Assembly: GCA_020853795.1 (NCBI GenBank)
Contig: JADYYF010000122.1
Span: forward strand, 1-58,593
Origin: Candidatus Zixiibacteriota bacterium
Lineage (GTDB): Bacteria > Zixibacteria > MSB-5A5 > CAIYYT01
DNA: 58,593 bases
Direction: 5' to 3'
Shown here: one piece after another, positions 1 to 58,593 of the stretch
Numbering within the stretch: the stretch's first letter is position 1
How the letters are laid out: each line of letters opens with the position of its first letter
Made by a program: the position numbers and the translations under genes
The notes under the pieces: generated by a model
The model's input: the letters and a program-made list of their open reading frames with translations, nothing else
Databases searched by the model: none
Told to the model about the DNA's origin: nothing

Positions 1-2
1 AA

Positions 3-1649
3 GATAAAGTGGCCAACAACCTCTCGACCGACGGCAATCTCCTGCAGTTTACGGTCGAATTGGACTCGGCAGCGCTGCCGGGAGTGTACCGGTTTAGCGG
101 CCGGCGTACCGAAAACGATTTCGTCGGCGATTGTGCGCTGCCTTCAGGCAGATTGGCAGCCTGGCAAGCGACTCTGATTTCGCCGTTCGACGCGAAGGCA
201 GACACGACACGCAAAGGCGATCGGAAGGAAGAGGAACCTGACACGACAATTGTGTCGCATCTGACCTATCCGAACCGCGCCTACGGATTGTCGGAGCAAC
301 CGCCGCAAGAAAACGTCTTGATTCGCAATGCCACCGTGTGGACCTCCGAGTCCGCCGGCGTGCTGGAGAATACGGACGTGCTGGTGACGAACGGCAAGTT
401 CGCTGCTGTCGGCAAGGGACTTACGGCGCCCGCCGGCACCCGGGTGATCGATGCAACCGGCAAGCACCTGACCGCCGGCATCATCGACGAACACTCGCAT
501 ATCGCCATCTCCAGGGGCGTCAATGAGGGGTCGCATTCGATAACGGCGGAGTGCCGCATCAGCGATGTCGTCAATCCGGAGGATGTTTCAATCTACCGGC
601 ACCTGGCTGGTGGCGTGACGATTTCCCACTTGCTGCACGGCTCGGCCAATCCGATCGGCGCGCTGGCACAAGTGATTAAGCACCGCTGGGGGCAGGATGC
701 CGAAGGACTGAAAATGGTGGCGCCGCCGACCATCAAGTTTGCCCTCGGTGAGAACGTTAAGCAAAGCAACTGGGGAGAAAGATATACAAGCCGCTACCCG
801 CAGACGCGCATGGGCGTCGAGACGATCATGCGCGATGAATTCACCGCGGCGCAGGAATATGAGGCGGCCTGGAAAGCCTACAACGCGCTGTCGAGTGCCG
901 ACAAGCAAAAGGCTGTACCGCCGCGGCGCGATTTGCGCTTGGAGTCGGTTGCGGATGTGGTCAATTCGCGGACGTTCATCCACTGCCATTCGTACGTCGC
1001 CACCGAAATCCTGATGCTGATGCGGTTGGCGGAGCAGTTTGGTTTCCGGGTCTACAATTTCACCCATATCCTCGAAGGGTACAAACTGGCCGATGAAATG
1101 CGTGAACACGGCGCGACGGCTGGATCATTCGCCGACTGGTGGGCCTACAAGTTCGAAGTCTACGAGGCGATTGCCTACAGCCCGGCGCTGATGTATGAAC
1201 GGGGCGTAGTCACCGGCATCAATTCGGACGACGCGGAAATGGCGCGCCGGCTCAATCAGGAAGCGGGAAAATCGGTGAAGGTCTACGGCGACCTGACACT
1301 GGAAGACGCCCTTAAGATGGTCACGATCAACCCCGCGATTCAACTGAAGATCGATGATCGCGTCGGCAGCATCAAGGTAGGTAAGGACGCCGACTTTGTG
1401 ATCTGGAACAACATCCCGGTGTCGACCTACGCCAAGGTCGAGCAGACGTGGATCGAAGGGCGCAATTACTTCTCGCTGGAAAAAGACCAACAAATGCGCG
1501 AGCAGATCGCCTCCGAACGGGCCGCGCTGATCCAGAAGGTGCTCAAAGCCGGCGGCGGCGAGAAAGGCGGAGAGGAGAACGGCTACAAAAGGCCGGAGAA
1601 AGTGTGGCGGTGTGACGATGCGATCGACGTGTGGAGGGTTCAGCCGTGA
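3..1649 (+). CDS. Amidohydrolase family protein, 5'-truncated by the window edge
   Basis: The frame is open to the first base, so the true start lies outside the window; the GTG at 9 is only the first start-like codon. After about 100 residues of less conserved sequence comes the amidohydrolase composite beta-sandwich ('VLIRNATVWT', 'VIDATGKHLTAGIIDEHSH'), giving the metal-binding HxH. Further candidate ligands are 'HCHSY', 'FTHILEGY' and a late Asp in 'GINSDDAEM', followed by the closing 'VGSIKVGKDADFVIW' strand. The imidazolonepropionase/dihydroorotase-like fold is clear, but the substrate cannot be read from sequence. The stop overlaps the next gene by 4 bases (GTGA), so the two are translationally coupled. 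The pair resembles the double amidohydrolases found in FCB bacteria. Confidence 0.85.
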   Translation, partial: DKVANNLSTDGNLLQFTVELDSAALPGVYRFSGRRTENDFVGDCALPSGRLAAWQATLISPFDAKADTTRKGDRKEEEPDTTIVSHLTYPNRAYGLSEQPPQENVLIRNATVWTSESAGVLENTDVLVTNGKFAAVGKGLTAPAGTRVIDATGKHLTAGIIDEHSHIAISRGVNEGSHSITAECRISDVVNPEDVSIYRHLAGGVTISHLLHGSANPIGALAQVIKHRWGQDAEGLKMVAPPTIKFALGENVKQSNWGERYTSRYPQTRMGVETIMRDEFTAAQEYEAAWKAYNALSSADKQKAVPPRRDLRLESVADVVNSRTFIHCHSYVATEILMLMRLAEQFGFRVYNFTHILEGYKLADEMREHGATAGSFADWWAYKFEVYEAIAYSPALMYERGVVTGINSDDAEMARRLNQEAGKSVKVYGDLTLEDALKMVTINPAIQLKIDDRVGSIKVGKDADFVIWNNIPVSTYAKVEQTWIEGRNYFSLEKDQQMREQIASERAALIQKVLKAGGGEKGGEENGYKRPEKVWRCDDAIDVWRVQP

Positions 1650-2950
1650 AAATGCAATCACTACTCATTGCCCTCCTGCTCGCGCTGGGCTGCGGCAGCC
1701 TGTTTTCCAATCCTTACGTCCCCGGCAGGAAGCAGGATCATCCGATTCTGCTCAAGGGCGGCGATCTATACACCATCAGTCATGGCATCTTGATGAATAC
1801 CGATCTGCTCTTCGAGCAGGGACGGATAACGCAAATCGGTGCCAATCTGACGGTGCCTGCGAACGCAGAAGTGATCGATGTTACCGGCCGGCGCATTTAC
1901 CCGGGCCTGATTGACGCCGCCTCCGGATTGGGTCTGGTCGAAATCGACGCCATCAGGGCGACCAAGGACAATGCTGAGGTTGGCCCGATCCATCCGGAAG
2001 TGCAATCACTAATCGCCTACAATCCCGATTCGGAAATCATCCCGACGGTGCGCTCAAACGGCATCCTACTGGCACTGGTAGCGCCGGAAGGCGGCGTGAT
2101 CAGCGGGCGCGCCGCGCTGATGAAGCTGGACGGTTGGACACGGGAAGACTGCGTTGAAAAACCGGATGCTGCCCTGCAATTGAACTGGCCGCAGGCGGCG
2201 ATCATTACCGCCTGGTGGAATGAGAGAACGCCGGAGGAGCAGAAGAAAGAGATGGCGGAGAGCCGTGAGCGTCTACGCGAGTCTTTCCGGACCGCCCGCG
2301 CTTACTATCTGGCGCGTAAGGCCGGAACTCAGAAAGAGGTTGACCTGCGTTGGGAGGCGATGATGCCAATCTTCGACGGAACGATGCCGGTCTACGTCAA
2401 CGCCAACGATGTGCGCCAAATTGAAGAGGCCGTGTATTTCGCCAAGGAGCAGAACATCCGCATCGTCATCGCCGGCGGCCGCGAGGCGTATCGCGTCGCC
2501 GGCCTGCTCAAGGAAAACAATGTGCCGGTCGTGCTCGGGCGAACGCAGTTGCTGCCGTTCCGCGAGGACGACGACTACGACATTTCTTACAAACTACCAA
2601 AACTTCTCCAGGACGCCGGTGTGAAGTTCAGTTTCTCTTATGGCTATGCCACCTGGGCGTCGCGCTCGCTGCCGTTTCAGGCAGCGCAGGCGGTGGCCTT
2701 CGGTCTGGATCCTGATGTCGCGCTCAGATCATTAACACTGACTTCCGCGGAGATACTCGGCGTTGACCAGGAGCTGGGGTCGCTCGATGTCGGCAAGAAG
2801 GCGACCCTAATCGTGTCCGAGGGCGATATCCTCGATCCGATCTCACAACGCGTGACGCACGCCTTCATTGATGGCAAAAAGGTTGATCTGAATAACCGGC
2901 ATAAGCAGTTGTACGAGAAGTACCGCCAGAAGACCTATCCGAATGACTGA
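1646..2950 (+). CDS. Amidohydrolase-like secreted protein lacking the HxH metal motif
   Basis: The start is taken as GTG 1646, which overlaps the upstream stop (GTGA), rather than GTG 1631; this puts a hydrophobic signal sequence at the N-terminus with a lipobox-like 'LLALGCGS', so export is likely. The body keeps the amidohydrolase outline: 'LLKGGDLYTISHGILMNTDL' near the start, 'VIDVTGRRIYPGLIDAASGL', and a closing 'LGSLDVGKKATLIVSEGDIL'. Where the family has HxH after 'PGLID', this protein has A-A-S-G, so the binuclear metal site is incomplete. I infer a non-catalytic or altered partner of the upstream enzyme. Length (434 residues) is normal for the family. Confidence 0.8.
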   Translation: MKMQSLLIALLLALGCGSLFSNPYVPGRKQDHPILLKGGDLYTISHGILMNTDLLFEQGRITQIGANLTVPANAEVIDVTGRRIYPGLIDAASGLGLVEIDAIRATKDNAEVGPIHPEVQSLIAYNPDSEIIPTVRSNGILLALVAPEGGVISGRAALMKLDGWTREDCVEKPDAALQLNWPQAAIITAWWNERTPEEQKKEMAESRERLRESFRTARAYYLARKAGTQKEVDLRWEAMMPIFDGTMPVYVNANDVRQIEEAVYFAKEQNIRIVIAGGREAYRVAGLLKENNVPVVLGRTQLLPFREDDDYDISYKLPKLLQDAGVKFSFSYGYATWASRSLPFQAAQAVAFGLDPDVALRSLTLTSAEILGVDQELGSLDVGKKATLIVSEGDILDPISQRVTHAFIDGKKVDLNNRHKQLYEKYRQKTYPND

Positions 2951-3010
2951 TGTTACCGCTGAGATGCAGCCGTGGATCACAAGTCCACGGCTTCGTCTTC
3001 CGGGGGCAGT

Positions 3011-3610
3011 TCAGAGCCGCATCGCTGCTTCATGAGGAATGTCGAAGCAGACATGGAGAAAACCCCGGATGATATGGGCCGTGAGACCCCAGACGGTATG
3101 ATGGCCATATTCGTAGAAGTAGACCGGCACCAATTGCCCGCGATGCGAACGCTCCTCAACGCGGCAATTGCGCAAGTCCATGAAGAATGACAGGGGAATC
3201 TCTACGAGTTCTTCAATCTCATCGCGGCTAATCTTGAAATCGTACGGATGGGGAATCGTCGCGGCAATCGGCGTCACCAAATGATTGCTGATGGCAACGA
3301 TATCGTCAAGGGCGCCGATGATGCGCGTATCGGCAGGGCGAATGCCGACTTCTTCGAACGTCTCGCGCAGCGCCGTTTCACTTATTGACTGATCGCCGGC
3401 TTCACGCGCACCACCCGGAAACGAGATTTGTCCCTTATGCGTGTCCACGCTGTGCGTGCGCAGCGTCAGCAGGAAGTGCGCTTCGCCATCTTTCTCGAAG
3501 ATCGGCATCAACACCGCCGCCGGCGTGAAACCGTCGCTACCGATGACTCGCCGATGATGTGCGGCAAGGCGTTCTTCGATCTGTCTCAGAGTCGTCTGCA
3601 TACTTATCAT
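3011..3610 (-). CDS. Nudix hydrolase, CoA-diphosphatase type
   Basis: A 199-residue protein. The segment 'LLTLRTHSVDTHKGQISFPGG' (upstream arm) followed by 'SETALRETFEEVGI' matches the CoA-pyrophosphatase (NUDT7/YeaB-like) form of the Nudix box, with the R-E-x2-E-E-x-G metal-binding core at about residues 82-89. The family hydrolyses CoA and derivatives to 3',5'-ADP and phosphopantetheine; the substrate here is inferred from the signature only. The ATG at 3608-3610 overlaps the upstream queG stop (ATGA), supporting this start and a two-gene minus-strand operon. ATG 3601 is a possible internal start. Confidence 0.88.
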   Translation of the reverse strand: MISMQTTLRQIEERLAAHHRRVIGSDGFTPAAVLMPIFEKDGEAHFLLTLRTHSVDTHKGQISFPGGAREAGDQSISETALRETFEEVGIRPADTRIIGALDDIVAISNHLVTPIAATIPHPYDFKISRDEIEELVEIPLSFFMDLRNCRVEERSHRGQLVPVYFYEYGHHTVWGLTAHIIRGFLHVCFDIPHEAAMRL

Positions 3611-4578
3611 TCGTTGTCAACACCGCCGGCAGCCGATTGTTCCCCGGTCGACGTGTCGTTCAGCAGGAAGCGGATATTACGCCGCAATCCTTGATAGCGC
3701 GGGCGCATCACAGCCGTGTCTCTAAAAAGTTGATTGTACTGCGGCCGCGTCAGCGCCAGCCAATCAGCCCGCGTCATCGCCAGCAACTCCCGGGAAGCAT
3801 CGAACAACGGTTCCTCGTGCGGCTGACTCCGCCGATTCCATGGACATACGTCCTGACAGATATCACAGCCGAACATCCAATTGTTGAATTTTCCGCGCAG
3901 CGCCGTCGGCAATTCACCCTGATACTCGATGGTGAAATACGAGATGCATCGGCGCGCGTCGAGAATCCATGGCTCAGCCAGCGCACCGGTCGGACAGGCA
4001 TCCAGACACCGGCGACAGCCGGCGCATTGCTCCTGAATCGGCCTGTCGTATTCCAGCTCAAGGTCGACGATCAATTCGACAAGGAAGTAGAAACTGCCGC
4101 AGTCGGGCCCCAGGAGGAGCGTGTTTTTGCCGATCCAACCGAGTCCGGCACGCGCCGCCCAGGCCTTCTCCAGGACCGGGCCCGAGTCGACGAAAACTTC
4201 TCCATCGACTGCACCCACCTCCTGTCGGATCTCTTCCAGAAGTCGTCTTGCCCGCTTGCGCAGCACCCAATGATAATCCTTGCCGCGCGCGTACTTGGCA
4301 ATCTTCGGTGCGGTTGGGTCGCTAGGTTCGCTGTCGGTGTAGTAGTTGTAAATGAGGCAAACCACCGACTTAGCGCCCGCGACCAGTTTCCGCGGATCGA
4401 GGCGCTCATCAAAGTGCTTCTCCATGTACGACATCTTTCCGTGTTTACCGAGCCGCAGCCATCGTTCCAGGCGGGGAGCCTCGGAGTCGAGCAACTCGGC
4501 GCGCGCAATTCCGCAGTAGGCGAATCCAAGAGCGCGGGCGCGTTCCTTGATGATGCGGGTGATCGCCGTCTTGTCCAT
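3607..4578 (-). CDS. queG: Epoxyqueuosine reductase QueG
   Basis: The protein matches QueG along its length. It has the N-terminal cobalamin-binding region ('ARALGFAYCGIARAE', 'VVCLIYNYY', 'YARGKDYH', 'VDSGPVLEKAWAARAGLGWIGKN') and two ferredoxin-like [4Fe-4S] motifs, 'CAGCRRCLDACPTGAL' and 'CDICQDVCPWN'. QueG reduces epoxyqueuosine to queuosine in the wobble base of tRNAs. The ATG at 4578 is preferred; the frame extends to a GTG at 4599, but neither start has a strong ribosome-binding site. The C-terminus overlaps the Nudix start by 4 bases. Transcription diverges from the O-methyltransferase gene at 4685. Confidence 0.95.
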   Translation of the reverse strand: MDKTAITRIIKERARALGFAYCGIARAELLDSEAPRLERWLRLGKHGKMSYMEKHFDERLDPRKLVAGAKSVVCLIYNYYTDSEPSDPTAPKIAKYARGKDYHWVLRKRARRLLEEIRQEVGAVDGEVFVDSGPVLEKAWAARAGLGWIGKNTLLLGPDCGSFYFLVELIVDLELEYDRPIQEQCAGCRRCLDACPTGALAEPWILDARRCISYFTIEYQGELPTALRGKFNNWMFGCDICQDVCPWNRRSQPHEEPLFDASRELLAMTRADWLALTRPQYNQLFRDTAVMRPRYQGLRRNIRFLLNDTSTGEQSAAGGVDNE

Positions 4579-4684
4579 TGACGCAGGATAGCACTTCACC
4601 GCCCCCGGTTCAAGTGCCGGTACAATAGATGGTGACGCTTGGACGTATTGAACTAAAGACCGACAAATACCTGGAGGATTGTAC

Positions 4685-5314
4685 GTGACCGTTCATAGCC
4701 CCGAATTGGAAGCCTATCTATCATCGCTCCTTCCTGATCGCAACAGTGTTCTCGCCGACATGGAAGCCTACGCCCGTGAGCACAAATTTCCGATCATCGG
4801 CCCATTGGTAGGGCGTTTCTTGCAGCAGATGGTCCGCCTGACCAACGCCCGCCGCGTGTTTGAAATGGGTTCCGGCTACGGCTATTCGGCCGTCTGGTTC
4901 GCGACCGCCATGGCGGATGGCAGCATAGTTGAATGCACCGAGACCGATGCCGCCAACATTGCCCGGGGAAAGACTTTTGCTCAAGCCGCCGGCGTCGGCG
5001 ACAGAATCGAGTGGCATCAGAGCGATGCGCTGGACGCGATGGCGACAGCAGCGGGCCCTTTCGACATCATCCTGAACGATGTGGATAAACATCAATACCC
5101 GCGTGCCCTCGAACTGGCTTGGCCGCAACTGCGACGGGGTGGAGTAATGATCACCGACAACGTGTTATGGTCTAACCGCGTCATTAACGAGAAGCCGCCG
5201 TCATCCGGCACAGCCGGCATTCTGGAATTCAACCGCAGCTCATACGCGCTGCCGGATGCCTTGAGCGTTATCATCCCGCTGCGCGACGGCTTGATGGTTT
5301 CGATCAAGCAATGA
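4685..5314 (+). CDS. SAM-dependent O-methyltransferase (family 3)
   Basis: About 209 residues with the class I methyltransferase motif I 'VFEMGSGYGYSAVWFA', the acidic post-I strand 'IVECTETD', 'FDIILNDVDKHQYPRALE' as motif IV, and 'GGVMITDNVLWSNRV'. This layout is that of caffeoyl-CoA/catechol O-methyltransferase-like proteins, where motif IV carries the metal-binding aspartates. The start is set at GTG 4685 because GGAGG at 4673-4677 sits 7 bases upstream; the in-frame TTG 4679 would touch the ribosome-binding site. The acceptor substrate is unknown. Confidence 0.85.
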   Translation: MTVHSPELEAYLSSLLPDRNSVLADMEAYAREHKFPIIGPLVGRFLQQMVRLTNARRVFEMGSGYGYSAVWFATAMADGSIVECTETDAANIARGKTFAQAAGVGDRIEWHQSDALDAMATAAGPFDIILNDVDKHQYPRALELAWPQLRRGGVMITDNVLWSNRVINEKPPSSGTAGILEFNRSSYALPDALSVIIPLRDGLMVSIKQ

Positions 5315-5330
5315 CCGGCGCGCAACCCTG

Positions 5331-5744
5331 ATGATGCATTTGCCCCCGGGGGTCGAGCACCTGATCATGTTCGACGGCTACTGCAATCTCTGCAACTCCT
5401 GGGTGAATTTCCTGCTCCGCGCCGACCGCCGCAAACGACTGTATTTCGCCTCGCTCCAATCGCCGGTCGCCGCCACATTGCTGCAATCGATAGCAGGCCT
5501 GGATCTGCACGAAAGTCTGGTGTTGGTTGAACGTGATCAGCTTACGACCCGGTCAACCGCCGTCTTGCGCGCCCTGTGGTTGCTCGGCGGAATCTGGCGC
5601 GTGACCGGCGTGTTCCGGCTGATTCCGCGCCGCGTGCGTGATCCACTCTACGACTTTGTCGCCAAACGACGCTATCGCTGGTTCGGACGGCGCGGGCAAT
5701 GTCGCGTCCCTAACGAATCAGACCGTGATCGAATCTTGGCATAG
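5331..5744 (+). CDS. DCC-family (DUF393) thiol-disulfide oxidoreductase-like protein
   Basis: A 137-residue protein that opens with 'MFDGYCNLCNSWVNFLLRAD', the D-G-x-C-x-x-C signature that names the DCC family. The middle has 'LVLVERDQLTTRSTAVLRAL' and the end 'LYDFVAKRRYRWFGRRGQC', both typical of the family. The fold is thioredoxin-like and the CxxC suggests a redox role, but no member has a firmly assigned reaction. It lies 16 bases after the O-methyltransferase and probably shares its transcript. Confidence 0.82.
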   Translation: MMHLPPGVEHLIMFDGYCNLCNSWVNFLLRADRRKRLYFASLQSPVAATLLQSIAGLDLHESLVLVERDQLTTRSTAVLRALWLLGGIWRVTGVFRLIPRRVRDPLYDFVAKRRYRWFGRRGQCRVPNESDRDRILA

Positions 5745-5786
5745 AATTCGTTGCTCAGCACACGGTCGAATGCGTAAATAGCTATT

Positions 5787-6689
5787 ATGGCAACTCGCAA
5801 GACTTTCGCAGCCAAAGCGGTCAAGAACTCCGATCAAATCCTCCTTGGGGCGCACATGTCGACCTCCGGCGGGCTGCATAATGCGATCGAGCACGGCGTC
5901 AACACCGGATGCACTTCAATTCAGATTTTCACCAAAAACAACAATCGTTGGGAACAGCGACCGACGACGGATGCAGAAGCAGAGAAGTTCATCGCCGCGC
6001 AGTCTGCCGCCGGCATCGAACCGGTAATCTCTCATACCGCATATCTGATCAATCTCGCCACCCCAAGCGAGGACTTGCATCGCAAGTCGGTTGCCGCGCT
6101 GGTCGATGAGATCAAGCGCGCGGAACAACTGCGGATTCCCGATGTCGTGTTGCATCCCGGGTCGCCGCTCGATCAAGGAGCGGAATACGGCATGAAGAAG
6201 ATCATCGCGTCGCTGAATCGCGCGATTGATCAAACCGCTGTCTGCAGAGCGCGAATTGCACTGGAAGTCACCGCCGGCCAGGGAGCGCATCTGGGTTACA
6301 CCTTCGAGCAGATCGCCGAGATGATTGCCGGTGTCGACGATCAGCGCCGTGTCAGTGTTTGCCTCGATACCTGCCACGTCTTCGCCGCCGGTTATGATAT
6401 CCGGACGCGTGCAACCTACGACCAGACAATCGACCAATTCGATCGGATCATCGGGCTCAAGCACCTGAAGGTGATCCATCTCAACGACTCAATCAAAGGG
6501 CTGGGTTCGCGCATAGACCGCCATACCCACATCGGCGAAGGTGAGATCGGTAAGGACGCGTTCAAGTTCATCATGCAGGACGAGCGATTCCGCTCAATCC
6601 CGAAGCTTCTTGAAACTCCCAAGAGCGAAGACTACGAAGACGACTTGCGCAACCTGGCCTTACTGCGCAAACTGGCGATAGCGAAATAG
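5787..6689 (+). CDS. nfo: Deoxyribonuclease IV (endonuclease IV)
   Basis: The whole 300-residue protein follows the Nfo/AP endonuclease 2 TIM barrel: 'LGAHMSTSGGLHNAIEHG', 'IQIFTKNNNRW', 'PVISHTAYLINLA', 'VVLHPGS', 'IALEVTAGQG', 'VCLDTCHVFAAGYDI', 'VIHLNDS', 'DRHTHIGEGEIG' and 'LLETPK'. These carry the His, Glu and Asp ligands of the trinuclear zinc site. The enzyme incises DNA 5' of abasic sites in base-excision repair. A basic N-terminal extension of about 12 residues precedes the domain. The gene converges on the ars genes. Confidence 0.95.
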   Translation: MATRKTFAAKAVKNSDQILLGAHMSTSGGLHNAIEHGVNTGCTSIQIFTKNNNRWEQRPTTDAEAEKFIAAQSAAGIEPVISHTAYLINLATPSEDLHRKSVAALVDEIKRAEQLRIPDVVLHPGSPLDQGAEYGMKKIIASLNRAIDQTAVCRARIALEVTAGQGAHLGYTFEQIAEMIAGVDDQRRVSVCLDTCHVFAAGYDIRTRATYDQTIDQFDRIIGLKHLKVIHLNDSIKGLGSRIDRHTHIGEGEIGKDAFKFIMQDERFRSIPKLLETPKSEDYEDDLRNLALLRKLAIAK

Positions 6690-6728
6690 CCCCGGCCCAT
6701 CAGTTCGTCTTACCGAAGCATGACGCGA

Positions 6729-7808
6729 TCATGCAGTTGCTGACGTTACGGCTTCGATTGACTTGAAATAGCGGCGGCGGAACCAGAGGGAAACGTTCAC
6801 CAGCCCGATCAGCGTCGGTACCTCGACCAACGGACCAATCACTGCCGCAAACGCGACACCGGAGTTAACGCCGAACACCGCCACCGCCACCGCGATCGCC
6901 AACTCAAAGTTGTTGCTGGCAGCCGTGAACGACAGGGTCGTGGTCTTCGAGTAGTCGGCGCCGATGCGATGACCCATGTAGAAGCTGATCAGGAACATCA
7001 CCACAAAATAAATCAGCAACGGAATCGCGATGCGGAGAACATCAAGTGGAATTTGTACGATCAAATCCCCCTTGAGGCTGAACATCACGAGAATCGTGAA
7101 AAGCAGGGCGATGAGCGTGATCGGGCTGATCTTCGGGATGAACACCCGATGGTACCACTCCTTGCCCTTGGCGTGCACCAGGATCAGCCGCGTCAGCATG
7201 CCGGCGAAAAAAGGAATGCCGAGGTAGATTAAGACGCTGACAGCGATCTCTCCCATGGTGACTTCGACCACGCTGCCGGTCAAGCCTAACCATTCGGGCA
7301 GGACGGTAATGAACACCCAGGCGTAGAAACTGTAGAATGCGATCTGAAAGATGCTGTTCAAGGCCACTAGACCGGCCGCGTACTCGGTGTCACCGGATGC
7401 CAACTCGTTCCAGACAATCACCATCGCAATGCAGCGCGCCAGACCGATCATGATCAGACCGGTCATATACTCCGGGTAGCCAGAGAGGAATACAATCGCC
7501 AGGGCGAACATTACAACAGGCCCGATCAGCCAGTTCTGCAACAACGACAGAGTCAGAATCTTCCAGTTGCGAATTACCTTACCGAGTTCTTCGTAGCGCA
7601 CCTTGGCCAGCGGCGGATACATCATGAGAATGAGACCGATGGCAATCGGGATATTCGTCGTGCCCGACTGAAAACGGTTGATTACGCCTTCGACCGCGGG
7701 GTAGAAGTGCCCGATAGCGACACCGAGCGCCATCGTGGCAAAAATCCAGATGGTCAGATAACGATCAATGAAACCTAAACGTCGCGTGGGATTACACTCT
7801 GTCGTCAA
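6729..7808 (-). CDS. acr3: Arsenite efflux transporter, Acr3 family
   Basis: A 359-residue membrane protein with about ten hydrophobic segments. It has the Acr3 signatures '[17 protein letters not shown]', '[13 protein letters not shown]', '[16 protein letters not shown]' (the essential cysteine in the fourth helix) and '[20 protein letters not shown]'. Acr3 exports As(III) using the proton-motive force. The start is TTG 7808: it overlaps the arsC stop (TTGA), and GGAGG lies 7 bases upstream inside the end of arsC. It is the last gene of arsR-arsC-acr3. Confidence 0.95.
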
Positions 7809-8242
7809 TGCGATTCCTCCGTCGTCAGAACTTTCGGCAGCGTCAAGATGAAATCGCGGATCTCATCGCGGACGCGGCGATAATGCGGAAGGGACTCTTC
7901 GAGGTTGGCCGCCTCCCGCGCCAGTCGCGGCGGATCGTCGAAACTACGGTGAATGATCTTCGTTGCGCCGGGAAACACCGGGCAGCTCTCGTGTGCCTGA
8001 TCGCAAACAGTGACCACGTAATCAAACGGGATTTGCGCCAGATCGCGGACGTGCTTGGACGACTGCTGCGCGATGTCGACGCCGGCCTCTGCCATCACGC
8101 GCACCGCCAGCGGGTTGAGACCATGCGGCTCAACTCCGGCGGAATAAACTTCGAACCTATTGCCTAGCAATCGGCGCGCCCAGCCCTCCGCCATCTGCGA
8201 GCGGCAGGAATTGCCGGTACAAAGAAACAGAATGCGCATCAT
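7805..8242 (-). CDS. arsC: Arsenate reductase, LMW-phosphatase/thioredoxin-coupled type
   Basis: A 145-residue protein with the phosphatase-like P-loop C8-T-G-N-S-C13-R-S and the redox pair C80 and C87 in '[16 protein letters not shown]', the same spacing as in the Staphylococcus/Bacillus ArsC. The enzyme reduces arsenate to arsenite through a Cys cascade that thioredoxin resets. It overlaps arsR upstream (ATGA) and acr3 downstream (TTGA), so all three proteins are translated in a coupled way and ArsC's product passes directly to Acr3. Confidence 0.93.
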
Positions 8243-8613
8243 CTGCGAATCCGACAGCAGATCTCGTCCAGATCGGTCGCCAGAATTTCGCGCAACCGAC
8301 GATCATCCTCGCGAGTCTCCGGCGTGCGCGCAAGACTATCAAGCACCCACTTCAAGGCGGCAGCAATTTCCGGACGGTTGCCGGTGTCAGCGATCCGGTA
8401 ATACACCCAGCGCGCCGACTTGCGTGCTTCCACCAATCCGGCTTGTTTGAGAATCGTCATGTGTTTGGACACAGTTGATGGCGCCAGATCGAGCAGGCAG
8501 ATCAACTGACAAACGCACAATTCCTGTTTGCGCAATGCGACCAGCGCCCGAACGCGGTTTTCATCCGAAAGGGCTTGACTTATCTCGGCGATATGTGACA
8601 ACAATTGCGCCAT
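8239..8613 (-). CDS. arsR: ArsR/SmtB-family arsenic-responsive repressor
   Basis: A 124-residue winged-helix protein. 'LSDENRVRALVAL' and 'APSTVSKHMTILKQAGLV' form the helix-turn-helix, and 'ELCVCQLI' (C33, C35, with C39 nearby) is the As(III)-binding motif of the classic ArsR site. The family dissociates from DNA when As(III) binds. The gene is first of arsR-arsC-acr3, and its ATG lies only about 11 bases after the predicted transcription start, with no ribosome-binding site, so the message may be leaderless or nearly so. A dyad next to the start is its likely operator. Confidence 0.92.
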   Translation of the reverse strand: MAQLLSHIAEISQALSDENRVRALVALRKQELCVCQLICLLDLAPSTVSKHMTILKQAGLVEARKSARWVYYRIADTGNRPEIAAALKWVLDSLARTPETREDDRRLREILATDLDEICCRIRR

Positions 8614-8615
8614 AA

Positions 8616-8631
8616 TTCGTTAAGTGACGAA
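8616..8631 (-). promoter_or_regulatory. ArsR operator candidate
   Basis: TTCGT and ACGAA arms with a 6-base centre lie between the -10 hexamer and the arsR start codon, touching the -10 element. Binding there would block RNA polymerase, the usual ArsR mode. Confidence 0.65.
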
Positions 8632-8658
8632 ATATAGTAATAAGCCTGTCCCTGTCAA
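8631..8658 (-). promoter_or_regulatory. Promoter of arsR-arsC-acr3
   Basis: On the minus strand TTGACA (8658-8653), a 16-base spacer and TATATT (8636-8631). The predicted start near 8624 leaves about 11 bases before the ATG at 8613, so the arsR message is nearly leaderless. Confidence 0.75.
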
Positions 8659-8664
8659 TACGGT

Positions 8665-9360
8665 TCATGGCAGCGGGATGTTAAAAATATATTTCAGGCT
8701 AAGGTACAGTCCAACCGCGATAAACACGATGCCGGTCGTCCGACGCGCCCACTTTTCGATGCGCGTAAGCTTGTCGAATACCCGGCCGATGGAGCTGACG
8801 CTCAAGCCGACCACGAAACCGACGGCCAGTACCGGTATCGCCGTGCCGATGCCGTAGCTCAGCGGCAGGAGCACCGGTGAATGTGCTTCCAACGCCAGTG
8901 GAATCAGACTGCCGAAGAACAGCGCCGCCGAGATCGGACAGAAAGACAGGGCAAAAACGAATCCGAGTGGTACGGAGCCCCAGATGCCCCAACGCGCGAC
9001 GTGTCCTTGCATCTTTTCGCCCAGCCCCGATCCGGTGCCGGCGTAGCTCAGGAGATTCAGCAGAAACATTCCGGTAACGATCAACAACGGACCGAGGATC
9101 TGGTTCATGTACTTCTGCAAGAAACGTGATAACTCCGGCACTGAGAAGATACCGGCCACCAGCACGATGCCGATGGCGACGTAGGCAACCGTCCGCCCCA
9201 ACGTGTATAGCACGCCGGCCGCGAGCATACGTCCGGGTGACTCGAGACGCCGGCCGATATATGAGATCGCCGCGATATTTGTCGCCAGCGGGCAAGGGCT
9301 GATCGAAGTCAGGAGCCCCAGCCAAATCGCCGAAGCCAGAGCCGTCAGCAGCGATTCCAT
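8665..9360 (-). CDS. arsG: ArsG-like permease (CcdA/DsbD superfamily)
   Basis: A 231-residue protein with six or more hydrophobic helices and the two half-site cysteines of the CcdA/DsbD/LysE fold: 'LTSISPCPLATNIAA' and 'FALSFCPISAALFFGSL'. It follows an ArsF-like and a small thioredoxin-like gene, which is the arrangement of arsEFG, where ArsG exports reduced aromatic arsenicals. The name rests on family resemblance plus context; a thiol-electron carrier similar to CcdA is the alternative. Its ATG shares one base with the arsF stop (TGATG). It ends just inside the arsR promoter region. Confidence 0.78.
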   Translation of the reverse strand: MESLLTALASAIWLGLLTSISPCPLATNIAAISYIGRRLESPGRMLAAGVLYTLGRTVAYVAIGIVLVAGIFSVPELSRFLQKYMNQILGPLLIVTGMFLLNLLSYAGTGSGLGEKMQGHVARWGIWGSVPLGFVFALSFCPISAALFFGSLIPLALEAHSPVLLPLSYGIGTAIPVLAVGFVVGLSVSSIGRVFDKLTRIEKWARRTTGIVFIAVGLYLSLKYIFNIPLP

Positions 9361-9821
9361 CAGACGCGGCTCATGACCTTGCGAATCTCGGCGTCAACAT
9401 ATTGGCGAAAATCATCTTCCGTCCACACCAGCTCCCAGATCTTGTCAAGGTTCCACCAGTGCGGGTGCGCAGCCTCGCGATGATCGACCACGATCAATGA
9501 TTGAGTGATCAGGGCGTAGTCGGCTTCGAAATGCTCGTTGCCGGGCGTCTCGATATTAACCACTTTCCAGACCAGTTTGCCGGCTTCAATCTCTGCCGCA
9601 AATTTCGTCGTGACGACGTCCCGCGATAATGCTTCGATCTTCAGACAAGTGGGACAGCGCTGGGTACGGTGGAAATAGTAGACGACAACCTTGCCGTCGA
9701 GTTTTTCGACGGTCGCCGCGCTGGAAGCCCCGCTGGTACCGCTGTTCTTGACGATAACGGCCGTGATGCTGGCGGCGACAAACAGCAGCAAAGCAATGGT
9801 GATGATAAGCTTGGATTTCAT
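9360..9821 (-). CDS. arsF: ArsF-like thioredoxin-fold protein, membrane-anchored
   Basis: The start is ATG 9821, because GAGGA sits 8 bases upstream; the in-frame TTG 9839 has no such site. Residues 5-25 are one hydrophobic segment, an uncleaved anchor or signal. A thioredoxin-like domain follows with 'VVYYFHRTQRCPTCLKIE' (C56-P-T-C59), 'VVNIETPGNEHF' and 'YALITQSLIVVDHRE'. Proteins of this kind are named nitrophenyl compound nitroreductase subunit ArsF. I infer a role in reducing substrate for, or passing electrons to, the neighbouring ArsG-like permease. The direct reaction is not visible in the sequence. Confidence 0.78.
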   Translation of the reverse strand: MKSKLIITIALLLFVAASITAVIVKNSGTSGASSAATVEKLDGKVVVYYFHRTQRCPTCLKIEALSRDVVTTKFAAEIEAGKLVWKVVNIETPGNEHFEADYALITQSLIVVDHREAAHPHWWNLDKIWELVWTEDDFRQYVDAEIRKVMSRV

Positions 9822-9846
9822 TGACTCGTTCCTCGACAAAGTATCG

Positions 9847-10080
9847 CTATTGAATCAGCTTCTTGATCTCGTCCAGCGACGGCACGCGCCCCGACACCTT
9901 CACCACTCCGTCAACCGCCAGCGCCGGTGTCATCATCACGCCCATGTGCATGATGGCTTGGATATCTTTGACCTTTAGCACTTCGCACTCGAGATCGAGT
10001 TCCCGTGCCGCCTGGCGCGTTAGGGCTTCAAGCTTCTCGCACTTGGGGCAACCGGTGCCCAGTACCTGAATCAGCTTCAT
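9847..10080 (-). CDS. Small thioredoxin-like redox protein, ArsE candidate
   Basis: A 77-residue glutaredoxin/thioredoxin-fold protein: 'IQVLGTGCPKCEKLEALTRQ' with C11-P-K-C14, then 'MMTPALAVDGVVKVSGRVPS', where the cis-Pro precedes the substrate-binding strand. This is the 'small redox-active disulfide protein 2' type. It has a good ribosome-binding site (GGGAG) 7 bases before ATG 10080. It lies between the DUF318 permease and arsF, matching the arsE place in arsEFG; the gene name is an inference from position. Confidence 0.8.
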   Translation of the reverse strand: MKLIQVLGTGCPKCEKLEALTRQAARELDLECEVLKVKDIQAIMHMGVMMTPALAVDGVVKVSGRVPSLDEIKKLIQ

Positions 10081-10095
10081 CGTTTGCTCCCATCC

Positions 10096-11400
10096 TTAGG
10101 CCAGCGCCCCAAACACGAGGCCGCTGAGGGTTGACATCACTACTACCAGAGTCACATAGACGATAGTCTTCCTGGCTCCCAAAATCTGGCCGATGACTAG
10201 CATGCTCGGCAAAGACAACGCCGGGCCGGACAGAAGCAGCGCTAGCGCCGGACCTTTGCCCATGCCGGAGCCGATCAATCCCTGCAAGATCGGCACTTCG
10301 GTTAGAGTCGCGAAGTACATGAAGGCACCGATCACCGCAGCGAAAAGATTTGCCCCTAAGCCATTGCCGCCCACCACCGACGCGATCCAGTGCGAGGGAA
10401 TCAGAGCTTCTTCTCCGGGCCGCCCCAGGAGAAATCCGGCGACCAGCACGCCCGCCAACAACAGCGGCATAATCTGCTTCGCAAAACCCCACGACTGTCC
10501 GAACCACTCCTCCGACTCCCCCCTCTCGGTCGCAGTGATCCAGGCCAGCGCCGCCAAACCGACTGCAAATGGAATTAGCGGCTGCTGGTGCGCGACTATA
10601 ACCATCACCACAACCACAACACTCCCCACAGCGACCTTCCATGCCGTCGCGCGCAGCCAGCGAATCAGCACTACTCCCAGCCCGATGGCGGCTGCGCTGG
10701 TCAGATACCACTTGGCATGACCGATGGCACTCCAGAAGCCAACCTGGTTGTCGGCCTCGCTCCAGGTAGCGAAGACGAGAATCGCAATCTGCAGGCCGAA
10801 GAATGTCGCTGTCTGCCACAACGGGCGATGCACCTGAGTTTCGGGCTCGACGGCTGCGGCAGCCCGGCGTTCCCGCTCTTCTTTGCGATAGAACAAGTGC
10901 ATCAGAAGACCGATCACGATACTGAAAACCACCGCGCCAACGGCCCTGGCGATGCCGAGTTCGATGCCCAAAACCCGCGCTGTCAAGATAATCGCCAGCA
11001 CATTGATCGCCGGACCGGAGTACAAGAACGCTGTTGCCGGTCCGAGCCCGGCACCCATGCGATAAATGCCGGCAAACAGCGGCAAGACCGTGCAAGAACA
11101 GACCGCCAGCACGCTTCCTGAAATCGAGGCTACCCCGTAAGCGAGGGACTTGTGCGCCCGGGGACCTAAGTAGCGAATCACTGACTCCTGGCGGACAAAT
11201 GCACCGATGGCGCCGGCGATGAAGAACGCCGGGATGAGACAGAGTAGCACATGTTCCCGCGCGTACCATTGCGTTAGCAGCAGACCTTCGAGAATCGAGC
11301 GCGTCAGTCGTTCTGAATCGAACGGGACAAAGTAGAAGAGCGCAAAGACTCCGGCGAGTATCGCAAAGATTCTTCCTTCTGTTTTCCAGTTGAAGCTCAT
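10096..11400 (-). CDS. Permease, DUF318/ArsP type
   Basis: About 434 residues with roughly ten hydrophobic helices arranged as two related halves: 'AVCSCTVLPLFAGIYRMGAG' plus 'FLYSGPAINVLAI' in the first, and 'ATLTEVPILQGLIGSGMGKG' plus 'LLLSGPALSLPSML' in the second. The paired 'SGPA' loops and the CSCT cysteines are typical of the permease family that includes ArsP, an exporter of trivalent organoarsenicals. The start is set at ATG 11400; the frame extends upstream to TTG 11463, but the extra 21 residues are hydrophilic and unlike the family. It follows arsR2 with an operator-like dyad between them. Confidence 0.82.
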   Translation of the reverse strand: MSFNWKTEGRIFAILAGVFALFYFVPFDSERLTRSILEGLLLTQWYAREHVLLCLIPAFFIAGAIGAFVRQESVIRYLGPRAHKSLAYGVASISGSVLAVCSCTVLPLFAGIYRMGAGLGPATAFLYSGPAINVLAIILTARVLGIELGIARAVGAVVFSIVIGLLMHLFYRKEERERRAAAAVEPETQVHRPLWQTATFFGLQIAILVFATWSEADNQVGFWSAIGHAKWYLTSAAAIGLGVVLIRWLRATAWKVAVGSVVVVVMVIVAHQQPLIPFAVGLAALAWITATERGESEEWFGQSWGFAKQIMPLLLAGVLVAGFLLGRPGEEALIPSHWIASVVGGNGLGANLFAAVIGAFMYFATLTEVPILQGLIGSGMGKGPALALLLSGPALSLPSMLVIGQILGARKTIVYVTLVVVMSTLSGLVFGALA

Positions 11401-11432
11401 AATCAGTGCCAACGTGTGTCCATGTTGTTTCT

Positions 11433-11445
11433 TATTTGGGCAAAT
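11433..11445 (-). promoter_or_regulatory. Second operator-like dyad, before the DUF318 permease
   Basis: ATTTGCCCAAATA on the minus strand is a symmetric ATTTG/CAAAT dyad and resembles the dyad at 11818-11830. It lies between arsR2 and the permease start at 11400. It may give the permease genes extra control by the same repressor. Confidence 0.5.
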
Positions 11446-11468
11446 CGCCAAAGCCCCTGGCAAAAAAA

Positions 11469-11789
11469 CTACTTCGTCAACTGCACTTGCTCCCTGGCCT
11501 TCGATTTGAGTACACCCTCAACGCAGCCGAAGAAATTCAGCACGCACGGGACCTGCAGCCGGTAGAATACCTGCGCCCCGCGCTTCTCATCCGCCACGAT
11601 CCCGGCGGCCTTGAGAATCGACAGATGTTTGGAAACGGTCGAGGTGTCGGCGCCGACCAACTCCGTCAACTCGCAGACACAGTGCTCGCGCTGGGCCAGG
11701 CGATCGACCACGAACAAACGCGTCGGGTGCGCCATCGCCTTGATGATCCGTGCCCGTGCTTCAAAGCGTGCCTGCGTTTTCTTATCCAT
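11469..11789 (-). CDS. Second ArsR-family repressor
   Basis: A 106-residue winged-helix protein. ATG 11789 is chosen because GGAGG at 11798-11802 lies 8 bases upstream; GTG 11795 would be too close. 'MAHPTRLFVVDRLA' and 'DTSTVSKHLSILKAAGIV' form the DNA-binding domain. 'EHCVCEL' (C37, C39) is the metal(loid) site, and C82 and C89 near the C-terminus could add ligands, an arrangement seen in other thiol-rich ArsR proteins. It heads the permease-arsE-arsF-arsG set. A -10 element upstream overlaps its likely operator. Confidence 0.9.
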   Translation of the reverse strand: MDKKTQARFEARARIIKAMAHPTRLFVVDRLAQREHCVCELTELVGADTSTVSKHLSILKAAGIVADEKRGAQVFYRLQVPCVLNFFGCVEGVLKSKAREQVQLTK

Positions 11790-11817
11790 CTGCACAACCT
11801 CCGTTCTTTCTATCGGC

Positions 11818-11830
11818 TATTTGGCAAAAT
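11818..11830 (-). promoter_or_regulatory. ArsR2 operator candidate
   Basis: ATTTTGCCAAATA on the minus strand overlaps the -10 hexamer of the arsR2 promoter. It matches the dyad at 11433-11445 in 11 of 13 positions. Confidence 0.65.
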
Positions 11831-11853
11831 AACCAAGTGATCTCTGCTGTCAA
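11826..11853 (-). promoter_or_regulatory. Promoter of arsR2 and downstream genes
   Basis: On the minus strand TTGACA (11853-11848), a 16-base spacer and TATTTT (11831-11826). The predicted start is about 30 bases before the ATG at 11789 and leaves room for the GGAGG at 11798-11802. Confidence 0.7.
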
Positions 11854-11893
11854 GTGTTGATTTCCTTTGTGAGAGCGATTGATCTCGGCCGGC

Positions 11894-12412
11894 CTACCGC
11901 CCCGCGTGCAGCCGCTTCGCCATAATGACGCTGCGATAGTTCGTAACATCCCACTGTTGGAAATCAACCTGGCGGTAGCCGCGCCGCTTGTACCAATCAA
12001 TTAGGTGATGTGCCGTTTCGGCCGTGTCGAGCGCGATTTCGGCAAACCCGTTCTGCTGGGCGTGTTCCTCAACGTGGTGCATCAGCAGATTCGCGAGTCC
12101 CTGTCGCCGCAAGCCGGGCTCGACCGCCAGTTGTCCAATGTGGCAGACCTCCGGGCGCGTGTAGTAGGGACATCCGGAATGAGCGCCGGCGCGGTAAAAC
12201 GTGATGCTGCCGACGATCCGGCCGCGCTGCTCGGCCACAAAGCACTCACCGGCCTCGATGCGTCGGCGCGTGGTCTCAACATCCTGATGCGTCGCCAGGA
12301 AGCGCAGCCCCATATCGGCCAGCATCTTGTACGCCCGGTGCAGCAGATCGGTCAACTCCTCCAACGAATCGGTGTTTTGCCACGGGCGAACCGTAATGTC
12401 CTTCGGTGTCAT
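11894..12412 (-). CDS. GNAT-family N-acetyltransferase
   Basis: About 172 residues from ATG 12412, where the GNAT domain begins ('ITVRPWQNTDSLEELTDLL'). The acetyl-CoA motif A is 'HIGQLAVEPGLRRQGLANLL' with the R-x-x-G-L/x-A pyrophosphate loop, followed by 'IALDTAETAHHLIDWYKRRG' as motif B. The open frame reaches 12529, but residues before Met 12412 show no family features and the other in-frame Met (12433) also lacks a ribosome-binding site. The substrate is unknown. Confidence 0.85.
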   Translation of the reverse strand: MTPKDITVRPWQNTDSLEELTDLLHRAYKMLADMGLRFLATHQDVETTRRRIEAGECFVAEQRGRIVGSITFYRAGAHSGCPYYTRPEVCHIGQLAVEPGLRRQGLANLLMHHVEEHAQQNGFAEIALDTAETAHHLIDWYKRRGYRQVDFQQWDVTNYRSVIMAKRLHAGR

Positions 12413-12593
12413 TTGCCGACTAAGATCGCGCATTTCAGCTGTCGCGTCAATCGCCCGATTTTCCGTGCCAGGATCGGCTGCGGAAATCCCGTTGGCGGCC
12501 GTGCGGCAAAATGTTATCTTCACGCCCAATCAGCGTTATCGCCCGGAACCTGGTTTGCGGGCCACAGCAACTCGCTTTCGATAAGGATCACAT

Positions 12594-15500
12594 ATGCGCA
12601 ATGCCTTACTCAGAATAGCAGTGTTCAGCCTATTGGTCGGGGTGCTCGCCGCACCAACCGCATTCGGACTGACCTACGCCGAGCTCAAACCGGAGCAGAA
12701 GATTGCCGGCTTTGTCACCGAGTGCATTTATGAAAACGATGCGAATGCTCCGATCGGCGCGCGCTTCCGGCATGAACGCTCGGGTTTCGTCGCTGACCTC
12801 TTCACGATTCAGTCGCTGCCTCAGGCGTTCATGTGGTTCAACACGCTGCCGCCCTCCGATCAGGGTGAACCGCACACTTGCGAACATCTACTGCTGGGCA
12901 AGGGCACCAAGGGTCGCTATGTCGCGTCGACGGAAGATATGCTGCTTGGATCGAGCTCGGCGTTTACCATGCAACTTCGAACCTGCTATCACTTCAATTG
13001 CGCTTCCGGTACCGAGAACTTCTTCCGGCTCTTCGAGGCCAAGCTCGACGCCTTGCTCCATCCGAACTACTCCGACGAAGAAATCCGCCGCGAGGTGTGC
13101 CACGTCGGCCTGACGTCGGATCAAAGCACCGGCGCTGTCGGTCTGGAGGAAAAGGGCACCGTGTACAACGAGATGGTCCGTTCCTTCGAAAGTCCCTGGG
13201 GCGAGCTGATGCTGAGCCTCGGCCGGATGATTTACGGCAAGAATCATCCGCTCTCGTATGATGCGGGCGGCTACCCGCCGGCGATCCGCACAATGGAACC
13301 CGCCGACCTGCGGAAATTTCAGGAAGGCGCCTATCACATCAACAACATGGGCGTTGTCATTTCAATTCCCGATGACATCGCTCCGGAGCAATGTCTGACG
13401 CGGCTGGCTGAAATTCTCGACCGGGTTGAGCCGGAAGCGAAGGCCGGCAGTCACCCGTCGATCCTCGATCAACAGATGCCGCCCACGCAGCCGACAGTCG
13501 CCGGTGAGATCCGTATCGTGGATTTCCCGGCCCAGCAAGAATCGGAGCCGGGGCTCCTGGTCTTCGGCTGGCCGACCCGCAACTTTGCCGACAACAACGA
13601 ACGCTATCTCTTTGAACTACTGATTGAAAATCTGGCCGGCGATCAAACATCGATTCTCAGTCGGCGTTTCATCGACTCGCAATCGCGAATTATGGACGTC
13701 GGCGCAACCTCCGTCGGCAGTTGGGTCGGCGACGATTGGGGCCATCCCGCTTATATCTACTTTGGCGACATCAGCCGCGGGGCCTGCACGCCGGCTACCA
13801 TCGATTCGATTCGGGCGCTGATCCTTGGAGAAATTGCCGCCGTCGCTGCCTATGCCGATTCAGCGCCGGAATTGCTTGAATTAAACCACAGCCTGCTTGA
13901 CCGCATTACCGCGCGTGAGCGCAACCTGCGCAGCTTCTTGAACTCGCCGCCGCGGTTCGGTGAACGCAGCTCCGGCTCGGAGTGGATGAATTATGTCAAT
14001 CGCCTGCACCAGAGCGGTGGCTTCAAACGCTCCCTGGTCTTTGCGGCTGAGACCGAATCTGCCCGCCGACAGCTCGCCGGCGCCAAGAATATCTGGCGCG
14101 ACCTGATTGCCCGGTGGCAGTTGGATGTACAGCGCCCCTACGCTGTCGCGGCCGTGGCTAATCCCCAGTTGATCGCTGACTCCGAGAATGCCCGCAAGCA
14201 ACGACTCGAAGGCTACCTCAAGGAGATCAAATCCAGGTATCAGGTGACCTCCGATGAACAGGCCATTCAACTCTTCCAGCGCGACTACGATGCCCAGACG
14301 GCGCTCATCGACTCGGCGGCGGCGACGATCAAGCTGCCGGCTTTTGCCGCGAATCCCCCGATGACACTGGATGATCCACTGCGCTTCAGCACCGAGTCGA
14401 TAAACGGCCAGGTGCCCCTGATTGCTTCGACCTTTGAGAATATCACGGACGCGACCGTTGGATTGGCTTTCGGACTTGAGGCGGTACCGGAACAAGATTT
14501 GGTGTATCTGGCGGCACTGCCGGCCTTGATCACCGATATCGGCGTCGTGACCGACTCCGGCGCGCTTGCATACGACCAGATGCAACAGCGCCTGCGGCAG
14601 GAGATCGGTGGTCTCTCCGCGTACTTCAACGCCAACTATCGCACCCAGCGTGTCGAACTCAATTTGCGCGTCGAGGGCAGCAATCAGCCGGAGGCGCTGC
14701 GCGCGCTCGAATGGCTCGATCGGGTCCTGTTCGACAGCTATTTATCGCCGGAGAATCTTTCGCGCATTCGCGACGCGGTCGACATCGCTCTGGCCAACCA
14801 CCGCTCGACCATGCGTCATGCCGAGGAAGCGTGGGTGGAGGATCCGGCCGATGCTTATTGGCGCCAATCGAATCCGCTGCTCTTGTCCGCCGATTGCTTC
14901 CTGACCAAGAGCTTCAACCTGCACAGGGTGCGCTGGATGCTCAAGGATGTCGGCGATCCGGCCGGCTTCGCAAGATTCATGGAGGAGCTGGCGGCGGCCG
15001 GTGCCGGACGCAATCGCGAAGCGCTTAATGATCTCCTGGCTACACTTACGGGTGAGAAGAAAGAAACCTGGTCGTCAGCGATTGTTGCCGGTCTCACCGG
15101 AAGGTTCCTGATCGCCGATCCCCGCAACGCCGAGCTCGTGAAGGCGGCAGCGGATGACTTGATGCGGCTCATCCCGGACGTGCCTGATGCTACGCTCACC
15201 ACCGACTGGCAGCTTTTGTGCTGGCAGATCGCCAACGATGGCGGCGTTGAACCGGAGGTAGCGTTGGCGCGCATCCGTCAGGTCATCGAAACCATTCGGC
15301 GCACCGACAATGTCCGTGCCTGGCTTGTATCCAACTCCGCTACTCGTTCCGTACTGCTGCCCAAACTGAATGGCATCATCGGCAAGTTCAATCCCCAGCC
15401 CGCGCAGCGTCAGCGCTATTCGCAAACACCGATCGTCAAGGCGCGTTTGCTGCAACGCGCACCGGAAGCGACGACGCCGATCTATGTCGGCCTTGTCAAC

Positions 15501-16181
15501 GAGAACACGCGTTCCGGTGTGCATGTCAATACCGCCGATTGTGCCAGCTTCGCGCAGTTCACCCCCGACGGCCTGATCGACTTTCTGGCGGCACGACTCT
15601 ATGGCGGCGGTGGCGCGCACTCCATGTTCATGAAAACCTGGAGCGCCGGGTTGGCTTACTCCAACGGCCTGCGCAGCCGCGAAACCACTGGCCGGATCGT
15701 CTACTACGCTGAGCGCTGTCCCGATCTGGCGCAGACGATGCAGTTCGTCGTGAGCGAACTCAAGAAAGCGCCGAGCGACCCCGCCCTCGGTGACTACGCC
15801 GTCGCTCAGGCGTTTGGCGCGAACCGCGCCGGGTCGACCTATGAATCGCGTGGTGAGGCGATCGCTCGCGACCTGGTCGACGGTATTACGCCACAAACGG
15901 TGCGTGCTTTCCGGGAGGGTATCCTTGCACTCCATCGCCAGCCGAATTTCTACCAGAAGGTGCAATCACGCATGGAGCCGGTCTACGGTTTGCTGCTGCC
16001 GGATTACGGCCCAAGCGGTGCGGAATCCGTCGCCAAGGCCAATGCGGTCAATTTCGCGATCGGCCCTGAGAAGCAACTGCAATCGTACGAGCGCTATTTG
16101 CAGAGCGTCGAACCGGGCGCCAAATTGTATCGCATCTTCCCGCGCGACTACTGGCTGGTGCCGGAGTTGCCGGGGAAATAG
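12594..16181 (+). CDS. Secreted M16 metallopeptidase, PreP/M16C-like
   Basis: A 1195-residue protein with a clear signal peptide ('LLRIAVFSLLVGVLAAPTAF', cleavage expected near residue 25). The inverted zinc motif H-T-C-E-H lies in 'GEPHTCEHLLLGKGTKG', and the distal Glu ligand is probably in 'EEKGTVYNEMVRSFE', about 80 residues on. Length and single-chain organisation, with two M16 halves, fit presequence-protease-type enzymes that degrade peptides in a closed chamber. In this position a periplasmic peptide-clearance role is inferred. AAGGA precedes the ATG. Confidence 0.88.
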   Translation: MRNALLRIAVFSLLVGVLAAPTAFGLTYAELKPEQKIAGFVTECIYENDANAPIGARFRHERSGFVADLFTIQSLPQAFMWFNTLPPSDQGEPHTCEHLLLGKGTKGRYVASTEDMLLGSSSAFTMQLRTCYHFNCASGTENFFRLFEAKLDALLHPNYSDEEIRREVCHVGLTSDQSTGAVGLEEKGTVYNEMVRSFESPWGELMLSLGRMIYGKNHPLSYDAGGYPPAIRTMEPADLRKFQEGAYHINNMGVVISIPDDIAPEQCLTRLAEILDRVEPEAKAGSHPSILDQQMPPTQPTVAGEIRIVDFPAQQESEPGLLVFGWPTRNFADNNERYLFELLIENLAGDQTSILSRRFIDSQSRIMDVGATSVGSWVGDDWGHPAYIYFGDISRGACTPATIDSIRALILGEIAAVAAYADSAPELLELNHSLLDRITARERNLRSFLNSPPRFGERSSGSEWMNYVNRLHQSGGFKRSLVFAAETESARRQLAGAKNIWRDLIARWQLDVQRPYAVAAVANPQLIADSENARKQRLEGYLKEIKSRYQVTSDEQAIQLFQRDYDAQTALIDSAAATIKLPAFAANPPMTLDDPLRFSTESINGQVPLIASTFENITDATVGLAFGLEAVPEQDLVYLAALPALITDIGVVTDSGALAYDQMQQRLRQEIGGLSAYFNANYRTQRVELNLRVEGSNQPEALRALEWLDRVLFDSYLSPENLSRIRDAVDIALANHRSTMRHAEEAWVEDPADAYWRQSNPLLLSADCFLTKSFNLHRVRWMLKDVGDPAGFARFMEELAAAGAGRNREALNDLLATLTGEKKETWSSAIVAGLTGRFLIADPRNAELVKAAADDLMRLIPDVPDATLTTDWQLLCWQIANDGGVEPEVALARIRQVIETIRRTDNVRAWLVSNSATRSVLLPKLNGIIGKFNPQPAQRQRYSQTPIVKARLLQRAPEATTPIYVGLVNENTRSGVHVNTADCASFAQFTPDGLIDFLAARLYGGGGAHSMFMKTWSAGLAYSNGLRSRETTGRIVYYAERCPDLAQTMQFVVSELKKAPSDPALGDYAVAQAFGANRAGSTYESRGEAIARDLVDGITPQTVRAFREGILALHRQPNFYQKVQSRMEPVYGLLLPDYGPSGAESVAKANAVNFAIGPEKQLQSYERYLQSVEPGAKLYRIFPRDYWLVPELPGK

Positions 16182-16196
16182 GTCGCCGACCGGCCG

Positions 16197-17552
16197 TCAT
16201 TCGTGATCGATTTCGACGCGCGAGATTCGGCCGTCCAAGTCTGAGTGGCCGTGATGTTTCTGCTCGATGACGCCGTCGTTGACGATCGATTCGAGGCTGG
16301 GCACGAAGTAGTAGGGGACGTTGCGCAGCACCCTGATTTCGGTCCAGTCAGAGCTTGTCTCACCGTTGCGATCGTCGAATAACCGCAGGCGTGTGCCTTG
16401 GTTTACGTTGAGCAGCCTCAACGCGCGCACATTGTCTCTTGGGAAGCCACGTAGACCGCCGGCTTCCAGTACTTGAGCGGGATCATCTGAAGTCACAAAG
16501 ATCACGCGACTGCAGGAATTGTTGCCGGCAAGAAATTCGATACTATGCTTGTACGGCAAGCGACATAGATCATCGTCATACCACCACGGCTGGTACGCCG
16601 GGCCGTGGGGAACCGTAGCCCCGGTACCTGAGTCGGATCCCCAACGGCCGGAAAATCGCAGCCAGGGCGGAGCACTCGGTTCGTTCACTTCCGGAAGTCC
16701 CTCCAACCGATCTCTGCAGATCAAGCGAATACAATCATCGCTTTGCGGCGCGATCTCATCGTCTGGTAGTGCGGCGTTGTTGCCGATCACGTCTTTCAGT
16801 ACATCCAGGATTCTCGGATCCGCCAGCATCGCGACAGTCCGGCGCTTGTTGCCCGGAGTCGGGTAACTGGCGTGCGAATGCTTGGCGCTGTATACGACGG
16901 GGTGTGTCGTCGGCGAGTTGTCCTCAACCGGCTGCAGACTGTAACCGAAAGGATTGTTCGCCGACACCGCGCGATACCAGCGACCTTCGAAGTAGTGTGC
17001 CGAGAAATAGACTGCCGCAACGGCAGTGGCGGTAGGGTTGAGGCGGACGGTGATATGCTCGAAGTCGCCGTCGTGATTTCCCCAGCCTGCCAACTTGCCG
17101 TTGTATGGGTAGAAGAAGATGTAGACCAAATCCCAGGATCGCTGCGGGCGCGCCACCCAGCGCAAGCGGAAATAACATTTCGCTTCGTCGAGATTGCCCT
17201 CCCGCAACTCCTGGGGATCGTCTGCCATTGACGGGTTTAGATAGAGGTTGCTTGGATAGGCGTGGCTTGAACACTCACCTCGATGCATGACCCCAAGCAA
17301 CCGACTGGGAGATTTTCCCAACTCTGGATAAGGGACAAGTACTTCTTCGTGCACTCCAGGTTTGCCGTACATTAACGCGCAGGCTTCCACATAACGCTGT
17401 GCGTCCCACGGCCGATAGCGATCTTGCGCATGCAGGTACAGCACTGGCGAGTACTTGCGTGCCAACTCCCAACGTGCTTGCGGGTCAGCGAACTTGCACC
17501 GCGACTTCATCCGCAACTCGCGTCGTGAGCAACCGTGGCTGCCGAAGAACAT
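16197..17552 (-). CDS. Vps62/DUF946-like protein
   Basis: A protein of 437-451 residues, depending on the start. Segments such as 'ARKYSPVLYLHAQDRYRPWD', 'DLVYIFFYPYNGKLAGWGNH', 'GDFEHITVRL', 'VYFSAHYFEGRWY' and 'VYSAKHSHASYPTPG' match the pattern of Vps62-related proteins known from fungi, plants and scattered bacteria. The biochemical function of the family is not established. Start choice is open: ATG 17552 is 13 bases from a strong AGGAGG, while ATG 17510 overlaps the stop of a 17-codon leader that has the better-placed ribosome-binding site. No signal peptide is evident with either start. It converges on the M16 gene with only 15 bases between. Confidence 0.65.
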   Translation of the reverse strand: MFFGSHGCSRRELRMKSRCKFADPQARWELARKYSPVLYLHAQDRYRPWDAQRYVEACALMYGKPGVHEEVLVPYPELGKSPSRLLGVMHRGECSSHAYPSNLYLNPSMADDPQELREGNLDEAKCYFRLRWVARPQRSWDLVYIFFYPYNGKLAGWGNHDGDFEHITVRLNPTATAVAAVYFSAHYFEGRWYRAVSANNPFGYSLQPVEDNSPTTHPVVYSAKHSHASYPTPGNKRRTVAMLADPRILDVLKDVIGNNAALPDDEIAPQSDDCIRLICRDRLEGLPEVNEPSAPPWLRFSGRWGSDSGTGATVPHGPAYQPWWYDDDLCRLPYKHSIEFLAGNNSCSRVIFVTSDDPAQVLEAGGLRGFPRDNVRALRLLNVNQGTRLRLFDDRNGETSSDWTEIRVLRNVPYYFVPSLESIVNDGVIEQKHHGHSDLDGRISRVEIDHE

Positions 17553-17560
17553 CGGTTCAT
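17507..17560 (-). CDS. Putative 17-codon leader ORF
   Basis: ATG 17560 has AAAGGAGG with a 5-base spacer, the best ribosome-binding site in the area, and encodes 17 residues (MNRCSSAATVAHDASCG). Its TGA overlaps ATG 17510 of the downstream frame as ATGA. This is direct reading of the sequence. Whether the peptide matters, or the site simply serves ATG 17552, is not decided by sequence alone. Confidence 0.35.
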   Translation of the reverse strand: MNRCSSAATVAHDASCG

Positions 17561-17640
17561 GGATACCTCCTTTGGCTCTCGGGTTGGATCAGTATTGGAC
17601 CAACTGTGGGCTAAGAAAATGTCTACCGCGGGTGGCGTCA

Positions 17641-17663
17641 ATCACATCGTGATTAGATGTGAT
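17641..17663. promoter_or_regulatory. Perfect inverted repeat, operator candidate
   Basis: ATCACATC, 7 bases, then GATGTGAT: both 8-base arms match perfectly. It lies about 80 bases upstream of the leader ORF and Vps62-like gene and just beyond the pepO terminator. A 15-base centre-to-centre spacing fits a dimeric regulator. No cognate regulator is encoded next to it. Confidence 0.45.
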
Positions 17664-17678
17664 GTATAACTTCTCCTG

Positions 17679-17710
17679 AAACAAAAACGGCCGGTGAATC
17701 ACCGGCCGTT
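17679..17710 (-). terminator. Intrinsic terminator of the M13 peptidase gene
   Basis: AACGGCCGGTG, a 3-base loop and the exact complement make an 11-bp GC-rich stem at 17686-17710. Read on the minus strand it runs into TTTTTGTTT, a proper U-tract. It lies 21 bases after the stop of the M13 peptidase gene. Confidence 0.9.
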
Positions 17711-17730
17711 CTGTCAGTGGTATTTCGATT

Positions 17731-19776
17731 CTACCAAATGCGAACAATCAGACTTGCCGGTCGCAGCAAGGACTTGCCGGGTTGGCAGCCGAAGGCTGCG
17801 GCGAACTCCGGCATGTTTGCTAACGTACCGTTGACGCGGAAGCGATCCGGCGAGTGCGGATCCGTGGCGAGATACATCTTCTCCGCCTCCGGCCGAATTT
17901 TGGAGCGCCAGATGTGCGCAAAGCCGATGAAGAACCGCTGATCGCCGGTCAGGTCGTCAATTACTGGCGCCGGCTCATCCGCCAGCGACTTCTTGTAGGC
18001 ATAATAGGCGATCTTCAGTCCGCCCAGGTCGGCGATGTTCTCACCCGAAGTCAGATCGCCGTTGACGCGGAAGGTGTCGATCGCAATATACTCGGAGTAC
18101 TGCTTCCGAATCATATCAGCCCGCTCTTCGAACTTCTTGCCGTCTTCCGGCGTCCACCAGTCGCGCAGGTTGCCGTCAGCGTCAAACTTGCGGCCCTCAT
18201 CATCGAACCCGTGCGTTAGCTCGTGCCCGATCACCGAACCGATGCCGCCGTAGTTGACGGCATCATCCACGCCCGGATCGAAAAACGGTGGCTGCAAAAT
18301 GCCGGCCGGGAAGACGATCTCGTTGCTCAAAGCACTGTAGTAAGCATTGATCGTCGGCGGCGTCATGCCGAATTCTGTCGGATCGTGCGGCTTGTTGATC
18401 TTGCCCAGCTCGAACCGCGAGTTGTACTCGGCCGCGCGCATGACATTCTGAACATAGCTGTCGGTCTTGATCGTCAGCGGCGCGTGATCGCGCCATTTTT
18501 CTGGATAGCCGATCTTCCAATTGATCTTCTCCAGCTTCTTGAACGCCTCTTGCCGTGTCGGTTCGCTGATCCAGTCGATTGCCGCAAGACGGTCGTGCAA
18601 AGCCGCTTTCAAGTTGATGACCATCTCCTCAACGTGGTGCTTTGATTCCGGCGTGAAATAGCGCGCCACATACGCCCGCCCCAGCAATTCGCCGACCGCA
18701 AAGTCCATCGTTGCGATCACACGCTTCCACCGCGGCCGCAGCTCCTTGCGCCCCTGCAGGATCCGGCCGTTAAAGTCGAACTGCTCGTTGACAAACGCCG
18801 AACTCAGATACGGCGCTGCCGCCTCAATCAAATGAAACCGTAGATAAGCTTTCCAGTCGTCGAGCGGAATCTCCTTCACCATCGCGCCGACTTCCTTCAT
18901 GAACACCACTTGCGCGACATTGAGTCCGCCGGGATCGGCAACTCCCAGCGCGCTGAAGTATCGTTTCCAGTCCAAGCCGGGGCTCATCGCCGCCAGTTGC
19001 TCGAGACTCGTCTTGTTGTAGGTAGAATCAGGATCGCGTTGTTGCACCGGTGTCATCGACGCCTTTGCCAAACGTGTCTCGAGCGCCAGAATCTTGCCGG
19101 TGGCCTGGTCGGCGGCAGCCGGCGCCTCGCCGGCTAACTGCAGCAGTTTCGAAACGTGAGCACGGTACTTCTCCCGCAACGCCACCTGCTCCGGATCGTC
19201 GCTGAGATAGTATTCGCGATCCGGTAGACCCAGTCCGCCCTGATGCAGGTTAGCGATATCGAGATTGCTGTTCTTGGCGTCCTGATATACCCACAATTCA
19301 AACGGCACGTTGACGGCGATCAGGTTGAGGCGGGCGATCGCGTCTTGGAGCGACGCGGCATCCTTGATTGCGGCGATCCGATTCAGCTCTTCGGCGAGCG
19401 GCTCAATTCCTGCCTTCTCAACGGCGGCGGAATCGATCGCCGTGCGATAAAAGTCGGCGACCTTCTGCTCAATAGTACCCGGCGCTGCATTCGCCTCTAT
19501 TGCGTCTTCGATCACCGACTTCAGCTGCTGGATGTTATTCTCATACAGCTCACCCCATGCGCCCCAACTCGCGCGATCCGGCGGAATTTCGTTATTCTTC
19601 AGCCAGGTGCCGTTGGCAAATTCATAGAAGTTGGCGCAAGGATCGGCAGTGCGGTCCAGGTGCGCGACATTGGCCCCGCGCAGTTGCTCGGCGGTGAGCG
19701 TCGGCATCGTCGCCAACAGCGCGATTAGGCCAAGTGCCAACGTTGTCAATACACTTCGATGCTTGATTGAAATCAT
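17731..19776 (-). CDS. pepO: Secreted M13-family metallopeptidase (neprilysin/PepO-like)
   Basis: A 681-residue protein with an N-terminal signal sequence ('LTTLALGLIALLATMPTLTA'). The catalytic centre is complete: 'GSVIGHELTHGFDDEG' (HExxH), 'ENIADLGGLKIAYYA' (third zinc ligand Glu and the catalytic-support Asp), 'NAYYSALSNEIVFPAGILQP' (substrate-binding N-A-Y) and a C-terminal 'DPHSPDRFRVNGTLAN' with the Arg/His typical of the family. M13 enzymes cut oligopeptides; the product is expected in the periplasm or on the surface. AAGGA lies before ATG 19776. An excellent terminator follows, so it is probably monocistronic. Confidence 0.94.
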   Translation of the reverse strand: MISIKHRSVLTTLALGLIALLATMPTLTAEQLRGANVAHLDRTADPCANFYEFANGTWLKNNEIPPDRASWGAWGELYENNIQQLKSVIEDAIEANAAPGTIEQKVADFYRTAIDSAAVEKAGIEPLAEELNRIAAIKDAASLQDAIARLNLIAVNVPFELWVYQDAKNSNLDIANLHQGGLGLPDREYYLSDDPEQVALREKYRAHVSKLLQLAGEAPAAADQATGKILALETRLAKASMTPVQQRDPDSTYNKTSLEQLAAMSPGLDWKRYFSALGVADPGGLNVAQVVFMKEVGAMVKEIPLDDWKAYLRFHLIEAAAPYLSSAFVNEQFDFNGRILQGRKELRPRWKRVIATMDFAVGELLGRAYVARYFTPESKHHVEEMVINLKAALHDRLAAIDWISEPTRQEAFKKLEKINWKIGYPEKWRDHAPLTIKTDSYVQNVMRAAEYNSRFELGKINKPHDPTEFGMTPPTINAYYSALSNEIVFPAGILQPPFFDPGVDDAVNYGGIGSVIGHELTHGFDDEGRKFDADGNLRDWWTPEDGKKFEERADMIRKQYSEYIAIDTFRVNGDLTSGENIADLGGLKIAYYAYKKSLADEPAPVIDDLTGDQRFFIGFAHIWRSKIRPEAEKMYLATDPHSPDRFRVNGTLANMPEFAAAFGCQPGKSLLRPASLIVRIW

Positions 19777-19895
19777 GCTTCTATCCTTCAGTAGGTAGCG
19801 GTGGTGTAACAGTCTGTCAGCTCATGACATTATATACGGAGACGGCAGTCAGAATGACTTATCCGATGTGCGGGAATTTGCCTGATTTTTGCTGC

Positions 19896-21311
19896 TCAAT
19901 CGGGTTCCGAATCTTGCCGCTTCCGCAAGTAGTCCATCGCGGGTTTGGAAACGTAGAGCTTGTTCTTCCCCGACTCGGTCAGTGGAATCTCGTGGACGCG
20001 CTCAATCGTGAAGCTAAACTCGCTTCCAAAGTAGTTTTTGTAAACCTCCAGTAGCAGCCTTTGATCATCGTCGCCGTTAAAGGCTCTGGTGGGAACATAG
20101 GTTATATGCAGCTGATCAAGCGTCGTCTGCTCGACCCGCACGCGCTCAAACTTCTCGGCGCCGACGGCCAACTCGATCTGCGGATACACCAGTCCCTTCC
20201 GCGTCAGGATCAAGTCCTTGCCGCGTCCCCCCACCACCGTCATTACCGGATACGGCGCCACAGCATCCGCCGGATGACCGTGAAGAATCCCCACATCATC
20301 GGTGTGGTAGCGAATCAGCGGGAAGGCGTAATTCACCAAGGAGGTAGCCACGATATCGGCCGGAGTCCCGGCAACTGCCTTGCCGGCTCCGTCAACAAAT
20401 TCAAGATAACAGTACTCACTCTGAACATACTTGCGGCCATCCGCAAGTTGCGTCGCGGCCACCGTGTTCTCCCGATTTCCGTAGTAATCGACAATTGTGC
20501 AACCAAAGAATGATGCGATGGCACGGCGGTACTGGGGATAAATCATCTCGCCGGTCGTATAGACGATCGGTACATGAAACGGTTCCAGACCATTGTCTTG
20601 AAAATGCAATACGAGAGTGGACAGATTTGCCGGCTGGCAGTAGATGAGCTTGGGGCCGAACTCCTTCATCCGCCGGTAGATTGCGGGCGCGTGCTCGTGG
20701 CGGATGCTAAACTGCTCGATCATCAGCAGATTCTCATTGTAGTCGATCGGCATCTGGTCGTGGTCTTTCAGGAACTTGAGGATACCGGTAAACTGCGCGC
20801 GCGGTTCCCGGAAACGGTAGCCGATATTGTGGTAGTGGCGCCACATGATCGCCTTGCGCCAAACTTCGGCCTCGGCTGAGCGAAACACCCGCAACCGGTC
20901 GCGGCTCGTCCCGCTGGTAACCGTCTGCACCGGCTTGAGCCGCTCGAATTCGTCCGACTTCAGCTCCTCGGCGAACTCGTTGACCTCATCACGCGTCAGA
21001 AAGGGTATCCGTGCGAAATCCGAAGGCGTCTTGATGTCCCCCGGTTCCATGCCGATCTGTGCAAAGCGTCGGCGATAGAACGGCACATGTTCATGGGCAT
21101 AGCGCAGCAATTCCAGCAGCCGCCGCCACTGATAGGCCCCGATCTCATCGCGGGTTCGGGTCTGATGTTCCTGCAGGAACCTGAACACCTCACAAAACCG
21201 CCGTCCGTACTTGACCGGCAATGGAATGATCGTATGGCGCGCGCGACGCAGCGAATCGAGAATACTCACCGTAGAACCAGCTCGAATGATTGTATTGAGA
21301 GCATGACACAC
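19896..21311 (-). CDS. Adenylate-forming enzyme, PaaK/CapK-like
   Basis: About 471 residues. 'LLRYAHEHVPFYRRRF' and 'RIPFLTRDEVNEF' are the usual opening of phenylacetate-CoA ligase-like proteins. 'VQTVTSGTSRDRLRVFRS' is the nucleotide-binding P-loop (T-S-G-T-S), and 'VDYYGNREN', 'PLIRYHTDDVG' and 'VVGGRGKDLI' are later family motifs. CapK-type members are often found near polysaccharide genes, but none are visible here. The substrate is unknown. The start at GTG 21311 is uncertain; GTG 21269 is an alternative. Confidence 0.82.
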   Translation of the reverse strand: MCHALNTIIRAGSTVSILDSLRRARHTIIPLPVKYGRRFCEVFRFLQEHQTRTRDEIGAYQWRRLLELLRYAHEHVPFYRRRFAQIGMEPGDIKTPSDFARIPFLTRDEVNEFAEELKSDEFERLKPVQTVTSGTSRDRLRVFRSAEAEVWRKAIMWRHYHNIGYRFREPRAQFTGILKFLKDHDQMPIDYNENLLMIEQFSIRHEHAPAIYRRMKEFGPKLIYCQPANLSTLVLHFQDNGLEPFHVPIVYTTGEMIYPQYRRAIASFFGCTIVDYYGNRENTVAATQLADGRKYVQSEYCYLEFVDGAGKAVAGTPADIVATSLVNYAFPLIRYHTDDVGILHGHPADAVAPYPVMTVVGGRGKDLILTRKGLVYPQIELAVGAEKFERVRVEQTTLDQLHITYVPTRAFNGDDDQRLLLEVYKNYFGSEFSFTIERVHEIPLTESGKNKLYVSKPAMDYLRKRQDSEPD

Positions 21312-21479
21312 AATCTAGCAGCCGCTGACGAGGAGCCAAGAGGAAAGCACTCGCCGCCGAGATTTGAGACCGCCCCGATCGATTCGCCCGCCCAAAATCA
21401 AAACGGAGAGTGAGGGATTCGACAGAGACACCTTTTGATATCCTGTTGTGAGGCACCGAAATATGGTATAATACATTAC

Positions 21480-22479
21480 TGTGTAACTACTTACGTTAAT
21501 TTGGCTGTTTGTGTCCGTTTTTGTCGCTTTTTGTTTGTTTTATTAGAACTTGGGCCGAGTTTGGGCCGAGTGAAAAATACCCATGTGGTCTGCGGAAGTT
21601 GTAGTAGTCTTCCCAGACCTGTAATTTCTGAGACAAATCACCATCATCGGTATAGGTCAGCAACTGGTAGAACTCTAAGTCATCCGTCTGATGGGATCTC
21701 TCAAGTTTGCCGTCAAGACGAGGAAAACGAGGTTTGATGTAGACATGACGAATTCCCAAGTCTTCGACATGCCAGTGGAAACGAGCCTGGAACTCATGAT
21801 CGTTATAGGTTCTCACGGTATGGATCCGAAAGGGAAACCGCTCAACCACATGGTCAATGAACTTGATGGCAGTCTCCTGATTGTGAAAGGGATAGATGTT
21901 TAGAGCCCGAATCCGAGTGGCGTCATCGATAGCCGTATACTGAAAACGCTTGACCAAAACACCGCTCTGGCTCTTACAGGTCAGGAACTTGACGTCAACC
22001 TGGATATGGTGCCCCGGAACTTGCTTTTCATAGCGCTGAGTCTGAACGGTCCTGACCTTGGCATTTCGGGGAAGGCGGTTCAAGTCCTGGCGTCTCAAGG
22101 CGTGGTAGGCCGTGCTTTCCGAGACTTTCAGCTCCAAGTGATAGCGCTGAATGAACCAGCTGATTCGATCCGGCCCGAGATGATAGGTCGTCCGCAGGTA
22201 AACGATCGTCTCCTCAATCTCCGGAACTATTCGTAAAGTCGGATTCTCGGGACAAGGTTTGTGATTAATCAGCCCCTCATTACCGATCTTCTCGTACTGG
22301 CTCTTCCAGTTGTAAAAAGTCTGCCGGGCAATCCCAAAGTGCCGGCAGGTCTTCGCAATATTCCCTCGAACCTCAGCATACTTGAGAACTCGTTACTTGC
22401 GCTTAGTATCTCTCTCGGCTTTCGACAACCTGTTCCTCCTGCTTCGGCTAACCTAACATCATCAATGAATGTGTTAACA
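21480..22479 (-). mobile_element. Degenerate IS481-type insertion sequence
   Basis: The element is defined by a broken transposase and imperfect, gapped terminal matches. The left end reads TGTGTAACTACTTACGTT from 21480; the right end, read inward from 22479 on the other strand, is TGTTAACACATTCATTG. Both begin with TG and end the element with CA. No target-site duplication is visible. The exact ends are uncertain, while the transposase identity is firmer. Confidence 0.5.
21496..22428 (-). pseudogene. IS481-family transposase, inactivated
   Basis: Starting at TTG 22428 behind AGGAGG (6-base spacer), the frame is interrupted by a TAA at 22393-22395 after 11 codons, where 'KRK(L)RVLKYAEVRG' would be expected. 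It is then open for about 298 codons. It has the HTH segment ('NIAKTCRHFGIARQTFYNWK') and a DDE integrase core ('IQVDVKFLTCKS', 'YTAIDDATRI', 'RLDGKLERSHQTDDLEFYQ'). The second catalytic block, normally T-D-N-G-x-E-F, reads T-Y-N-D-H-E-F: the catalytic Asp is Tyr. With a nonsense codon and a lost DDE residue, the gene is dead. Confidence 0.85.
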
Positions 22480-22741
22480 AAAGTCGGAAGTTTCGCACTG
22501 CGGTAGCATCAAAGGGATGGATAGTCCGAAAGTTGCCGAGTAAGTCAAAGCCTGTTAATGGTCGTTTCAAAATCACCGAAAAGTAGACTGCGCAGTATGT
22601 CAACGTGTTGCGGACATGATCTTAGAAAAGTGTGCCAACTGGAATATCGCCTTCCTTGCCCCAATTCAAAGAGCGATCAACTTTACAAGACAGTCTTGAA
22701 GTGTTACTTTGAGATTATTCACAGCTGATCAACGAGGCGGG

Positions 22742-25246
22742 ATGACAAAAAGGTACGCATACCTAATAACATCTGTTGTTGCTGCGGGACTGGTCATTCT
22801 GGTTCTATTCCGCGAACAGATCATTAACTCGTGGAGACCGGACTTTTTGACTAGGCTCGAGGGCGAGGTCTTTCTGCAATCAGACTGCGACCGAGCTTAT
22901 CCATTTGATTGGAATGGAGATGGCAACGACGAGCTGCTGCTTGACAGTCACTGGCAGGGCATACGTCTCTTTGATCCATTTCTCAAGGCAAATCTGCAGT
23001 CAAATTGGGACAAGACAATCTACGAGGCTGGCTTGATAGATTACAATTGTGACTCTATCAAGGACGCGGTGTTCTATTGCCACAGAGATTCCACCCTTTA
23101 CGTCTATGGAATTCCCGGAGGCAAGAATGCTCCACTGACAGGGGAAGAGCTATTTCGGATGCAGACAGAACACAAAGGGGAGTACGCGGAACTCAACTCG
23201 GCAGTTCTTCTGGAAGCCGCTGAAGACTTGAATCTCGATGGGATCACTGACTTCCTGAGCAGTTTTTTAACTTATCAATTCAACAAGGGGCCGCGCAAAG
23301 TAGTTCTGTATGACGGGGAAAAAAGGAATGTCCAGTGGGAGTTCTGCCTCGGCCCCGGACCACAACACTTCTCAGTTGCCAACACAAGATTAGACTCCTC
23401 CAAAATAGTGTTGTTTGTGGGTCAGGCATACGACAATGGTCGCTGCTGTCAAGTTCTCTGCGATTCAAGTTGCTATCTATTCGGGATCAACTCCATGGGA
23501 GGGCCTGCCTTTGCACCTGTGTGGCTAGGTGATTCCCTCACCTACGCCGACTATCGCATGGTGCCATTTGGGCTATCTGCAGATCCGGAAATCGTGCTCG
23601 CCTCGTACACACTTGGGGGAGATAGCTGCGAATTCCCTCTCGTAATCCTCAATGCGATCACAGGAAGAGTGGTGCGAACTTTCTCTGGAAAGCTAGGCTT
23701 CAGTTCACTTGAACTTCTGTCGGCCGATAGCATCTCAGCACCCCGGATCCTTGCATGCCGGAGCGACGGCGTTGTACAGCTCTTGGATTATCGGCTCGAA
23801 CTTCTGCGGGAAGACGTGGTCCCTTCGCGCAAAATCAAGAAAATCTGCAGTCCAGTGGATTTTGATGATGACGGCAATGATGACATTCCCCTGATACTGG
23901 AATCCGGTGGATTACTGATCCTGAACGACCGATTTGACAGCGTCTACTTCTACCAGGCAGGTGTACCATTGTCAGATATCGTAAGGATCAACTCGCGTGA
24001 GACATCGAGGCTGCTATACCTCGTCAACTCGAACGTGAAGATGCAGGCAGTCATTTCAGTAAGCAGAGTGGGAATTCCCTTTACCGAACTCGTTCCTCCG
24101 GCGGCCCAAGTGGCGGTTTTCGGATTCAGCCTAAGTGCTCTCTTGGCAATCTTCATTGCTGGTCGCCGTCGAAGACAGAGTAATGCATTTCTGAGCTCTA
24201 TCTTTGAAGACTCCAGCAGAATGATCCTTGGTGTAGACGGACAAGGCCGAATATTCCGGTCAAACGGATCTGCCAATCAGTTCTTCGCAATCACGACCAA
24301 AGACACGAATCACGATTTTGGCACTGTGATGGCGAAGAAAGGATTTGACGCGCTAGCTGAACAACTTGCCAAGATCCCTTCGGTGGCAACCGAACTCACA
24401 GGATACGAACTTCAGGTAAATACAAACGGAAGTCCGCGAGACTACTGGATTCAGATGAAACGCATTCTCTTCGGCAGTCTTAAGTTTGAATCACGAACGA
24501 TCGTCTCCATACAAGACATAACTGATCGCAAGCAATTCGATCGCTACGAGACGCTATCCAACTTTTCCGAACAAATGGTTCATGACATCCGCAAACCACT
24601 TTCGCCAATCCTATTGAGGCTGCAAGAGCTAGAAGCTCAATTGACAGATGGAAGGCTGCCAGCAGAAGACATTCGCTCGCGATTTATTCGACCAACACTT
24701 GATCAAATTCAACTGCTGTCAGGCTATGTTACGAGACTCTGGGACGCCTTCCGAGCCAGGGAGTCGGAACGTGAACGACTTGACTTAAAGGCGCTCCTAC
24801 GGTTTGTGGTCAAAGCGAGAGCTTCACTGGCCGCGCCTGCTACCAATATCGAATTGTCGGTTGCCGACAATCTGCCTCCGGTATCGGGAAGGTTCGACGA
24901 TATCTGTCGCGTTATCAGTGAGTTAATTGACAACGCGCTCGATGCGCTCAGGGCATCGACCCAGGGTGAGATAGTTGTTGAGGCCTCTTGCACTCACCAC
25001 AAGCGTCCCTCAGTCATTATCGTGGTCTCGGACAACGGCCCAGGCATTGATGAATCGATCAAAGAAAGGATCTTTGATCTGAACGTATCATCAAAGGAAT
25101 CGTCGCACCATGGCCTCGGTCTCTTCATCGTTAGAAAGATTGTCCTTGAGCATGGGGGGGCGATTAGCGTCGAAAGCTCCGGAAAGTTTGGCACGCGATT
25201 TGTTGTGACCTTACCTGGAATGGAGGAGGATTCTTGCGATGAGTAA
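22742..25246 (+). CDS. Membrane sensor histidine kinase with FG-GAP/VCBS-like sensor region
   Basis: About 834 residues from ATG 22742, chosen for GAGG at 22733 and because TTG 22709 has no ribosome-binding site. One membrane helix (residues about 6-23) precedes a long extracytoplasmic region with calcium-loop motifs 'DWNGDGNDE', 'DYNCDSIKD', 'DLNLDGITD' and 'DFDDDGNDD', as in FG-GAP/VCBS propellers. A second helix ('VAVFGFSLSALLAIFIAG') leads to a PAS-like segment. The kinase core has the H box 'EQMVHDIRKPLSPI' (His about 614), N box 'ELIDNALDALRAS', G1 'DNGPGIDESI' and G2 'HHGLGLFIVRKI'. It overlaps the response-regulator gene by 8 bases, so they form a pair. The ligand is unknown. Confidence 0.88.
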   Translation: MTKRYAYLITSVVAAGLVILVLFREQIINSWRPDFLTRLEGEVFLQSDCDRAYPFDWNGDGNDELLLDSHWQGIRLFDPFLKANLQSNWDKTIYEAGLIDYNCDSIKDAVFYCHRDSTLYVYGIPGGKNAPLTGEELFRMQTEHKGEYAELNSAVLLEAAEDLNLDGITDFLSSFLTYQFNKGPRKVVLYDGEKRNVQWEFCLGPGPQHFSVANTRLDSSKIVLFVGQAYDNGRCCQVLCDSSCYLFGINSMGGPAFAPVWLGDSLTYADYRMVPFGLSADPEIVLASYTLGGDSCEFPLVILNAITGRVVRTFSGKLGFSSLELLSADSISAPRILACRSDGVVQLLDYRLELLREDVVPSRKIKKICSPVDFDDDGNDDIPLILESGGLLILNDRFDSVYFYQAGVPLSDIVRINSRETSRLLYLVNSNVKMQAVISVSRVGIPFTELVPPAAQVAVFGFSLSALLAIFIAGRRRRQSNAFLSSIFEDSSRMILGVDGQGRIFRSNGSANQFFAITTKDTNHDFGTVMAKKGFDALAEQLAKIPSVATELTGYELQVNTNGSPRDYWIQMKRILFGSLKFESRTIVSIQDITDRKQFDRYETLSNFSEQMVHDIRKPLSPILLRLQELEAQLTDGRLPAEDIRSRFIRPTLDQIQLLSGYVTRLWDAFRARESERERLDLKALLRFVVKARASLAAPATNIELSVADNLPPVSGRFDDICRVISELIDNALDALRASTQGEIVVEASCTHHKRPSVIIVVSDNGPGIDESIKERIFDLNVSSKESSHHGLGLFIVRKIVLEHGGAISVESSGKFGTRFVVTLPGMEEDSCDE

Positions 25247-26597
25247 GCCTCTAGTACTGCTCATAGATGATGATTCTGCGTTCGTTGACTCGCTTGAAGA
25301 AGTTCTCGGCAACCTTTACGACACACTCAGGGCTAACACCATCGGAAGTGCCCTTGCTCTCTTGCGTGAGAAGTCCGTAGAGGCTATATTACTCGACATC
25401 GATTTTGGGGGAAAACTGGATGGCCTCCAGTACTTGCCGGATATCATCAACGAAAGTGCGCTTGCGCCGGTAATCATGTTGACTGGGAATCAAAGCACCG
25501 ACGCTGCGGTGCAAGCCACTCGTGCGGGAGCCTTTGACTACTGCACCAAGCCAATCGATCGGACAAGATTGCTCACAACTTTGCGCAACGCAATCGACAA
25601 ATGTCTAGCCAACCGCACGAAGGTGGAACTGATCAATGAAAGAAAACAACAGCATCCACTGATTGGCTCCTCTGAAGTCATGAAGAAAATACGCGATCGC
25701 ATTGCTCGAATAGCACAAAGCGAGGAAACTGTACTCATAACCGGTGAAACGGGTACTGGCAAAGAGGTTGTTGCCAGGCAAATCCACTATCATAGCCGGA
25801 GAGCTGGCCAGAGGTTCATTGCAGTAAACATGGCGGGAATCCCCAATGAACTGATGGAGGCCGAGCTCTTCGGATACTTGAAAGGAGCTTTTACGGGCGC
25901 CTTTGAGTCAACTTCAGGATACTTCGGAGCTGCCAAAGGCGGAACCATTTTTCTGGACGAGATTGGGTTGGCAAGCCTGGCTGCTCAGTCAAAGCTACTT
26001 CGGGCGGTAGAAATGAAGGAGTACACCCCCTTAAAGGCAACGACTCCAGTTTCTGCGGATATTCGGATAGTCGCAGCCACGAGCCGCAACCTGGACTCAG
26101 AGATGAAGGCCGGCAGGTTTCTCCCCGACCTCTACTATCGACTGAATGCCTTCTCAGTGCATATTCCCGCGCTCCGCGAACACAAGTCTGATGCGATCGA
26201 GCTATTCAATCACTTCATGCTCTTGAAAGCAGATGAACTAGGAGTCTCACCCAAGCAACTCACGCCGGAGGCCAGAATAGAATTAACTGAGTATCCTTGG
26301 CCGGGTAACGTCAGAGACGTAAAGCATCTCGTGGAAAAGTCGTTGGTGCTCTCCGATCAAGATAATATCGACTCCGACGAACTGCGTGAGCTAGTAGGAT
26401 CCAATCAGACCCGCAAAGGCCCAGCAGCCTCTTCTACATTGGCCGCGCGATTACGAGATTGTGAACGCGAAATCATTTCAAGTGCCCTGGCTGCAAACAA
26501 CTTCAATCGAACAGCAACGGCTGCAAGTTTGGGAATCCACCGAGTAACCCTTCAGGACAAGCTAAAGGACCTGGGGCTGGAGCAAATCAACCGGTAG
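25239..26597 (+). CDS. Sigma-54-dependent response regulator, NtrC type
   Basis: A 452-residue protein with the three expected domains. The receiver has acidic pocket D10-D12, phospho-acceptor D53 in 'ILLDIDFGG', and T/K in 'VIMLTGNQS' and 'YCTKPID'. The AAA+ domain has Walker A 'GETGTGKE', the sigma-54-contacting loop 'KGAFTGAF' (about 217-222), Walker B 'GGTIFLDEIG' and the arginine-finger region. The C-terminal Fis-type HTH is 'NRTATAASLGIHRVTLQDKL'. All parts needed for ATP-driven opening of sigma-54 promoters are intact. Phosphorylation by the overlapping upstream kinase is inferred. A sigma-54 promoter lies about 275 bases after the stop. Confidence 0.95.
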   Translation: MSKPLVLLIDDDSAFVDSLEEVLGNLYDTLRANTIGSALALLREKSVEAILLDIDFGGKLDGLQYLPDIINESALAPVIMLTGNQSTDAAVQATRAGAFDYCTKPIDRTRLLTTLRNAIDKCLANRTKVELINERKQQHPLIGSSEVMKKIRDRIARIAQSEETVLITGETGTGKEVVARQIHYHSRRAGQRFIAVNMAGIPNELMEAELFGYLKGAFTGAFESTSGYFGAAKGGTIFLDEIGLASLAAQSKLLRAVEMKEYTPLKATTPVSADIRIVAATSRNLDSEMKAGRFLPDLYYRLNAFSVHIPALREHKSDAIELFNHFMLLKADELGVSPKQLTPEARIELTEYPWPGNVRDVKHLVEKSLVLSDQDNIDSDELRELVGSNQTRKGPAASSTLAARLRDCEREIISSALAANNFNRTATAASLGIHRVTLQDKLKDLGLEQINR

Positions 26598-26604
26598 TCA
26601 TTTG

Positions 26605-26629
26605 ACTACACGTTTGAATGGGGTGTAGT
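26605..26629. promoter_or_regulatory. Inverted repeat, enhancer candidate for the NtrC-type regulator
   Basis: ACTACAC, 11 bases, then GTGTAGT: both 7-base arms match exactly. It begins 8 bases after the regulator stop and about 245 bases upstream of the sigma-54 promoter, a normal distance for an activator-binding enhancer. A further overlapping dyad, TAGTC/GACTA, spans 26595-26608. The assignment is inferred from position and symmetry. Confidence 0.4.
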
Positions 26630-26690
26630 GAATTGGCTACTAGTCGGGCGATCAAAGTGTCCTCAACATACTAGGCTCCTCAGCTTCCCA

Positions 26691-26708
26691 GAGAGAGGTT
26701 TGTCTCTC
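26691..26708. other. Hairpin in the regulator/FG-GAP intergenic region
   Basis: GAGAGA, a 6-base loop GGTTTG and TCTCTC pair perfectly. No T-tract follows on either strand, so a terminator is unlikely. It may be a weak second protein-binding site. The rest of 26598-27036 besides the listed dyads and promoter holds no convincing gene. Confidence 0.25.
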
Positions 26709-26871
26709 GACAAGAATTAACTTGACCGCAATTTGGATACAACCACCGGCAACTTCGCGACAACTTCCCTTCACTGAGCCAATTAGATAACAACCATCGT
26801 CTTCTTGTTAGCCGATAGGGCGCTTTCAGCACGAGGAGTTGATGAGTAAGAACTATCTTTCGCACCATGAA

Positions 26872-26886
26872 GGCACGCTCTTTGCA
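26872..26886 (+). promoter_or_regulatory. Sigma-54 (RpoN) promoter
   Basis: GGCACG, 4 bases (CTCT), then TTGCA. This matches the consensus TGGCACG-N4-TTGC at every key base except the first T, including the invariant GG at -24 and GC at -12 with correct spacing. Transcription would start near 26897, leaving a leader of about 140 bases before the FG-GAP gene at 27037. The gene just upstream encodes a sigma-54 activator. Confidence 0.85.
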
Positions 26887-27036
26887 ATGTTTCTGGTAGC
26901 AGAGGTCAGAGTCAGCTTGAATCGGCGGGCGCTGCTACGTCGGAGAGAAGGCAGGTGAGACTACCAACGTTAAACACAGGACTTAGGAGAGACAAGGCGG
27001 AAGATAAGGCAGAGAGCGAAACTAGGAGGTTACACT

Positions 27037-28962
27037 ATGAAGCAAAGATTCTTGATTGTTGCGAGTTTGACGGCGCTGGTCTGGTCGTCTCTTTGCGGCC
27101 AAGATTGGTGTAGTTCTCGCACACATTACGACTTCGGCTGTCCCACCTTCATCGGCAGCGCCGATCTTGATGGTGATGGAGACGAGGATCTGTTCGTTAC
27201 AAGTTGCTGTTCAGCAGAATTCAGTCTGACAACGCTCTTTAACGATGGGACTGGCGCTTTTCCTAATGTCGTTACTAATTCCTTCAGATCAGGCGGTCTC
27301 GGTGGACCCGGGGCTTGTGTGCTCGACATCGATCTTGATGGCGACCTTGATATCGTTGTTCCGGATCATTTCAATAATTGTCTCAAGATTCTGCTTAACA
27401 ACGGCGCGGGAGCATTCTCACAATCGGGGTGCATCGCAACGACCCTTCCGAGCTCCCTTGATAGCCCATTTGAAGCCGCCTCTGCCGACTTCAATGGTGA
27501 CGGTTATCCCGACGTCGCAGCTGTATCGCGCACTCTTGACAAGGTGATTATCTTCCTGAATGACCAGGCGGGTTCATTGACGGTTGCAGCGTTTATCTCA
27601 ACGGGCGATGAACCGTTCTTCATTCAAACCGCAGACTTGAACGGTGATTCAGAGGCGGACTTGGTTGTCTCAATTGCCATGCAGGACGAAGTATCGGTGT
27701 TCCTTGGCAATGGGGACGGTACTTTTCAATCTCCGATTAGCTCCCCAGTTGGCTCGCGGCCGTATTACTTCAAGCTCGCAGACCTGAACAGCGACGGACT
27801 GATGGATGTTTCAAGCGGTTACAACACTTTGGGCTCTTGGTCGGTTTCTTTTGGCAACGGTGACGGGACCTTCGGAAATCCCACATTTTATGGTGGTTTT
27901 TCTGGTTTTACAACCCACTGGAGTGGTGACATCGATGCGGACGGCGACATTGACATTGTCTCGGCAATTTCTGGCCTCGACAGCATGTACGTGTGGTCTA
28001 ATGACGGAAACGGGGTTTTCACGAATGCCGGGAGCTGTTGGGTCGGCGATCAACCATTCTGCGTCACGATGGCAGACTTCAATGCGGATGGATCGGCGGA
28101 TGCTGCTGTAGCGAATTATGGTGTTACCGACCCTGCCGGAGTCGCAGTCTTCTTGTCCCCCTATGAAGCGGTGCAAACTCTTCAAGTCAATCTCGATATC
28201 AAGCCCGGCTCATGTCCTAATCCGCTTAATACGCGGGCAAACGGTCCATGCGCGCGAGCTGAAGACGCAAGTGAAACCGAATTTGCACTTGAGAAGCCGA
28301 AACCAACTCACCCGCAACCTTCAAGGGCGGTTTTGCCCGTGGCAATTCTCGGAACAGAAAATTTCGATGTCACAAGTATTGTCGTGTCATCTTTGACTCT
28401 TGAAGGTGTGCCTGCACTCCGATGGGGGTTGGAGGACGTCTCTTCTCCGGTTGTTGTCGGTGCAGAAGATTGTGAGTGTACCGAGTCTGGTGTGGATGGT
28501 CTGCTCGACCTCACACTCAAATTCGACCGATCTGCGGTTATCGAAGCATTGGGCGAAGTCTACGATGGCGACATCATACCAGTGACTGTCTCCGGCACCT
28601 TGACGGACGGACGACCTCTTACGGCGACGGATTGTGTTCTGATCATTTCTGGAAATGGCGGATCCAATGAGATAGTGAATGAATCAAGCGCCGCCATTCT
28701 TGCCAACTACCCCAATCCATTCAATCCAACAACTCAGATCAGCTTCGCTTTACCGAAACCTGCAGAAGTCAATCTGACGATCTACAACATCCTCGGCGAG
28801 AAGGTCGTGACGCTGACCGAAGGTGCCCGCGTCGCCGGCGTGCATTCGGTCACCTGGGATGGTCGAGACAGCCGCGGCAATAATGTGGCGTCGGGCGTGT
28901 ACTTCTATCGGCTTGACGCTGGTGAGTTCAGCGCCACCAAGAAGATGCTGATGATGAAGTAG
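27037..28962 (+). CDS. Secreted seven-repeat FG-GAP/VCBS protein with C-terminal sorting domain
   Basis: A 641-residue protein with a signal peptide ('FLIVASLTALVWSSLCGQ') and a strong AGGAGG 8 bases before the ATG. Seven calcium-loop motifs can be counted: 'DLDGDGDED', 'DIDLDGDLD', 'DFNGDGYPD', 'DLNGDSEAD', 'DLNSDGLMD', 'DIDADGDID' and 'DFNADGSAD', which fits a seven-bladed propeller. Next comes a 'DIKPGSCPNPLN ... VLPVAILGTENFDV' domain, known from many secreted proteins. The end 'NYPNPFNPTTQISFALP' to 'GVYFYRLDAGEFSATKKMLM' is the FlgD/Ig-like type-A sorting tail. It is expected on the cell surface. It is the only gene here with this tail rather than a dockerin-like end. Confidence 0.9.
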   Translation: MKQRFLIVASLTALVWSSLCGQDWCSSRTHYDFGCPTFIGSADLDGDGDEDLFVTSCCSAEFSLTTLFNDGTGAFPNVVTNSFRSGGLGGPGACVLDIDLDGDLDIVVPDHFNNCLKILLNNGAGAFSQSGCIATTLPSSLDSPFEAASADFNGDGYPDVAAVSRTLDKVIIFLNDQAGSLTVAAFISTGDEPFFIQTADLNGDSEADLVVSIAMQDEVSVFLGNGDGTFQSPISSPVGSRPYYFKLADLNSDGLMDVSSGYNTLGSWSVSFGNGDGTFGNPTFYGGFSGFTTHWSGDIDADGDIDIVSAISGLDSMYVWSNDGNGVFTNAGSCWVGDQPFCVTMADFNADGSADAAVANYGVTDPAGVAVFLSPYEAVQTLQVNLDIKPGSCPNPLNTRANGPCARAEDASETEFALEKPKPTHPQPSRAVLPVAILGTENFDVTSIVVSSLTLEGVPALRWGLEDVSSPVVVGAEDCECTESGVDGLLDLTLKFDRSAVIEALGEVYDGDIIPVTVSGTLTDGRPLTATDCVLIISGNGGSNEIVNESSAAILANYPNPFNPTTQISFALPKPAEVNLTIYNILGEKVVTLTEGARVAGVHSVTWDGRDSRGNNVASGVYFYRLDAGEFSATKKMLMMK

Positions 28963-29026
28963 TTGCGATGGCCGCGACTGACTTGGGTCACGGTCACATG
29001 TCTTAAAGCGAAATCTAAAGGGAGGG

Positions 29027-29062
29027 CAGGCAGGCCCGGCGCAAGCCGGGTCTTTCTGCCTG
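29027..29062 (+). terminator. Intrinsic terminator after the FG-GAP protein
   Basis: An inner stem CCCGGC-gcaa-GCCGGG at 29035-29050 is followed by TCTTTCT. An outer pair CAGGCAG/CTGCCTG (29027-29033 and 29056-29062) can extend it. It lies about 65 bases after the stop codon. The U-tract is imperfect but the stem is strong. Confidence 0.7.
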
Positions 29063-29268
29063 AAGAGCGCAACGTGCTTTCAGAGCATGAGAGGAAAGTG
29101 GAGTCGAGCCGTCATTTTGTGGTTTAGGAGAACCACAAAGGGACTCTTCGTACTCTTGAGTTCATATGAGAACTCCAAAGTCAGGGGTAAATCCCAGTAT
29201 TTCTCAATCCAAATGTGCCAATCACAGCAGCAATAGGCCAAAATGGCGGTCTTTTTGTCGAATTTGGG

Positions 29269-29296
29269 TTGACAGCAGCGCTGACGTGCTTATAAT
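29269..29296 (+). promoter_or_regulatory. Consensus sigma-70 promoter
   Basis: TTGACA at 29269-29274, a 16-base spacer, then TATAAT at 29291-29296: both hexamers are perfect. The predicted start near 29303 lies 30 bases before the ATG of the beta-helix protein. The rest of the 28963-29332 gap shows only the terminator. Confidence 0.85.
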
Positions 29297-29332
29297 AGAC
29301 TTACATCAGAAGTTAATTGCTTCGGAGGGCTC

Positions 29333-32300
29333 ATGGGCCTTGTCAAAGTTGGGTTATTAGTCCTGGTCATCTCTGGTTGTATTCTGGCTGCCACTATTCG
29401 TGTGCCGCAGGATCAACCGACGATTCAGGCGGGAATTAATGCGACGTTGGATGGGGATACGGTGTTGGTGGGGCCGGGGGTGTATCTGGAGAATCTAAAC
29501 TTTGGTGTTAAGAACATAGTTCTCCTGTCCGAGAGCGGTCGGTCTTCCACTTTCATAGAAGCGTCGAACAAGTCCCAGGACATCATTTCTATTCTGGGCG
29601 GACAAGATACTACCACAGTCATCGACGGCTTCACAATTCAAGGCACTGATAACGCGTATGGAATCCATGTCGATAACTCTGATCCGAAGATTCTTAACTG
29701 CGATATCAACAATTGCACGCACGACAACGACGGTGGGGGAATCTACATACGTCTATCGGGCGGTCTAATCGAGAACTGCCTCATTCATCACAATCACAGC
29801 AGTGTTACGGGAGGAGGAATAGCTGCAAGTGGGGCTCCCGGAAAGCGCGTTAGAATCGTTCGAAACAAGATCTACTCCAATACTGCATCGAGTGGTCCGG
29901 GAATAGGCTGCCCCGGAGTAACAAATGTTGATGTATTCTATAACGTGATCTTCAAGAACACAGCCACCGCGATTCAAACAGGGGGCATTTACATTAACGG
30001 ATCAGACTGCAGGATATTGAACAACTCACTTGTACAGAACACGAAAGGCATTACATTGCTAAATGGGGTGGGCTCACAAATTCGCAATAACATAGTAGCA
30101 TTCAATCTTCAGAATGGCATTGTAGCGGCGTCCGCCACATCCGATTACAATGCCACATGGATGAACGGATCGGACAATCTGCCCGGGCCAAATGGAATCA
30201 ATTCTAACCCTCAGTTCGTTGATATTTCTCAAGACTCATTTCAACTGCAACAATCATCCCCCTGCATCGACGCCGGTGACCCGAACCCCATCTACAACGA
30301 TCCCGACGGCAGTCGCAATGATATAGGGGCTATCCCGTTTGTGCAACCTAGTGGTATCATCAGGTACGTGCCCTCTGAGTATGCAACGGTTCAGTCGGCG
30401 ATTGATGCGTCAATCAACGGTGATACTGTAGTAGTCGCGCCCGGCCGCTACTACGAGCGAATCAATTTTCTTGGAAAGCGCATACTCCTGACGAGTAGCA
30501 TCTTATTTAGTTCGGACTCTCTGCTAATTAGGAACACGATACTTGATGGCGACACCATGTTCACTCCGCTTTTAGGTGACACTGGATGCGTTGTTCGATT
30601 CGTTAACGGCGAAGACTCAAACTCTGTACTTGCAGGTTTCACGATTACGGGCGGAGTGGGATCAGATGAAGGATGCTGTCAGGGTGCCGGGATACTCGTG
30701 GCGGGGGCAGGTCCAAGGATTAGTAAATCGCGAGTGATCCAAAATCTTGGGACGGGCATTGAGCTAGTTCCGAATTTGCCATGGCCCTACCGCGTTCTCA
30801 TTGATTCCTGTCAGATCATGTCAAACTCTCGCGACGGTATTCTAGCGCGTGGCGATGGTCCAGAGATATGGTTAGTCGACTGCGAAGTTGTTGGAAACCT
30901 GGCGAATGGTATCTTGAGTGGCTGGCCGGTTGGTATCGTGAATGTGGTAGGGGGCAGAATTGCCAACAATCTCGAACTTGGAATCAATGCGTTCCGACCA
31001 GGGAGAATGCAAGACTGTATTATCGAAAATAATAAAGCGGGGGGTGTCGGCTATGCATTCCAGAAGAACACTGCAGGTAGCATTAGTCCTTCTGAAGGGA
31101 CATATCGCGCGCAGGCAAAGATGGAAAATGTGATCGTGAAGAATAATGAATTTGGGGTGATCATTTACGAAAATGTTTGGGAAATCAGAGATTGTGTTTT
31201 CGAAGGAAACGCTCAGTTTGCCATAGGAATAGCATTGGACTCAAAAGCGACGTTGTGGGACTGCATGATTAGATCAAATGGCAACGGAACTGGAGTAGGT
31301 GGTGGAATCAGGATCGTGAATGATCAGATATGGGGAATCGAATGCCATAATACACTGTTTGAGGGAAACCGAGCGTCATTAGGGGGCGCCATTGGTCAGC
31401 GAACCAATTCTGAATTGACTCTGAGCAATTGCATCTTCGCAAACAATGAAGCCGATTCGGGCTCTGCGATCTATCAGAGATACAATGTTCGACGCGAGCC
31501 TCTGGTCGAAAATTGCGTGTTTGCGTTCAATCGAGGACTCAAGTTCTACTATAGGCCCAACTCCCCAGATACCACTATGTGGTCAGACTCGATTTACCTA
31601 GACTTGTCCTGCACAAACATCTTTGGTAACGAAGGCGGTGATTGGATCGACTCGCTCGCGTCTCAATTCGGTATCGATGGCAATATGTCCGCCGACCCCC
31701 TCTTCTGCGACACGGCTGCAGGAGACTACACGATCAAGAACATCTCCCCCTGTGCTCCCGCCAACAACTCCTGCGGAGTGCTGATTGGTGCCTATGGAAT
31801 CGGCTGTGAAAACGTTGCTCCGCTGATCTCATCACCTGATCCGATAACACAGGTCACGCGCACGCGCTTCGCATTCCAGCCAAGTGCTACAGATGAAGAC
31901 GGTCCGGTGATGATCTACTCCTATGAGTATCTACCGCATTGGTTGGCGCAGGATGGCGACAGCGTCGTCGGCATACCGGGACTCAACGATGCCGATACTA
32001 ATTTCCTGGCAATCGTCTCTGACGGGTTCCTCGCCGACTCAGTTGTCGTACAGGTTCACCTCATTGCGACACCCTTAATGGGTCCGATCGCGGCTGACAA
32101 CGAATTGCTTCCACTTCATGTCACCGCCCACGCACCGCAATTTGATTTTGAGTATCTTGACCCGACTTCTCAGTATTCTCAGACCGCTTTCGAGATCGCG
32201 GTTGGCACCGACAACGACTGGCAGTATGCCGAGTTGTGGAATCCGGCGCCGGTAGTGTCGGCGGATACATTCGTCGTTTATGGCGGTGCGCCGCTGATCG

Positions 32301-33226
32301 ATGGGCAGACGTACTGGCTAAGGTTGAGAGTCAGCAACTCGCTGGGGTGGTCAAATTGGGCCGAATTGGTGTTCCGCATGAACAGCGTTCCGTCTACACC
32401 GGAAGTACTAACACCTGCGAATGGCGGAATTGTTTCCAGCCTGCAGCCGGGTCTCACAATCCGTAGAGTGCCTGACGCCGAAGGCGACAGCTTGCTTCTG
32501 ACCTTTGAAGTTGCCAATGACAGCTCGTTCGCCTTCTTCGTTCCGTTTACGGCGCAACCAGGCAATGATTCGCTGACGACGGTGAATGTTCCGTTTTACC
32601 TCACGGAAGATCAACGCTACTGGTGGCGGGTGAAGGCGAGCGACTATTACGAGGAGTCTAATTACTCACCGATCTGGTCGTTCTGGATCAACAGCGAGAA
32701 CAGCGCGCCGACGCATTTTAACCTGATCGCCCCGGCAAACAGCTTCGAACCGGCACTAACAACGACCATACCATTGCTGGAATGGACGAAATCGAACGAC
32801 ATTGATCCGTTCGATCAAGTCAGCTATGCCTTGCATCTGGCGATTGACAGCAGTTTCAGTTTTGCGAGCATCACTTCCGGGATCGACGGCACATCATGGC
32901 AACCGTCCGAGCCTCTGAATTGGGGGACTAAGTATTGGTGGAAGGTGAAGGCGACCGACCTGAGCACAGGAGTGACTTGGTCAAATCAAGTTTTTCGCTT
33001 CCGTACAATGAGACCCGGTGACCCGGATGGCAACGGACAGATATCGATCTCCGATGCCGTATTTCTGATCAACTACATTTTCGCCAGCGGCCCGGCGCCT
33101 GTACCGTTGCTATCGGGAGATGCTGATTGTAGTGGAGCGATTTCAATATCAGATGCGGTGTATTTGATCAATTACATCTTCGGCGGTGGGCCGGAGCCGT
33201 GTGAGACAACTGGACATTGGAGATAA
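29333..33226 (+). CDS. Secreted right-handed beta-helix protein with Ig-like region and dockerin-like end
   Basis: A 1297-residue protein with a signal sequence ('VGLLVLVISGCILAA', possible lipoprotein Cys) and GGAGG before the ATG. Two tandem beta-helix (DUF1565/NosD-like) modules begin with near-identical phrases: 'IRVPQDQPTIQAGINATLDG' near residue 22 and 'IRYVPSEYATVQSAIDASIN' near residue 343. Each is followed by many short coils of the type 'GGGIYIRLSGGLIENCLI'. From about residue 840 come cadherin/fibronectin-like segments ('FAFQPSATDEDGPVMIYSYE', 'WWRVKASDYYEESNYS'). The last 70 residues are a dockerin-like doublet. Beta-helix proteins of this kind bind or cleave polysaccharides; no catalytic residues could be assigned. 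Confidence 0.87.
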   Translation: MGLVKVGLLVLVISGCILAATIRVPQDQPTIQAGINATLDGDTVLVGPGVYLENLNFGVKNIVLLSESGRSSTFIEASNKSQDIISILGGQDTTTVIDGFTIQGTDNAYGIHVDNSDPKILNCDINNCTHDNDGGGIYIRLSGGLIENCLIHHNHSSVTGGGIAASGAPGKRVRIVRNKIYSNTASSGPGIGCPGVTNVDVFYNVIFKNTATAIQTGGIYINGSDCRILNNSLVQNTKGITLLNGVGSQIRNNIVAFNLQNGIVAASATSDYNATWMNGSDNLPGPNGINSNPQFVDISQDSFQLQQSSPCIDAGDPNPIYNDPDGSRNDIGAIPFVQPSGIIRYVPSEYATVQSAIDASINGDTVVVAPGRYYERINFLGKRILLTSSILFSSDSLLIRNTILDGDTMFTPLLGDTGCVVRFVNGEDSNSVLAGFTITGGVGSDEGCCQGAGILVAGAGPRISKSRVIQNLGTGIELVPNLPWPYRVLIDSCQIMSNSRDGILARGDGPEIWLVDCEVVGNLANGILSGWPVGIVNVVGGRIANNLELGINAFRPGRMQDCIIENNKAGGVGYAFQKNTAGSISPSEGTYRAQAKMENVIVKNNEFGVIIYENVWEIRDCVFEGNAQFAIGIALDSKATLWDCMIRSNGNGTGVGGGIRIVNDQIWGIECHNTLFEGNRASLGGAIGQRTNSELTLSNCIFANNEADSGSAIYQRYNVRREPLVENCVFAFNRGLKFYYRPNSPDTTMWSDSIYLDLSCTNIFGNEGGDWIDSLASQFGIDGNMSADPLFCDTAAGDYTIKNISPCAPANNSCGVLIGAYGIGCENVAPLISSPDPITQVTRTRFAFQPSATDEDGPVMIYSYEYLPHWLAQDGDSVVGIPGLNDADTNFLAIVSDGFLADSVVVQVHLIATPLMGPIAADNELLPLHVTAHAPQFDFEYLDPTSQYSQTAFEIAVGTDNDWQYAELWNPAPVVSADTFVVYGGAPLIDGQTYWLRLRVSNSLGWSNWAELVFRMNSVPSTPEVLTPANGGIVSSLQPGLTIRRVPDAEGDSLLLTFEVANDSSFAFFVPFTAQPGNDSLTTVNVPFYLTEDQRYWWRVKASDYYEESNYSPIWSFWINSENSAPTHFNLIAPANSFEPALTTTIPLLEWTKSNDIDPFDQVSYALHLAIDSSFSFASITSGIDGTSWQPSEPLNWGTKYWWKVKATDLSTGVTWSNQVFRFRTMRPGDPDGNGQISISDAVFLINYIFASGPAPVPLLSGDADCSGAISISDAVYLINYIFGGGPEPCETTGHWR
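33017..33216 (+). repeat. Dockerin-like doublet A
   Basis: Encodes 'GDPDGNGQISISDAVFLINY' and, after a linker, 'GDADCSGAISISDAVYLINY'. Each unit has a D-x-D-x-G/S-x-I-x-I-x-D calcium loop and a following helix. This is the first of five such doublets in the window. Confidence 0.85.
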
Positions 33227-33278
33227 TGGCAAACTTGGATTAACAGCCGACTCAGGAACGAAAAGGATGGAGTTTACG

Positions 33279-34622
33279 ATGCGCATTCTGTCTGTCTTCT
33301 TGTGGCTTCTACTCTCAATTATGACGACTAGCGCTCTATTCGCGGTAGGGCATAGCTCAGTCGAGACGTGCGACACGTTGTTGCATGAAGGGGACTTCTC
33401 AATGCCATTGGGTACGCGACTTAGGCAGATATCGTTTTCGGACTTCGACAAGAACGGCCTCATCGACATTGGAATTGCATCGGAGTTCTCGAATCAAGTG
33501 ATTGTACTTCTGAATTTGGACGGACTTACGTTTGCTGCCCCAAGATTCATTGGAGTTCAAGATCATCCCATGGGCATTGCTGCCGTAGACGTCGACAATG
33601 ATGGTGACGATGACCTGGTCGCGACCAACACGAATTCGAACAGCATTAATATTGTCAGAAACGATGGTATGGCGAACTTTGCCGTAGTTCAGACTTATGG
33701 TACAGGTAACTTCCCAGGGACGCTAACACTGGGCGACTTCGATCGCGATTCGTTAGTTGATATTGCCGTATTGAACGGGTTCGGGCAGTCGGTGTCCATT
33801 TTCAAGAATCTGGGTGATGCAACGTTCCAGGGTCGACCAGAGATTCCGATCGGCTTCAGGCCCTGGTCGATTCAAGCCGCAGATATCGATATGGACCTGG
33901 ACACTGATCTTATCATCACCTGCGGAGACCTAGGCATCCAGCAACTGCTAAATGACGGAAGCGGGAGTTTTACGCTTGGAACACCAATCAATGTTCCCCA
34001 AGGGGCCGGAGGGCTTGCGATTGCCGATATTGACGGCGATTCCGACCCAGACGTACTGGTATCTTCGGGTCTGGATGGCGGCACGCTTCTCACATATGCG
34101 AATGACTTGGGGCAGCTTACCGAAATCGACAACTACCCAATCGGCGACGGGGTAGGCTGCATTTGTGCTACCGATTTAGACGAGGATAATGACCTTGATT
34201 TGGTGATGTCACACGACGGATCAGGAACTTACCAGGCAACCGTTCTCATCAACGACGGGACTGGTTCCTTCTGCCTGAACTTCGAGATTCCAAACCTCAT
34301 CGAACGCACTGTAGGTGCATATAGCGCAGACATCGATAATGACTCTGATAATGATGTGATCATGGTACACTGGGGTTGGGACTTCAGTGGCTTAACGTTC
34401 TTGGTGAATTCACTTGATTGGATACGGGGAGATGCGGATGGAGATGGAAGCATCGCCATCTCAGACGCCGTGTACCTAGTCAATTACATATTCGCCGGTG
34501 GTCCAGTTCCAGCGCCGATCACGTCGGGCGATCCTGATTGCAGCGGAGCGATCTCGATTTCAGATGGGATCTATTTGATCAATTATATTTTCGGCGGTGG
34601 GCCGGCGCCCTGTGAGCCGTGA
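33279..34622 (+). CDS. Secreted seven-repeat FG-GAP protein with dockerin-like end
   Basis: About 447 residues from ATG 33279, chosen for GGAG 6 bases upstream and because a clean signal peptide ('RILSVFLWLLLSIMTTSALF') then starts at the N-terminus; the open frame itself reaches 33186 inside the previous gene. Seven calcium-loop motifs are present: 'DFDKNGLID', 'DVDNDGDDD', 'DFDRDSLVD', 'DIDMDLDTD', 'DIDGDSDPD', 'DLDEDNDLD' and 'DIDNDSDND', so a seven-bladed propeller is likely. A dockerin-like doublet ends the protein. It starts 52 bases after the beta-helix gene and probably shares its promoter at 29269. Confidence 0.87.
   Translation: MRILSVFLWLLLSIMTTSALFAVGHSSVETCDTLLHEGDFSMPLGTRLRQISFSDFDKNGLIDIGIASEFSNQVIVLLNLDGLTFAAPRFIGVQDHPMGIAAVDVDNDGDDDLVATNTNSNSINIVRNDGMANFAVVQTYGTGNFPGTLTLGDFDRDSLVDIAVLNGFGQSVSIFKNLGDATFQGRPEIPIGFRPWSIQAADIDMDLDTDLIITCGDLGIQQLLNDGSGSFTLGTPINVPQGAGGLAIADIDGDSDPDVLVSSGLDGGTLLTYANDLGQLTEIDNYPIGDGVGCICATDLDEDNDLDLVMSHDGSGTYQATVLINDGTGSFCLNFEIPNLIERTVGAYSADIDNDSDNDVIMVHWGWDFSGLTFLVNSLDWIRGDADGDGSIAISDAVYLVNYIFAGGPVPAPITSGDPDCSGAISISDGIYLINYIFGGGPAPCEP
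34428..34619 (+). repeat. Dockerin-like doublet B
   Basis: Encodes 'GDADGDGSIAISDAVYLVNY' and 'GDPDCSGAISISDGIYLINY'. The second unit's DNA closely follows doublet A's second unit, including the shared ending that encodes 'IFGGGP', so A and B look like a sister pair distinct from doublets C-E, which end in 'IFAGGP'. Confidence 0.8.
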
Positions 34623-34637
34623 CATCCATGAGATTTC

Positions 34638-34654
34638 GAACGCTGAGAGCGTTC
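34638..34654 (+). terminator. Hairpin after the FG-GAP/dockerin gene
   Basis: GAACGCT, loop GAG, AGCGTTC: a perfect 7-bp stem 15 bases after the stop. No T-run follows, so termination may be weak or factor-dependent. The remaining 34655-34986 holds no gene I can support. Confidence 0.4.
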
Positions 34655-34986
34655 ACTAATGGGCAATTGGAAACCGATCTTTATTCGCATTCTTGTGACT
34701 CGAGTCGATCTAAGTGAGTCCCTGACATTGCGCTGATTGGTACCAGCCTAACTTGTCGTTGTGCGTGAGAACATGCATTCTATTTGTTTCAGTGATCGTC
34801 TATTCTGCTGCATTCGCTACTGCTGCACAACTCAACAAGATCGCTGCAGCAGAAAGCAGTTTCTAGTCAGTGTATTGTACCAGCAGCAAGAGCAAGTTTT
34901 GTCTGCATTTAACTGGCTCACGACCGGCAAGTCCTGCGACCTTCAGAAGTTCTTAGACTTACATCCAGAAGTTGGAGGGATAGATA

Positions 34987-37900
34987 ATGACAAACTGGCG
35001 ACCAAAGCATCAGAAGTCTGGGGCAATCCTTACGAGGTATCCGCAGCCTCTGGCGCTGGCGTACCAGACGTTGCTGGAAGCGCTCGATGCCGGGAGACTT
35101 GCACAGGCGTTGACGAGTCTTCATAGTCTCTGTGAGAAGACGCTTACTTACTGTTGTATTCTTCTTGACGTCGAAATTCTTAGGAGCACGCGCAAGTTAA
35201 CAGATATCCAACGGAACTCCATCAAGAACATTTACCTTAAGCGAACGATGTTCGGGGAAAAGATTGACCACCTGCAACAACTCACGAATGGTTCAGGATC
35301 TACTGACTTATGCAAGCTGTTTCGTCGCTCTGGGTCGGCTGAACTGCTAAATGTCCTCGAAGCTCTAAACAGGGCATACAAGCCAGCTGCACATCACTCG
35401 ATTATTGATGAACCCTTTGCAGTCGAACTCCTTGATAAATTCCTCGATCCGATTGTCCGTGTGCTTGCAAGGCAAGAGATCTTCACTGAACATGAACTAG
35501 TGCTTCCGTGCAAAGATGGCAGGCAGACTAAGCTAACCGGCAGTCATGAGGTCGAGTACGAGTCGACCTTTGACGAAGAGAAAGTGCTGATCACGAGAAA
35601 CGGTGGGATAGTAGCAAACGCCTGGCCGTTACTTGTTGTAAGGCGCAAAGGCAGTCTGGTTAGAGTCTACAATCTGGCAAGGATCGAAAGTGCTGGAAGA
35701 GAGCAAGTCAAATTGGATTACTTCGACGCCTTTGCAAGCGAGCGCTTCTCCGTAATAAGTAGGTCAGATGAATCTCTGTTTAAGAGTTTGAACGATCTAT
35801 TTGGTAATTTGCAAATTGGACCTGGAAGGAACTACCTAGACGACTTCAGTGATTTAAGGGAAAGGATCAGAGATTTCTCTGGGCGAACGTGGTTATTCAA
35901 GGATGTTAACGACTTCGTCAATGATCTTGCAGGCGGCCAAACATTCTTGATCCTTGGCAAACCAGGGACCGGCAAGTCGTCATTCATGGTTCAACACATG
36001 AAGCGGACTGTCGCGGACGATCCTCAGATTTCCCGGGGAGACTATAGCTACTTCTTCTTCAGGGACGGAGAGCACCACAGAAATCGATTGACGCAATGGA
36101 TGAAGCACGTAACGGACGACTTGGAAGCGAAGACCGGCATTAGCCTTCGGTTTGGACGTAAGAGTTTCGAGCCACTACCGAATGACGATGTGAACAAGCT
36201 CATGTGGCTCATCCAACGAATTAGAGACGAGGATCCGGATCGCGCGAAATCGCCAATCGTCTTCTTTGTAGACGGTATTGACGAATTGCAGCAAGAGGAC
36301 ATCGCTACATTTGTCGATTCGATCAATGCCCTGCGAACCATTGAAAATGTAGGATTGGTGCTCGCGAGTCGCGAGATTCGCGAACTCGACCGAATAGCTG
36401 GTCCACTGGTGAAACTAAGGCTTGAAGATGACGCACGCAATCTGCAAGATCTGCAGTTCTATGCAGAGACACGTCTTCCCTCATGGACCGAAGAGGAAAT
36501 AGCAGAGTTGATAAGCCGAACGGGCTGCGTATTTCTGTATCTCTCGGCCACGATTGATGACGTGCTTCACGACCGGCTTGCAAGGGGAGAATTGTCGAGC
36601 CTCCCGGGCGACCTCGAGTCGTATTATGACCGCATCATGCGATTTCGAATGCCAGAGAGATTTTCATATCACGGCTTGGTCTGGGAAGAAACGGGATTAA
36701 GGGCTCTGGCACTAATGATTGCCCTTCAAGTGCGGCCAACTGTGGAGATGCTGGCCAGATACTCTGGCATTGGGATAGAGAAGCTGCGCCGTACTCTGGA
36801 TTTGCTTCGAGAACTGCTGATCATTCCGAGCGACCGACCGTCAGGTTACCCGCAATCCGAGGGAAGTCATGAAACAGAAGGTATTCGTGTGTTTCATAAA
36901 TCGTTCGAAGATTTTCTCGAGAAGACAAATGCCCCCGAGATTCGAAGAGCCCACGATCGCATAGTCAATCATTTCCTGCCGATGATCAGAGAGGACAGGT
37001 TTAACAGGCCGGAACCCTACTTTTTCTATTACTATCTCAGGCACCTGAAGATCACCAGTCGATTAGAGATCCTGAGTGAAGTTGTGCACTGCAAGAGCCA
37101 ATTCCGCGAACGCGTCAAGTTTCTTCTTGGGGGAAAGAAATGGCCTGACGAAGATAGCTCCTGGTACAGCTACTTTGATGAATACCCTGACTGTAATGGT
37201 GACAGCGCAATGCTCCTCCTCCTCTTAAGCAGTTACCTCAGAGAAGTTGTGCTAGAAGAGCGGAGTCTCGCCTTGCGTGTTCTCCTACTCAGATTGACTC
37301 GTCTTTTCCCAGTCTGGAGAACACTAACGCGCTTCGAGCACCGTGATTACGGAGCCACTTCCGAAGTGCCGCTATGGCACTATCAAATGCTACTAATGCT
37401 CGCGAGCAGGGCTCCACTCTTGGCGCGCTCGTGGAGCATGAGGCTCGCATTTTGGAGGGAGCATGGTGCTCTGATCGTTCTTCTCGACTGTGGCCTCAAA
37501 GAGATTATCACGGGCAAACTACTCGACGATATTGGAAGCGAGGGAATCTCTCCTCTGGATCTGGGTCGAGAACTTTGGAACTCCATACTTGCTTCTCCAT
37601 CTCATGAACTGAAGGAGTTTCTGGAACAAGCATCGATCGATTCCGCCTGGAATCCAACGGCTACCGAGTGGAAAATGACAATAAATGTCGACGAAATCGT
37701 CCTGACGGTAGAGAATCTCGGTAAGCTCTTTAGTCGAGACGACGAGTACGTGGAGCTTCTTCGAGACTTTCTGAATCGCTTTGCGAAGGATTCTCCAACC
37801 GCAGAGGCCATGCGCTCTGGGGAAATGTCTGACGAGGCTGAACTTCCTGATGAGAAAACGAAGTTGGCGCTTATGGCTGCTGCTTTATGTCAATTGAATC

Positions 37901-38931
37901 CCGATGACCCTGTTGACATCGATCTACTGACTTCCTTTCTCACTCGTTCTCGGTTTGCCACTGGAATGCGGTTACTCATTGCGAGTCAGTTGCCAGAAGA
38001 ACTGCAGCAGCTAATTATCAGGAACGATGCTCTGCTAAACGTTCTTTACTCCGACTACAGAACCTTTGTTGACAAGATGTTGGAGTCCGGCGAATACACC
38101 TGGATCCTGGACGGAGATGACGACGAGGAATTGCTACCTCCGCTTCCACCTGAATTCTTAAAGACTGTCGTGCCCTGGCTTCGGAAGCATATTCCAACCG
38201 GAATCGATGAGCTTGACTCGCGGATTATGGAGTGGATCGGAGCCATCGAAGATCCTAAACACTTTCTGATAGCGCTGGAGTTCTTCCTCGGAATAGTGAG
38301 AGCGGAGAACGTGCCTGAGGCGCTTGCCAAGACTGCTATGGCCGCATACTGGAAGTGTGTTGGAATCAAAGAAGAAGAGGGTACGAAGCCGACGTATTAC
38401 AATTCAACTTTCTTCAACAAAGTAAGTGAGCTTCTGCATGGTCGATATCATGATGAGCTGATGAAGCTATTTGTCGAGCGGGTTGACTATTGCCTCCAAT
38501 CGCGTGCCTTTATCTATCAGAACTATGTCAAACCAAAGGATCACAGGCTTCAGCCTATCAAAGATGCGCTATATAATGCCTGCGTACGGGACCTGAAGGT
38601 GTTCAAGACAGTACGAGGGAAGCCAGTCTATGCAAATGTCTTCAGCATTGATCTGCCTGACAGTGGTGATTTCTACCTCGATCGGCTTTGCGACGATGAT
38701 GAGAATTACGCTGAGGAATTGAACGAAAGGGCTGACAAAAGATATGAGGAGGTGGTCGGACAATTGCTGTTCGGAGACTTGGGAAGGAAAACCCTCTTGC
38801 CCTCACAGTGCACGCAGCTCAATGAGATCATAAACAATGCATTTGACTGCGGTTGGAGCACAAATGAGCTGCTCAACAGCATTCTCGATGCTATTTCCAG
38901 TTTTCAGAAGAGAGCCAGCGTAGACGCGTAG
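34987..38931 (+). CDS. NACHT-type STAND ATPase, candidate defence protein
   Basis: A 1314-residue protein with GGAGG 8 bases before the ATG. The N-terminal 300 residues begin 'RYPQPLALAYQTLLEALDAG', a helical opening seen in other bacterial signalling NTPases. A NACHT-like ATPase follows: Walker A 'LGKPGTGKSSF' (about 325), Walker B 'VFFVDGIDEL' (about 426), sensor-like 'LVLASREIREL', and 'TGCVFLYLSATIDD' with 'LPGDLESYYDRI', the winged-helix lead-in typical of NACHT proteins. The last 700 residues are rich in helix-forming sequence but show no repeat I can name. Such STAND proteins commonly sense phage components; no effector nuclease or TIR domain is visible. It sits immediately upstream of restriction-type genes. 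Confidence 0.82.
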   Translation: MTNWRPKHQKSGAILTRYPQPLALAYQTLLEALDAGRLAQALTSLHSLCEKTLTYCCILLDVEILRSTRKLTDIQRNSIKNIYLKRTMFGEKIDHLQQLTNGSGSTDLCKLFRRSGSAELLNVLEALNRAYKPAAHHSIIDEPFAVELLDKFLDPIVRVLARQEIFTEHELVLPCKDGRQTKLTGSHEVEYESTFDEEKVLITRNGGIVANAWPLLVVRRKGSLVRVYNLARIESAGREQVKLDYFDAFASERFSVISRSDESLFKSLNDLFGNLQIGPGRNYLDDFSDLRERIRDFSGRTWLFKDVNDFVNDLAGGQTFLILGKPGTGKSSFMVQHMKRTVADDPQISRGDYSYFFFRDGEHHRNRLTQWMKHVTDDLEAKTGISLRFGRKSFEPLPNDDVNKLMWLIQRIRDEDPDRAKSPIVFFVDGIDELQQEDIATFVDSINALRTIENVGLVLASREIRELDRIAGPLVKLRLEDDARNLQDLQFYAETRLPSWTEEEIAELISRTGCVFLYLSATIDDVLHDRLARGELSSLPGDLESYYDRIMRFRMPERFSYHGLVWEETGLRALALMIALQVRPTVEMLARYSGIGIEKLRRTLDLLRELLIIPSDRPSGYPQSEGSHETEGIRVFHKSFEDFLEKTNAPEIRRAHDRIVNHFLPMIREDRFNRPEPYFFYYYLRHLKITSRLEILSEVVHCKSQFRERVKFLLGGKKWPDEDSSWYSYFDEYPDCNGDSAMLLLLLSSYLREVVLEERSLALRVLLLRLTRLFPVWRTLTRFEHRDYGATSEVPLWHYQMLLMLASRAPLLARSWSMRLAFWREHGALIVLLDCGLKEIITGKLLDDIGSEGISPLDLGRELWNSILASPSHELKEFLEQASIDSAWNPTATEWKMTINVDEIVLTVENLGKLFSRDDEYVELLRDFLNRFAKDSPTAEAMRSGEMSDEAELPDEKTKLALMAAALCQLNPDDPVDIDLLTSFLTRSRFATGMRLLIASQLPEELQQLIIRNDALLNVLYSDYRTFVDKMLESGEYTWILDGDDDEELLPPLPPEFLKTVVPWLRKHIPTGIDELDSRIMEWIGAIEDPKHFLIALEFFLGIVRAENVPEALAKTAMAAYWKCVGIKEEEGTKPTYYNSTFFNKVSELLHGRYHDELMKLFVERVDYCLQSRAFIYQNYVKPKDHRLQPIKDALYNACVRDLKVFKTVRGKPVYANVFSIDLPDSGDFYLDRLCDDDENYAEELNERADKRYEEVVGQLLFGDLGRKTLLPSQCTQLNEIINNAFDCGWSTNELLNSILDAISSFQKRASVDA

Positions 38932-38991
38932 CTACAATGATTGCGGCTTCGCTCGCGACATCTCTTCTCGACAGCGGCGATTATCACCATA

Positions 38992-39006
38992 TTGACTTTG
39001 AGTCAA
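38992..39006. promoter_or_regulatory. Dyad upstream of the PLD-helicase operon
   Basis: TTGACT-TTG-AGTCAA, a perfect 6-base inverted repeat with a 3-base centre, lies 52 bases before the helicase ATG. The position suits an operator or a control site for the defence operon. No regulator gene is adjacent. Confidence 0.4.
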
Positions 39007-39057
39007 CAATTGCTGAAATTAGGAATGACTCGCAGATCATAGGATTGACGGACACGA

Positions 39058-42000
39058 ATGGGTGACTTGAGAAGCAAAGGCGGAGACCTTTTCATCGTCG
39101 ACAACAGCGACGCCGACTGGAAGGTTAAGCAGTACCTTCACGAGTGGGCAGATCTCGCCACCAAGTTTGACATCGCCACAGGTTACTTCGAAATAGGGGC
39201 GCTCCTGGCGCTCGACGGGCAATGGCAGAAGCTCGAGCAACTGCGAATTCTCACTGGTGACCAGGTTTCGCTGCGAACAAGAAAGGCGCTACTTGAGGGT
39301 GTTGAAAGGGCAAAGAAAGTCCTCGACATAAGCCTCGAAAAAGAGAAGGAAGGGAACGATTTCCTTCGGGGCGTTCCCGCTATAGTTGACGCGATTTCCG
39401 ACGGCAAGATCAAGGTCAGAATCTATACCAAGGACAAGTTTCACGCCAAGGCGTACATAACTCATGCCAAGCAGGCAGTGATTGGTGCAGCCGCGTTGGT
39501 GGGTTCAAGCAACTTCACGTATCCCGGACTAACGACAAACGTCGAATTGAATATTCAAATTAGGCGGGAAGTCGAAGAGCTTCAAACGTGGTTTGAGACT
39601 CACTGGAATCAAGCCGAGGAGATCTCCGACGAGGTGCTAAAAGTTATCGAGCGGCACGTTCGTGACTACACGCCATTTGAAGTTTATGCCAAGGCCCTGC
39701 AGGAGTTCTTCAGGGGCCATGAGTTGACGGTGAGCGAGTGGGAGCTCTCGGGTCCGAAGCATGGCGGCTCCCAAATGTATGCCAAACTCGATCGTTACCA
39801 GCAAGAAGGCTACAGAGCGCTGATGAAGATCGCCCAGCAATACGGCGGCGCATTTCTTTGCGACGGCGTCGGGCTTGGGAAGACCTTCATTGGTTTGATG
39901 GCCATCGAGCGTTTGACGATGTTTGAACGCAAGCGGGTTGCGCTCTTTGTCCCGAAAGCGGCGCGGAAGCCCGTCTGGGAGAAGCACCTGCGCAAGCACC
40001 TTCCGCAACTCTACGGTGATTTCTCCAACTTGGTCGCGTTCAATCACACTGACCTGTCTCGCGAAGGCGATTGGGTTGAGCGTTTCCGGCGAATTGCTGA
40101 ACAGGCGGATGCCATTGTCATCGACGAAGCACACCACTTCCGTAATCCCGGAATCAAGGGCGAAGGCGAACGCAAGCCGTCGCGCTATCGCAAGATGCTG
40201 GAGCTATGTGAGGGCAAGCAGGTCTACCTGCTGACGGCGACTCCCATTAACAACAAGCTCATAGACCTTCAGCACATGATCGAGCTCTTCGTCCCGAGAC
40301 GCCCGGACGGCAAACCGCAGGTAGATTTCTTCAAGGACGCGCCGTTAGGGATTCATTCCCTTCGGGGCCATTTTCGCAAGATGGAGAACGCGCTGGAAAG
40401 ATTGCTCGATCTGAAGCGGGGTACACTTGACAGCAGTGAGGTGAGCCTGACCGAGGCCGAAGCCATCTTGAAGGATGACACCCTGTTTCGAGCCTTGGTA
40501 GTGCAACGCAGTCGCGCCTACGTGCGCAAGAGCCAAGAGCAGCACGGCGAGTCGGCGGCGATGTTCCCGGTGCGAGCGACGCCTCAAGTAGTCGGTTACT
40601 CCGTCAAGAAGACTTACGGCCGGCTGCTCGATTTAGTTGAGGCGGCGTTCTCGAAAGAGAAGGCGTTATTCACCCTCGGTAGCTACTATCCGCTATACTA
40701 CTACAGCGGGCCACGAACCGACATTGACCCGCTGCTTGAGGGCCGCCAAAAGCAAGTGGTGTCACTGATTCGCACACAATTCCTGAAGCGATTTGAGAGC
40801 TCGGTCAAGGCATTTGAGGTTTCCTGCATTTTCCTTCTCCGGAAGATCCTTGCCTTCCAGGAGGTCAATAGTGCAACAAAGTCCGAACGGGCGCGCTTGG
40901 AGAAGTGGTGCGCATTACATCAAGAGCTGATTGACTACGCACAGGAGTCGCTGAGAGATTATCGGAGCGACGCTGATGATGACGAGGATTTCATTACCGA
41001 GGAGATGCTCGAAGGCGTGGAGAAACTCGAGCGCGACGAGTATCGCATCAGCGATCTGTTGGCGGACAACTACCTTGATCTCGATCAGATTTGCGAGTTC
41101 TTGGAGGAGACACAGAGATTCCGCGCAACGCATGATGACAAGCTCGCGGCACTGAAGAAGCTTCTGAAGAACGAACCGCTGTTGAAGGGCCAAAAGGTGC
41201 TCATTTTCTCAGAATACATGCATACCGCGCGCTATCTTCATTCGGAGTTGACCAAATCAGGCTTTGTGGACGTGGATGAGGTTGACAGCTCTGATGATCG
41301 TGACCGGGGGGAGATTATCACGCGGTTTGCGCCTTACTACAACGACTCATCATCAGCCGGGCTAATACAGGCCGGATTGGAAGAGATTCAGATCCTGATT
41401 TCAACCGACGTCTTGTCGGAGGGACTCAACCTGCAAGACGCCACTCTGATGATCAACTATGATTTGCACTGGAATCCGGTACGCCTGATGCAGCGAATCG
41501 GCCGTGTCGATCGGCGCATGGATCCCGCCGTCGAGAAGCGCATCATAGCCGATCACCCGGAACGCGCCGCTTCTCGCGGAAAGATCCACTATTGGAACTT
41601 CCTCCCGCCCGATGAACTGGACGACCTGCTCAAGCTCTATTCGAAGGTGTCGCACAAAACGCTGCGCATTTCAAAGGTCTTTGGCATTGAGGGGCGGAAA
41701 CTGCTCAAGCCGGAAGACGACTATGAGGCCCTGAAGGACTTCACCCACGCTTACGAAGGCACGACCACAACAATCGAGGAAATGCATCTTGAGTATCAGC
41801 GTTTGTTGAGAGATAACCCCGGCCTGGAAGAGCGCTTGAACCTCCTGCCCGGACGGGTGTTCTCCGGCAAACAACATCCCACAGCGGGCGCGCGGGCGGT
41901 GTTCCTCTGCTACGCCCTGCCGGCGCCGCGACCGACCGATCCCCAGAACCCGAGCAGCGAAGTCATCTGGGCGGAAGACGCTGGCCGCACCAAGTGGTAT

Positions 42001-42222
42001 CTCTTCGACCTCGAAAGTGAGATAATCGTGGACGAGCCCGCCGAGATCGTTACAGTGATCCGTTCGGAACCGACCACGACGCGGCGGCGGGTGATTGAAG
42101 ATGCCACGCTTAGCGAGATTCGCGTCAAGGTGGAAAAGCACATCAAAAACAGCTATCTGAAGCAGGTGCAAGCGCCGGCGTGGGTGAAGCCGGTGCTCAA
42201 GTGTTGGATGGAGCTCAGTTGA
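39058..42222 (+). CDS. PLD-nuclease/SF2 helicase fusion
   Basis: A 1054-residue protein. The N-terminal about 220 residues carry a phospholipase-D-type nuclease domain: 'KDKFHAKAYITHAKQAVIGA' with H-x-K, then 'VGSSNFTYPGL'. Only one HKD-like motif is seen, so the active site may form by dimerisation. The SNF2/SF2 helicase follows with 'GGAFLCDGVGLGKTFIGLMA' (Walker A), 'AIVIDEAHHFRN' (DEAH box), 'VYLLTATPINNKLIDL' (motif III) and, in the second RecA domain, 'ILISTDVLSEGLNLQDA' and 'LMQRIGRVDRRMDP' (V, VI). The stop overlaps the methyltransferase start (TGATG), so the two are made together. The layout recalls DISARM DrmD-like helicases, but the fused PLD is different. Confidence 0.88.
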   Translation: MGDLRSKGGDLFIVDNSDADWKVKQYLHEWADLATKFDIATGYFEIGALLALDGQWQKLEQLRILTGDQVSLRTRKALLEGVERAKKVLDISLEKEKEGNDFLRGVPAIVDAISDGKIKVRIYTKDKFHAKAYITHAKQAVIGAAALVGSSNFTYPGLTTNVELNIQIRREVEELQTWFETHWNQAEEISDEVLKVIERHVRDYTPFEVYAKALQEFFRGHELTVSEWELSGPKHGGSQMYAKLDRYQQEGYRALMKIAQQYGGAFLCDGVGLGKTFIGLMAIERLTMFERKRVALFVPKAARKPVWEKHLRKHLPQLYGDFSNLVAFNHTDLSREGDWVERFRRIAEQADAIVIDEAHHFRNPGIKGEGERKPSRYRKMLELCEGKQVYLLTATPINNKLIDLQHMIELFVPRRPDGKPQVDFFKDAPLGIHSLRGHFRKMENALERLLDLKRGTLDSSEVSLTEAEAILKDDTLFRALVVQRSRAYVRKSQEQHGESAAMFPVRATPQVVGYSVKKTYGRLLDLVEAAFSKEKALFTLGSYYPLYYYSGPRTDIDPLLEGRQKQVVSLIRTQFLKRFESSVKAFEVSCIFLLRKILAFQEVNSATKSERARLEKWCALHQELIDYAQESLRDYRSDADDDEDFITEEMLEGVEKLERDEYRISDLLADNYLDLDQICEFLEETQRFRATHDDKLAALKKLLKNEPLLKGQKVLIFSEYMHTARYLHSELTKSGFVDVDEVDSSDDRDRGEIITRFAPYYNDSSSAGLIQAGLEEIQILISTDVLSEGLNLQDATLMINYDLHWNPVRLMQRIGRVDRRMDPAVEKRIIADHPERAASRGKIHYWNFLPPDELDDLLKLYSKVSHKTLRISKVFGIEGRKLLKPEDDYEALKDFTHAYEGTTTTIEEMHLEYQRLLRDNPGLEERLNLLPGRVFSGKQHPTAGARAVFLCYALPAPRPTDPQNPSSEVIWAEDAGRTKWYLFDLESEIIVDEPAEIVTVIRSEPTTTRRRVIEDATLSEIRVKVEKHIKNSYLKQVQAPAWVKPVLKCWMELS

Positions 42223-45200
42223 TGACAATGCACAAGAATATCGAAGCAGCCCTCCATGACGTTGTCGACCTGAAGACCTTCGTTGATGTGCTCCTCCGCA
42301 ATCAATTAGGCTGGCCGATTGAGCAGGAAGTCACACAACTTGACGACATCGCGTTCGAGTGGACAGAGGACGAACTAAAGGCGAAGGGATTGAGCAAGCA
42401 TCTTACTGAGGGCAAGATCTTCCAAATTCAGCCGCTCGTCGATGACCAGACTTGGGGCATCTTCGTGCTCGAATTCAAACGAGCAGATGTCTTTACCAAG
42501 GAACGCGGAACAACGCGAATTCTCAGAGAAGTTCTGCGTGGACTGGTCGGTAGTCGCGACAAACGCGCCGATCAGAAAACGTGGCAACCCGACCAAATCT
42601 TGTTTATCTGTACCCATCAGTATCAACATTTTCGTTTTGCGCATTTCAAGAAACCGACCTCCGGCAAGGGCATTGCCACTATCGCCACATTTGGCTGGGG
42701 ACACGACATCCCAGCCCGAACAGCATGCGAATTCAATTTGCCTGCACTCAAGTGGCCGGCCGAGCCAGGAAAAGCCGGCGAATGGATCAGGGCATGGTCG
42801 AATGCCTTCAACATTGAAAAGGTAACCCGCCGATTCTATGACGATTATGAGGAAGTATTTACCCTCGTAGAGGGCAGCCTCAAATCTCAGCTCAAGAATG
42901 ACGAGGAACGTCGCAAGTATACGCAGATGCTCTTCAACCGCCTAATGTTTCTCCGCTTCGTGGAGCGTAAAGGTTGGCTGAAGTTTGACGGCAAGGAAGA
43001 CTACCTGCGGCAACTGCATGCGGCCGGACCGATCGGCAACAAGTCGTTCTTCAAGAGCCGGATTGAGCCGCTGTTTTTCAAGGCTCTGGCTGAGGAAGGC
43101 TATCAAGACGATGTCGCGATTGGTCAAGTGCATTTTCTCAATGGCGGACTATTCCTCAAGCATGAACTTGACAACAAAGTAATTGACATCAAAGATGCCG
43201 CCTTCGAGCCAATCATCGGCGAGCAGGGTCTCTTCTATCGCTACAATTTCACTGTCGAAGAGTCGACGCCGCTCAACATCAACGTAGCGGTCGATCCCGA
43301 AATGCTGGGTAAGGTATTCGAGAAACTCGTCACCGGCCGTCATGAGTCCGGGTCATACTATACTCCTCGAACGGTTGTTTCTTTCATGTGTCGAGAGGCA
43401 CTAAAAGGCTACTTGGGCGGATTCGAAAGTCTCGTGGATGAACATGACGCGGCCAATATCAAATTACCACAAGCGCGCGAATTGCTACGGCGACTTTCCG
43501 AGGTCAAGGTCGTCGATCCGGCGTGCGGTTCGGGAGCATACTTGTTGGGTATGTTGAATGAACTGCACACGCTCAAGCAGATACTCCAGGCTCGCGACGA
43601 GGAGATGACACCCGAAGGCGACTACGAACTCAAACTTAAGATCATTCAAAACAACCTTTACGGTGTAGACCTCGACGATTTCGCCGTCAACATTGCCCGC
43701 TTGCGGTTGTGGTTGGCCCTCGCGGTCGACTTCAAAGGCAAGAAACCTCAGCCGCTGCCAAATCTTGATTTCAAGATCGAACAGGGCGATTCTCTGGTGT
43801 CACCGAATCCGCAAGGAAATTACGATCTCGCTCAGTCGATCATTTTGGAAGTTGCACGTTTGAAGTCTGATCATTCGCGAACCACAAAACCGGAACGCAA
43901 AGCCGAGCTTGAGAAACAAGTCACGGAAAAGCGCAAGGAAATTGCCAAATGGGTGCGCTCGGGCCAGAAAGTCGAGAGCTTCGATTGGGGTGTCGATTTC
44001 GCAGAAGTTTTCCTGCCTCGCAATCCAGAAGCGACGGTCGACGGTGAAATTCCGCTTGGCGATAAATTGGCTGCCCAGACCCAGCCGGGAGGATTCGACA
44101 TCGTCCTGGCAAATCCCCCTTATGGAATCAAGTGTGAAGATCCACTCCGTTTCAACTTCTTCCCGCGCAAGAAGGACAAGGACGGCAAGCAAGAAGAACC
44201 ACAGAGCAAGGATAGCTACGGTCTTTTCATGGCCCGAGCTTTGCAGTTGCTCAAGCCTGGTGGCCATTTCACCTACATCGTTTCCGACACCTGGCGGACA
44301 ATCAGATCGCACCGGCCGCTACGCAAGAAGCTTCTCGAAGAAACTCAGGTATTGCATCTTATGGACTTGCCATCCTGGATTTTCGATGCCACGGTGAATA
44401 CCTGCATCATTACTGCCAATAAGCAGAAGCCGGGTGACCAGCACAAGCTGATCGCCGCCGATCTGCGCAACCTCCCGAGCGACCAATGGAATACACTGGA
44501 AGCTAACCTTCGCGCCATCGCCGGACACGGCGTGGATGTTCAGACGACTGAGTATGCTCGCTACACCTACGAGCAAGAATTGATTAGCACTTACAACAAC
44601 TTTTCATTTTTCATCGGTTCGCCCGAGCTTTATCGGCTAATGAGCGATCCGCGATTCACTAAGCTCGGTGACATAGCAGAAGTGAAGCAAGGGTTGGCAA
44701 CGGCGGATAATAAATACTACCTGCGCAGGAGACCGGAAGCTCGCGGGAGCTATGATATCATCGACGACTCCAAGATACTGACCGATGCAGAGATTAAGAA
44801 TCTCACTCAGGATGAAAAGCTCAACGGCGTCGATCTAAGAAACTACGGTGGAAGGCACTTTGTGCCCTATGATAAGGGCGGCGAGAGCGATACCGATGAG
44901 GGCTGGTTGCCGAATTACTATGTTCCTACTCAGTATTTCATCGACTGGTCAATGAGCGCAGTCAAGCGGCTTCGAACGGCGACCATTGCGGATATCAAAC
45001 GGTCGCATGGAGACGAAGATAAGATTAGTCCCGGTGACGAGGAACGAATCGCTTCGAGATTTCAGAATTCCGAGTACTACTTTCGCGAGGGGATTACGTT
45101 TTCGCGAACAGGAATTTATGCGCCCACTTTCAGAATTGGCAGTAGCTCGTGCTTCGACTCAAAGAGCGATGGGCTATTTGCTGATAGAATTGACCAGTCC

Positions 45201-46088
45201 TTCTTGCTGAGCATCTTGTGCAGCCTGCAATTCAGGTATCTGTTCAAAATCTACCAATGTCACACAGTCCAAGCTGAGGGCGATGCGATGGAGGCAATGC
45301 CAGTATGCATGTTCGCGTCTGCCGATAGTCAGAAAGAGCTATCGGTGTTAGCAGATGCGATAATTGCGAAACAGAGAGAAGACGGAGACTACTCGTTTCA
45401 TAGCGACGAGCAGAGTGTGATCAACGAAATCCTGTATCGGGTGATCGGATTCACTCAGGATGACATTCGCGAAATAGAACTTTGGTACTGCCGCCGTTAT
45501 CCGAAGCTCGCCGAGGCGCAAAATTCTATCGTTGAAGTTAAACAGAAGTACGCCGACTATCTCGCGCACTGCGAACTCGTCATGAGCAAGCCGCCTTCCT
45601 ACTGGCGGTCGCACCCGATACTCCAGCTCGTCGTCCAGGGTGAGGGGCCACAACTTGAATTCAAAGAGACCCTGGACTATGATGTCAAGACCGGCCAGAA
45701 AAACGGCGAGTTGGTCAAATCTGCCTTGAAGACGATAGCAGCATTTCTGAATACGACCGGTGGCACCTTGCTCATCGGGGTAACCGACAGCGGCGAGATC
45801 AAAGGGTTAGAGCGCGATTTTGCGCTTTGCCATAAGCACGACAAGGACGGCTTTGAGCAGAAGCTGCGCAATCTCGTCAATGACCGTTTCGAGCCGAAAC
45901 CGCACAACAAGATCGACCTCTCCTTCGAACAGTTTCCCGAGGGCATGATCTGTCGCGTCGCTGTCACAGCCACCACTGACATCACACACTTTGACAAAGA
46001 TATTTATATCCGCGACGGCAACCTCACCCGCAAACTCGACGGCCCGGCACTGACGAAGTGGGTACAGGATCGACGAACAAGAATCTGA
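42222..46088 (+). CDS. ExK nuclease-N6-adenine methyltransferase-AlbA_2 fusion
   Basis: About 1288 residues from ATG 42222. An N-terminal region has a PD-(D/E)xK-like pattern ending 'WGIFVLEFKRADVFTKE' (E-x-K near residue 83), so nuclease activity is possible. The methyltransferase is of the Eco57I/type IIG kind: motif I 'VVDPACGSGAYLLGMLNEL' (about 431) and motif IV 'IVLANPPYGIKCEDP' (N-P-P-Y near 630), which specifies adenine-N6 methylation. A target-recognition-like segment follows ('GDIAEVKQGLATADNKYYLR'). Unusually, residues about 1140-1285 are an AlbA_2/Schlafen-type domain ('EGPQLEFKETLDYDV', 'AAFLNTTGGTLLIGVTDSGE'). It is coupled to the upstream helicase. The start is supported by overlap rather than a ribosome-binding site. 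Confidence 0.88.
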   Translation: MTMHKNIEAALHDVVDLKTFVDVLLRNQLGWPIEQEVTQLDDIAFEWTEDELKAKGLSKHLTEGKIFQIQPLVDDQTWGIFVLEFKRADVFTKERGTTRILREVLRGLVGSRDKRADQKTWQPDQILFICTHQYQHFRFAHFKKPTSGKGIATIATFGWGHDIPARTACEFNLPALKWPAEPGKAGEWIRAWSNAFNIEKVTRRFYDDYEEVFTLVEGSLKSQLKNDEERRKYTQMLFNRLMFLRFVERKGWLKFDGKEDYLRQLHAAGPIGNKSFFKSRIEPLFFKALAEEGYQDDVAIGQVHFLNGGLFLKHELDNKVIDIKDAAFEPIIGEQGLFYRYNFTVEESTPLNINVAVDPEMLGKVFEKLVTGRHESGSYYTPRTVVSFMCREALKGYLGGFESLVDEHDAANIKLPQARELLRRLSEVKVVDPACGSGAYLLGMLNELHTLKQILQARDEEMTPEGDYELKLKIIQNNLYGVDLDDFAVNIARLRLWLALAVDFKGKKPQPLPNLDFKIEQGDSLVSPNPQGNYDLAQSIILEVARLKSDHSRTTKPERKAELEKQVTEKRKEIAKWVRSGQKVESFDWGVDFAEVFLPRNPEATVDGEIPLGDKLAAQTQPGGFDIVLANPPYGIKCEDPLRFNFFPRKKDKDGKQEEPQSKDSYGLFMARALQLLKPGGHFTYIVSDTWRTIRSHRPLRKKLLEETQVLHLMDLPSWIFDATVNTCIITANKQKPGDQHKLIAADLRNLPSDQWNTLEANLRAIAGHGVDVQTTEYARYTYEQELISTYNNFSFFIGSPELYRLMSDPRFTKLGDIAEVKQGLATADNKYYLRRRPEARGSYDIIDDSKILTDAEIKNLTQDEKLNGVDLRNYGGRHFVPYDKGGESDTDEGWLPNYYVPTQYFIDWSMSAVKRLRTATIADIKRSHGDEDKISPGDEERIASRFQNSEYYFREGITFSRTGIYAPTFRIGSSSCFDSKSDGLFADRIDQSFLLSILCSLQFRYLFKIYQCHTVQAEGDAMEAMPVCMFASADSQKELSVLADAIIAKQREDGDYSFHSDEQSVINEILYRVIGFTQDDIREIELWYCRRYPKLAEAQNSIVEVKQKYADYLAHCELVMSKPPSYWRSHPILQLVVQGEGPQLEFKETLDYDVKTGQKNGELVKSALKTIAAFLNTTGGTLLIGVTDSGEIKGLERDFALCHKHDKDGFEQKLRNLVNDRFEPKPHNKIDLSFEQFPEGMICRVAVTATTDITHFDKDIYIRDGNLTRKLDGPALTKWVQDRRTRI

Positions 46089-46245
46089 GAATAGTCAAAC
46101 TGACATAGGTGAAACAAAAGGTGACATATGGGAGACGAAGACCAAAGGCAATATGAGAAGTTAACGAAAAATCAAAAGGTGGAGGCGTAGTCGGTTGATT
46201 CGTAGTTAAGGGAGTGCTAATATTGCAGAAGGAGTGAGAACTGAC

Positions 46246-47016
46246 ATGTATTTCATGTACGTCGACGAAAGCGGTGACTGTGGATTGAATAATTCGCCAT
46301 CAAGAGTTTTTGTCTTGACCGGCCTTGTGATCCACGAGTTGCGTTGGCAGGCATGCCTCGATGAACTCATCGCTTTTCGAACTCGGATGAGACAGAGATT
46401 TGGACTGAAATTGCGAGAAGAATTTCACGCGGCTCATCTCATCACTAAGCCGGGCGATCTGGCCAAGCGAATATCGCGAAACGACCGGCTGGCGATGATC
46501 CGACATTTCGCCGACTGTCTTGCCCGAATTGCGTCCATCTCTCTTATCAATGTGCTCATTGACAAGTCGGGCAAGACTGCAAAATACGACGTCTTCGAAA
46601 CAGCGTGGACAGCTTTGATTCAGCGATTCGAAAACACAATTGCCAGGCGCAACTTTCCAGGGCCTGCCAACGCCGATGATCGCGGCCTCATTTTCTGTGA
46701 CCATACTGATGACAAGAAATTGATGCAGTTGTTGCGCAAGAGAAGAAACTACAACCCAGTTCCCCACGCACAGGATTATGGGCGCGGCTATCGAAACTTG
46801 CCACTACAGTACGTGATCGAAGATCCGAGTTTCCGAGATTCGAGACATTCGTATTTTATTCAAGCCGTCGACTTAGCCGCATTTCTCCTGTATCAGAAAG
46901 TTTCTCCCGGTCAATTTTTCAAGCTAAAATCCGGGCAAAACTACTTCAACCGACTCGATCCGATCCTGTGCAAGGTCGCGTCGGCGACAGACCCAACTGG
47001 AATTGTTCGGCTTTGA
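46246..47016 (+). CDS. DUF3800 protein
   Basis: A 256-residue protein starting 'MYFMYVDESGDCGLNN', the D-E-S-G motif that marks DUF3800, with 'FHAAHLI' and 'IFCDHTDDK' in the middle and 'FIQAVDLAAFLLYQK' near the end. The acidic residues are arranged as in RNase H-like folds, and the family is common in defence islands and beside restriction systems, but its activity is not established. ATG 46246 is used; GTG 46234 lies inside the GGAG ribosome-binding site. It follows the methyltransferase by 157 bases and may belong to the same system. Confidence 0.82.
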   Translation: MYFMYVDESGDCGLNNSPSRVFVLTGLVIHELRWQACLDELIAFRTRMRQRFGLKLREEFHAAHLITKPGDLAKRISRNDRLAMIRHFADCLARIASISLINVLIDKSGKTAKYDVFETAWTALIQRFENTIARRNFPGPANADDRGLIFCDHTDDKKLMQLLRKRRNYNPVPHAQDYGRGYRNLPLQYVIEDPSFRDSRHSYFIQAVDLAAFLLYQKVSPGQFFKLKSGQNYFNRLDPILCKVASATDPTGIVRL

Positions 47017-47298
47017 TTACTTTCAGGAGAAAAAAAAGGGGGCCTGACGGTCCCCGGAGGAATCCTACTGGCAAGACCAGCCTGCTTTCAGATTCGTATA
47101 TATTATACTCTTTTTATATCGGTTTGTCAACAAGAATTCCACGCCCGATGTGGATAAACGGGAATGTAGCGGGTCTAACAGCGCCATAAGCTGCTGGTAT
47201 CGAATCGGTTACGTTTCAGATGATCCGGCTCGCCACAATCGTCGGGTGCCTCAAACGAAGCAGCTCGAGGAAGTCCTTTTAAGGAGGAGAAATCTCAC

Positions 47299-47415
47299 AT
47301 GTCCAATTGGCTAATTCGCGCCGGATCACACGGCGAACAAGAACAAGAAACCCCTAGTGATGCACCGATGAGGGAGGTTGGAAATGAAGAAGTCGGATCT
47401 CAGGGCTCGTCTTAA
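47299..47415 (+). pseudogene. Remnant of a restriction-endonuclease-type N-terminus
   Basis: A 38-codon ORF behind AAGGAGG encodes 'MSNWLIRAGSHGEQEQETP' and then unrelated sequence. The W-x-I-R-A-G-x-x-G-E-Q-E opening is the characteristic start of Mrr-like restriction and related modification-dependent proteins, which normally continue with 'xLEEGxVxIGW'. Here the domain is cut off and the ORF runs into the next gene's start region, overlapping it by 32 bases. I read it as a deletion scar; a short functional peptide is less likely. Confidence 0.5.
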
Positions 47416-47755
47416 AGAACTTGTGTCCGAAGGCGTCGACGGGATGACTTGGCCTGAATGCTTATCTTGCTGCCGACGCTTGCTCGCGGAGTTTGACGCC
47501 GAACACATCGACGACATTTCCAATCGCGGCAAACCTTGGAGCGATGCCGAAATCAAGATCATCCTTCGTCTCCCGCCCACCAGCGAAAGCATTGCGTTGT
47601 TGGCTCGAGCCTTTAAGCGTGGAGCCGGTAGCATCGAGCAGATCTACAAATGGGCAGCCACTGAGCAGCAGCGCATCGACGAGGCTCGGCCAGACGATTC
47701 TTTTGTAAAGCAGATCAAGCGCGTTGCCAACGAGATCGGCTGGCGGGGATTCTGA
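47384..47755 (+). CDS. Small hypothetical protein, SANT/HTH-like
   Basis: A 123-residue protein starting at ATG 47384, 6 bases after AGGGAGG. The centre 'GKPWSDAEIKIILRLPPTSE' followed by 'SIALLARAFKRGAGSIEQIY' has the spacing of a Myb/SANT-like three-helix unit, with Trp at the start of the first helix, which suggests DNA or protein binding. No enzymatic motif is visible. It overlaps the end of the restriction-type remnant and closes the defence island. Confidence 0.6.
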   Translation: MKKSDLRARLKELVSEGVDGMTWPECLSCCRRLLAEFDAEHIDDISNRGKPWSDAEIKIILRLPPTSESIALLARAFKRGAGSIEQIYKWAATEQQRIDEARPDDSFVKQIKRVANEIGWRGF

Positions 47756-48268
47756 TGCGACCGTCCGTCTAATACTCTGAGCAGCCTCAAATGAATGCGA
47801 GGCGCCCGCCTCCTTGTTCCCCATTACCTTAGCAGTAGGTACGGTTACTCTCCGGGAGGCGATCGAAGAAAGCACTTGATCTGAGCAACGTAGGCACACG
47901 ATGGAGTAGCACTGCTGCTGACAACGTGAGGGTTTGCCCAAATTGGCGTCTTAGTTGGAACGCAGTCGCTCTGACCGCCAGCACTGCAAATATAAGCCTA
48001 CGTATCGTACTTTCGCTTTAATCGGGTATCTACCACAAATGCAGGGCCGTGACCTGATATCCTGCCCATTAACACCGAACCTCGCACGGTATCCTTTGAT
48101 GGTTCTCTCGACAAGAAACAACTACTCCGGATCATGACGAGCTCCGACACTAGTTCAAGATTTGAAGCATCGAAGGTTGATCTGTCACTAAGTACTCATA
48201 GGAAGCCATTGCCTCACCTGCTGGTTCCGCATGCTTTGCCTGAAATGATCAACTGCGGCAGCGCCTCA
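47756..48268. other. Non-coding gap between convergent genes
   Basis: About 510 bases separate the small SANT-like gene from the end of the primase-like gene on the opposite strand. No ORF with a credible start, no strong hairpin and no tRNA-like fold was found. It may mark the junction between the defence island and the replication module. Confidence 0.4.
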
Positions 48269-49951
48269 TCAACTTGCCTTCGCCAACGGGATTTGTTTCC
48301 AAGCTGAGAGTGGTTTGCGTTTTCGCATTCTCCGGATCTTGGCCTCTTGCGGCTTGGCGTCAAGGCATTCTCTCGCCGAGTGATCCAATGCTTTCGGGGC
48401 CGTAGACGATGCCGCTTCAACTTCGACCGATGCAGCCGATGGCGACTTCGTCTCCTCTGGCTGATCATCTGAGGTAGTTGCGCTAGTTCTCGGCTGAGTG
48501 CTTGTGGCCCGTATCCGCCTTGCCCTGTACGCGCCGTATTTCGCAATGAGTTCCGACCGGCTGAACCGCGCGCCCAGGGCTTCATCTAGTGACGCGAATT
48601 CCGTGGTTTCTGTCGTGTATTTGAAAGCAATGAAGAAGATACTGCATTGCTCTTCGAGCCAATTTGCCGGACGCCATTTGGCCACGAGAAAACTCGAAGC
48701 GAGAAGCATCAAGAACGCTTTCACGTTTCTTGTCGAGAACTTATCCAGACTCGTCAATCTGTGGTAGGGAATTGGACAAAGCCAAAACTCGCAATCTGCA
48801 AGCTCAGCCCAATACTTGAAGACAGAAAGAGCAGGATTTTTCTGGCATAGACACTCGGCACATTGATGCGACGGAAGCAATATGGCATTAGCCTTTACAT
48901 AGCTCAAGAGTGCGAAAGCTCGTCGTTGGTCATCATATTTCGAGAACAGCTGCAAAATCTGATCAACATCGGTAGCCGACACTTGACGCCCTCTGCGCGA
49001 GAATATCCTGCGAGTCTTCGCTGGATTCTTGGGACGCCATCCATTGACTGCGTTACGTATCTTCGTGTCGCTTGGATCAAGGTCACCTCTGTTGATCGAG
49101 TTCGAATATCCGTTGTGCTTGTGCCTGATCCACTCCATCAAGAAGTCAGTCGTCTCGGAGGGACTCAAGATTCTTGCGGAGAGGAAGTAGTAGGTCAGCG
49201 CCCACACGGCATCATAGGTCGAGATTTCCGGATACAAGCCCTCTCGCAGCAACCGATCAACCTTCTCTCCAAATTCCTTGCCTCGCTCGATCCAGGAATC
49301 GGTTTCAGCGCAGTCTGGCAGAACCAGTCTATCGCACTTAGCCACGCGAACCGCATACTGAATTTGCCCGGTCTTGCTCAACGTGAAGTATGGTTCAAAT
49401 GTAATTGGATCAACAGTGAAGCTCCCATCTCCGAAGGGTAGCCGATCAGAAGCCACCGCGACTCTGACTTCAATGATGGCAGGTCCGAATTGTATTTTGG
49501 CGTCCTTGAGCTTTTTCACAATGCACTTCTGGACGTCAGAAGCCAAGTACGGGCGCTCCAGGAAGAGCACTAGGCGCAGGCCTCCAGATCGAGAGCTAGT
49601 ATAGACTAGGTAATTGCCAGGAATAGCCCTCATCACCGACCGAGCCCGTTGCTCAACTGATTCGTTGACCTTGCCGTGATCATCAATATCGAACATCACG
49701 CAGGTCACCATAGAGCCGATCCTAGCCGCAATTGTCCTGATGCCGCACAAATGCTGTATCACCGCGAGCTTGGATAATTGACTATGAGTCAAGAACCAAC
49801 TCGAACGATCGCAGGAGTTCTTGGCTCTCAATTCAAAGAAGTCCCTCCTGGGTTTTCCAGTAACAAAGAGGTTCCAGTAGTCATCAAATGCCGCCTCAGT
49901 GACTCCGTGTTCGACAAGCAGTTGTCTGGATTCCTTGCTCAGTTTATTCAT
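48269..49951 (-). CDS. AEP-primase-like replication protein
   Basis: A 560-residue protein from ATG 49951, where GGGAGAGG lies 5 bases upstream; the open frame reaches 50056. 'VTCVMFDIDDHGKVNE' resembles the D-x-D metal motif of archaeo-eukaryotic primases. 'YLVYTSSRSGGLRLVLFLER' fits the following strand, although the usual His of motif II is Arg/Leu here. 'EVRVAVASDRLPFGDGSF' resembles the third region. The middle third may hold a helical primase-associated domain with 'CAECLCQKN'. The last 100 residues are Ser/Thr/Ala-rich and basic. It overlaps the DnaB-like gene by 8 bases, which supports a replication role. The family call is tentative. Confidence 0.55.
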   Translation of the reverse strand: MNKLSKESRQLLVEHGVTEAAFDDYWNLFVTGKPRRDFFELRAKNSCDRSSWFLTHSQLSKLAVIQHLCGIRTIAARIGSMVTCVMFDIDDHGKVNESVEQRARSVMRAIPGNYLVYTSSRSGGLRLVLFLERPYLASDVQKCIVKKLKDAKIQFGPAIIEVRVAVASDRLPFGDGSFTVDPITFEPYFTLSKTGQIQYAVRVAKCDRLVLPDCAETDSWIERGKEFGEKVDRLLREGLYPEISTYDAVWALTYYFLSARILSPSETTDFLMEWIRHKHNGYSNSINRGDLDPSDTKIRNAVNGWRPKNPAKTRRIFSRRGRQVSATDVDQILQLFSKYDDQRRAFALLSYVKANAILLPSHQCAECLCQKNPALSVFKYWAELADCEFWLCPIPYHRLTSLDKFSTRNVKAFLMLLASSFLVAKWRPANWLEEQCSIFFIAFKYTTETTEFASLDEALGARFSRSELIAKYGAYRARRIRATSTQPRTSATTSDDQPEETKSPSAASVEVEAASSTAPKALDHSARECLDAKPQEAKIRRMRKRKPLSAWKQIPLAKAS

Positions 49952-51695
49952 AATGACCTCTCCCTTCTGACTCAATTGCATAGCTAAGCCAAACCTGATC
50001 AAGGCAGCCTTGACTGATGGCCGATGTGATCCCCGCCTCAGTGCCGTTCGATTCAATAACTGGACAACAGCAATGGAACATCCATTTCCCTTTTAAAATA
50101 TATGCTGCAGGATCCACACACGGAGAGAGCCTCAGCGTTTCTCGTGTATATAGATCACGGTAAGTGATTACTCTATAGCAACTTGGTTTCAGACAACTCC
50201 CGGCTGCCCTTTTCGACACCAAGGTGTAATGGGGATTTAATCGGGTTAATTTAGTTTTCTTTCGCCGGCGAGGAGAAGAAGCCAAGATATTCTCCACCCT
50301 CTCCTCGTAAATCTTCTGCGTTACCAAATCCATCGTTGTAATTGTCCGCCCCGTCGGGCCGTTTCTTTGCTTGGCGATGTCGATCTCCAGGTCGACCAAC
50401 GCGTTGGTATTGGTTTTGTCATAGTAGGACTCGCGGAACAAAAGCAGCACCGTGTCCGCAATCTGTTCAATGGCGCCGCTGTCTCGAAGGTGCCGGAGTG
50501 AGGGGCGTTTGTCGGTTTCCCCTTCAACGCTCCGTGATAACTGCGCGAACAGAACGATCGCCACCCCGATGTTCTTGGCGGCATCCCGCAACATCGTGCA
50601 GATGTTGTCGTACTTTTCGTTCAGGTTGGATCCGGAGACGTTCCTTCCGATGATGTTGAGGTAGTCGATTACGACATACTTGAGGTCCTCATGTTGGAGC
50701 TTGTGACCTTTGATGATTGAAATGATTTGATGCACCGATAAGCCGGCGGTGTCGACGATGTGAATCGGGTACTCGGTGGACAAGACCGCATCGAACATGG
50801 TCATGATGTTGGTCGACCCGCAGTCGGTACAGGCGTTCTCAACCCGGTACTCTTGATAGGTCGTCTTTGAGACGGTGTTGGTCCCGTGGCAGTCCCGACA
50901 AGAGACGGGCTCATACATTCTCTCCAATTCCGCCTTGGCAACGAATCCGGTATGAAGGTTGTTCAGGCTGATCCCCACCCGAGACGAAATCAGGCGCTCG
51001 TAAAGCGACTCGGCGCTCATTTCCATCGAGAAGACCAGCCCCCGCTCATTTTTCGCCATCGAGTTGTCCTCGATAATGCGCAGGCCGAAAGCAGTCTTGC
51101 CCATCCCGGGTCTTCCCGCTACGACAAATAGTTCCCCGGGTCTGACCCCGCCGGTCATCTTGTTCAGTTCCGTTGTTCCCAGACTCACCCCGATCAGCTT
51201 GCCGGACATCCGTTGCGCAAAGTGGTTCTTGATGGATTCCATGGTGGCTTTCATGGCCTCTCCAAAGGGGACCGGCCGTGACCTTGAATCGCTGCGCATT
51301 AGTTCTTGGAGTTTTGTGGCGTGCTGGGAGATGACGTAATCGATCTTGGTATTCTTATCGTCCGCCATTGTCGCAAACTGTCTAGCGGCCTCTTTGGCTT
51401 CCCTTCTGACATAAGAGTCCCTGAGGATTTTGATGTAGGTGTCAATCAACTTGGGGGATTCATTTTCGCACTCCCAGAGCCAGGTGGTATCGACGGGGGT
51501 CTGTAAGTAGTGGGGGCAGGACCCGCTATCAAACGTTACCCCGTCGACATAGGCTTTTTTGATGGCTCGTAAAATGAATACCGAGCTGGTCTCCTTGAAG
51601 TACTCTTCCCTGACTTTTTCTATGTAGTCCGGCAGGAGATTTTGGATGGCCACCAGAATTGCCAGCAGTTTCTGGTCGATTGAAGCGTTTTTCAT
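49944..51695 (-). CDS. DnaB-type replicative helicase with inserted zinc-ribbon-like segment
   Basis: A 583-residue protein from ATG 51695, with AGGAG 6 bases upstream. The C-terminal RecA-like core is typical of DnaB: 'GVRPGELFVVAGRPGMGKTA' (Walker A), 'GLVFSMEMSAESLYERLISS', 'YVVIDYLNIIG' (Walker B), 'VLFAQLSRSVE', 'LRHLRDSGAIEQIADTVLLL' and 'IDIAKQRNGPTG'. Between the H2-like helix and Walker B, residues about 275-315 carry C-x2-C and a second C-x2-C ('CRDCHGTN', 'CTDCGSTN'), a zinc-ribbon pattern absent from ordinary DnaB. A Cys-rich tail of about 100 residues follows the core. With the overlapping primase-like gene it forms a priming/unwinding module of an integrated element. Confidence 0.85.
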   Translation of the reverse strand: MKNASIDQKLLAILVAIQNLLPDYIEKVREEYFKETSSVFILRAIKKAYVDGVTFDSGSCPHYLQTPVDTTWLWECENESPKLIDTYIKILRDSYVRREAKEAARQFATMADDKNTKIDYVISQHATKLQELMRSDSRSRPVPFGEAMKATMESIKNHFAQRMSGKLIGVSLGTTELNKMTGGVRPGELFVVAGRPGMGKTAFGLRIIEDNSMAKNERGLVFSMEMSAESLYERLISSRVGISLNNLHTGFVAKAELERMYEPVSCRDCHGTNTVSKTTYQEYRVENACTDCGSTNIMTMFDAVLSTEYPIHIVDTAGLSVHQIISIIKGHKLQHEDLKYVVIDYLNIIGRNVSGSNLNEKYDNICTMLRDAAKNIGVAIVLFAQLSRSVEGETDKRPSLRHLRDSGAIEQIADTVLLLFRESYYDKTNTNALVDLEIDIAKQRNGPTGRTITTMDLVTQKIYEERVENILASSPRRRKKTKLTRLNPHYTLVSKRAAGSCLKPSCYRVITYRDLYTRETLRLSPCVDPAAYILKGKWMFHCCCPVIESNGTEAGITSAISQGCLDQVWLSYAIESEGRGHYE

Positions 51696-52785
51696 TGTCG
51701 CTCCTGTTAGGGTCAACTGTTTGTCCCTCAAGTAATTATGAGGGATTGCCGTGTGCCAGTGCTTATCTTGGTTTTGCCGCGCTGGTTACACATAGAAAAA
51801 GAAAGGGATACCCCTTCTCTTTCTCCCAGATTTTCTGTTATTTCTCAGGAATATTTTTTTTGCAGTTCTCGCTTCGACGATCTTGACGCTCGCTTGGCGT
51901 TTTTCGGGCGGTAGCTGCTTCATGATTGAGGCAATTCTCTCGGCCTCTTCATCGTGCTATGGCGGGACAGTCCCAGGTCATGAATTCCGCCAGCTACTGG
52001 GGACTCTACAGCGGTCTTCGCACCTATATGCTGGGCATTCCACAGGATTTCCACCCTCCCTTCTGATTTTTTGCACCTCGCTTTTTGCGGAGAATCCTGA
52101 TCATGGTTGAACTTATTTGTTCTGCTGAATACGGAAGTTATCAGGCTTATTCCGATTGAGTGGAAGATGCTGACCATCAATCGAGCATGGTTTGGCAGAA
52201 TTTTCGCGCTCAGAAAACATAACCTAAGATCATGTCATATAATGTCTTATGAGATTTATGCGATGCCCGGCCCCGTGATTTCGACGCTGAGCCTTAGATT
52301 GCGTCCGAAGCCAAGTACTAGCGACAACTCTGCTTGGCTGAGGTTAGTTTGCACTAATTTTAAGAATATCGGGAGATGATGTGATAGTCAGCTCTTCTCT
52401 ATTAATGAAGGCGACTCAAGTAACCAAGACTACTTTGAAAGGAGATTAAGTTTATGATGGTTTAATGACTGACTCCCGTGAGAAGACCCGGGAGCTTTCA
52501 CACGATTTGTGCTCGTGCGCAATTGGCTCTCGAGTTGAGGAATCTGGTCAGTAGTTCAGGACCAGGACTGTTCACAACATGTCGGATGAATTCGCATTCA
52601 GCTGCTTGTTCACAAAACCAGTTAGTCGGGGAAAAAGTGCGTAAATCTCACAATTGCCGATCCAAACAAGGGTCTCAGCGCCTCATAGTTTTGATCGAAG
52701 ACTGGCACCCATTGGTCACTTATCTGAATAACATCCAGGGGCGTCACGAACAAACCCATCAAGGCATTAGCAATCTTGCTTTCAG
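51696..52785. other. 1.1-kb non-coding region upstream of the dnaB-like gene
   Basis: No ORF of credible composition is present on either strand. The segment is AT-richer than its surroundings (for example 51780-51870 and 52190-52260), with polypurine/polypyrimidine stretches near 51795-51835. Position between a replicative helicase and a small HTH protein suits a replication origin or a lost-gene region. No iteron series could be found by eye. Confidence 0.35.
52473..52494. repeat. CTCCCG/CGGGAG inverted repeat
   Basis: CTCCCG at 52473-52478 and CGGGAG at 52489-52494 are separated by 10 bases. The same core arms, in the opposite order, form the longer stem at 53108-53139, so related dyads flank the small HTH gene. 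Confidence 0.4.
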
Positions 52786-53076
52786 ATGAGCGCCAGATCA
52801 AGTGATCAGAATCAAAGACAATTCAACCATCAAGATCAACTAATGACAGCAAGTGAGGTTGCGGAGTACCTTCAAGTCAAACTGTCAACCATCTACCAAT
52901 GGACCCACGCGGGCTACATTCCACATATCAAGCTGGGAGGTCTAGTTAGGTTCAGGCGAGAAGCCATTGATGCGTGGATTGAACGCTCGGCAATTCGGGG
53001 TCGAAAGAACCGTCGAGCGAAGGGCAAAAACACTGAACACGATATCGATTCAGCAGACTTCGATCGCGCAGCATGA
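52786..53076 (+). CDS. Helix-turn-helix (excisionase/MerR-like, HTH_17) protein
   Basis: A 96-residue protein. 'LMTASEVAEYLQVKLSTIYQ' then 'WTHAGYIPHIKLGGLVRFRR' and 'AIDAWIERSA' are the complete HTH_17 signature shared by phage and plasmid excisionase-like and RDF proteins. The tail is short and basic, then acidic. The start is not decided: ATG 52786 or ATG 52843, which begins exactly at the domain; neither has a ribosome-binding site. Beside a replication module it probably regulates excision or copy control of an element; no integrase is within the window. Confidence 0.85.
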   Translation: MSARSSDQNQRQFNHQDQLMTASEVAEYLQVKLSTIYQWTHAGYIPHIKLGGLVRFRREAIDAWIERSAIRGRKNRRAKGKNTEHDIDSADFDRAA

Positions 53077-53107
53077 GGTCGTCGAAGTGAATTAACAGCA
53101 TGCTACC

Positions 53108-53139
53108 AGTGCCGGGAGCCAGAGATGACTCCCGGTACT
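53108..53139 (+). terminator. Strong hairpin after the HTH gene
   Basis: AGTGCCGGGAG, 10-base loop, CTCCCGGTACT: 11 pairs with one mismatch, 31 bases after the stop. The following bases TGTCCTGG are not a U-run, so this may be a terminator with poor tail or a protein-binding site. The remaining 53140-53370 shows no gene. Confidence 0.5.
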
Positions 53140-53370
53140 TGTCCTGGATTGAGTCTGAAAGCAAGAGAAGTTGCGCGGGCCATGCGGACACAACTTTCAA
53201 GCAAGACTTGGCACAGCCGTAAGGTTTCCGCTCGCTGTCATCGAGAACTGACTGAAGCGGAAGTCAGGCCGGGGTGGAGATCATTTCGAGTGCGAGTTGA
53301 CCGCTCAATTGGTGAGAATCCACGGGCCACTCCGATGCACTGAGTTCCCGGGTCGAATCCGACTTGAGCG

Positions 53371-53399
53371 TTGACAAATAACTCGATAATGGATATACT
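53371..53399 (+). promoter_or_regulatory. Sigma-70 promoter of the SBBP protein
   Basis: TTGACA at 53371-53376, a 17-base spacer, TATACT at 53394-53399. The predicted start near 53406 leaves a leader of about 32 bases with GGGAGG before the ATG at 53438. Confidence 0.85.
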
Positions 53400-53437
53400 A
53401 ATGGTGTAACCCACCAAAATCCCCGGGAGGCAGACTC

Positions 53438-55777
53438 ATGAGATCAGGTTCTCTTACAGCATGCGTGCTGGCGATTTGCGTTTTCTTGGCGACAGCTCGC
53501 GCAGAAGCTACACCTACGCCATCGCCATCATCAATGCAGACGCCAGTTGCATTTACGAAGAATATGGGGCAATGGGATGAGCGCGTGCTCTTTCGCACAA
53601 GCTCCGGGGGCGCGACGATTTGGTTCTGCAAGGATCGGGTGGTGTATCAGTTCTTCCGAAGAGCAGGCGGAGCAGGCCAGTCAGAAAGCATGAATTCCCC
53701 GTTTCGCGGTGATTACATGAAGCCTGACAGCATTGAGCAGCTTGTTCTCACTGCCAGGTTTGTCGGAGCCAATCCTGATGTCGAAGTCATGGGGGAGGGG
53801 ATGATGGAATACAAGTGCAACTACTTTATCGGTAGCGATCCTTCGCGGTGGAAGACTGACGTTCCCAATTACGAGGCCGTTGCGTACAAGAATATCTACT
53901 CCGGCACAGTCCTTAGCTTTCAAGGAACGGGCGATGGCACATGCTCTTATGAATATCTCTGCGCGTCTCAGGAAGATCTTTCATCAGTCAAGATCGCTTA
54001 CGAGGGCATAGAGAGCACTACCAATCAGTCTTCTGGCTCTACTGTATTCCAGACTGCGTGGGGCGACCTGGAGAACCTCATCCGTGAGCCGTCGCGTGAG
54101 AACAACGTACATCCGGAGGTAGACTTTGCGCAGCTGAACAATCTGGGCGGAAAATACGCGTCCTCTAGTTATTCCAGTCCTGCGTCCCCTCAGTTCCTCG
54201 GGCTTGAATACAGCACTTACTTGGGCGGAGGTAGCGAAGAATGGTGCGAAGGGATTGCCGTCGATTGCTCTGGGTGCGCACATGTGACGGGGTGGACATG
54301 GTCCACGGATTTCCCGACTCCGGGAGGTTACGACCAGTACCTTGGGGGATCTCAGGACGTATTCGTCGCCAAATTCTCTACTACGGGCAATTCGTTGATT
54401 TATAGCACGTACCTCGGTGGCAGCGACTTGGATGCTGGCTATGGAATCGCCATCGGGTACCCGGGTTCAGGTATCACTTCCCGTGCTTACATAACTGGCG
54501 CAACCACTTCAGACAACTTTCCGACTAGGAATGGATACGACGCTTCCTATAACGGAGTCAATGATGCCTTTGTGGTGGAACTATCGAATGCGGGGAACAC
54601 ACTTGAGTTCAGTACCTACCTTGGGGGCGAGGGAAGTGACGCCGGAGCAGGCGTCACCGTCGACGTCTCTGGATCGGTGTACGTTACGGGAACGACACGA
54701 TCTCTCACATTTCCGATAATGAACGCGTACGATGCCAGCTATGATGGGGTCGGAGATGCCTTCGTCACGAAGCTCTCTTCCTCAGGAGGAACACTTACAT
54801 ACAGCACCTACTTAGGCGGCAGTTCAGACGATCGAGGGGAGGCCATTGCACTGGACAACTCCGGGCCTTTATCAGTAGCCATCGTGACCGGGGCGACCTA
54901 CTCGAATAACTTTCCGACAAAGAATGCATTTGACGCTACCTACAATGATAGCATCGACGTCTTCGTGACAAAATTGTCTCTGTCCGGGAATTTGCTCTCA
55001 TACAGCACTTACATTGGTGGCAGTCGAAGGGAGTGGCCGTACGACATCGCTGTTGATGGCTCAGGTTGCGCCTACTTAGTCGGCATTACCCGATCACTTG
55101 ACTTCCCACTGCAGTCTTATTGTCAGTCCTACAATGGCAGCGAGGACGCATTTGTGACGAAACTGGCAGCATCAGGATCAGCTCTCCTATACTCGACGTA
55201 CCTTGGAGGTTCAGCAAACGACTTGGGGTACGGCATCGCCGTCGATGGCTTCGGCTATGCATTTGTGACGGGAGCAACTGGCTCGCAAGATTTCCCCGTG
55301 ATAGACGCATATGATGCAAGCTGCAACGGGAGTGATGTGTTTGTTGCCAAGCTCTTCCCTTCTGGGAGTTCACTCGTATTCGGCACTTTCGTGGGCGGGA
55401 ATGAAATTGATGAGGGTTATGATATCGCCATTGACAATTCTGGCATGTATGTATGTGGATTAACTGAGTCTAATGATTTCCCGACGAGGAACGCCTATGA
55501 CGCCATCTACACCGGGGGCTCGATTTTTGGCTTTGACGGCTTTGTAGCCAAGCTCGCGGAATTTGAATTTCTCTGCGGCGATGCCGACGGCTCTGGTGCG
55601 ATCTCGATCTCTGACGCAGTCTACTTGATCAACTACATCTTTGCCGGCGGTCCGGCACCAAACCCTGTGTTGTCCGGTGACGCCGATTGCACCGGCGCCG
55701 TCTCCATTTCCGATGCCGTGTACCTGATCAACTACATCTTCGCCGGTGGCCCGGCGCCCTGTGCGGCGTGTAAGTGA
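53438..55777 (+). CDS. Secreted SBBP-repeat beta-propeller with dockerin-like end
   Basis: A 779-residue protein with a signal peptide ('TACVLAICVFLATARAEA') and GGGAGG before the ATG. After the usual lead-in 'VAFTKNMGQWDERVLFRTSS', found at the head of SBBP proteins, there are seven SBBP units. They are recognised by 'YSTYLGGGSEEW', 'YSTYLGGSDLDAG', 'FSTYLGGEGSDAG', 'YSTYLGGSSDDRG', 'YSTYIGGSRREW', 'YSTYLGGSANDLG' and 'FGTFVGGNEIDEG', each with an 'AVD-GxxxVTG' strand. A dockerin-like doublet ends the protein. A surface adhesion or scaffold role is inferred; no enzymatic motif was seen. Confidence 0.9.
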   Translation: MRSGSLTACVLAICVFLATARAEATPTPSPSSMQTPVAFTKNMGQWDERVLFRTSSGGATIWFCKDRVVYQFFRRAGGAGQSESMNSPFRGDYMKPDSIEQLVLTARFVGANPDVEVMGEGMMEYKCNYFIGSDPSRWKTDVPNYEAVAYKNIYSGTVLSFQGTGDGTCSYEYLCASQEDLSSVKIAYEGIESTTNQSSGSTVFQTAWGDLENLIREPSRENNVHPEVDFAQLNNLGGKYASSSYSSPASPQFLGLEYSTYLGGGSEEWCEGIAVDCSGCAHVTGWTWSTDFPTPGGYDQYLGGSQDVFVAKFSTTGNSLIYSTYLGGSDLDAGYGIAIGYPGSGITSRAYITGATTSDNFPTRNGYDASYNGVNDAFVVELSNAGNTLEFSTYLGGEGSDAGAGVTVDVSGSVYVTGTTRSLTFPIMNAYDASYDGVGDAFVTKLSSSGGTLTYSTYLGGSSDDRGEAIALDNSGPLSVAIVTGATYSNNFPTKNAFDATYNDSIDVFVTKLSLSGNLLSYSTYIGGSRREWPYDIAVDGSGCAYLVGITRSLDFPLQSYCQSYNGSEDAFVTKLAASGSALLYSTYLGGSANDLGYGIAVDGFGYAFVTGATGSQDFPVIDAYDASCNGSDVFVAKLFPSGSSLVFGTFVGGNEIDEGYDIAIDNSGMYVCGLTESNDFPTRNAYDAIYTGGSIFGFDGFVAKLAEFEFLCGDADGSGAISISDAVYLINYIFAGGPAPNPVLSGDADCTGAVSISDAVYLINYIFAGGPAPCAACK
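55577..55774 (+). repeat. Dockerin-like doublet C
   Basis: Encodes 'GDADGSGAISISDAVYLINY' and 'GDADCTGAVSISDAVYLINY', joined by a Pro/Ala linker ('AGGPAPNPVLS'). The second unit is nearly identical in DNA to that of doublet E. Confidence 0.88.
55674..55757 (+). repeat. 84-base direct repeat, copy 1
   Basis: The segment from CCGGTGACGCC to the CCCGGC coding for 'AGGPA' matches 58510-58593 at 80 of 84 bases. All four differences are at third codon positions and silent. Confidence 0.9.
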
Positions 55778-55789
55778 AGCCTTTGAGTG

Positions 55790-57019
55790 ATGAATTGCAT
55801 GAATATTGCGATGAGAACGGCAGTGGTTGCTGGGCTTCTGATTTCTGTCGCGCTGTGCGCGCCTGCTCTGGCGGAGTGGGAGAATCTGGGTCTCAATGAT
55901 CGACTGGTGCGCGCGATAGCAACGGTAGGGGACTATCTCTTTGCGGCGACCGACAGCGGAGTCTACCGGACACTGACAATTGACCCGCTTCCCCAATGGG
56001 TGCATCTTGGCCTGTCTGATCATGAGATTAGTGCGCTGATGGTGCTCGATCTCGATACGATCTTTGCCGGCACAGCGAGCGGTGATGCCACTATCTATCG
56101 CAGTGTTGACGGTGGCGCATCGTGGCTGCCATTTCAAAATGGCTATGGTGGCGGCAGTGTCGAGCCGGTTCTCGCTTTCAACCGATTGCCAAACCAGAAA
56201 GACACTCTGCTGGCAACAGGATTGGCGGTGATTGCCAGGTCGACGGATCGCGGGTTGAGCTGGCAGCCGAGGTGGGGCGATTGGAGCGGGTGGGGAGTGG
56301 TAGTGTTTGCCAAAGTCGATCGTCGGAATCCGAGTATTGTTTGGGCGGGTGGGGAAGGTGCTATTTTCAATCCCTGGCTATTCAAGTCGACTGATCGCGG
56401 CGAAAACTGGGAGCTGATCAACGTCGTTTATACGGGGGATAACCGCTGTCACGACATTGCCATTCATCCCAGCAACTCTGATCTTGCATACGTCTCAATG
56501 GAAGGTCAAGTGCAGAGGACTGAAAATGGCGGCGACGACTGGCAGATCATCGCGACGAACGGCTACTACTTGTACAGCGTCGAAATCGATTCACTTCGAC
56601 CGAACAACCTGTACGTATCAACGGCTCAGTTGAATGAGCCTTTGATGTTTCTCAAATCCTCGAACGGTGGGCAGACATGGTCAGAGGTTGTCGACCTGAT
56701 GCAACCGGACACGCCAACATATGACATGCTACTGATCAGCTATAGTAAGGCTAGTATCCTCTATATGGCCACGCGGCACGGCGTCTTCTGCTACACCGAT
56801 CCGGTGCATTTTCTTTGCGGCGACGCCGACGGCTCTGGCGCCATTTCAATTTCCGACGCGGTTTGTCTGATCAATTACATCTTCGCAGGAGGCCCTGCAC
56901 CGGATCCGCTGGCTGCCGGTGATGCCGACTCCAGCGGGACGATATCGATATCGGATGCCGTGTATGTGATCAATTACATCTTTGCCGCCGGGCCCGTGCC
57001 GTGTGAAGGGCATAGATGA
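55790..57019 (+). CDS. Secreted Asp-box (BNR/Vps10-like) propeller with dockerin-like end
   Basis: About 409 residues. In-frame ATGs at 55790, 55799 and 55811 all precede a signal peptide ('AVVAGLLISVALCAPALA'); none has a clear ribosome-binding site, so the start may be any of the three. Five Asp boxes of the S-x-D-x-G-x-x-W kind occur: 'SVDGGASW', 'STDRGLSW', 'STDRGENW', 'TENGGDDW' and 'SSNGGQTW', as in sialidase- and photosystem-assembly-like propellers. No sialidase catalytic triad is evident. It starts 12 bases after the SBBP gene and is probably co-transcribed with it. Confidence 0.87.
   Translation: MNCMNIAMRTAVVAGLLISVALCAPALAEWENLGLNDRLVRAIATVGDYLFAATDSGVYRTLTIDPLPQWVHLGLSDHEISALMVLDLDTIFAGTASGDATIYRSVDGGASWLPFQNGYGGGSVEPVLAFNRLPNQKDTLLATGLAVIARSTDRGLSWQPRWGDWSGWGVVVFAKVDRRNPSIVWAGGEGAIFNPWLFKSTDRGENWELINVVYTGDNRCHDIAIHPSNSDLAYVSMEGQVQRTENGGDDWQIIATNGYYLYSVEIDSLRPNNLYVSTAQLNEPLMFLKSSNGGQTWSEVVDLMQPDTPTYDMLLISYSKASILYMATRHGVFCYTDPVHFLCGDADGSGAISISDAVCLINYIFAGGPAPDPLAAGDADSSGTISISDAVYVINYIFAAGPVPCEGHR
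56819..57013 (+). repeat. Dockerin-like doublet D
   Basis: Encodes 'GDADGSGAISISDAVCLINY' and 'GDADSSGTISISDAVYVINY'. The first unit has Cys where the others have Tyr, and the linker differs ('PDPLAA'), so this copy has diverged most among C-E. Confidence 0.85.
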
Positions 57020-57131
57020 GAACCCGATGGGTCGTCAAACGGTCAGGCTGGATCCGGATGTTCACTGGCCCCCGATGGAGAAAGCCTTCTTGTCTCAGAA
57101 TGCGCCGATTAAGGAAGGAGGAGTACGAGAA

Positions 57132-58593
57132 GTGAGAACATGGTTGGTTTCTTTGATCTGGATGTCGGTGGTTACAGGTTCCGCCATGGGCAGGACAGCT
57201 GACACTCTGTGGATGAGAACGTATGTTGACACGACGATCTCCGAGAGTTCCTCGGGATACGGAATTACTGTGGACAACGCAGGGAATTTGATTGTCACAG
57301 GCTTTCCATCAACGCTCGCGTACGACTCTGCCGGAAACCTCAAGTGGGCGACGCCCGTAGACGGATTCCGTATCGCAGGGGACAGCCAGAACAACATAGC
57401 CGTTACCAAGTGCCTGGGACTTGACTACGACGGCGATTTCCTCACATCAAAGCTTGATTCTGCCGGTAACACTCAGTGGCAGCGAATTTATAATGGCGAT
57501 GCTGACACCATCGATAGCCCCTACGATATCTGTTTCGACGGTGAAGGTAACATCTGCGTGACCGGGTATACTTACTCGCCGGCGAACGACTTTGATTTCG
57601 CCACCGTGAAATACAGTCCGGCCGGAGTTGAAATGTGGTCGAGGACCGTCAATGGACCTTTTTCGGGCCAGGACATTGCTTATGCTGTGGTAACAGATGC
57701 CGCTGGTAATGTGATGGTCTCGGGGGAGTCCAGCGGAGCGGCGATGACGGTCAAGTATAGCCCTTCGGGCGACATGCTCTGGCTGCGGCGATACACCGGC
57801 CCGGTCGGATCGTGGGGGGCAGACAGTCGGGGAATGGCGATCGACGGTATGGGAAATATCTATGTGATAGGATACATATTCTGGTCGAGTACCAACAATG
57901 ACATTGTCTTGGTGAAATACAACCCGGCTGGAGACACCTTGTGGACTCGTCTTTATGATGGTCCGGCCAACGGTATCGATTTCGGTTTGCACGTTGTCGT
58001 GGATAAGCAAGGAAACATCTACGCATCCGGTACGTCAGAAGGCATCAACACTGATTACGATTTTGTGACCATGAAGTACCTTTCCAACGGAGACAGAACC
58101 TGGGTCGCGCGCTTCAGCGCTTCAAGCGGGTCTGACTGGCCCGTGGAAGTTGTTGCCAATGATTACGGCGATGTATTCGTCACGGGTAGCTACAAAGGAG
58201 ATGATGCGCAACAGCACATAGTTACCATTCAGTATTTCTTCGACGGCACAGAGGCCTGGCACGCGTATCTGGACGGGCCTGGCTCATTTATAGACGTACC
58301 ATGGGACGTAGCAGTAGATCTTCAAGGCAATCCATGCGTCACGGGCTCATTGAGCGACGGTGATTATGGTTCGAAATGCGTCACCGTCAAGTATCAGAGA
58401 GGAGCGATATGTGGGGATGCTTCTGGTGAAGGTGCAGTCAACATCTCTGACGCGGTCTACCTGATCAACTACATCTTTGCTGGCGGCCCGGCACCGAATC
58501 CGCTGCTTGCCGGTGACGCCGACTGCACCGGTGCCGTCTCCATTTCCGATGCCGTGTACCTGATCAACTACATCTTTGCCGGTGGCCCGGCAC
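57132..58593 (+). CDS. Secreted SBBP-like propeller with dockerin-like end, 3'-truncated by the window
   Basis: The frame from GTG 57132 is open to the last base, at least 487 residues. GGAGG at 57117-57121 supports the start, and the ATG at 57140 is out of frame. A signal peptide ('WLVSLIWMSVVTGSAMG') leads to seven units with strands such as 'NAGNLIVTGF', 'GEGNICVTGY', 'AAGNVMVSGE', 'GMGNIYVIGY', 'KQGNIYASGT', 'DYGDVFVTGS' and 'LQGNPCVTGS'. Each unit ends in a 'VKYxPAGxxxW' strand, the teneurin/SBBP-like pattern. A dockerin-like doublet begins at 58413 and is cut by the window end in its second unit's linker. It is expected on the surface. Confidence 0.88.
   Translation, partial: MRTWLVSLIWMSVVTGSAMGRTADTLWMRTYVDTTISESSSGYGITVDNAGNLIVTGFPSTLAYDSAGNLKWATPVDGFRIAGDSQNNIAVTKCLGLDYDGDFLTSKLDSAGNTQWQRIYNGDADTIDSPYDICFDGEGNICVTGYTYSPANDFDFATVKYSPAGVEMWSRTVNGPFSGQDIAYAVVTDAAGNVMVSGESSGAAMTVKYSPSGDMLWLRRYTGPVGSWGADSRGMAIDGMGNIYVIGYIFWSSTNNDIVLVKYNPAGDTLWTRLYDGPANGIDFGLHVVVDKQGNIYASGTSEGINTDYDFVTMKYLSNGDRTWVARFSASSGSDWPVEVVANDYGDVFVTGSYKGDDAQQHIVTIQYFFDGTEAWHAYLDGPGSFIDVPWDVAVDLQGNPCVTGSLSDGDYGSKCVTVKYQRGAICGDASGEGAVNISDAVYLINYIFAGGPAPNPLLAGDADCTGAVSISDAVYLINYIFAGGPA
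58413..58593 (+). repeat. Dockerin-like doublet E, incomplete
   Basis: Encodes 'GDASGEGAVNISDAVYLINY' and 'GDADCTGAVSISDAVYLINY'. The first unit has Ser in the third position of the loop (GDASGEG), while the second unit copies doublet C. It runs to the window edge. Confidence 0.85.
58510..58593 (+). repeat. 84-base direct repeat, copy 2
   Basis: Partner of 55674-55757, with four silent differences. The match may continue beyond the window. Confidence 0.9.

Follow-up and report, generated by a model that had tools for sequence, protein, structure and literature searches.

The locus studied here raises the question of whether a PLD-helicase gene and the methylase gene next to it form a reduced version of a known defence system or a restriction system of their own. 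The window, i.e. the whole stretch of DNA analysed (58,593 nucleotides from a Candidatus Zixiibacteriota bacterium), carries these genes as an adjoining pair on the forward strand, HEL (39058-42222) and MT (42222-46088), followed by a DUF3800 gene, as identified from open reading frames and Pfam matches. An initial annotation had grouped the three genes into a compact defence system. By analogy with characterized enzymes, we propose that HEL and MT quite probably constitute a two-subunit, ATP-dependent restriction-modification system, which may be described as 'split Type ISP-like' with a PLD-Snf2 motor and an exchangeable MT subunit docked through a domain named NT.

HEL encodes a protein of 1054 amino acids in which a PLD (HKD) nuclease is fused to a Swi2/Snf2-type SF2 motor, as had been claimed in the initial annotation. 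Pfam detected the domains PLDc_2, SNF2-rel_dom, ResIII and Helicase_C, and the assignment was also made from PADLOC matches, motifs and fold, the best PADLOC model being C3a139 HKD+Snf2 (1.4e-56). The catalytic motifs of the nuclease and of the helicase are intact in the window protein, and H129xK131, GSSN, Walker A, DEAH and motif VI are kept in nearly all of 30 aligned relatives. A fold search with the HEL model matched RapA and SauUSI. Since the motor is Snf2/RapA-like, both by sequence and by fold, and not like the Type I-like motor of LlaBIII, translocation by HEL is not guaranteed. HEL further has a conserved C-terminal region.

The coupling proposed for the two genes was confirmed by a TGATG junction, in which the ATG of MT at 42222 shares one base with the TGA stop codon of HEL. 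Translation from this ATG yields a protein of 1288 amino acids, identified as an N6-adenine methylase/specificity subunit, and the two domains already ascribed to it, an Eco57I-type adenine methylase and an AlbA_2 domain, were both found by Pfam. The methylase core (43506-44444, forward strand), delimited by Pfam Eco57I/N6_Mtase and by alignment, contains the motifs DPACGSG (around residue 432) and NPPY (around residue 631), both of them intact in the window MT and also conserved among the relatives. It is followed by a presumed target recognition region (44445-45392, forward strand) resembling that of BREX-1 PglX; MT matched NCBIfam BREX_1_MTaseX at 1.4e-41, under the family cut-off, with its best stretch at residues 625-1057. 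The SLFN_AlbA_2 domain lies at the C-terminus (residues ~1141-1272; 45642-46037, forward strand; 4.6e-20) and scored 72.8 bits against a Pfam gathering score of 25.3. The strongest PADLOC matches of MT were to Type IIG/PglX models, above DrmMI, and the MT profile matched DrdV (PDB 7lo5, PMC11842806), LlaGI and LlaBIII at 1e-63 to 1e-70. A Type_ISP_C domain was not detected in the window MT by Pfam, and the analogy with Type ISP enzymes therefore rests on the relatives.

Relatives of HEL were searched in 84,980 genomes, which yielded 42 loci, 38 of them close relatives (42-64% identity) distributed over many phyla. NT was found after HEL in 37 of these 38 loci, by profile or tblastn, and in the sole exception (L029) the contig stops 418 bp past HEL. 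The cultured hosts Aquisalibacillus elongatus DSM 18090 (L031) and Bradyrhizobium sp. RP6 (L015) are among the carriers of the cassette. An NT-bearing MT also follows HEL in all eight close loci of IMG/VR viral contigs and lies beside HEL in all three loci of the window's own phylum, window included; the locus of the third of these genomes (G066) was checked directly. Thus, the coupled pair looked for in other genomes is present in 48 of the 49 sampled close loci (37/38, 8/8 and 3/3), although some of the relatives' MTs are partial owing to contig ends. A search started from NT alone returned six viral contigs, all already among the HEL contigs. In the phylum, of which 133 genomes were covered, the N-terminal part of NT was found in three genomes only, and these are also the only ones with a close HEL; the remaining NT-profile matches begin at profile position ~173 or later. 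In most loci HEL and MT either overlap or are at most 81 bp apart. This near-obligate pairing is far beyond chance and, from its occurrence in genomes, viral contigs and the phylum, it follows that HEL, NT and the methylase form one unit. Its patchy spread (3/133 phylum genomes) would fit horizontal transfer.

NT occupies residues 1 to ~205 of MT (42222-42836, forward strand). This domain of about 200 residues is common to the MT partners of the close HEL relatives, with profile matches in nearly all of them. It had been read as a possible ExK nuclease. An active ExK or PD-(D/E)XK nuclease was rejected, as the positions of E84 and K86 of the window protein hold E in 17/33 and K in 4/33 aligned sequences, and as no PDB fold matched the NT model at E<=0.001. 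The residues conserved in NT are structural (WP, QPWGIF, LR.IL, DLLFI, FAHF). The AlphaFold (AF2) model is an alpha/beta domain with a pLDDT of 80, and sequence comparison with the PDB gave no meaningful match. The predicted strand order resembles that of the restriction-endonuclease core, and NT is possibly an inactivated nuclease fold. Because NT is the part common to all MT partners, we propose that it docks MT onto HEL, and it is probably a docking or adapter domain.

The methylases joined to NT are of different kinds. The larger group carries a Type_ISP_C target recognition domain (TRD) where scanned (L008 and L026; 1.4e-67), a second set, which includes the window, is Eco57I/BREX-1 PglX-like, and a third (L003, L007 and L009) has a BREX-2 PglX-like body. 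In this third set the L003 protein contains DUF7008 and scored 440.7 over a cut-off of 400 with the NCBIfam BREX-2 PglX model, the L009 protein being just at the cut-off. When the second and third sets were pooled against the Type ISP group, the HEL tree showed seven switches of the MT label, of which at least four are forced by strongly supported branches, and the labels were no more clustered than shuffled labels. Pairwise identities illustrate these switches: L003 and L004 share 81% identity in HEL, 34% in NT and 25% in the compared remainder of MT, and for L005 and L007 the values are 75%, 31% and 28%. Conversely, the MT remainders of L003 and L007 are 74% identical (HEL 68%) and those of L004 and L005 83%, the L004 and L005 proteins being cut by contig ends in these comparisons. 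NT thus tracks MT rather than HEL in sequence, and whole MT genes were swapped at least four times between Type ISP-like and PglX-like while HEL stayed. The exchange would also be explained if NT were an old domain of the methylase that serves another role. We give about even chances to the more specific proposal that one PLD-Snf2 motor-nuclease accepts Type ISP, BREX-1 PglX-like and BREX-2 PglX-like MTs via an undescribed docking domain of ~200 residues, that exchange of the whole MT re-targets the system, and that an AlbA_2 effector was added in the lineage of the window.

In the mechanism that we envisage, MT would find a DNA site, presumably asymmetric, via its target recognition domain and would methylate adenine there, marking the host DNA. 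HEL would dock on MT through NT. At an unmethylated site its Snf2-type ATPase may then move along or remodel the DNA, and its PLD nuclease would cut, by analogy with SauUSI, a PLD-SF2 enzyme, and with enzymes of Type ISP; the system would thereby presumably act against phages. HEL would be a generic motor-nuclease, whose specificity could be altered by swapping the whole MT, with only NT needed in common.

The window pair holds a PLD nuclease, an SF2 ATPase and a DNA methylase in one operon. The general idea of a PLD-helicase with a methylase is itself common, because distant PLD-helicases (about 26-30%) adjoin Eco57I/TaqI_C methylases, lacking NT, in the genome of the window, in related genomes and on plasmids. 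Homology of NT with the N-termini of these distant partners was rejected (profile comparison E 0.01 or worse). The predicted strand orders of the two look similar. The new part is the NT-linked, methylase-exchanging clade. The two-gene arrangement was not found in the literature searched, which yielded related HKD-helicase systems only; REBASE and subscription papers lay outside this search, and prior annotation there is possible. If the proposal is true, it connects Type ISP, BREX and PLD-helicase restriction systems, with methylase halves interchangeable on one motor. Should NT indeed act as an adapter, swapping a single gene would change the restriction specificity, and the relation of the PglX-like methylases in BREX to those in ordinary restriction systems would become testable.

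The genes around the pair were considered as further components. The DUF3800 gene (46234-47016, forward strand; Pfam 1.2e-21) lies behind MT as annotated, 145 bp separating its open reading frame from the end of MT, and its probable start was put at the ATG at 46246 because of the spacing of its own AGGAG box. DUF3800 is present in two relatives only (L018 and L025), where it is sited between HEL and MT and not behind MT. Of the compact system initially described, the HEL-MT cassette is thus real, and DUF3800 is an optional neighbour, not a fixed part. Rfam found no DUF3800-associated ncRNAs in the window. The linkage of a NACHT gene, also raised initially, did not hold; no NACHT homologue was found in any relative's locus, and NACHT was rejected as a system component. 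About eight relatives' loci contain an extra gene between HEL and MT, encoding PIN (L003), DUF1016_N (L007), a PemK toxin (L009), the above DUF3800 proteins, a DUF4062/HATPase protein (L034) or others. Large proteins flanking the relatives' pairs, in families with at least two members, match Gabija, Septu, AriA, Old and MADS models, and we therefore regard these loci as defence islands.

These neighbours bear on an alternative in which the system does not cut DNA. MT would mark the host, and unmarked DNA on HEL/MT would activate AlbA_2, as a Schlafen-like RNase, together with DUF3800, so that the cell stops. Consistent with such an abortive response, the AlbA_2 domains of the window MT and of its relative L055 (genome G036) share the EFK and GGTLLIGV.D signature, an RNase H fold has been predicted for the DUF3800 of Cas12-linked loci (PMC10910872), and the genes between HEL and MT in relatives include toxin-like ones (PIN, PemK). 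However, among the sampled loci the AlbA_2-MT fusion occurs in the window and L055 only (about 66% identity in HEL and 51% in MT), DUF3800 is similarly rare, and the active site of the PLD nuclease hardly varies. This alternative is therefore unlikely, and AlbA_2, perhaps with DUF3800, may represent lineage-specific add-ons, possibly backup RNase effectors, to a restriction-modification system formed by HEL and MT.

Several described systems combine parts similar to those of the window pair. In BREX-Related Type-2 systems an HKD nuclease is likewise fused to the N-terminus of a Swi2/Snf2 helicase and accompanied by an N6-methylase, in addition to a DUF499 ATPase and DUF3780 (PMC12839542). HEL matches the NCBIfam model phospholipD_antiphage, but with 122 bits against a cut-off of 1100 bits, and DUF499 and DUF3780 are absent beside the window pair (Pfam) and from the top 25 families of the relatives' nearest neighbours; these families, and the flanking families with at least two members, were those surveyed for DISARM and BREX genes. 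It is thus quite improbable that the pair is such a system or a derivative of it. As regards BREX itself, PglZ and BrxC were not found in the scanned window genes (PADLOC, Pfam).

The initial annotation had left the choice between a minimal DISARM-like and a separate restriction system. In a reduced DISARM, HEL would stand for DrmD plus DrmC and MT for DrmMI, with DrmA and DrmB lost or acting in trans. The resemblance noted at the outset is real insofar as DISARM also combines an Snf2 helicase, an adenine methylase and a PLD nuclease, all 30 HELs examined match DrmD models, MT matches DrmMI models and HEL matches DISARM DrmC weakly. These matches are at the level of superfamilies, however. HEL scored 117.7 bits with DrmD, mostly over the helicase core, against an NCBIfam cut-off of 610, HKD+Snf2 outscored DrmD for HEL, as Type IIG/PglX did DrmMI for MT, and the subfamilies differ, as does the fusion of PLD to the helicase. 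The absence of drmA and drmB, remarked on previously, was confirmed by Pfam and PADLOC for the window locus. The only MZB (DrmB-type) domain of the genome lies on contig C215, not on the window contig C122, DrmA models matched HEL and two proteins from other contigs, in each case in the helicase core, and DISARM genes sought elsewhere in the genome were not found near HEL. Moreover, the cassette consists of just two genes across many phyla. Because its best PADLOC model is HKD+Snf2 and no DrmA/DrmB adjoins it, we do not regard the pair as DISARM, a reading to which we give very little credence; of the two initial options, the separate restriction system is the one supported.

It is equally doubtful that HEL cuts modified DNA as does the Type IV enzyme SauUSI, which was found in the fold search and in which a single chain likewise has a PLD nuclease ahead of an SF2 ATPase (PLD-SF2-SRA; PMC7913695), since Pfam found no SRA or other modified-base reader in HEL, the partner is a separate methylase/TRD subunit, and a methylase as near-obligate neighbour is the hallmark of protective methylation.

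Looser similarities are seen with CglI and NgoAVII (PMC5737866), which are multi-subunit, ATP-dependent and also use a PLD nuclease with an SF2 ATPase; there the PLD is joined to a B3 TRD and the SF2 subunit is separate, whereas in the window the PLD lies on the motor and the TRD with the methylase. The PbeA/CxC-ABC ATPase systems (PMC10853773) share the fusion of HKD to an SF2 helicase, but their ABC ATPase-DndE core is not found beside the window pair. Type ISP enzymes, like HEL and MT, couple an SF2 ATPase to an N6-methylase with a TRD, and the TRD of the ISP-type partners examined in close HEL relatives (L008 and L026) is itself Type_ISP_C. They differ in being one chain and not two genes, in carrying an Mrr instead of a PLD nuclease, and in their motor, which is not Snf2/RapA-like; a Type_ISP_C TRD was not detected in the window MT. 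Although the pair lacks a defining feature of each, the best reading is that its action would, by analogy, be that of a Type ISP enzyme divided over two proteins and equipped with a PLD nuclease, and would also resemble that of the HKD-Snf2 effector in BREX-Related Type-2 systems.

The gene immediately 5' of the HEL-MT cassette (a PLD nuclease-Swi2/Snf2 fusion and its N6-adenine methylase partner) encodes a 1314-aa NACHT/NPHP3_N-like STAND NTPase (34987-38931, + strand). It is probably a defence gene independent of HEL-MT, because no homologue was found when one was sought in the relatives' loci.

Varied toxin- or effector-like genes have recurrently inserted between HEL and MT: in six of the relatives' loci (L003, L007, L009, L018, L025 and L034) this position holds PIN, DUF1016, PemK, DUF3800 or DUF4062/HATPase. 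A gene for a GNAT-domain protein lies immediately 3' of the cassette in two unrelated hosts (L007:18163-20364, with PIN, and L021:16572-18605). In the closest relative, a frameshift, either a true break or an assembly error, splits the front (NT) domain of MT (L055:5951-9619, - strand).

Directly 3' of the DUF3800 gene, a perfect sigma-70 consensus (TTGACA-17-TATAAT, 47130-47102, - strand) points into that gene; Rfam gave no match near it. Further downstream, a DnaB-type helicase with a 595-aa companion (48269-51731, - strand) and an excisionase/MAD1-like HTH gene (52786-53076, + strand), flanked by dockerin-type genes, look like the remnant of a mobile element.

Among distant PLD-helicase and methylase pairs, that of Lactococcus cremoris pJM1F (L065) adjoins an inverted TaqI-like specificity gene and an Mpi-type invertase, and its specificity is possibly phase-variable. 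The window's genome carries, as its second PLD-helicase and methylase pair, one with an Eco57I/TaqI_C methylase (L054, contig C64), preceded by two genes (232 and 197 aa) that by eye look AbiE-like.
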